Source of the DNA: a virus
IMG/VR virus record: IMGVR_UViG_3300030333_000412
Span: 1 to 28,015 of that record
Direction: 5' to 3' (one strand)
Length of the DNA: 28,015 nt
A program made the translations under genes and the position numbers. The notes under the pieces are model-generated. The model worked only from the letters and a program-made list of their open reading frames with translations. It had not been told where the DNA came from and did not search any database. Of the stretch, positions 1 to 28,015 are shown piece by piece; positions within the stretch are counted from its first letter, which is position 1, and the number at the start of each line of letters is the position of its first letter.

Positions 1-68
1 AACTAGTATTAATAACAGTGATTGGTGCTTACTTCGGTGGTAGATCACTAGAAAAAGTAAAAAAATAA
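1..68 (+). CDS. C-terminal fragment of a small membrane protein, possibly a holin
   Basis: The frame is open from the window edge (first full codon at 3) to a TAA at 66-68, giving 21 residues: LVLITVIGAYFGGRSLEKVKK. A hydrophobic stretch ends in a glycine pair and a short Lys-rich tail. This is what the last transmembrane helix and cytoplasmic tail of a small phage holin or other membrane protein looks like. The next gene starts 5 bases after the stop, so it belongs to the same transcription unit. The fragment is too short for a family call; holin is an inference from the tail and the phage context. Confidence 0.5.
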   Translation, partial: LVLITVIGAYFGGRSLEKVKK

Positions 69-73
69 AAATT

Positions 74-859
74 ATGAGATATTTTACAACAACGGTGATT
101 CCAGACGTTATAAACGGAGACGTGTCAACTGTAATACAATCTGGCAAGACAGATTTAGCAATGGGAAACAACGATATATTATTTGACTGGACATCTTTTG
201 ATATTCCAAAAGGTGCTGCTAGAGTAGAAAGTATTTCACTTTATATTATGGGTGAAGATGGTGGCATACAAAATTACGCTGATATATCATTAATATTTGC
301 TAAATCAGAAAACGGAGAAGCTCCTTCTAGTTTAGGAAATGTTAACGCGGCACAAACAGCCGGTTTTGACATGCCAACACACTTTATAGGCGCTACAAAG
401 TTAGAGGGAAGTGGCGTTGGAATAGGTGTTTTAGGTGGCCCTTCGTTTGGAAACATTTATGTATCAAACAGCACAAACGGTAATGGACACGTTAATACTG
501 GATTAATTTTAGAAGGAGAACCTAATTCAGGTGCTAACGTTGGTTATGACACTATATATGTAGCAGGTATGTGCGGAAGTCCTAACATAGATTTTTCAAC
601 AGGAGTTTTAGCTGATGGTGCCGTGACAAGTGATTCTGCTACAAGTATAACAACTAAAACAGTAGACCCTAGAAAATGCTTTCAAATAGGTGATACTGTT
701 TATTTACATGACGTAGATACAGCATTAGGTACTGTTGCTTCTATGACAGCGACAAATATAACATTAAATGCTGCTATAGCTGGAGGTACAGATATAGCGG
801 ATGAAGATGAGCTTGTAAACGCTAACCCAATAAGAATGGTTATAGGGTTTTCAAAATAA
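74..859 (+). CDS. beta-rich probable virion protein
   Basis: 261 residues with no signal peptide, membrane segment or catalytic motif. Composition (Gly, Thr, Ser, Asn, Val, Ile, few charged patches) is typical of a beta-sandwich capsid-decoration, tail or fibre protein. Residues about 200-255 form a compact module starting QIGDTVYL, continuing through GTVASMTATNITL, and ending near NPIRMVIGFSK. A similar GDxxY...G-V...N-(I/V)-T pattern appears in the protein at 19665-20075, suggesting a shared small beta-barrel. The start ATG lies 5 bases after the preceding stop in an A-rich leader without Shine-Dalgarno, and no competing upstream start exists. A structural role is inferred from composition and neighbours; a receptor-binding role is possible but unsupported. 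Confidence 0.6.
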   Translation: MRYFTTTVIPDVINGDVSTVIQSGKTDLAMGNNDILFDWTSFDIPKGAARVESISLYIMGEDGGIQNYADISLIFAKSENGEAPSSLGNVNAAQTAGFDMPTHFIGATKLEGSGVGIGVLGGPSFGNIYVSNSTNGNGHVNTGLILEGEPNSGANVGYDTIYVAGMCGSPNIDFSTGVLADGAVTSDSATSITTKTVDPRKCFQIGDTVYLHDVDTALGTVASMTATNITLNAAIAGGTDIADEDELVNANPIRMVIGFSK

Positions 860-886
860 TATAATAATTAACTTAAATTAAATAAA

Positions 887-1150
887 ATGGCAAAAAGAAA
901 AACACCGAAGGTTAAAAAACCTTCAAAAATAAATAATGAAGAATTAAATTCACTACAAGATCTGATAAATAATATCAATAGACATCATTTACAAATCGGG
1001 CAAATAGAATCTCAAAAACATTCTACGTTGCACGGTTTAGCTGGTTTAAACGATGAATTAATCTTAATGAGAGACAAGTTTAAAACTAATTATGGTACTG
1101 ATGATATTAATATATCGGATGGAACAATTAACTACAATGAAACTAATTAG
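887..1150 (+). CDS. small conserved phage protein with coiled-coil
   Basis: 87 residues. The N-terminus is very basic (MAKRKTPKVKKPSK). Residues about 15-66 have heptad-like spacing of Leu/Ile (LNSLQDLINNINRHHLQIGQIE, then LHGLAGLNDELILMRDKF), predicting a helical hairpin or coiled-coil. An acidic tail contains DDINISDGTINY. From memory, similar small proteins occur in marine Bacteroidota phages, with no established function. It might be an adaptor or nucleic-acid-associated protein, given the basic head and helical body, but this is speculation. It ends in TAG and overlaps the next start (1137) by 14 bases. Confidence 0.65.
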   Translation: MAKRKTPKVKKPSKINNEELNSLQDLINNINRHHLQIGQIESQKHSTLHGLAGLNDELILMRDKFKTNYGTDDINISDGTINYNETN

Positions 1151-1355
1151 AAAAATTACAGTAGGAAAAGATTATAAAAACGATGCTATGCATTATGCTG
1201 TTGGTCAAGAGGTTTATGGTGGACATAAAATTTGCGATATAATAGAAGAAGATGATAAGTTTTCTATCTACATCAAAAAGAATAAAGATGTTTTACCTTG
1301 GAAAGACTTTAACAAGAACATGGCTATTTCTGTAGAATATAACTTAGAATACTAA
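1137..1355 (+). CDS. small conserved hypothetical protein
   Basis: 72 residues starting MKLIRKITVGKDYKNDAMHY. A longer reading begins at 1092, but its extra 15 residues (MVLMILIYRMEQLTT) lie entirely inside the preceding gene and look like an out-of-frame shadow. The ATG at 1137 gives a charged N-terminus typical of a compact soluble alpha/beta protein. The middle (VGQEVYGGHKICDIIEEDDKFSIYI) alternates in a beta-hairpin fashion. No catalytic residues or known domain are recognised. It overlaps the upstream gene by 14 bases. Its stop shares a base with the next start in a TAATG junction at 1353-1357, suggesting translational coupling to the GroES-like gene. Confidence 0.6.
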   Translation: MKLIRKITVGKDYKNDAMHYAVGQEVYGGHKICDIIEEDDKFSIYIKKNKDVLPWKDFNKNMAISVEYNLEY

Positions 1356-1945
1356 TGAAAGCACCTTTTGATTTTGTTATAGAGCCAAAAGGAAACAGAT
1401 ATAACAACACGACTAAAGTTGGAGACAAAGATCTTATATTAAATACTGAGATTTTTAACCATCAGTTTGTAAACAGAGAAGCTATTGTTAAATCTATTCC
1501 AACAGCTTTTGAAACAGATATAAAACCTGGAGATACAATTATAACACACCACAATGTTTTTAGACGTTGGCACGATGTAAAGGGTAGAGAAAGAAACAGT
1601 AGAAGTTTTTTTAACGAAAATACTTATTTAGTAAAAGAAGATCAAATATTTTTATATAAAAGAAACGAAGAGTGGAGAGCTCCTAAGGGTTATTGTTTTG
1701 TACAGCCTATAAAAGAAAGGAATTCACTTGGAGTAGATAAAGAAGAATCTTGTATAGGTATAATTAAATATACAGATGGAACGTATGAAAAAGAAGACTT
1801 GGTAGGTTTTATGCCTTTTTCTACATATGAATTTATAATCGATGGTAAAAGATTATATAGAGTTATCACTAAATTTATTACAATTAAATATGAATATCAA
1901 GGAAACGAAGAAGAATATAATCCAAGCTGGGCAGAAAGCTGTTGA
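1355..1945 (+). CDS. tandem GroES-like (co-chaperonin fold) protein
   Basis: 196 residues, about twice the usual 95-100 of GroES. The first module (about 5-101) follows the GroES plan: an initial strand (FDFVIEPKG), then EAIVKSIPT...IKPGDTIITHHNVFR, which parallels the G-V-V-A-V-G...K-V-G-D-x-V-L core. It closes with YLVKEDQIFLY, parallel to the final LxxxEDILA strand. The second module (about 110-180) repeats this: KGYCFVQPI, IGIIKY, EDLVGFMPFSTYEFIIDGKRLYRVITKFITIKY. This is a fold-level resemblance read by eye, not a database match. If right, it would cap host GroEL to fold phage head proteins, as T4 gp31 does. The gene sits just before the terminase genes, and its last 56 bases overlap the next gene. 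Confidence 0.5.
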   Translation: MKAPFDFVIEPKGNRYNNTTKVGDKDLILNTEIFNHQFVNREAIVKSIPTAFETDIKPGDTIITHHNVFRRWHDVKGRERNSRSFFNENTYLVKEDQIFLYKRNEEWRAPKGYCFVQPIKERNSLGVDKEESCIGIIKYTDGTYEKEDLVGFMPFSTYEFIIDGKRLYRVITKFITIKYEYQGNEEEYNPSWAESC

Positions 1946-2165
1946 TGAGTTGATAAAAGTAGCAAAAGAACCGATTGTAGATTCAGACGATGATATATCA
2001 GCAGATAGATTAAAAAATGCCGCAGCTACTAAAAAATTAGCTATATTTGACGCATTTGAAATACTTAACAGAATCCAAGAAGAAGAAATTTTACTTGAAG
2101 GAAAAACACCTGAAAAGACAGAGGAAAAAATCTTTAAAGGATTCGCAGAAGGTAGATCTAAGTAA
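1890..2165 (+). CDS. candidate small terminase subunit
   Basis: 91 residues, largely helical and acidic (MNIKETKKNIIQAGQKAVDEL ... DRLKNAAATKKLAIFDAFEIL ... EKIFKGFAEGRSK when read in pieces). It sits directly before the large terminase with a TAATG stop/start overlap at 2163-2167, the usual place of TerS, and its length and helical character fit. The central DRLKNAAATKKLAIFDAFEIL segment looks like the oligomerising core. I chose ATG 1890 over ATG 1842, because the longer form adds only residues lying deep inside the upstream gene. Even so, the gene overlaps its neighbour by 56 bases. No clear helix-turn-helix is visible, so the call rests mainly on position. Confidence 0.6.
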   Translation: MNIKETKKNIIQAGQKAVDELIKVAKEPIVDSDDDISADRLKNAAATKKLAIFDAFEILNRIQEEEILLEGKTPEKTEEKIFKGFAEGRSK

Positions 2166-4381
2166 TGTACAAGCAAAGTTTAGTTAAGGTTGTAGAGCCT
2201 ATAAAGAAAACCACGATCACCAGAATGAATCGTGGTAAAAAATGGAAGTATGGGTACAACAAAGAGCACGATGTGATTGTATTGTCTAAGAGTGGTCAAA
2301 TAGGAGAAATTATAGAAATACAAAATTTAGTTATAGCTCTACCTAAAGCTCCAAAACAAATATATAAGCACCCAAAAAGTAAATGGGTTAAACTTGATCA
2401 ACCTCAAGAATTGTCTAGATTAAAAAATATTTTTGACTGGAGAAATTATCCTGAAGAAAATAAAGACAAGTGGTATGATTATATAGATGAAGAATTTAGA
2501 AGAAGAGAAGATGGGTTTTGGTTTGAAAATAAAGGAAAACCAACTTGGATAACCGGTACACATTATATGTATCTTCAATGGAGTAAAATTGATGTAGGCG
2601 CTCCAGATTATAGAGAAGCTAATAGATTATTTTATATATTTTGGGAGGCGTGTAAAGCTGATAAAAGATGTTATGGCATGTGTTACCTTAAAAACCGTAG
2701 ATCTGGATTTTCTTTCATGTCATCAGCAGAAACAGTTAATTTAGCTACATTAGCAAGTGATGCTAGATATGGTATACTATCTAAAACTGGTAACGATGCG
2801 AAGAAAATGTTTACTGATAAAGTTGTTCCTATATCGATTAACTATCCGTTCTTTTTTAAACCTATACAAGATGGAATGGATCGTCCAAAATCCGAGTTGG
2901 CTTATCGTGTTCCCGCTTCTAAATTTACGAGAAAGAAAATGTCGGCGACAGACGGCATGGAAGATATTCAAGGGTTAGATACTACTATTGACTGGAGAAA
3001 TACTGGAGACAATAGTTACGACGGGGAAAAATTAAATTTACTAGTTCATGACGAAAGTGGTAAATGGGAGAGACCTGATAATATATTAAACAACTGGCGA
3101 GTTACCAAAACATGTTTACGATTAGGTAGTAGGATAGTTGGTAAATGTATGATGGGCTCAACATCAAACGCATTAGATAAAGGTGGAGACAATTTTAAAA
3201 AACTATATAACTCATCAGATGTCACGCAGCGAAATAGAAATGGCCAAACAAAGTCTGGTTTATATTCTTTGTTTATCCCAATGGAATGGAACTACGAAGG
3301 ATTTATTGATGAGTACGGATATCCAGTATTCAATAATCCAGATAATGATGTACTCGGACCAGATGGAGAACTAATAGATTATGGAATTATAGAACACTGG
3401 GATAACGAAGCAGAAGGTTTAAAAGACGATCATGACGCTTTAAATGAGTTTTATAGACAGTTTCCTAGAACTACAGAGCACGCATTTAGAGACGAGACTA
3501 GAAATAGTATATTTAATCTAGTAAGAATATACGATCAGATAGATTATAATGAAGAAATGAATAGATCGCTAGGTGTAAATACTGGTAATTTTCAATGGGT
3601 TAATGGAGTAAAAGATACACAAGTAATATTTTACCCAGATACAAAAGGTAGGTTTAAAGTTAGTTGGATACCACCTACTAATTTACAAAATAAGATTATA
3701 CTAAAGAATGGCATTAAATATCCCGCTAACGAACATATAGGCGCTTTTGGATGTGATAGTTATGATATATCAGGAACAGTAGATGGAAGAGGTTCTAATG
3801 GCGCTTTACATGGTCTTACTAAATTTAGCATGGAAGAAGCACCTGCTAATCAATTCTTTTTAGAATATATAGCTAGACCACAAACAGCTGAAATGTTTTT
3901 TGAAGACGTGTTAATGGCTTTAGTTTTTTATAGTATGCCAATGTTAGCTGAAAATAACAAACCTAGATTGTTATACTATCTAAGAAGAAGAGGTTATAGA
4001 GGTTTTAGTATGAATCGTCCTGATAGAACATGGAACAAACTATCAGTTGCAGAGAAAGAAGTTGGAGGTATACCAAATTCAAGTGAAGACATAAAACAGG
4101 CTCATGCGGCAGCTATAGAAATGTATATACAACAATATGTTGGAGACATAGGAGATGGAAATTATGGTAATTTATATTTCAATAGGACATTAAATGACTG
4201 GGCGAAGTTTGATATAACTAAAAGAACAAAATTTGATGCTTCTATTAGTTCTGGTTTAGCAATTATGGCTTGTAATAGAAATTTATACAGACCTAACGCT
4301 TTGGTTGAAAAACAGAAAATAAATTTAAACGTAGGTAGATACTCTAATAAGGGTTTTACATCAAGATTAATTAAAGAATAA
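2165..4381 (+). CDS. terL: large terminase subunit (packaging ATPase-nuclease)
   Basis: 738 residues. The protein drives DNA into the prohead and cuts the concatemer. The ATPase half shows a Walker B with catalytic glutamate, LLVHDE (292-297), and a coupling motif GSTSN (331-335). The Walker A position holds NRRSGFS (177-183), which lacks the canonical lysine before the Ser. The C-terminal RNase H-like nuclease starts at IGAFGCDSYD (candidate metal ligand Asp531) followed by GRGSNGAL. Further candidate acids are Glu596 (MLAENN) and Asp691 (TKFDASISSGLAI). Arrangement and length match phage TerL. It is preceded by candidate TerS with a one-base overlap and followed by the portal one base after its stop, so the three are probably co-translated. 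Confidence 0.93.
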   Translation: MYKQSLVKVVEPIKKTTITRMNRGKKWKYGYNKEHDVIVLSKSGQIGEIIEIQNLVIALPKAPKQIYKHPKSKWVKLDQPQELSRLKNIFDWRNYPEENKDKWYDYIDEEFRRREDGFWFENKGKPTWITGTHYMYLQWSKIDVGAPDYREANRLFYIFWEACKADKRCYGMCYLKNRRSGFSFMSSAETVNLATLASDARYGILSKTGNDAKKMFTDKVVPISINYPFFFKPIQDGMDRPKSELAYRVPASKFTRKKMSATDGMEDIQGLDTTIDWRNTGDNSYDGEKLNLLVHDESGKWERPDNILNNWRVTKTCLRLGSRIVGKCMMGSTSNALDKGGDNFKKLYNSSDVTQRNRNGQTKSGLYSLFIPMEWNYEGFIDEYGYPVFNNPDNDVLGPDGELIDYGIIEHWDNEAEGLKDDHDALNEFYRQFPRTTEHAFRDETRNSIFNLVRIYDQIDYNEEMNRSLGVNTGNFQWVNGVKDTQVIFYPDTKGRFKVSWIPPTNLQNKIILKNGIKYPANEHIGAFGCDSYDISGTVDGRGSNGALHGLTKFSMEEAPANQFFLEYIARPQTAEMFFEDVLMALVFYSMPMLAENNKPRLLYYLRRRGYRGFSMNRPDRTWNKLSVAEKEVGGIPNSSEDIKQAHAAAIEMYIQQYVGDIGDGNYGNLYFNRTLNDWAKFDITKRTKFDASISSGLAIMACNRNLYRPNALVEKQKINLNVGRYSNKGFTSRLIKE

Positions 4382-4382
4382 T

Positions 4383-6791
4383 ATGAGGAGAAACGTAAAT
4401 TTTCCAAGTCAAGTAGTTAGTGACAAAGAAAAACTTAGCAAAGAATATGGTTTAAAAATTGCTCGAGCTATAGAGGGTGAATGGTTTCGCGATTCTGGAT
4501 CTAATAATAATAGATACTTAACAGATACTAATAACTTTCATAAACTACGTTTATATGCTAGAGGAGAGCAGAGCATACAAAAATATAAAGATGAATTATC
4601 TATAAATGGAGATTTATCGTATCTAAACTTAGATTGGAAACCCGTTCCAATTATACCTAAGTTTGTAGATATAGTTGTTAATGGAATGACAGAAAGACTG
4701 TTTAATGTCAAAGCTTATTCACAAGATCCATTTGGCGTAGAGAAAAGAACAAAATACATGGAGTCTATACAGAAAGACATGGACACAGCTGAGTTTAACG
4801 ATATGGCTCAGAGTCTTATGAACATGGATCTTTACGAGAACAACAAGGAAGATATACCTGAAAACGAAGATGAACTAGCCTTGCACATGCAGTTAAATTA
4901 TAAGCAAGCTGTAGAAATAGCAGAAGAACAAGCTATAGACGTTTTGTTACAGGGTAATAAATACGATTTAATAAAGAAGAGAATATATTACGATTTAACT
5001 GTATTAGGTATAGCTGCTGCTAAAACTTCTTTTAATAAATCAGAAGGTGTAACTATAGATTATGTTGATCCAGCAAATTTAGTATACTCTTATACTGACT
5101 CTCCTTACTTTGATGATATTTATTACGTGGGAGAGATAAAAGAAATTCCTATTAACGAGCTAGTAAAACAATTTCCAGATTTAACTGATTCTGATTTAGA
5201 AGATATAGATAAAAATAATTTTAAAGGAGCTAGAAGTGTTGGTAGACATTTTAGCAGTGATAGTAACGATAAAAATAAAGTTCAAGTTTTATATTTTAAT
5301 TATAAAACTTTTATGAACGAGGTTTATAAAGTTAAAGAAACAGGTACGGGCGGAGAAAAAGCTATAGAAAAAGACGATTCGTTTAATCCACCAGAAAACA
5401 AAGAAGGAGGTTTTGGAAAATTAGATAGAAAAGTAGAATGCTTGTTTGATGGCGCTTTATTATTAGGAACAGATAGATTGCTTAAATGGGAAAAAGCTAA
5501 AAATATGATGCGTCCTAAAAGTGATTTTACTAAAGTTAAAATGAACTATTCTATTGTAGCGCCTAGAATGTACAACGGAAAAATTGAATCTTTAGTTAGC
5601 AGAATAACAGGTTTTGCTGATATGATTCAATTGACTCATCTAAAACTACAACAAGTAATGTCTAGATTAACTCCAGATGGTATTTATTTAGATGCTGATG
5701 GATTAGCTGAAATTGATTTAGGCAATGGTACTAATTACAACCCACAAGAAGCTTTAAATATGTTTTTCCAAACTGGTAGTATAATTGGTAGAAGTTTTAC
5801 TGCTGATGGCGATCCTAATCCAGGTAAAATGCCTATACAAGAAATACAATCAGGAGGAGGCGCTAAAATGCAAAGTTTAATAGGTACTTATAACTATTAC
5901 TTGCAAATGATTAGAGATACTACCGGACTAAACGAAGCTAGGGATGCTGCCACTCCTGATGAACGAGCTTTAGTTGGTGTACAAAAAATGGCAGCAGCTA
6001 ATTCCAACACCGCTACGAGACATATACTTAATGCGGGTTTATTTGTGTCAGCAGAAATATGTGAATCGTTATCTCTTAGAATATCTGATATTATAGAGTA
6101 TTCTCCAACAAAAGATGCTTTTATACAGTCTATAGGAGCTCACAATGTAGCAACTTTAGAAGAAATGTCACAATTACATCTATACGATTTTGGAATATTT
6201 TTAGATTTAGAACCAGACGAAGAACAACAACAAATTTTAGAACAAAATATACAAGCAGCATTAGCTCAACAAACTATAGACTTAGAAGACGCTATTGATC
6301 TTAGAGAAATTAAAAACGTTAAACTTGCTAATCAACTTTTAAAACTTAGAAGAAAAAAGAAACAGCAAAAAGATCAACAAATACAACAAGAAAACATGAA
6401 GGCTCAAGCAGAAGCTAATGCTCAACAACAACAAGCCGCGGCTCAAGCTGAAATGCAAAAGCAACAAGCTTTAGTTCAAAGCGAAGTACAAATAGAGCAA
6501 GTTAAAGCAAAAATGAAACAACAGACTTTACAAGTTGAAGCTGACGTAAAGAGACAATTGATGGATCATGAGTTTGAAATAAACATGAAGTTAAAAAGAA
6601 TGGATATTGACAACGAAAGATCAAGAGATGAAAATAGAGAAAATAGACAAGATAGAAGAACTGTAATAAGTGGAGAGCAGCAAAAGCAATTAATGAAAGA
6701 AAGAGAACAAATAAAAGAAAAACCATTTGAATCTGCTGGTAACGATGTTGTTGGTGGAGGAATGAGGTTAGGTGCGTTTGAACCTAAATAA
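4383..6791 (+). CDS. portal protein
   Basis: 802 residues, at the long end for portals. It forms the dodecameric ring through which DNA enters and leaves the head. The N-terminal half is mixed alpha/beta, with WKPVPIIPKFVDIVVNGM (about 85-102) and VTIDYVDPANLVYSYTDSPYF (about 223-243 in pieces), typical of portal clip/wing regions. The segment YNYYLQMIRDTTGLNEARD (about 503-521), followed by a long helix, is a portal hallmark of this type. Residues about 612-780 are a Gln/Lys/Glu-rich coiled-coil, comparable to the helical barrel of P22-like portals. The call rests on position between TerL and the scaffold/capsid pair plus these features. The C-terminus turns Gly-rich and ends GAFEPK. Confidence 0.88.
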   Translation: MRRNVNFPSQVVSDKEKLSKEYGLKIARAIEGEWFRDSGSNNNRYLTDTNNFHKLRLYARGEQSIQKYKDELSINGDLSYLNLDWKPVPIIPKFVDIVVNGMTERLFNVKAYSQDPFGVEKRTKYMESIQKDMDTAEFNDMAQSLMNMDLYENNKEDIPENEDELALHMQLNYKQAVEIAEEQAIDVLLQGNKYDLIKKRIYYDLTVLGIAAAKTSFNKSEGVTIDYVDPANLVYSYTDSPYFDDIYYVGEIKEIPINELVKQFPDLTDSDLEDIDKNNFKGARSVGRHFSSDSNDKNKVQVLYFNYKTFMNEVYKVKETGTGGEKAIEKDDSFNPPENKEGGFGKLDRKVECLFDGALLLGTDRLLKWEKAKNMMRPKSDFTKVKMNYSIVAPRMYNGKIESLVSRITGFADMIQLTHLKLQQVMSRLTPDGIYLDADGLAEIDLGNGTNYNPQEALNMFFQTGSIIGRSFTADGDPNPGKMPIQEIQSGGGAKMQSLIGTYNYYLQMIRDTTGLNEARDAATPDERALVGVQKMAAANSNTATRHILNAGLFVSAEICESLSLRISDIIEYSPTKDAFIQSIGAHNVATLEEMSQLHLYDFGIFLDLEPDEEQQQILEQNIQAALAQQTIDLEDAIDLREIKNVKLANQLLKLRRKKKQQKDQQIQQENMKAQAEANAQQQQAAAQAEMQKQQALVQSEVQIEQVKAKMKQQTLQVEADVKRQLMDHEFEINMKLKRMDIDNERSRDENRENRQDRRTVISGEQQKQLMKEREQIKEKPFESAGNDVVGGGMRLGAFEPK

Positions 6792-6811
6792 ACAAATTAT
6801 TAATTATTATT

Positions 6812-6828
6812 ATATTATATTATGGCAA
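6812..6828 (+). promoter_or_regulatory. A/T-only leader shared with 9589-9605
   Basis: The 17 bases ATATTATATTATGGCAA, which include the ATG at 6822, are identical to 9589-9605 before the post-capsid gene. Both lie in longer runs of A and T only, with no purine-rich ribosome site. This fits Bacteroidota-type initiation, where an unstructured A/T leader rather than Shine-Dalgarno pairing selects the start. A promoter role is possible but not shown. Confidence 0.4.
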
Positions 6829-8009
6829 GAAAAATGAAAGAAGAGGTAGTAGAAAATACTACTGAACAACCAATAGTAGATGATACTGTTGAGAAAATTA
6901 AAGTAAAAAAACCTAAGAAAAAAACATTAGCACAGACCCCTGAGATTACCAAGTTAGATCTTAACGAGCTTAAGGAAAAAGCTGAAGAAATAACAAAAGT
7001 AGATGTTTCAGCTCCTGTAGAGGAAATTAAGGCTCCAGAAGAAAAACCTGAGGAAGAAACTGTTTCAGACAAAAAGGAAGAAGAAACACCAGTAATAGAA
7101 GAGGTGACTGAAGAAGAGCAGGTTGAAGAAGTAGCTGAAGTAGTTGAAGAAAAAATAGTAGATTCAGTTGAAAAGGGAGTTGAACTACCTGAAAATATTC
7201 AGAAGCTAATGGGTTTTATGCAAGAAACAGGTGGAGACTTAAATGACTATGTGTCTCTTAATAAGGATTACTCAGAAATGGATAACCACACACTATTAAG
7301 GGAATACTACAAAAAGACAAAACCTCACTTACAACCAGATGAAATTGACTTTTTAATGGAAGATCAATTTGCTTATGATGAAGAATCTGACGAGGAAAAA
7401 GATATTAAAAGAAAAAAATTAGCGCTAAAAGAGCAAGTTGCCGACGCTAAAAACCATCTGGACGGGTTAAAGTCCAAATATTATGAAGATATTAAAATGG
7501 GTTCAAAGCTTACGAGTGAGCAACAGAACGCAATTAACTTCTTCAATAGATACAACGAAGAATCAGAGAAAGCTGAGAAGTTACAGCAGGAGGCTAAGAC
7601 GGTATTTTTAGATAAAACTAAAAATGTCTTTAATGAAAAATTCAAAGGTTTTGAATATAACGTTGGAGATAAAAAGTATAGATTTAATGTTAAAAATCCT
7701 GGCGAAGTCAAAGATACTCAGAGCGACATTAATAACTTTGTTAAGAAGTTCTTAAATAAAGAAAATAAAATGGAAGATGCTAGAGGTTATCACAAAGCTT
7801 TATATACTGCTATGAATTCTGATGCTATCGCTAATCATTTTTATGAACAAGGTAAAGCTGACGCTTTAAAAGAAAGTGTTGCTAAATCTAAAAACATCGA
7901 CATGGATCCACGACAATCACATAGTGGTGTTGTTGAATCTGGTGGTTTAAAATTTAAAGTGCTTGGTGATAATTCTACTGATTTTAAAATTAAAATGAAA
8001 AAAAAGTAA
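6822..8009 (+). CDS. scaffold-like head assembly protein
   Basis: 395 residues between portal and major capsid protein, the standard location of the scaffold. Residues about 1-125 are low-complexity and highly charged, with repeated Glu/Val/Lys blocks such as EEVTEEEQVEEVAEVVEEK, likely disordered or coiled-coil. The centre (about 190-275) is helical and charged (KRKKLALKEQVADAKNHL, RYNEESEKAEKLQQEAK). The C-terminal end is basic and short-stranded (GGLKFKVLGDNSTDFKIKMKKK read in pieces), and a basic tail is what binds the capsid protein in several scaffolds. No serine protease triad or other protease motif is visible, so there is no evidence of a fused maturation protease. Role inferred from position and composition. 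Confidence 0.72.
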   Translation: MARKMKEEVVENTTEQPIVDDTVEKIKVKKPKKKTLAQTPEITKLDLNELKEKAEEITKVDVSAPVEEIKAPEEKPEEETVSDKKEEETPVIEEVTEEEQVEEVAEVVEEKIVDSVEKGVELPENIQKLMGFMQETGGDLNDYVSLNKDYSEMDNHTLLREYYKKTKPHLQPDEIDFLMEDQFAYDEESDEEKDIKRKKLALKEQVADAKNHLDGLKSKYYEDIKMGSKLTSEQQNAINFFNRYNEESEKAEKLQQEAKTVFLDKTKNVFNEKFKGFEYNVGDKKYRFNVKNPGEVKDTQSDINNFVKKFLNKENKMEDARGYHKALYTAMNSDAIANHFYEQGKADALKESVAKSKNIDMDPRQSHSGVVESGGLKFKVLGDNSTDFKIKMKKK

Positions 8010-8029
8010 TAATTTAAAATTAGAAAAAA

Positions 8030-9529
8030 ATGGCAATTACAGCAGGAAGTTTGTTGAACAAGGTGCCTTCACCACAACAACAAACATTAGCTTCTAACTA
8101 TATTGACTTCGCAGGAGGTTCAACAGGATGGGAGCAACAATATTTACCAGATCTAATGGAGAAAGAAGCTGAGGTTTTCGGACCAAGAACTATTTCAGGT
8201 TTCTTATCACAAGTTGGAGCTGAAGAGTCTATGACGGCTGACCAAGTAGTTTGGTCTGAGCAATCAAGATTACACTTATCATACGTTGGAACAGTAGATG
8301 CTGACGGTGATACAAATGGTACATTTACAGTTACTCACGATATCGATGGTTCTGCTGACGGTGAAAATGGTTTCGCTGTTGCGTCTCACGGTATTAGAGT
8401 TAACGATATAGTATTAATCGCACAAGCTGGTGTTGTAGTTAAAGCATTAGTTGTTGAAACTCCAGCTACAGCTGTTGTTACAGTTGAGCCTTATGCTACA
8501 GCTGCTTTATCAACAATGTCTGATGGTACAGCTACTTTATTAGTTATTGGTTCTGAGTACGGTAAAGGACAATCTTACTCTGATATCACTGGTACAGCTG
8601 CTGCTGACAAAAGAACGGCATTAACGCCAACTTTCAAGTCTTACAGCAATAAGCCAATTATCATGAAAGATTACTATGAGATCTCTGGATCTGATGCTTC
8701 TCAAATTGGTTGGGTTGAAGTTTCTGGTGAAGAAGGTCAATCTGGTTACCTATGGTACTTAAAAGCTGAAGGTGATACTAGAGCTAGATTTACTGATTAC
8801 TTAGAAATGACTCTATTAGAAGCTGAGAAAACAGCTGCTGCTTCTATCATTGGTTTTGCTGATGGTCAAATTAGAGGTTCTGCAGATGCTGGTGCTAATG
8901 GTGCTGGTACTGAAGGTTTATTCGCAGCTATTGAGTCAAGAGGTAACGTTACTTCTGGTATTACTGGAGTTAACGCTGCTACTGATTTAGCTGAGTTTGA
9001 CGCTATATTAGCTGAGTTTGACAATCAAGGTGCAATTGAAGAAAACATGATGTTTGTTAATAGAGCTACGTCTCTAGCAATTGATGACATGCTAGCTTCA
9101 ATGAATTCTTACGGAGCTGGAGGTACTTCTTATGGAGTATTTGACAACGAAGAAGATATGGCACTTAACTTAGGTTTCTCAGGTTTCCGAAGAGGTTCTT
9201 ATGACTTCTACAAATCAGATATGAGATACTTAAATGACAAAGCAACTAGAGGTGGTATTAATGACAGAGCAGGTAGCGCAGCTATCCGTGGGGTTATTGT
9301 ACCTGCTGGTGTATCTACAGTTTATGACCAGTCTTTAGGAAAGAATCTTAAGAGACCTTTCTTACATGTACGTTATAGAGCTTCTCAAACAGATAACAGA
9401 AAATTCAAAACTTGGGTTACTGGTTCTGTTGGAGCAACTACATCTGCTTTAGATGCAATGCAAGTACACTACTTATCTGAAAGATGTTTAGTTACACAAG
9501 GTGCTAACAACTTTATGTTAATGAAGTAA
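8030..9529 (+). CDS. major capsid protein
   Basis: 499 residues after the scaffold and before a strong terminator. The protein presumably adopts the HK97 fold: an N-terminal arm (about 1-80), then a long helix-rich part (RARFTDYLEMTLLEAEKTAAASII, about 251-274), the LAEFDAILAEF region, and a C-terminal domain ending in TQGANNFMLMK. Residues about 85-180 look like an inserted beta-barrel domain (VNDIVLIAQAG, VVVKALVVE, TVEPY), preceded by Asp/Gly-rich DADGDTNG and DIDGSADGENG that could bind calcium. Codon use differs from its neighbours: 11 of 19 Phe codons are TTC, against 5 of 36 in the terminase gene, and GCT/GGT are heavily used, as expected for the most abundant virion protein. Confidence 0.9.
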   Translation: MAITAGSLLNKVPSPQQQTLASNYIDFAGGSTGWEQQYLPDLMEKEAEVFGPRTISGFLSQVGAEESMTADQVVWSEQSRLHLSYVGTVDADGDTNGTFTVTHDIDGSADGENGFAVASHGIRVNDIVLIAQAGVVVKALVVETPATAVVTVEPYATAALSTMSDGTATLLVIGSEYGKGQSYSDITGTAAADKRTALTPTFKSYSNKPIIMKDYYEISGSDASQIGWVEVSGEEGQSGYLWYLKAEGDTRARFTDYLEMTLLEAEKTAAASIIGFADGQIRGSADAGANGAGTEGLFAAIESRGNVTSGITGVNAATDLAEFDAILAEFDNQGAIEENMMFVNRATSLAIDDMLASMNSYGAGGTSYGVFDNEEDMALNLGFSGFRRGSYDFYKSDMRYLNDKATRGGINDRAGSAAIRGVIVPAGVSTVYDQSLGKNLKRPFLHVRYRASQTDNRKFKTWVTGSVGATTSALDAMQVHYLSERCLVTQGANNFMLMK

Positions 9530-9540
9530 GCATTTATATA

Positions 9541-9570
9541 AAAAGACCGGGGCTTCGGCCTCGGCCTTTT
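9541..9570 (+). terminator. rho-independent terminator after the capsid gene
   Basis: Left arm AAAAGACCGGGGC (9541-9553), loop TTCG (9554-9557), right arm GCCTCGGCCTTTT (9558-9570). All 13 positions pair except one A-C mismatch (9546/9565); one pair is G-T. The loop is the extra-stable C(UUCG)G tetraloop, and the stem runs directly into TTTT and a T/A-rich stretch. It lies 11 bases after the capsid stop. Because genes follow on the same strand without a recognisable promoter, it probably reduces rather than abolishes read-through, separating abundant capsid message from the rest. Confidence 0.9.
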
Positions 9571-9588
9571 ATTTATTAATTTTATTAT

Positions 9589-9605
9589 ATATTATATTAT
9601 GGCAA
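9589..9605 (+). promoter_or_regulatory. A/T-only leader, second copy of the 6812 element
   Basis: ATATTATATTATGGCAA, identical to 6812-6828, with the start ATG at 9599. It follows the capsid terminator by 18 bases, so if a promoter restarts transcription here it must lie within this A/T tract. No Bacteroidota TAnnTTTG -7 box is evident, so I call it only a leader. Confidence 0.35.
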
Positions 9606-10396
9606 AAAAGAAAAAAACAGAAGAGACAGTTGTAAAAACTGCTCCGGTTGTAGAACAACCAAAAACAAAAGAAGATACTTGGGAGATAAAAGATAGAATG
9701 TATTATCTAAAAGACGGTAGAAAACCTTTATCAAGAAGCGTTAGATCAGCTAACTTATATTGGTTTGATAAAGATCAAGGATACGAAAGAGAAATAAAAT
9801 ATTGTGAAAATCAAACTACTCCATTTGTTGACGAAATGAAAGGAGATCAAAGATTATCTCATATAATATTTAGATCTGGATCTTTATATGTGCCTAAAGA
9901 AAAAACAATTTTACAAAAGTTTTTATCTTTGTATCACCCAGATAGAGATGTAATGTTTTACGAGGACAAACCAGTAGCAAGAGCTGAGAATCATTTAGAT
10001 TGGTTAGAATTTGAAATCGCGGCTATGAACGCAGCAAATAACTTAGATATTGACATGATGGAAGCTATTTTACGTGTAGAAATCGGTTCTAAGGTATCAG
10101 AGATGACTTCTAAGGAGATTAAAAGAGATTTACTACTATTTGCTAAGAAAAGCCCAAAGTTATTTTTAGAGTTAGTTACAGATGATAATATACAACTTAG
10201 AAATGTAGCTGTAAAAGCTTGCGAGGCTCATATCCTGTCACTCTCTCAAGACCAAAGAACGTTTACTTGGAAAAGTACTGGTAGAAAGTTAATGAACGTT
10301 CCTTTTGACGAAAATCCTTATTCTGCTTTAGCAGCTTGGTTTAAAACAGACGAAGGAGTTGAGGTTTACTCTCAAATTGAAAAAAGATTAAAATAA
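9599..10396 (+). CDS. conserved post-capsid protein, function unknown
   Basis: 265 residues. The first ~25 are Lys/Glu/Thr-rich (MAKKKKTEETVVKT), probably disordered. Then follows a globular part opening with WEIKDRMYYLKDGRKPLSRSVRS in pieces. Further segments are DKDQGYEREIKYCENQTTPF, IIFRSGSLYVPKEKTILQKFL and YHPDRDVMFYEDKP, and a helical C-terminal half ends with WFKTDEGVEVYSQIEKRLK. The LSxYHPDxDxxFYE segment recalls the beta-rich N-terminal part of head-completion or capsid-vertex proteins, but I cannot name a family. It lies between the capsid terminator and the hairpin at 10404-10445. Probable structural or head-completion role by position only. Confidence 0.6.
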   Translation: MAKKKKTEETVVKTAPVVEQPKTKEDTWEIKDRMYYLKDGRKPLSRSVRSANLYWFDKDQGYEREIKYCENQTTPFVDEMKGDQRLSHIIFRSGSLYVPKEKTILQKFLSLYHPDRDVMFYEDKPVARAENHLDWLEFEIAAMNAANNLDIDMMEAILRVEIGSKVSEMTSKEIKRDLLLFAKKSPKLFLELVTDDNIQLRNVAVKACEAHILSLSQDQRTFTWKSTGRKLMNVPFDENPYSALAAWFKTDEGVEVYSQIEKRLK

Positions 10397-10403
10397 TAAT
10401 CAC

Positions 10404-10445
10404 TTTGTAGATGCAGTCGCTCTACGGGGCGATTGCAAATACAAA
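10404..10445 (+). ncRNA. intergenic UACG-loop hairpin without U-tract
   Basis: An 11-base-pair stem pairs TGCAGTCGCTC (10412-10422) with GGGCGATTGCA (10427-10437), closing the loop TACG, a UNCG-type tetraloop closed by C-G. Outside it, after a symmetric GA/AA internal loop, TTTGTA (10404-10409) pairs with TACAAA (10440-10445). All positions of the inner stem pair, two as G-T. It starts 7 bases after the upstream stop and ends 13 bases before the next ATG. The downstream sequence is A-rich, not T-rich, so it is not a canonical terminator. GTAGA (10407-10411) can also pair with TCTAC (10421-10425), giving a competing fold. Likely an mRNA stability, processing or translation element; not a known riboswitch as far as I can tell. 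Confidence 0.65.
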
Positions 10446-10458
10446 ATAAAAATATAAA

Positions 10459-11184
10459 ATGGCGATAAGTATAGATACGGTATATCAAAGAGTTTTAGCA
10501 ATAGCTAATAAAGAACAGAGAGGATATGTAACGCCTCAAGAATTTAATTTGATGGCTAATCAAGCTCAAATGTCTATATTTGAATCTTATTTTTACGATA
10601 AAAATCAAAGACAAAGATTAGAGCCAATGACAAACCCAGAAACTGACGAAACAAATATATCTGAGTTAATAGATAGAAAATTATCTCCATTCAAGGAAAG
10701 TTTACCAGTTACAAGCGGGCACACGTTTCCAGCTACTACAACAGTTAGTAGTATTGCTTACGAAATATTTCAATACGGTAAGGTATTTTATAACGATAAA
10801 GTTTGTCGTAAGGTAACAATAAATGAAGCTGAAAGATTAAAGAGTTCGACTAGACACATGATTGATACTCAACCTATATATGTTGATAATAGAGTTACCG
10901 GTAGAGATATAGTTGTTTATGCTGGATCTACATCAGAAAAAACTTCAAACGTAACAGTAGAAACATTTAGAATACCTAAAACAGTTGAGTGGGCTTATGT
11001 TATAGTAAATGATAAAGCTTTATATAATAGTAACTTGACAATAGATTTTGAATTACATAAATCAGAAGAAGACACAATAGTGTTTAAAATATTAGAATTA
11101 GCTGGGATAATAATTAATAAGCCTGGACTAGTTCAAATAGCAGCAGGAAAAGAAACAACAGAACAAACAATTCAAAAACAATAA
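10459..11184 (+). CDS. neck/ring (head-tail connector) candidate
   Basis: 241 residues. The N-terminus is helical (MAISIDTVYQRVLAIANKEQ, then GYVTPQEFNLMANQAQMSIFESYFYD) and is followed by a beta-rich body. The opening VYQRVLAIANKEQRGYVTPQEFN resembles virion ring or tail-connector proteins I associate with Bacteroidota podoviruses, including crAss-like ones; this is recollection, not a search. The C-terminal helix (FKILELAGIIINKPGLVQIAAG) suggests oligomer contacts. It lies 3 bases before the next gene, forming a pair that would connect the portal to the tail nozzle. The start ATG is 13 bases downstream of the hairpin, which may affect its expression. Confidence 0.6.
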   Translation: MAISIDTVYQRVLAIANKEQRGYVTPQEFNLMANQAQMSIFESYFYDKNQRQRLEPMTNPETDETNISELIDRKLSPFKESLPVTSGHTFPATTTVSSIAYEIFQYGKVFYNDKVCRKVTINEAERLKSSTRHMIDTQPIYVDNRVTGRDIVVYAGSTSEKTSNVTVETFRIPKTVEWAYVIVNDKALYNSNLTIDFELHKSEEDTIVFKILELAGIIINKPGLVQIAAGKETTEQTIQKQ

Positions 11185-11187
11185 TAA

Positions 11188-12081
11188 ATGGGATTAACAT
11201 ACGATAGCAGCGCGACATATTATGACAATACTAGTCCGGATTACGGTAATTATCAATTCATAAGTTTACAAGAAATTATTGATTCATTTAAAGCAGCCTA
11301 TGTTGGAGAAGGTAAAATATGTGAAAATGTTTTAGATACAGACGTTACCTTTTTTGCTATACGAGGTATGCAAGAGTTAAGCTACGATACATTAAGATCT
11401 GAAAAAGATTGGGAAATAGTTGTACCCACACAGTTAGTGCTAGCTATGCCACATGACTATGTTAATTATGTTAAACTATCTTGGAGTGATGATGCTGGAG
11501 TTGAGCATGTAATATATCCTACTAAATTTACATCAAATCCTACAAAAGAAGGTGAAACAATACAGTCTTATGGAGGTTTTAATGCAACGGCAGACACTGA
11601 TAGTATTACTAACTTATCTGATACTTGGGATAACTACTCAACCAACAATCCTAGTGAAAACAATGCTAACGATTTTAGTTATGACGATGATATCTATGAT
11701 TACAACTTAGGACAAAGACATGGTATAGAACCTTTTCACGCACAAATTAATGGTTCGTTCTTTATAGATGAATCTCTTGGTAGGTTTCATTTTAGCTCTA
11801 ACTTATCAGGTAAAACGTTAGTATTAAGATATATTAGTGACGGTATGGAAAACTTAAGTTTAACTAACAGTAGAATACATAAGTTCGCAGAAGAAGCAAT
11901 ATACAAATATATAGCATACGGTGTGTTGAGCGCTAGAACTGATAGCAATCCAAATACATTAGCTTTACTAAAGAAAGAAAGATTTGCAGAACAAAGAAAA
12001 GCAAAATTAAGATTATCAAACTTAAAGATAGATGAACTTACTCATATAATGAGAGGTAAGTCTAAATGGATAAAACACTAA
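11188..12081 (+). CDS. neck/tail-tube connector candidate (gp4/gp11-like position)
   Basis: 297 residues. The N-terminal part has a helical start (FISLQEIIDSFKAAYVGEGK) and a segment DTDVTFFAIRGMQELSYDTL, followed by LVLAMPHDYVNYVKLSWSDD, a strand-rich block. This order matches tail-tubular-A/P22 gp4-type adaptor proteins in general layout. The middle (about 125-165) is Asn/Asp/Ser-rich and probably a surface loop. The C-terminus (KFAEEAIYKYIAYGVLSARTDSN and ALLKKERFAEQRKAKLRLSN, read in pieces) is a long basic helical hairpin typical of such adaptors. It sits immediately before the giant nozzle-like gene with 4 bases between. Call based on layout and position. Confidence 0.62.
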   Translation: MGLTYDSSATYYDNTSPDYGNYQFISLQEIIDSFKAAYVGEGKICENVLDTDVTFFAIRGMQELSYDTLRSEKDWEIVVPTQLVLAMPHDYVNYVKLSWSDDAGVEHVIYPTKFTSNPTKEGETIQSYGGFNATADTDSITNLSDTWDNYSTNNPSENNANDFSYDDDIYDYNLGQRHGIEPFHAQINGSFFIDESLGRFHFSSNLSGKTLVLRYISDGMENLSLTNSRIHKFAEEAIYKYIAYGVLSARTDSNPNTLALLKKERFAEQRKAKLRLSNLKIDELTHIMRGKSKWIKH

Positions 12082-12085
12082 TTAA

Positions 12086-15000
12086 ATGCCGGAAATAAAG
12101 AGAACATTCTCTGGCAGTAAGATGAACAAGGATATGGACGAAAGACTTGTTCCTCTAACTGAATATAGAGACGCTAAAAATATAGAAGTAAATACATCAG
12201 ATGGCTCTAACGTTGGTACGGTACAAACAACATTAGGTAACACAGCTTTAACCGCTAAGTTTCCAGCTGGTAGTGTTTGTGTTGGTTCTATAGTAGATAA
12301 AAAAACAGATAAAATATATTGGTTAGTAGCCGGCGCTAGCGAAACAACTGACAACGTAACTACCTTTAAAGATTATATCGCCGAATATGATGTGCAGAAT
12401 GAAACTTTTAAATATGTATTAGTAGATATTTATAAAGTTAAAATAGTTCCTGGTACATTATCATCTTCCACTAACGGCTTCGTTTACTGTCCTCAAGTAA
12501 ATAGTAAAACCTTCAATAATACTGGTATTAGATTAGACATGGATGTTAGACACACTAACGCGTCTGCAACAGCTGGTGTTTACGTAACAGATATACAATT
12601 TGATACTGATAAATGGAAAATATTAACATCATCAGATTTTGCTACAGGAGCTAGTGACACAGTGACCTTTAAAAGCAAGAGATTATTAAACTTCCAAAAA
12701 GATGATGGTACTGGTAAACCTAGAATGATAACCGGTATAAACGTAATGGATGGAATGTTATTTTGGACAGATAATTATTCAGAACCAAAGAAAATAAATA
12801 TAGAAAGATGTATAGAAGGAACTGGAGGTGAATCGTATTTATATGGAGGTAGTAACGCTGGTTACAATTCAACCGTAACAACTCAAACTTATAAAACATT
12901 TGGACCTAAAGGATTAAATCTAAATAATGATAATTTTCACACAAGATTAGTTTCTACTGGAAAAGAGCTATCTGGCAAGGCTTTAGAAACAATAACTAAC
13001 TTTAATAAAAATAAAGCAGCTTGGTTAGAAGAAGAGCATATAACAGTTATTAAAAAAGCACCTCTTACGCCTCCGTATTTAGAGATGTCTAACATTGATC
13101 CAGAAAGATCGGGTAATGATATACATACAGCAACTGATTATTTAGACTCATCACCAGGTGTTACTGGTGTAGCTTTTTCTAGCACAAGCGCGTCTGGTGA
13201 AACAACGCTGTTAACTCCTAGCGAAGAGGTTTATACCACAGGTACATCTCCAGGTGCTATATATTTTACTTCAAATGTAGATTTTAGAATTGGTGATGTT
13301 GTAATACTTACTAACGATACAGATGCTGATCCAACGACTTTTACAGATCATGAGGTAAGAATTCGTATAGAAGATGTACCAACGGGAACTGGGCCTTGGA
13401 ACGGTCCGTATAGTTGGTCATTATTAGGCGTCAGTAGTACTATAGGTACTGGAATGCAAAATTGGTTAGCTAGATTAGAACAAAAACCACCAATATTTGA
13501 ATTTAAATTTCCAAGATTTGCATATAGATATAAATATGAAGATGGTGAATATTCTACATTTTCTCCATTTTCAGAAATAGCTTTTATGCCATCAGATTTT
13601 AACTACGCTCCTAAACAGGGATATAATTTAGGTATGGTTAATAATTTAAGAAGTTTAAAGATAACTGATTTTGTAGTAGAAGATGCAACAAGAGGAGAAG
13701 ATGTTATTGAAGTTGATATCCTATTTAAAAACGAAGATTCTCCAAATATATACACTGTAAAAACTATAAAGAAAACAGATGACGCTTGGCCTACAACAGC
13801 TAAAGGACGAGGTGAGTACACGGTAGAGACAGAATTAATACATGCTGTTGTTCCATCTAATCAATTACTACGTCCATGGGATAATGTACCTAGAAAAGCA
13901 TTAGCTCAAGAAATATCAGCTAATAGATTAATATACGGAAACTACTTACAAAACTATGATTTAAAAGACGTATACGAGCGTGAGATTATACCAGATATAC
14001 AAGTTAGTTTAGAAAGTAAACTAGGTGCTTTAGCTAAATTTAATTCTTCTGCAGCTGGATCTGTAGATTCTGATCCTACTCCTGGTAAATCTGTAAAATC
14101 ATTAAGAACTTATCAAGTTGGTGTTGTGTATAGAGATGAGTATGGTAGAGAAACACCTGTATTAACTGGTGATGCTGGTAGAAGTACTATAACGGTAGAT
14201 AAAGAACAAAGTATATCATTCAACAAAATAAAAGCTCAAATATTATCTAATCCTCCTAATTGGGCTAAATCATGGAAACTTTTTGTTAAAGAAACATCTA
14301 ATGAGTATTATAATCTAGCTATGGATAGATGGTATAATGCCGAAGATGGTAACGTATGGTTATCGTTTCCATCAGCAGAAAGAAATAAAGTACAAGAAGA
14401 TTCATTTCTTATATTAAAGAAAGAGCACGACAGTGAAAGACCTGTAACAGAAGACGCAAGATATAAAGTTATAGCTATAGAAGACGATGCTCCAGAATTT
14501 ATAAAAACTAATACAAAAACAATTGGAACAATGCAGAGTGCTCTTAATTGGGTTACTTCTACTACCGCTGGTTTTCCATTTGTAGAATATGATAGCTTTG
14601 ATGTTCAAAACAGTGCTAATTTCTATAGCACGTTTGGAATTGACGGTGGTTTGTCTCCAACGTTATTATCTTACATGCACCAAGGTTTTATCTATGTAAG
14701 ATTTAGTGCGGCTACAGTAACTAGTGCTTATTATAAAATAGCATCTATAACAGATGATAACAATGTTATAAAAATAAGAATAGATGGTAAATTTGGAGAA
14801 GATTTAAGAGCGTTTGCTCCAGCACAAACTACAGCTAGTATTGTATCTGGAATATCTTTTGATATAGCTAGCAAAATACCTGAGAACAAACCAGAGTTTG
14901 ATGGTAAGTTTTTTGTAAAGGTTTATAAAGATTTAACAATAGGATCAAAAGTATTAGCAAAGACATCCAGCAGTGATTACACAGTTGTGACCGCTATGAG

Positions 15001-17689
15001 CCCATATTATGTTAACTACAGTAACGTTGTAGAACAAGGTAGTAGTCAAAACGGTAGTTTAATTAAAGATTTAGCTGTCAATAAAAATGATTTTAACTGG
15101 TGGATATATCCTCCTGGTACTACTAGTGACTCGGATTTGATTCCTTATGTAAACGGTACTGGAATCACCAGTTCTACCATGAAGAAAAACTATAGAAGAG
15201 CCGTTAGAGCATGGTGGCAAGCTTTTGGAGGAAATTGGTTTATAGACAGCGCTATAACAGCAAACGAAGAAGTAGATACTCTGCCTGGAACTGGAGTTGG
15301 GACTTATGGTAATACTAATGCTGGTCATTTAGGTAATGGTTCTCAAACAGATAACAGTTTTATAAGCTCTGGTCATCATGGTGTATATAACGGTGGTAAA
15401 AATATAGTCTTATCATGGTCTGGTTTATATTTACCAGGAGATAGTTTTCCATCGACAAACAAAAGAATTAATCACTCAACAGGAGCCAATGAAGAATTTG
15501 GACTTGGAACAGCAAATTGCCATCCAGATCAACAAGAAGTGGTTTCAATGTTAAACCCAGGAAATAAATTTAGATTTAAAGACGATCCATCTAAGATTGT
15601 TTACACCATAATGGCTGTTAGTAGAGTAGAAAACTTACACAATTATGATTCAGATGATAACGCCGCAGACAAATTTCATTGGGCAGCTAATAAACGTTTA
15701 AGATATGATCTTACTGTACAAGATCCAAATGGAGACGGTATTGGAGTTAATGGTGTGGGATACAATCCTACTATAAGTGGTAGCTCTGGAAACGACACTT
15801 GGACAGCTGCTGATAGCAACACCCCTATAACTATAGAATTTGTAGAGCCATTTAGCGAAGATGATGTCCAGTTTAGCAGTGGAAGTCCAGCTATATGGGA
15901 AACAGAACCTAAAGAAGATGTTGGTTTAGATATTTACTATGAAGCTACGCAAGCCTTCCCAATAGATTTACATTGGACAACAAATGAAGCGTGTGCTAAA
16001 TATGGTTCTATAGCATTAAATGAATCGGCTATAGGTTCTGCAAACGCTTGGTCGGGAACAATAAAAGTTACGAGTTGGAGCGATCAAACAGTAACGTTAG
16101 ACACAGTAATACCAGCTGATGTCAATGTGAATGATATTATTTCTTTTACAGCTCCAGATGGTGGTGTAACAAGGTTGCAAGTAAAAACAGCGGTTGACAC
16201 TTCAGTTTCAGGATTTAGTGGCAAAACAATTGAGTTTAAAAATAACATGCACAGTCAAGTTATGACGCTCCCTTATTTTAATTGTTACGCGTTTCAAAAT
16301 GGCGTAGAATCAAACAGAATTAGAGATGATTACAATGAGATTTATATTAGAAACGGAGTAAAAGCATCGTCAACATTAGCTGAGCGTTACGAAGAAGAAA
16401 GAAGAAAAACTGGTATGATACATTCAGGAGTTTATAACTCTACTAGTGGCCTTAATGATTTAAATCAATTTATACAAGCAGAGCCTATTACTAAAGATAT
16501 AAACCCTAGATACGGTAGTATACAAAAATTATTTAGTAGAGACACAGATATTGTTACTATATGCGAAGACAAAGTATTTAAGATACTATCTGATAAAGAT
16601 GCTTTATTTAACGCAGATGGCAACCAACAATTATTAGCTTCTAATAAAGTTTTAGGACAAACAACTGCTTATGCTGGAGATTACGGAACACAAAATCCAG
16701 AATCATTTGCAGCTGATAATTATAGATCTTACTTTGTAGATAGAGCTAGAGGCGCAGTATTAAGATTATCAATGGATGGTATTACGCCTATATCTTCTGC
16801 TGGTATGCATGATTGGTTTGGAGATAATTTAAAAGTTGGTGCTGCAGTAACAAAAGATACAGTACCTAGTATATTAGGTAGTTTTGATTCTAAAAAATCA
16901 TTATATAATATATCTATAAGACAAAAAGGAGAGACTAAATCAGGTGATCCTTATAAAGCACCTACAGATAATTATTATAGTTTAAGTTATAGTGAAATGG
17001 CTAAAGGATGGGTTAGCTTCATGTATGACACTCCACATACAAGTAAGTATCCAGAAAGTGGATTAAGTATAAACAACGAATACTACACGTGGAATGACGG
17101 TGAGTTATGGAAACATCATAGTAATCAAACAAGAAATAATTTCTGGGGAACACAGTTTGAGTCTACTATAACAACTATTATGAATGATAATCCTGAATCT
17201 ATAAAAAGCTTTAATACTATAAATTACGAGGGTAGTCAAGCTAAAATAAACATGCATAAAGCAACTAGTAATGTTACGGATGCTGCCGGTAATAATGTTA
17301 GCCAAGCAGATGGAGAATATTATAACTTACAAGCTAAAACAGGTTGGGAAGTAGAACTTTTAACTACAAACGAACAAACTGGAACAGTTCCAGAATTTAG
17401 AGAAAAAGAAGGTAAATGGTTTAATTATATACACGGAGAATCAACTGTGTTTACTGATTCAGGTGATAATACATTAAGTATGGATAGTAGTAGTCATAAC
17501 TTAGATCAACACGAGTTTTCTTTACAGGGATTAGGTATAGCAACTAATGTAAGTGGAACAGATACAGAAAACGATAAATACACGTTTACAGTTGCAAATA
17601 ATACAAGTACAACTTATAATCCAGACACTGAAATAGACAGCAATACAGATGGTGATCCAGATGGTGTTTGGGATTCAACAGCAGATTAA
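12086..17689 (+). CDS. very large tail nozzle/stabilisation-like protein
   Basis: 1867 residues. The N-terminus (MNKDMDERLVPLTEYRDAKN, from residue 13; then IEVNTSDGSNVGTVQTTLGN) and the region SLQ/IQKLFSRDTDIVTICEDKVFKIL (about 1480) look like the beta-propeller tail-nozzle proteins of podoviruses (T7 gp12, P22 gp10 type). Between them lie large beta-rich insertions. One at about 990-1230 is rich in Gly, Asn, Trp and Asp and contains DPNGDGIGVNG. The last ~23 residues hold DSNTDGDPDGVWD, resembling a thrombospondin type 3-like calcium-binding repeat. No hydrolase active site is recognisable. T7 gp12 has about 790 residues, so this is more than twice as long; the inserts may carry host-binding or scaffold functions. 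Nozzle role is an inference from position and these segments. Confidence 0.65.
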   Translation: MPEIKRTFSGSKMNKDMDERLVPLTEYRDAKNIEVNTSDGSNVGTVQTTLGNTALTAKFPAGSVCVGSIVDKKTDKIYWLVAGASETTDNVTTFKDYIAEYDVQNETFKYVLVDIYKVKIVPGTLSSSTNGFVYCPQVNSKTFNNTGIRLDMDVRHTNASATAGVYVTDIQFDTDKWKILTSSDFATGASDTVTFKSKRLLNFQKDDGTGKPRMITGINVMDGMLFWTDNYSEPKKINIERCIEGTGGESYLYGGSNAGYNSTVTTQTYKTFGPKGLNLNNDNFHTRLVSTGKELSGKALETITNFNKNKAAWLEEEHITVIKKAPLTPPYLEMSNIDPERSGNDIHTATDYLDSSPGVTGVAFSSTSASGETTLLTPSEEVYTTGTSPGAIYFTSNVDFRIGDVVILTNDTDADPTTFTDHEVRIRIEDVPTGTGPWNGPYSWSLLGVSSTIGTGMQNWLARLEQKPPIFEFKFPRFAYRYKYEDGEYSTFSPFSEIAFMPSDFNYAPKQGYNLGMVNNLRSLKITDFVVEDATRGEDVIEVDILFKNEDSPNIYTVKTIKKTDDAWPTTAKGRGEYTVETELIHAVVPSNQLLRPWDNVPRKALAQEISANRLIYGNYLQNYDLKDVYEREIIPDIQVSLESKLGALAKFNSSAAGSVDSDPTPGKSVKSLRTYQVGVVYRDEYGRETPVLTGDAGRSTITVDKEQSISFNKIKAQILSNPPNWAKSWKLFVKETSNEYYNLAMDRWYNAEDGNVWLSFPSAERNKVQEDSFLILKKEHDSERPVTEDARYKVIAIEDDAPEFIKTNTKTIGTMQSALNWVTSTTAGFPFVEYDSFDVQNSANFYSTFGIDGGLSPTLLSYMHQGFIYVRFSAATVTSAYYKIASITDDNNVIKIRIDGKFGEDLRAFAPAQTTASIVSGISFDIASKIPENKPEFDGKFFVKVYKDLTIGSKVLAKTSSSDYTVVTAMSPYYVNYSNVVEQGSSQNGSLIKDLAVNKNDFNWWIYPPGTTSDSDLIPYVNGTGITSSTMKKNYRRAVRAWWQAFGGNWFIDSAITANEEVDTLPGTGVGTYGNTNAGHLGNGSQTDNSFISSGHHGVYNGGKNIVLSWSGLYLPGDSFPSTNKRINHSTGANEEFGLGTANCHPDQQEVVSMLNPGNKFRFKDDPSKIVYTIMAVSRVENLHNYDSDDNAADKFHWAANKRLRYDLTVQDPNGDGIGVNGVGYNPTISGSSGNDTWTAADSNTPITIEFVEPFSEDDVQFSSGSPAIWETEPKEDVGLDIYYEATQAFPIDLHWTTNEACAKYGSIALNESAIGSANAWSGTIKVTSWSDQTVTLDTVIPADVNVNDIISFTAPDGGVTRLQVKTAVDTSVSGFSGKTIEFKNNMHSQVMTLPYFNCYAFQNGVESNRIRDDYNEIYIRNGVKASSTLAERYEEERRKTGMIHSGVYNSTSGLNDLNQFIQAEPITKDINPRYGSIQKLFSRDTDIVTICEDKVFKILSDKDALFNADGNQQLLASNKVLGQTTAYAGDYGTQNPESFAADNYRSYFVDRARGAVLRLSMDGITPISSAGMHDWFGDNLKVGAAVTKDTVPSILGSFDSKKSLYNISIRQKGETKSGDPYKAPTDNYYSLSYSEMAKGWVSFMYDTPHTSKYPESGLSINNEYYTWNDGELWKHHSNQTRNNFWGTQFESTITTIMNDNPESIKSFNTINYEGSQAKINMHKATSNVTDAAGNNVSQADGEYYNLQAKTGWEVELLTTNEQTGTVPEFREKEGKWFNYIHGESTVFTDSGDNTLSMDSSSHNLDQHEFSLQGLGIATNVSGTDTENDKYTFTVANNTSTTYNPDTEIDSNTDGDPDGVWDSTAD

Positions 17690-17698
17690 AAATATAAT

Positions 17699-19663
17699 AT
17701 GGCAAATTGGACAGTATCAACATCGACATCAAGCGTAAATGCTGGGGCTACGGTTTCAGGAACTAAAGTTCTTACTATAACACCAAACACTGGTTATGTT
17801 ATTAGCGCTGCTGATTTTAAAATCGGTGGAGCAACAGAAACATCTTCAAATGTTTGGACTGGTGGAAATGTAGATATAGGTGTTAACACTGTAACATTTG
17901 CAGACACAGGTACACCTGGAACCGCTGGTAACACTGTTACGGCTACAGTCGCTTTTGATTCGTTTTCTATGGGTACTAGCAATAAAACATTATATATAGA
18001 TATTGATGATGATGTTGAGACTACACCTGTAGATAGATACATTTGTATATACTCTGTACATCACTTAGAACAAGACAACGAGGGTACAGAAAAACATACT
18101 GTTACAACAACAAGTGGAACTGGAATAACACAGAGTTCTCCTTCAGGAACTAACGCTGTAACGATATCTCATCAAGGAACTGTATCGGAAAATCCAGCTT
18201 ATCCAGGCCATTTGATACTAACAAAAGTTTTTGCTGCTAATGATATATTTGCTTATTATTACGATAGTGTTCCAACTTGGAATTTAGAACCATCAACTTA
18301 TGCTCCTTATTACGAAGTTATAGAAGATTCTCACTCTTACAATGCTGACGGTGAATTAATAGGTGTTACATTTAAAGTTTATTACACGCCACCTGTCCCA
18401 GCAATAGATACTGAAAACAGTGCGGGCGCTATGTGTGAGTTGGGTCATGAAATAGAATGGACTTCTAACATAAGAAGAAAACCTCAAGGAGAGCCCGGTG
18501 CTAAAAAATACATTACATCCTTACAGACTTCAGATCTTTGGATATCTCCATCTGGCGAAACAAGAAGCGTTAGAGTTTTTGGTAGCATTGGCGCGGAGTT
18601 TACATTTAAAGTAAATAGAGTTGGAGATAATTATACTTACGATTTTACATCAGATACGTTTACTTCAGCGGCAACAACGACTGCTTCTACAACAATAGGA
18701 TCTACAGGTTTTGAAGATTTTTTAATTCAATACCCATCAACAGGTAGTAATCAATCTTATGATTTAACAATACAAGCAGCAAGTAATATCACTTCTTTAT
18801 CAGCGGGCGTACCTACATCAGCAAATGACCATAGGTTATACCAGTATATAGATATAATCATTACTTTAGGGTTAGATGATAGTGCTAATGGATATGACGA
18901 AGGAGAATTTCCAACTGCTATAACTATAACTAACAAAGCTGGTGACACACCATCAGGTATTTTTCAAAAAGACTTTTCTTACACGATAACACCTGATATG
19001 ATACGTTCTGGTCAAGGCTCTGCTATAGATCCAAGATCAGGTGCTGGTTATCCTGATTTTACCTTAAGTTCAGGAAGCGCAGCGGTTATAAAAACAGATG
19101 GAACTTGGAATGGTACATCTGGAGATATAGATTCTACAACAGGTATATTAGCAGGAGATGGTGTTACTTGGAGTGTTACGAAATCCCCTTGTTTTGATCT
19201 TGAAGAAGCACAAGAAATATTTGTTGGTACCTTAACAGAGAACACTGAGGATTTAATAAGTATACCTGTGGATCACACCGATCTAACAGTGGGAATGACA
19301 TTATCTGCTAGTAATATCCCTGAAGGTGTTACGATAGAAAGTAGAACAGATGACACTATAGAGCTAAGCGAACCTATAGAGGTAAGATCTAATATACCAA
19401 TTACGTTTACAGCGAGCGGTATAACGGTGGATTCTATCACGGACGGAAATACATTAGTATTATCTCAATCAGTAGTTCTTAGTGATAATTTAGATTTACA
19501 GATTGGAACAGCTGAAGCTGATTCAGATGCTTATGTAAAAGGTGCTGCTGTTACAGACTCCCATCCAAACGTTGTAGTGTCAGGTACCCTTGTAGTTGAT
19601 TCTTTTGGTAACGCTAACAAAACCTTAACAATGGATATAGAAAAATTAATAACAAGATCATAA
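17699..19663 (+). CDS. Ig-like/fibre-like virion protein
   Basis: 654 residues, Thr/Ser/Gly-rich, beta-only in character. Residues about 1-85 read as an Ig-like or bacterial-repeat domain (TPNTGYVISAADFKIGG, then NTVTFADTG). The middle contains short beta strands and a positively charged patch (RRKPQGEPGAKKY). Residues about 520-610 carry two copies of a small-barrel motif: LTVGMTLSASNIPEGVTI followed by TDDTIELSEPI, then GNTLVLSQSVVLS. This VGM-x-L-x(4)-IP-x-GV-x-I pattern is frequent in phage fibre and decoration proteins. It is 9 bases after the nozzle gene and 1 base before the next. Tail fibre, adhesin or head decoration are all possible. No enzymatic motif. Confidence 0.6.
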   Translation: MANWTVSTSTSSVNAGATVSGTKVLTITPNTGYVISAADFKIGGATETSSNVWTGGNVDIGVNTVTFADTGTPGTAGNTVTATVAFDSFSMGTSNKTLYIDIDDDVETTPVDRYICIYSVHHLEQDNEGTEKHTVTTTSGTGITQSSPSGTNAVTISHQGTVSENPAYPGHLILTKVFAANDIFAYYYDSVPTWNLEPSTYAPYYEVIEDSHSYNADGELIGVTFKVYYTPPVPAIDTENSAGAMCELGHEIEWTSNIRRKPQGEPGAKKYITSLQTSDLWISPSGETRSVRVFGSIGAEFTFKVNRVGDNYTYDFTSDTFTSAATTTASTTIGSTGFEDFLIQYPSTGSNQSYDLTIQAASNITSLSAGVPTSANDHRLYQYIDIIITLGLDDSANGYDEGEFPTAITITNKAGDTPSGIFQKDFSYTITPDMIRSGQGSAIDPRSGAGYPDFTLSSGSAAVIKTDGTWNGTSGDIDSTTGILAGDGVTWSVTKSPCFDLEEAQEIFVGTLTENTEDLISIPVDHTDLTVGMTLSASNIPEGVTIESRTDDTIELSEPIEVRSNIPITFTASGITVDSITDGNTLVLSQSVVLSDNLDLQIGTAEADSDAYVKGAAVTDSHPNVVVSGTLVVDSFGNANKTLTMDIEKLITRS

Positions 19664-19664
19664 T

Positions 19665-20075
19665 ATGGCAACAGTAGCTTTAACATTTTCAAAACTTAAT
19701 GCATCTCTTCAAGTAGGAGATACAGCTTACTATGTAACAACTGGTACTATAGGTGGTTATTACGATCATGATGATGCTGCTAACTCACCAACGTCATTCA
19801 GATCTTCTGATAGTGGTTCAGGACAGAATAGCTTAGTAAAAATTGGAGAAGTGAAAGAAATAAACAAAGTAACAAATGTTGTAACTTGTACCACTACTTT
19901 AACAACTGGTCAACTACCTAACACTTCCACTCATTTTATATTTTTTACAAAAGACAACGAAGTTAACTTATCAACATTGCTAGGTTATTATATGGAAATT
20001 AAACTTAAAAACACTTCCACAACAGAAGCTGAGTTATATAGTGTTGGTTGTGAGGTTTTTGAAAGTAGTAAATAA
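19665..20075 (+). CDS. small beta-barrel virion protein
   Basis: 136 residues. The core LQVGDTAYYVTTG ... KIGEVKEINKVTNVVTC ... STHFIFFTKDNEVNLSTLLG ... YYMEIKLKNTSTTEAELYSVG ... CEVFESSK matches small structural proteins I recall from many marine phages, with no assigned role. The GDTxY...G-V...N-V-V-T pattern resembles the C-terminal module of the 74-859 protein. It is the last of the tail-protein run, followed by a 44-base gap and then the cupin. Likely a fibre-associated or decoration protein. Confidence 0.62.
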   Translation: MATVALTFSKLNASLQVGDTAYYVTTGTIGGYYDHDDAANSPTSFRSSDSGSGQNSLVKIGEVKEINKVTNVVTCTTTLTTGQLPNTSTHFIFFTKDNEVNLSTLLGYYMEIKLKNTSTTEAELYSVGCEVFESSK

Positions 20076-20119
20076 ACGTAGAAAACTGTAACTATATACA
20101 CTATAGTAAATTAAATTAA

Positions 20120-20584
20120 ATGAAAAAAGAAACAATCCTTAGTAAAAGAAAGGAAATACAGTCTTTACAAGAATTATTAATTAATAACGCTGATGGAGAT
20201 AATATAGAGGGTGATGGTAAAAATATAATTCATAGTAAAAACTTTCCTTTAAAACACACATTTGCAGATGGTATTTACGTAAGACAAATGGATATGAAAG
20301 CTGGTAGTATAGTTGTTGGTGCTATACACAACCATTTGCATGTTTGGTTTTTATTAACTGGTCATTTAGCTGTAGCTACAGAAGATTCAATAGAAGAATT
20401 TGTGGCACCATGTTATGTATTAGCTAAACCAGGTAGTAAAAGAGTAATATATGCAATGGAAGAATCTATATTTGTAAACGTACACAAAAATCCAAACAAT
20501 ATAAAAGATATAAAAAAATTAGAAGACGAAATAGTCTCTTTAACATTTGAAGAATATGAAGAATATATTAACAAAAATAAATAA
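20120..20584 (+). CDS. phage cupin-fold protein
   Basis: 154 residues. A helical N-terminal part (about 1-25) precedes a cupin barrel. Motif 1 is GAIHNHLHVWFLLTG: His70, His72 and His74 lie upstream of Gly81 with spacing like the canonical HxH(x)3-4E(x)6G, but the Glu is missing and a third His sits near its place. Motif 2 is APCYVLAKPGSKRVIYA; PxG-like PG is present (104-105), but the usual His is replaced by Arg/Tyr, and His122 follows (VNVHKN). Cupins of this kind sit among tail genes in many marine phages; substrate and role are unknown. The metal site is atypical, so catalysis is uncertain. It lies 3 bases before the first ejection-protein gene. Confidence 0.72.
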   Translation: MKKETILSKRKEIQSLQELLINNADGDNIEGDGKNIIHSKNFPLKHTFADGIYVRQMDMKAGSIVVGAIHNHLHVWFLLTGHLAVATEDSIEEFVAPCYVLAKPGSKRVIYAMEESIFVNVHKNPNNIKDIKKLEDEIVSLTFEEYEEYINKNK

Positions 20585-20587
20585 ATT

Positions 20588-21208
20588 ATGAGTTTTGCAA
20601 TAGTAGCGGGTGTTGCGGCAGCCGCTAGCGCTGGAATAGGTATAGCTAGAGCTATAAAAGGTGGTGCTGATAAAAGAGCCGCTAAAAAAGCTAATGAACT
20701 CGCTAGAGCTCAAATGGAAAAAGATAGAAAAGCTTACATGAATATAGATACTAGTAATCCATATTTAAACATGGAGAACACTATGGAAGACTTAACTGTA
20801 AACACCCAAGCAGCTGAGTTTGCGTCTCAAAAAGCGGAGCAAGGAATGGCTAACACTTTGAATAACATGAAACAATCAGCTGGTGGATCTGGTATAGCTG
20901 CGTTAGCACAAGCTATGGCTAATCAAGGTCAACTAGCAGCGCAAGAAGCGTCACAATCTATAGCCACACAAGAAAAACAAAATCAAGCTCTTGAACGTAA
21001 AGAAGCTAGTAGAATACAAGGTTTAGAAAGAGAAGGGGAGATTCAATCAAGAAATCTAAAACAACAGTTAGCTAGTAAAGCTCTTCAGTTTTCAGCTGGA
21101 GATGTAGCTCAAACATCAGCGGATATAACTGCAGCTCAAGACCAAATAGAGTCAGGTATAAATCAAGTAGGAAGTGCAGTTGGTACTTTTGCTGGAGGAA
21201 TTGGATAA
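20588..21208 (+). CDS. internal virion protein, T7 gp14-like in character
   Basis: 206 residues; T7 gp14 has 196. A hydrophobic Ala/Gly-rich N-terminus (MSFAIVAGVAAAASAGIGIA, residues 1-20) is followed by long Gln/Ala/Glu-rich helices (about 25-165) and a Gly-rich end (VGSAVGTFAGGIG). This composition is typical of ejection proteins that are packed in the head and form a channel in the host envelope. It is the first of three consecutive genes in the order small, medium, giant, matching T7 gp14-gp15-gp16. No sequence match is claimed; the call rests on length, composition and order. Confidence 0.68.
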   Translation: MSFAIVAGVAAAASAGIGIARAIKGGADKRAAKKANELARAQMEKDRKAYMNIDTSNPYLNMENTMEDLTVNTQAAEFASQKAEQGMANTLNNMKQSAGGSGIAALAQAMANQGQLAAQEASQSIATQEKQNQALERKEASRIQGLEREGEIQSRNLKQQLASKALQFSAGDVAQTSADITAAQDQIESGINQVGSAVGTFAGGIG

Positions 21209-21225
21209 TAATATAATAACGAATT

Positions 21226-22515
21226 ATGGCAAATAAAAGAAATAGACCAGTATTAGGAAGCACCGTAACTTCTACGGATCCTGCTATACAAGCGTATTTA
21301 GACGCGAAAGCGGCTTCTTCTAAACAACGAACAAACTGGGATGTAATTGGAGATATTAGTGGAGACGTATTAAGTGCGACACAAGCACATAGAGCAGCTG
21401 TGCAATTAGATGAAGATAATAAAAGAAAAGAATTAGAAGCTTACGAAAATCAATTTTCTAATAATGTCAATAAAATAACAGAGAACGCAGGGAGCTTAGG
21501 TGAAGAGTATTTTAGTTTAGCGACTGAAGAAGCTAAAAAAATGAAAGAGGAATATATGAATGCTGTTAAAAACGAAGATAAAGAAACTCAACAAAAACTA
21601 AAAATGAGATTGCAGGGATTATCAACTAGCATCCAATCTCTAAAAGAAAACCTAACTATAGCTGCTGAGTTAAAGAATGATGAAGTATTGTCTAACGGTA
21701 GAACTGAGACCGATAAGTTAATATCAGCTACATGTACTGATCCAGCTAATCTTGTTCATAGAGATGGAGAGTGGGTTTGGAAAAATCCAAAGTATGTTGA
21801 AGGTGGTGATCAACCAGAGTTTTTCACACAAGACGACTTTGTAAAATCTCTAGTTCAAATAGATGAGGTTACATCTAAAGCTTATTTAGATTACGAGAAA
21901 ACAATGAACACAAATGGTTATAGTTATGTAGAAGGCACTAGTACAACGGATTTTGATTTCCAAAGAATAAAAACTGGTATACAAGATCAGTTTATAACAC
22001 AAGACAATATAATGTCGATCATGCATGATGATTTCACGAAAAGAGGAATGAGTAATACGTTTAAGGCCAACATAAGTGAACATCTAGATAATATAGCTAG
22101 TAAAACCCCTAATTTTTACAAAGGACTAGGTATTGATGTAGATGGTCCTAACGGAGTACCAGATGGTATAATAGATGAATATGATTATGATATGGTTGGT
22201 GAAGATAAAAAAAGAATTATAGATGCCATAACTAATAAAAATAGTAAATATGGTTTCGATTATGAAATGTCAAAAAGTATAGTCGCAGATTGGTTGACGC
22301 TTCAAGCTCAGAAAAAGTTTTATGGTGATGCTAATCCAGATTTAGTGCCAAACGATGGAGAAACTGTAGCAGAGTTCAAAAAGAGAGGTGGTATAGTTGG
22401 TAGATATTTAAACAATCCACAAGCGGGTGTTGTATGGAAAGAAATAGATGGTGTTGGTACTTTTATTAGACCAACTGAATTTGAGGAATTTTTAAAGCAA
22501 AATAAAATAACGTAA
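21226..22515 (+). CDS. internal virion protein, gp15-like position
   Basis: 429 residues. The N-terminal half is helical and charged (coiled-coil about 60-150, e.g. LDEDNKRKELEAYENQF and EEAKKMKEEYMNAVKNE). A loop at 304-318, DVDGPNGVPDGIIDE, has the Asp/Asn/Gly spacing of an EF-hand- or dockerin-like calcium loop (D304, D306, N309, D313, D317). The C-terminal part is mixed and contains WLTLQAQKKFYGDANPDLV. It lies between a gp14-like and a giant gp16-like protein and overlaps the latter by one base in TAATG (22513-22517), so the two are probably made together. Shorter than T7 gp15 (747). Ejection role inferred from context. Confidence 0.55.
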   Translation: MANKRNRPVLGSTVTSTDPAIQAYLDAKAASSKQRTNWDVIGDISGDVLSATQAHRAAVQLDEDNKRKELEAYENQFSNNVNKITENAGSLGEEYFSLATEEAKKMKEEYMNAVKNEDKETQQKLKMRLQGLSTSIQSLKENLTIAAELKNDEVLSNGRTETDKLISATCTDPANLVHRDGEWVWKNPKYVEGGDQPEFFTQDDFVKSLVQIDEVTSKAYLDYEKTMNTNGYSYVEGTSTTDFDFQRIKTGIQDQFITQDNIMSIMHDDFTKRGMSNTFKANISEHLDNIASKTPNFYKGLGIDVDGPNGVPDGIIDEYDYDMVGEDKKRIIDAITNKNSKYGFDYEMSKSIVADWLTLQAQKKFYGDANPDLVPNDGETVAEFKKRGGIVGRYLNNPQAGVVWKEIDGVGTFIRPTEFEEFLKQNKIT

Positions 22516-25500
22516 TGTCAAATAAAGTTTATAAAGCTGATTGGTTCATGGACGGTGCGTTCGATTTTGTTTGGGACGAGGAAAAAGATAAATGGGCTAT
22601 TGCTAACCCGGCTACAGGGGAACCAATGTCCTCACCGTGGATGACGGATCATTTCACCCCTACTTTAACATCGTTTTTAAATACCCAAAGAGACGGAGTT
22701 ACTTACGATCAAGTATCTAATTTAAAAACACCTTCACATAATAAAGTGGATCGTGATGATTTAATGGAGATTTACGTAAAAGCAAAAGCCCAAGGGTATG
22801 ATTTAAATCAAATTCAAAGTTTTGCTAATGGGTTAAAAAAGAAAAGATATGACGCTTACGCTTCTAAAGTAAAAAAATACAATAATTTAATAGCTGGTTA
22901 TAACGAAACTGAAAAAAATCTATTAGATCTCATGTATAACAAGGAGATTGAAAGACACTCTAAAAATATAGAGTTAACCGAAGAAGATAAAGAATCTTTA
23001 TATAACGAAATGAAAATCGCTAGAGAAAAAACTGGTAGGTTTAAAACGTTTGAAATAGCTTACGAAGACGAGCATGGTAATACTATAAAACAGGGAGACA
23101 CTTCTTCTTACGATAACATAACAAAGAGAGGTCACAGTTGGGAAAAAAATCAAAATATAAACACTGTAGATTTAAAAGACAATATTACTTCTTATATGGA
23201 TGATAATTTTGTCGCAAATACTTTAGAAAGAGAGTATGGTAAATATGGTTTTAAGTTTTGGAACACAAGTAATTGGTACGATGGTATAACAGCTAAAAAT
23301 ACTATTACTGGAGAGACATTTAAAATAGAAACTAATTTCGCTAGTTGGAACAAAGATAAAGAATTAGCTGAAGCTCAAGATTTAGTTGATTGGATGAAAA
23401 GTCAACCTCAATTAGAACAGGGTAATAAAGTATTGATATCTACTGAAGAATATGAAACGCGTAAAGAAATTGACGCGAAAATAGCTGATTTAGAAGTTTT
23501 TGGAGATATAGATTACGAATGGGTGATGGAGAACGAAGAAGAAAACGCCGTTGATTACCTTAATAAAAGATTTAAAGAAAACATAAATAACAATCTAGTA
23601 ATAGATGGTGTTGAATTTTCAGCGGAAGAAACTGGTTGGTTTAATATTGATGCTGCTAATATATATAAAACTGTAAATGGTAAAAAATCCTTTGTACAGA
23701 GAATAGCGTTTGACCATGATAAAAGCGATCAAGCTAAAAGAGAATTAGCTTTTCTTGAGCAAAACATAAAGAAAGAAATAGAAAGATCTCATCGTGAAGA
23801 AATAGTTGCAAAACGTGACCAATTAGATATACAACAAATAGATACAGACCGTTATATATTACATAAAGATACTGGTATACAATATAGTGAAAACGATGTT
23901 ATAGAAATGTTTGAAAAAGAGCATGGTCCTATTAAATTTGTTCCTGGTACTAAAGAGTTTACAAAAGAAAGTGAAATGTTGTTTACAAACTTTGTAGATG
24001 ATTTTATTGGTTGGGATGGTGAGGCTACTGGTATAATGAATCAACTACAAATAAGAAGACGAGGAGAGCAGTTTAGAGACGGAGATCAAGTTAGAATAGC
24101 TCTTGAAAATCTTATTTACAATGATGGTGGAATAGATTCTAAAAGTGAAGAGGATATAAAAGAAGAAATTCGAAGTATATTTGGTTTCACAGGTATGGAA
24201 GTAGCTTGGATGAACGATAAGCTTGAGTTAAGAATTGGAGACGAAATGTTTACGTTAAATCCAAATATGTGGAAGACAGATGACAGTGAGATTATAAATA
24301 CGACTTATGAAATACTCACTGCCTATAAAAATTTATCAACAGATGAAATAGCAAGGACCGTTATAGGTGGTAAGTTAGATGACGAGGGATCTGTTTGGAA
24401 TGTAGACGATTATGAAATTTTTGGTGGGGATTTTATTGTTAAGTTTGGCGATACGTATGATGAGAAATTAAAAGAGATAGGTTTATCTAACGTAAGGTGT
24501 GTAGATTATGACACAAATAAAGCTGGTTATGCTACTAATTTCAATACTATACAGTACGACTATAAGGGAGAAACATATACAGTAGATATTAGCGATAAAA
24601 CAACAGGCGTTGAATACACAGCGGGAATGTCAACCAAAAGAAGTTTACGTCCAAGCGTTGTGTTAGAATCTATTATGGAAAATATAGAAGATGGAAAAGA
24701 GATTTACAAAAATCTTGCTAGTGAATCAATTAAACTTCAAGACAAACAAACTGAAAAGTTTAGAAAAATAGCAGCAGAAAGAACTGATCCAAAAGATAAT
24801 ATAAGTGAACTTCTTGAGGGTCAACAATTAAACACGGATAAACTTTTAAACTTATCTAATCCAAACAATGAAAACGACTTTAAAAATACAAAGTATGATA
24901 ATATAAAAGGGACAAATGTTAGTTTTCATTCAGTATTAAAACAAATTATAAAAGAAGGTGGTGGGAAATTAAGTCCAGAGATGTCAGGGGCTCTTAGAGC
25001 TTATTTTGGTTTATATGGTGACAATTATTTTGGATATTTTAAAGGGCAAAAAAACGCAGATGGTGGAGGTACAGGTTTTGGACATTTAAAAAGCGGATGG
25101 GAAGAGTCTAGAAAACTTAGAGCAGAAAACTTTAATGTTGAAGATTTTATAGAGTTTTTTAAAAGTGGAGCTTGGGATTATGACGTGTATAAAAGATATA
25201 AACATGGAAAAGATTTTGAATACTATGCTCAACTTCAATCTGTAGAAGATGCTATAAACGCAATGTATGGAAGAGAGGAAAACCAGTATTCACAAGTTTG
25301 GAACACTATTCAGCACGAGGTAACAAATCAAAGAGAAAATGTAGAGTTTAAAAGATTGTTTGAAGACTTCTCAGCAGAAAATCCTGACATAGCACCTCTT
25401 CTTGATTTAGGATCGATGTTACAGGTTGAGCCTACTAATCAATCTGTTCAAAAGCTTCTTAGAAGAAATTTTGAAACTGATGTTTTTGTAAGAAAGACTT

Positions 25501-28015
25501 TTAATAATAATAAGTTAAGACTACAAGTTATAGCTGATGAAATAAAACAAAGCGGAGCATGGGTTGATCCTGAAACTTTTTTGCTACAAAACACAGATCA
25601 ACTTTCGTCAACAAGAGTTGATGAGATAAACAAAGAGTTGCAGGAAATTAAAAGTCTACAAGAAGAAGTAATTGAAAGTGCTAACTCATCGTATGGAGAT
25701 GTAAGCGAAGAATTATTAAAACTTCAAAGAGAAAAAGAAGATAATGAAATAGTAGCTGAGGCAGCGCAAAAAAGATATGGAGGTCTAAATTCTTTTTTAG
25801 TTTCTGCAGAAGCCAGTTTTGCACAGCTAGCCCTAGCTGTACCTATGTTATTTCAAAACGACGCTGCTATTGCGGCTTACGCATCTATAAACCGCGCTAA
25901 AGCTATAACGCTACCTACTCCAATGGCTTATGACGAAGAAATGAACGCTCGTCAGTATAGAGAGTTTTTAGGTAGAACTTTTGGTGATCAAGCTGCTAAT
26001 ACAACTTTAGCGTTAGCAACCGCTGGTGTTGGTAGTTACTTTAATGTAAGTGCTAAAGCATTAACAACTACTCAAGCTGCTCTTTTTGGTACTCAAACCG
26101 CTGGTATAGATATGGGTATTACAACCGAAGCTGATTGGAGAGCTGAAAACGCTAAAGATCAAAAAGAAGATTTACAGGAAATGTTTGATAAAGGATATAT
26201 TTCTGAAGAAGACTTTAAAAAGCAATCAGAAGTGCTAGATCAAATCATAATGGAAAACGATAGTAATCTACTTGTAAGATATTTAAACTCTAGTTTAAAA
26301 GGTTTAGTAGAGGGCGTTGTAATGAAAAAAATTGGTACAGCCGTAAACGCAAACTCTATACTTGGAGTTGGAGGGACTAAGGCGAGTCTAAACAATATGG
26401 TTAACCAAGTAAGTAGAAGAACTCACAAAGGACTTGTAGGTAAATTTTATCAATATGGTGGTGGGGCGATTTTAGACACTGGAAAAAGACTTGCTGTACA
26501 AACAGGTGGGGAAGTTATTGAAGAAGTATTAGCTGAAGCAGGGCAAGGTGTTGTTGACGCTTTAGTAATGGATACATATAGAGCACTTGAATTAGGTCAA
26601 GATTATAAGGGATGGGAAAGATTAAAAGAAATGTGGAATAATTTAGATGACGTTGCTGTATCAGCTTTAATTAATGGTGGTGGAATGTCTTCAAGTGGAC
26701 TGCTATTTCAAGCCCCTGCTGCTTATAACAACATAAGAAGCATAATGAAAAATGGTATTGTCGACCATTATAGAAAAAGCGGTATGAATGGTGTTTACCA
26801 ACAAATGGCCGATAATATAAATCTAGAAAAACAATTAGTAGAAGAGCTTTCTTATTTATCTCCAGAAGATGCTGGTTACCAAACGAAAAGAGATCAGTTA
26901 TTACAACTTAGAGAGGAAATGGCTATTTCTACTGAGGCTATAGGTATAGACTTTGCTTCATTAAGTAAAAAACAACAAGCTCAATTATATGTAAACACAC
27001 TTCAACTACACAATATAGAAACAGCCGCTGGTGTAAAAGCTGGTATGTCTGCTGACGAAAAGTTAGCAAAAGTAAAAAGTTACGCAAAAACAAAAGATAG
27101 TAAACAAAGAAGATCTATTCTAGACATGTATAAAACCGCTTCGGAATCTACTGCTAGAATAATGAACACTATATCTTACGATAAAGACAGTGCTTATGAA
27201 ATCTTTGGTGAAGCTGGTTTAGAGATGCAACAAAGATTTGAAAGAGATAAAAGATATAAAAAATATAAGAACGCTAGTAAAAGACAAAAGTTAGCTTTAA
27301 TTAGTCAGGGTATAAAAGCTGACATGATAAACCGAGGTGTTGATGTTTTGAATAATAGATACGGTAAGGAAGTGTTTCAAGAACACGTGGAAAAACAAGT
27401 ATATTCTATTGAGAATTGGTATTACGATGACACAAAGCCAACTAGCAAAGAAAACCCAAAAAGAATACCAGTGACCTTTGAGCAGTATCAAAGAATAACT
27501 GGTAAGAAAAATAGAAATTTACAAGCAGAGAACAACGTCAGAGAACAATTCGCTTTACAATATGGTATTGTTGATTTAAATCAAACTTCCACACTTTATA
27601 ATCAAGGGAAAGAATTACAAGCTAACGTTTTAGAAATGGCTGGTGATTTAAGTCAGGTTGAAGTCTTAGATCAAGATCAACACTTATACAAAGATGAAGA
27701 AACGGGTGCTTATAAAATAAATCCAAAAACAAAAAGACCGTGGACCGAGCAAGAGGTTTATCAAGAAACAAGAGACAAATTAAGAGATCAACTAATTGAA
27801 ACTTTTAGGTATGAGAATACTGATTTTAATCCAGAAGAAGAAGTTGAAGGAAAAAATCAACCTTATTATGTCGATATAGATAAAGTCAATGAAACATTAA
27901 AAGCTTTTGATAAGGGCGAAATAAAAGGAGCTTTTGTACAAACTGTTGATGGTAAAAAATATATAGTTCAAGATAAAGATGCTGCTGACGCTAATTTAGC
28001 AAAAGGAGATTTGTT
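22515..28015 (+). CDS. giant ejection/polyvalent-type internal virion protein, 3' end beyond window
   Basis: I read the frame from ATG 22515 to the window edge without a stop: 1833 complete codons and still open, already longer than T7 gp16 (1318). Residues about 1-1090 are hydrophilic, mixed helix and strand. Residues about 1093-1355 contain Ala/Gly-rich, partly hydrophobic stretches (FLVSAEASFAQLALAVPMLF, GVVMKKIGTAVNANSILGVGG in pieces, YQYGGGAILDTGKRLAVQTGG), plausible channel-forming or membrane-interacting parts. The rest is long charged helices. No lytic transglycosylase motif is seen at the N-terminus. The final GKKYIVQDKDAADANLAKGD resembles the strand before a metallopeptidase HExxH motif in polyvalent phage proteins, but that motif would lie outside. 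Start shared with the upstream stop in TAATG. Confidence 0.75.
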   Translation, partial: MSNKVYKADWFMDGAFDFVWDEEKDKWAIANPATGEPMSSPWMTDHFTPTLTSFLNTQRDGVTYDQVSNLKTPSHNKVDRDDLMEIYVKAKAQGYDLNQIQSFANGLKKKRYDAYASKVKKYNNLIAGYNETEKNLLDLMYNKEIERHSKNIELTEEDKESLYNEMKIAREKTGRFKTFEIAYEDEHGNTIKQGDTSSYDNITKRGHSWEKNQNINTVDLKDNITSYMDDNFVANTLEREYGKYGFKFWNTSNWYDGITAKNTITGETFKIETNFASWNKDKELAEAQDLVDWMKSQPQLEQGNKVLISTEEYETRKEIDAKIADLEVFGDIDYEWVMENEEENAVDYLNKRFKENINNNLVIDGVEFSAEETGWFNIDAANIYKTVNGKKSFVQRIAFDHDKSDQAKRELAFLEQNIKKEIERSHREEIVAKRDQLDIQQIDTDRYILHKDTGIQYSENDVIEMFEKEHGPIKFVPGTKEFTKESEMLFTNFVDDFIGWDGEATGIMNQLQIRRRGEQFRDGDQVRIALENLIYNDGGIDSKSEEDIKEEIRSIFGFTGMEVAWMNDKLELRIGDEMFTLNPNMWKTDDSEIINTTYEILTAYKNLSTDEIARTVIGGKLDDEGSVWNVDDYEIFGGDFIVKFGDTYDEKLKEIGLSNVRCVDYDTNKAGYATNFNTIQYDYKGETYTVDISDKTTGVEYTAGMSTKRSLRPSVVLESIMENIEDGKEIYKNLASESIKLQDKQTEKFRKIAAERTDPKDNISELLEGQQLNTDKLLNLSNPNNENDFKNTKYDNIKGTNVSFHSVLKQIIKEGGGKLSPEMSGALRAYFGLYGDNYFGYFKGQKNADGGGTGFGHLKSGWEESRKLRAENFNVEDFIEFFKSGAWDYDVYKRYKHGKDFEYYAQLQSVEDAINAMYGREENQYSQVWNTIQHEVTNQRENVEFKRLFEDFSAENPDIAPLLDLGSMLQVEPTNQSVQKLLRRNFETDVFVRKTFNNNKLRLQVIADEIKQSGAWVDPETFLLQNTDQLSSTRVDEINKELQEIKSLQEEVIESANSSYGDVSEELLKLQREKEDNEIVAEAAQKRYGGLNSFLVSAEASFAQLALAVPMLFQNDAAIAAYASINRAKAITLPTPMAYDEEMNARQYREFLGRTFGDQAANTTLALATAGVGSYFNVSAKALTTTQAALFGTQTAGIDMGITTEADWRAENAKDQKEDLQEMFDKGYISEEDFKKQSEVLDQIIMENDSNLLVRYLNSSLKGLVEGVVMKKIGTAVNANSILGVGGTKASLNNMVNQVSRRTHKGLVGKFYQYGGGAILDTGKRLAVQTGGEVIEEVLAEAGQGVVDALVMDTYRALELGQDYKGWERLKEMWNNLDDVAVSALINGGGMSSSGLLFQAPAAYNNIRSIMKNGIVDHYRKSGMNGVYQQMADNINLEKQLVEELSYLSPEDAGYQTKRDQLLQLREEMAISTEAIGIDFASLSKKQQAQLYVNTLQLHNIETAAGVKAGMSADEKLAKVKSYAKTKDSKQRRSILDMYKTASESTARIMNTISYDKDSAYEIFGEAGLEMQQRFERDKRYKKYKNASKRQKLALISQGIKADMINRGVDVLNNRYGKEVFQEHVEKQVYSIENWYYDDTKPTSKENPKRIPVTFEQYQRITGKKNRNLQAENNVREQFALQYGIVDLNQTSTLYNQGKELQANVLEMAGDLSQVEVLDQDQHLYKDEETGAYKINPKTKRPWTEQEVYQETRDKLRDQLIETFRYENTDFNPEEEVEGKNQPYYVDIDKVNETLKAFDKGEIKGAFVQTVDGKKYIVQDKDAADANLAKGDL

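Follow-up and report, generated by a model that had tools for sequence, protein, structure and literature searches.

The stretch of DNA analysed here (the window) comprises 28,015 nucleotides of the IMG/VR virus record IMGVR_UViG_3300030333_000412. Near its start, the window contains a plus-strand frame that runs uninterrupted from ATG to stop and encodes a protein of 196 aa, referred to here as the tandem protein. A PHROGs profile search matched this protein to phrog_13932, annotated as 'co-chaperonin GroES' (E 6e-17, residues 1-124, profile length 200). A Pfam search with the window protein returned no families, a PF00166 scan of the whole window gave no matches, and PDB sequence searches with the window protein or the A2 profile returned only weak matches to unrelated proteins. 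The coordinates of the gene, its parts and its neighbors are collected in Table 1.

Table 1 Features of the tandem co-chaperonin locus in the window.
Feature	Position	Strand	Basis
Tandem co-chaperonin gene, 196 aa, phrog_13932	1355..1945	+	ORF; profile match; fold model
N-terminal GroES module, residues 1-107	1355..1675	+	half modelled alone; elemo homologue matches phrog_3188 (residues 14-64)
Mobile-loop-like segment of N-module, residues 12-40	1388..1474	+	low pLDDT; conservation
Hydrophobic tripeptide L27-I28-L29, N-module	1433-1441	+	all three hydrophobic in 142/146
H65-H66-N67, N-module	1547..1555	+	invariant in 146-member alignment
C-terminal GroES module, residues 106-181	1670..1897	+	fold match; profile match; PF00166 in homologues
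Trimmed C-module loop, residues 121-129, at GroES mobile-loop site	1715..1741	+	profile gap; span counts
Conserved 72-aa gene, directly 5' of tandem gene	1137..1355	+	stop/ATG overlap; conservation
Conserved 91-aa gene, covers last 56 bases of tandem gene	1890..2165	+	conservation
Terminase large subunit, 738 aa	2165..4381	+	phrog_6681, E 7.6e-167
Portal protein, 802 aa	4383..6791	+	phrog_6547, E 6.7e-142

An earlier reading made from the sequence only had proposed a gene for two GroES modules in tandem, adjoining terminase and capsid genes, and genes for terminase and portal are indeed located 3' of the tandem gene, which is part of the terminase-portal-capsid cluster. On the 5' side, the stop codon of the 72-aa gene and the ATG of the tandem gene share one base (TAATG). 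We found the arrangement with terminase to be strict across relatives. A terminase match was present 3' of the tandem gene in all 225 loci with at least 1.5 kb of downstream sequence, or 213 of 213 distinct contigs after refetched contigs were subtracted, and the distance from the end of the tandem gene to the start of terminase had a median of 235 and was at most 915 bases. In 7 of the close loci, the product of the 72-aa gene showed 81-92% identity, against 44-46% in MW202828, elemo, and Panino; it may be a partner of the tandem protein. For the product of the 91-aa gene, identity was 77-91% in these 7 loci and 54% in MW202828. Elemo, phi38:1, and Panino have no match to the 91-aa protein, and their terminase is 135-138 residues longer at its start. 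This comparison suggested that the 91-aa gene may encode a small terminase component, which would be fused to terminase in these three phages.

Promoter-like and terminator-like sites in positions 1-4500 of the window were close to the level of shuffled sequence (25 against 20.3, sd 4.0, and 2 against 1.6, respectively). Farther downstream, at positions 20120-20584, a 154-aa protein matched the tail-fibre families phrog_12032 (8.3e-26) and phrog_24280 (2.7e-21).

Predicted fold and sequence of the two halves

We predicted the structure of the tandem protein with AF2, using an alignment of 146 sequences that comprised the window protein and 145 relatives. The full-length monomer model had a pLDDT of 83.6 and a pTM of 0.76. 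When this model was compared with the PDB using Foldseek, the sole match below an E value of 0.001 was 7ekq_R (E 3.5e-4), named 'Cpn20 co-chaperonin subunit', followed by 7ekq_Q (E 4.8e-3), named 'Chaperonin 23', and then by Cpn10 and GroES chains. Both of these 7ekq chains are tandem plastid co-chaperonins. VIA-align superposed the full model on 7ekq_Q with Z 9.8 (156 residues, rmsd 4.8, model residues 1-179) and the C-half (residues 106-180) on GroES 8wuc_a with Z 8.8 (74 residues, rmsd 2.3). The N-half, taken from the full model, matched GroES 2c7c_O with Z 7.3 (77 residues, rmsd 4.2); since the tool warns that a Z below 8 may reflect a common arrangement, we also predicted the N-half on its own.

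Modelled alone, the N-half had a pLDDT of 87.7, and the first 15 rows of its structure comparison were all Cpn10, GroES, gp31, or Cpn20 domains (Z 7.9-5.9). Its best Foldseek match was a human mitochondrial chaperonin entry (E 6.7e-3), with none below E 0.001. Structures of gp31 were matched by both halves (N-half with 1g31, Z 7.3; C-half with 2cgt, Z 6.7), and in a viral structure library the best named match of the full model was the 'Chaperonin cpn10' of phage phi18:3 (TM 0.70). By structure comparison, a Cpn10 barrel is predicted for each half, and the reading of the window protein as two GroES (Cpn10) modules, at about residues 1-105 and 106-180, holds in these models. The sequence-only reading had anticipated this fold in both halves and had set the module borders at residues 5-101 and 110-180, which is accurate to within a few residues. 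The xED motif described there as closing each module is clear in the N-half (KEDQIFLY) but not in the C-half.

Other interpretations of these structure matches can be considered. The halves might be only loosely GroES-like, resembling the GroES-like fold of dehydrogenases and being unrelated to co-chaperonins. Dehydrogenase domains do come next in the structure lists, but only from Z 4.8, below the range of the Cpn10 rows, and homologues of the window protein match PF00166 and the ordinary GroES family phrog_3188; we regard this interpretation as very improbable. The protein might also be imagined to cap a different ring machine, ClpP for instance, since the closest solved structure comes from an entry titled CrClpP-S2c, in which Cpn11, Cpn20, and Cpn23 reportedly cap ClpP in Chlamydomonas. 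However, the match concerns the fold of the Cpn20 and Cpn23 chains, and GroEL is present in 38 of the 54 related records described below, so that a role as a ClpP cap is hardly to be expected.

We then compared the sequence of each half with GroES families. PF00166 was matched above its cut-off in the C-half only, by L083 (E 2e-6), L196 (7.2e-6), L197 (4.9e-6), and phi18:3 (8.5e-8), and at E 0.1 or better by 10 of the 146 family members. The C-half profile matched that of 30 cellular GroES proteins (E 9.5e-6, probability 83%) and scored 31.1 against a combined cellular and phage GroES profile, for which the best of 40 column shuffles scored 16.1. Its match to the profile of phage single GroES proteins was weak (score 18.5, probability 5.6%, shuffle maximum 15.2). 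The N-half profile scored 18.1 and 17.2 against the phage single and combined GroES profiles, with maxima of 22.3 and 20.2 among 40 column shuffles. In hhalign, the N-half reached low probabilities of 2.7% with cellular GroES, 3.4% with phage single GroES, and 1.5% with the C-half. The attempt to prove the N-half from its sequence was dropped, as the scores against the phage single and combined profiles lay within the shuffle range although the register of the alignment looks right. Phrog_3188 was matched by the N-half of the elemo homologue (residues 14-64, E 3e-4) and by the C-halves of phi38:1 and phi18:3, and in total by 11 of the 146 aligned members, all 146 of which matched phrog_13932.

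The profiles of the N-half and the C-half showed no detectable resemblance to each other. This makes it unlikely that the tandem gene arose by a recent duplication; an old duplication or a fusion of two GroES genes could equally be its origin.

Distribution of the family and its mobile loops

To collect relatives, we scanned IMG/VR and found at least 598 matching stretches, 595 of which were relatives, which places the two-module design in hundreds of phage contigs. Eighty loci were kept from this first scan, and further scans with the alignment and with divergent members brought in loci up to L277, while a scan with the Panino member as query found no relatives. In the phage collection, 77 records were matched at E 1 or better (68 Flavobacterium, 7 Cellulophaga, 1 Maribacter, and 1 unnamed). 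Three further matches, to Dickeya phages at E 8, were attributed to chance and discarded. Several of the records annotate the protein as 'chaperonin cpn10' or 'co-chaperonin GroES' and others as 'hypothetical protein'. The window protein was 18-39% identical to the divergent members compared. The gene order is shared by a sixth group, that of the Pachyviridae phage phi18:3, in which the tandem gene is gp096, the small gene gp097, the terminase gene gp098, and the portal gene gp099. We also scanned genome contigs for a cellular or prophage home of the family. No match was found with the elemo query, and the window query returned a single fragment of 32 residues, located at the edge of a contig from a Desulfobacteraceae MAG. 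Positions 1-110 of this 3.6-kb contig (L278) are the end of a tandem gene of phrog_13932 phages, and L278 is probably a stray phage contig.

The proteins of elemo, Calle, phi18:3, and Panino that are named 'co-chaperonin GroES' or 'chaperonin Cpn10' belong to the same phrog_13932, have 180-200 aa, and occupy the same place beside terminase; in the records viewed, the annotation as GroES or Cpn10 comes without mention of two modules. A passage of PMC8776804 counts 'Chaperonin cpn10' among the Pervagoviridae core proteins. Two modules are not mentioned in the passages on phi38:1, Pervagoviridae, Panino, or marine Flavobacteriaceae phages (PMC13288928, PMC8776804, PMC11590407, PMC5332604), and we found no report of a two-module phage GroES in the literature searched, mostly without subscription journals.

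The E. coli GroES mobile loop carries the hydrophobic tripeptide IVL, and the N-module of the phage family likewise has a hydrophobic tripeptide in a loop. Residues 12-40 of the window protein form a loop of lower model confidence (block pLDDT 75, 70, and 59 across residues 11-40), within which the tripeptide at residues 27-29 is LIL in 84 of 146 members and entirely hydrophobic in 142. Y16, N18, and R41 of the N-module are invariant in the 146-member alignment. The motif H65-H66-N67, which is a possible metal or ligand site, is also found in 146 of 146 N-modules, but not in phi18:3. In the C-module, the loop spans 15-20 residues in 143 of 146 members and 26-27 residues in the other 3, and the profile alignment places a 7-residue gap in the C-half over GIIIPDT of cellular GroES. 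A GroES-type mobile loop with a hydrophobic tripeptide is absent from the C-module of the window lineage. The longer C-loop is kept in phi18:3, phi38:1, and the phi38:1-like L196, with GroES-like letters in L196. The alignment thus indicates that the window lineage has one mobile loop per two modules, and that only its N-module keeps a loop of the putative GroEL-binding type. The phi18:3-, phi38:1-, and L196-type lineages apparently have two per tandem chain. A candidate for the mobile-loop contact with GroEL that the sequence-only reading had suggested looking for is present in the N-module of the window lineage but not in its C-module.

That reading had also held that GroES is normally a single module, which overlooks plastid Cpn20, described in the passages available as two Cpn10 modules joined head to tail. 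This arrangement is shared by plastid Cpn20, Cpn21, and Cpn23 (Arabidopsis, Chlamydomonas, and the apicoplast), which are the best structural match of the phage protein and are accompanied by Cpn60 and often by a single Cpn10 too. The phage protein differs in being virus-encoded and terminase-linked, in the trimmed C-module loop of the window lineage, and in showing only 9-12% identity to Cpn20 and Cpn23 in structural alignments. Apicomplexan cpn20 is described in a passage of PMC3542282 as keeping the mobile loop in both modules, and we therefore classify the tandem protein as Cpn20-like and not as Cpn20, because only one of its modules has a mobile loop. Transfer from a chloroplast is one conceivable origin, at this low identity, and the phage tandem may instead have arisen independently of plastids. 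The two-module architecture is already known from plastids and the family is already named GroES in phages, and hence the protein is not of a new kind. What is unusual here is that it is phage-encoded, has one loop per pair of modules, is tied to terminase, and has relatives that add a single GroES and mostly GroEL.

Chaperonin genes in related phages and a possible role

We searched for GroEL and single GroES in related records that were chosen by hand, mostly long contigs, from the loci gathered. In a first set of 26 records, 15 had GroEL (PF00118), and in a second set of 28, 23 had it, giving 38 of 54 in total. Among these are 50 IMG/VR records, 34 with GroEL and 16 without, and 15 of the latter have at most 5.9 kb of sequence upstream of the tandem gene. 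L196 (72.8 kb, with 16.3 kb upstream of the tandem gene) is a true exception, and the phi18:3 record (71.4 kb) also has no PF00118 match. The absence of GroEL from these two despite ample sequence indicates that the tandem protein can do without a phage GroEL. Nor did the window match PF00118. In its closest set, the loci of the first scan, the distance from the end of GroEL to the tandem gene downstream of it is 3.0-4.8 kb in all 13 loci that have GroEL; since the window has only 1,354 bases upstream, GroEL may be missing because the window starts too late. A single-domain PF00166 ORF (84-120 aa frame) was found in 24 of 24 records tested and lies within 1 kb of GroEL in all 23 of those that have GroEL. 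The window has no single-domain GroES and begins where both genes would be cut off. We infer that the window phage owns the same trio of tandem protein, single GroES, and GroEL.

Phage single GroES proteins carry mobile loops such as GGLILTD. Ten phage GroELs were 35-41% identical to one cellular GroEL, with the ATP motif GDGTTT in 9 of 10 and GDSTTC in elemo (L086). By eye, hydrophobic positions are kept in what we take to be their helices H and I. A cited passage describes helices H and I of GroEL as the GroES-binding site. Both GroEL and single GroES are annotated in the phi38:1 and elemo records, and both homologues are reported for Panino in the passage available (PMC11590407). Passages of other studies report GroEL homologues in 36 of 78 genomes of a marine Flavobacteriaceae phage group that includes phi38:1 (PMC5332604) and a methylated phi38:1 'Chaperonin GroEL' in proteomic samples of infected cells and virions (PMC13288928).

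According to a published abstract, T4 gp31 consists of one module and acts together with host GroEL. It shares the phage-encoded co-chaperonin fold, whereas here two modules are joined and most records tested contain a phage GroEL. GroEL-type chaperonins are also encoded by the phages EL (gp146) and AR9; the abstracts on them concern the barrel and mention no tandem lid. Capping of host GroEL, as suggested in the sequence-only reading, is unlikely to be the main case, given the phage GroEL and single GroES genes of related records. The protein could also act as a decoy lid that replaces host GroES on host GroEL and redirects or blocks host folding. Phi18:3 and L196, with a tandem and a single GroES and no phage GroEL match, would fit such a decoy, but GroEL is present in the majority of records and all but one of the IMG/VR records without it are short upstream, and we consider a decoy quite improbable.

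Most probably, in our judgement, the tandem protein is a Cpn20-like co-chaperonin that caps the GroEL of the phage itself, either as the whole lid or as one component of it, and that helps late phage proteins to fold or assemble. The rings would probably be mixed and include the single GroES. GroEL binding, ring composition, substrates, and late expression are all points that we infer. The first module would carry the GroEL-binding-type mobile loop and the second would serve mainly to build the ring. Plant and algal Cpn10 and Cpn20 form functional mixed rings of seven modules (a passage of PMC3542282), and by this analogy three tandem chains and one single chain, for example, could make up seven modules. 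The sequence-only reading had raised the possibility of an altered symmetry, but an even number of modules need not alter it, as the single GroES could complete a seven-module ring. The substrates might include portal, capsid, or tail proteins. Relative to the tandem gene, GroEL lies 2.9 to 46.5 kb upstream, except in one contig where it is far downstream, and in elemo it is on the other strand. This variable position, set beside the strict link with terminase, suggests a tandem lid in the service of the morphogenesis genes, and the fixed place beside terminase makes a morphogenesis-linked co-chaperonin plausible.

The same neighborhood could instead mean that a GroES-fold protein was recruited to packaging or virion assembly, where it might, for example, form a small ring or scaffold close to terminase or the portal, and is no longer a lid. 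Besides the terminase adjacency (213/213 distinct contigs), the trimmed C-module loop (143/146) and the small conserved gene directly upstream are in keeping with such recruitment, and the separate ordinary GroES (24/24 records) means that the lid job may already be filled. The strong conservation of the N-module loop and its hydrophobic tripeptide argues against it, as does, weakly, virion mass spectrometry of phi18:3, which marks the portal gp099 and not the tandem gp096. We consider recruitment of this kind unlikely.

A more specific version of the Cpn20-like lid is conceivable, though doubtful: an independent three-part phage chaperonin with a one-loop tandem lid that makes four of seven GroEL contacts and is deliberately weak, asymmetric, and late, for capsid and portal. 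The number follows by simple arithmetic: each of three one-loop tandem chains would contribute one GroEL contact, and so would the one single chain. Four functional GroES subunits are the minimum for GroEL binding according to a passage of a cited report.

With the Cpn20-like tandem co-chaperonin as the preferred reading, the combination of a single GroES, a tandem GroES, and GroEL represents a toolkit otherwise familiar from plant chloroplasts, and its presence suggests that phages of the phrog_13932 group have a folding machine dedicated to their assembly. These phages are also a natural system for asking how an even number of lid modules fits a seven-fold barrel, and lineages with one and with apparently two loops per tandem chain are open to comparison. 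The phi38:1-like L196, with tandem and single GroES and no GroEL match, provides a natural case for the use of host GroEL.

Follow-up and report, generated by a model that had tools for sequence, protein, structure and literature searches.

Genomic setting

The window analyzed here is a 28-kb virus record (28,015 nucleotides) with its main genes on the + strand, in the order terminase, portal, 395-aa gene, capsid-like gene, 265-aa gene, neck gene, and tail genes; a 1867-aa protein in the tail region carries a crAss muzzle domain. A gene for a GroES-like co-chaperonin lies upstream of the terminase (1355-1945). The region on either side of the 265-aa stop codon contains the following features:

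9547-9573, + strand: U-tract terminator-like hairpin after the capsid-like gene, with a UUCG loop; used as the internal control
9574-9598, + strand: AT-rich promoter-like motif before the 265-aa gene (TATTAATTTTATTATATATTATATT-ATG)
9599-10396, + strand: 265-aa gene (phrog_34748, function unknown), with its stop codon at 10394-10396
10397-10435, + strand: competing fold, pairing the bases after the stop codon with the native loop and 3' arm
10404-10445, + strand: conserved U-less intercistronic hairpin, from folding and comparison with relatives
10446-10458, + strand: spacer of 13 nt between the hairpin and the neck-gene ATG, A-rich and unstructured
10459-11184, + strand: neck/virion structural gene downstream of the hairpin (phrog_14543)

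The 265-aa protein has no sequence match in the PDB, and its AlphaFold model (pLDDT 81, pTM 0.52) has no match among solved structures at E <= 0.001. The predicted fold matches only uncharacterized phage proteins, those of phi14:2 and several crAss-like viruses among them. Named relatives are Flavobacterium phages of the genus Elemovirus, Cellulophaga phages phi38:1 and Calle_1 (Pervagoviridae), Cellulophaga phages phi18:3, phi19:3, and phi13:2, Maribacter phage Panino, and the spring-water genome MW202828; phi13:2 served as an outgroup in the crassvirus comparison of PMC10172136. The phages that carry the hairpin are marine and uncultured, and form a large group with kinship to the crAss-like phages. 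A literature search returned no transcriptome papers for these phages.

A stable hairpin without a U-tract

The hairpin consists of an outer stem of 6 pairs (UUUGUA 10404-10409 with UACAAA 10440-10445), a 2x2 internal loop (GA 10410-10411 opposite AA 10438-10439), and an inner stem of 11 pairs (UGCAGUCGCUC 10412-10422 with GGGCGAUUGCA 10427-10437) closed by a C(UACG)G loop, with the cUACGg loop at 10423-10426; an earlier sequence-only reading had described stems, loop, and internal loop exactly so. Its folding energy is -25 kcal/mol, compared with -6.4 +/- 2.0 in 200 shuffles (z -9.3), and no other 50-nt stretch on the + strand of the window is as stable; the sequence-only reading had called it the most ordered non-coding element present. 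The 3' flank, ATAAAAATATAAA, holds no U-tract, as had also been noted. Of the two components of an intrinsic (Rho-independent) terminator, the GC-rich hairpin is present and the U-tract directly after the stem is absent. Several features of an intercistronic protective hairpin are found: it is stable, lies between genes of the same orientation, sits near the upstream stop codon, and lacks a U-tract.

A search of Rfam 15 identified no family at its gathering score, and a relaxed search was also empty (best E 3.5, chance-like). Likewise, BLASTN against phage records, with 2 kb around the hairpin and with one further hairpin of the family, gave no match.

Conservation as an RNA

Homologous loci were collected through the neck protein (43 loci) and the 265-aa protein (80 loci), with 160 more from two further scans that brought in divergent 265-aa proteins. 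Within the window's lineage, a hairpin occupies this place at nearly all loci despite many changes in its sequence. In an alignment of 16 diverse sequences, 93% of cells are paired, falling to 33-54% when the partners are slid against each other, and 11 of the 16 pairs have changed on both sides. Conservation and compensatory change, the check that had been proposed for this element, are thus both found among its relatives. None of 500 shuffles reaches the same level of compensatory change, but since the shuffles ignore relatedness among the sequences, it is the counts rather than this figure that carry the argument for selection. RNAalifold, unaided, arrives at this inner stem too, and at the greater part of the outer one.

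A further set of 69 distinct sequences was picked by the CTNCGG loop alone and not by pairing. Here, 614 of 621 inner-stem cells are paired, including 121 G-U and no A-C combinations, from which it follows that the + strand RNA is the conserved form. An antisense reading is excluded by the same counts and by the weaker fold of the - strand (-14.9 versus -24.1 on the + strand). Because pairing is kept in nearly every distinct sequence and both place and spacing are fixed, the hairpin is a real conserved RNA under selection.

The hairpin belongs to the 265-aa gene

A 24-base DNA pattern, searched against IMG/VR, returned at least 80 loci, at least 76 of them new. Among the 76 new matches listed, 75 lie 3' of, and in the same orientation as, a 265-aa homologue; the record of the remaining one starts only 24 bases before the match, so that the upstream gene is cut off. 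Wherever the stop codon allows measurement, the listed matches lie 15-19 nt from it. Across the family, the hairpin itself follows the stop codon at a median distance of 6 nt (sd 2.3). With a covariance model, each record of 49-68 kb in the window's lineage yields one clear copy, and the model's strong matches in 84 sources are all at this slot. The exact pattern is absent from a collection of 84,980 bacterial and archaeal genomes.

On the downstream side, the listed matches are followed either directly by the neck gene or by a gene of 50-54 aa and then the neck gene. The short gene (MEKKSKGLGDTIEKITKATGIKK..) is seen between hairpin and neck gene in loci L049, L055, L083, L132, and L146, among others. 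Because the hairpin keeps its fixed distance after the 265-aa stop codon even where this extra gene intervenes, it belongs to the upstream 265-aa gene. Its position rules out a role as a leader of the neck gene, and the earlier proposal of an element tied to the gene at 10459 is, on the same grounds, not supported. A stop-codon readthrough signal is ruled out by inspection: the window has TAATAA, and frame and spacing vary.

The same slot carries a terminator in relatives

In all six cultured relatives examined (Elemovirus, phi38:1, Calle_1, Panino, phi18:3, and phi19:3), and also in MW202828, the 265-aa homologue is followed by a hairpin with a U-tract. Elemovirus, phi38:1, Calle_1, and MW202828 share with the window a GC-rich hairpin in the slot after the same gene, but there a box resembling the Bacteroidetes TANNTTTG element (PMC6847099) comes after the terminator, whereas the window form lacks both U-tract and box. 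In phi18:3 and phi19:3, small genes of opposite orientation occupy exactly this slot (L129 5024-6806 and L131 5117-7197). About 20 uncultured relatives have a GTGGCTATTTTTATTTA terminator with a conserved AT-rich tail and 51-65 nt to the next gene. In this alternative form (L057, L062, L065, L067, L071, L073, L119, and others), GTGGCTATTTTTATTTA precedes a strongly conserved GCTAACCTTCCRCTTTATTATGTAACTATAATATAGTAAAATA, a tail that can itself fold into an AT-rich hairpin. The window form, by comparison, has neither a U-tract nor space in which a promoter could lie: its hairpin ends 13 nt before the ATG, as does the family median, and the spacer holds no promoter-like motif and no room for one.

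Across the 232 slots after the 265-aa gene, the raw table shows a U-tract together with a gap of at least 30 nt in 22 and with a shorter gap in 11; of the slots that lack a U-tract, 5 have a long gap and 194 do not. Among the five apparent exceptions, the U-tract lies just outside the tested stretch in L088 and L315, while L008, L345, and L351 appear to be missed start codons; the hand-sorted table, which was the input to the Fisher test, has 24, 11, 0, and 194, respectively. A U-tract in this slot thus goes with a gap of at least 30 nt up to the following gene.

The slot after the capsid-like gene in the same phages provides an internal control. A U-tract (at least 5 T in 8) is found in 233 of 258 capsid-gene slots versus 44 of 238 slots after the 265-aa gene, and the AT-rich promoter-like motif in 247 of 258 versus 2 of 232. 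The hairpin of the control slot (9547-9573 in the window) varies in sequence among relatives while its U-tract stays. Near-identical copies of the AT-rich motif, each ending in a start codon (TATTAATT..TTATTATATTATATT-ATG), occur in the window at 6798-6824 and 9574-9601, the former (6798-6821 without the start codon) directly before the 395-aa gene. On account of its position and conservation, we take the motif to be, probably, a late promoter specific to the window's lineage. A simple U-tract terminator, though present in the slot of the cultured relatives, does not fit the window's lineage.

A competing fold beside the stop codon

The bases that follow the stop codon have alternative partners in the hairpin's loop and 3' arm, through UAAUC 10397-10401 with GAUUG 10431-10435 and CUUUGUAGA 10403-10411 with UCUACGGGG 10421-10429. 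This competing fold has the lowest energy of all when the RNA stops at 10435 (-15.7, z -4.1); when it stops at 10437, the native inner stem wins (-18.4), and in the complete RNA the native hairpin dominates, with an equilibrium probability of the competing fold of about 7e-6. Separately, pairing between GATTA in the final codons and TAATC at the stop codon (10386-10401) could give a third small hairpin.

Complementarity of the leader to the loop and 3' arm exceeds that of shuffled leaders across the family (mean z -2.9, n = 121; -3.6 for UNCG forms) and is absent from the capsid-gene hairpins (z 0.0, n = 237). The difference from this control persists when the set is thinned to 49, 30, and 22 representatives (p = 4e-8, 3e-4, and 0.02) and, more weakly, when the stop codon and the last six leader bases are also held fixed (p = 3e-6, 0.009, and 0.06). 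Swapping leaders between members costs only about 2 kcal/mol, and GTAG leaders occur together with UUCG, UGCG, and UCCG loops, with which they pair poorly or not at all. Independent covariation for the competing fold is limited; a pair examined directly for covariation gave no significant result. The GTAGA/TCTAC pairing raised in the sequence-only reading is real, larger than described, and enriched across the family; the switch function suggested for it is conjectural. We regard the competing fold as a supported feature with a hypothetical role.

Discussion

The simplest reading of these comparisons would be that transcripts read through to the neck and tail genes and that the hairpin acts at the RNA level. 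We tentatively favor, at somewhat short of an even chance, a function in defining and protecting the 3' end of the 265-aa message within the late operon. Transcription from the promoter-like motif that precedes the 265-aa gene would yield a late polycistronic mRNA extending through the neck and tail genes; once its downstream part is cleaved off or decays, the hairpin would define and protect the 3' end of what remains, the 265-aa message. Message abundance on the two sides of the hairpin could thereby differ with neither a terminator nor a second promoter. With a ribosome on the stop codon, the leader would be covered and the native hairpin favored, so that translation could perhaps tune it. 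The neck and tail genes are probably reached by readthrough, because the promoter motif is missing downstream of the hairpin, although a phage polymerase might need no U-tract to terminate, or a promoter that escaped recognition may lie upstream.

Protection of the 3' end is favored since the hairpin resembles published protective hairpins between operon genes. Those described in E. coli are stable, lie between genes of an operon, lack a U-tract, and adjoin and protect the upstream gene, which they are thought to shield from 3' decay (PMC5927463). The malE-malF and puf hairpins are likewise stable, U-less, and adjacent to the end of the upstream gene. The window form differs from all of these in lying in a phage late operon, in single copy, about 6 nt from the stop codon and with a competing fold; its protective effect is what we infer. 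Plain 3' protection leaves the conserved competing fold and the tight spacing to the stop codon unexplained.

An alternative is a translation-coupled bistable switch, in which a ribosome at the 265-aa stop codon would cover the leader and yield the native hairpin, while otherwise the competing hairpin would form first during transcription; the two states would differ in termination, decay, or downstream translation. We consider this unlikely. That the competing fold is the minimum-energy structure of the RNA ending at 10435, that leader complementarity beats shuffles and is absent from the capsid-gene hairpins, and that this difference survives, weakened, both thinning and fixing of the stop codon and last six bases, all speak for it, as does the narrow spread of the spacing (median 6 nt, sd 2.3). 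Against this, the native fold dominates at equilibrium, the outer stem GUAG/CUAC and the CUAC loop account for part of the complementarity, GTAG leaders coexist with UUCG, UGCG, and UCCG loops, a leader swap costs little (~2 kcal/mol), and p is only 0.02-0.06 after strong thinning. Ribosome-controlled attenuators such as tnaC likewise place mutually exclusive folds beside a stop codon, but here the hairpin follows a full-length head-module gene rather than a leader peptide and has no terminator U-tract, and any regulation would be hypothetical. A partial (leaky) terminator or attenuator, reducing transcription of the neck and tail genes below that of the 265-aa gene, is also unlikely: the hairpin is strong and GC-rich with a UNCG loop, as in terminators, and its slot holds a U-tract terminator in the six cultured and ~20 uncultured relatives, yet the same phages that keep a U-tract in the capsid-gene slot have none here, and U-tracts in this slot accompany room for a new promoter.

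In phage T7, RNase III processes intergenic hairpins, and those sites share with the window an interrupted stem between phage genes. Were such an enzyme to cut the late mRNA downstream of the 265-aa gene and upstream of the neck gene, their messages would come apart as well, and paired arms of typically 16-19 nt, interrupted by an internal loop and located between late genes, are compatible with it. RNase III sites usually span roughly two turns, however, and the present hairpin is shorter, both than this and than the T7 sites; we find this reading rather improbable, and cleavage here is hypothetical. More improbable still is recognition by a phage or host protein, such as a structural protein regulating its own operon. 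The upper stem GTCGCYCTNCGGGGCGAY recurs in phages with neck proteins 35-45% identical to that of the window, but it changes in other sub-forms with pairing kept, and core identity among phages is only slightly higher than in the neighboring terminator hairpins (0.83 versus 0.78). A terminator relic without present function, which the terminators of the outgroups in this slot might suggest, is scarcely credible given that pairing, place, and spacing are maintained, pointing to selection.

The hairpin represents an uncatalogued RNA family in well over a hundred environmental phage sequences, and it marks an evolutionary exchange at one fixed place, with a terminator and promoter in relatives and a U-less hairpin here. 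It is a doubtful proposal that a translation-coupled switch has replaced the terminator and promoter of the relatives, with ribosomes setting the ratio of 265-aa to neck and tail message. The exchange itself allows a concrete test of whether protein ratios in a late operon can be set through RNA structure rather than promoters, to which the competing fold, if true, would add a translation-sensing step.
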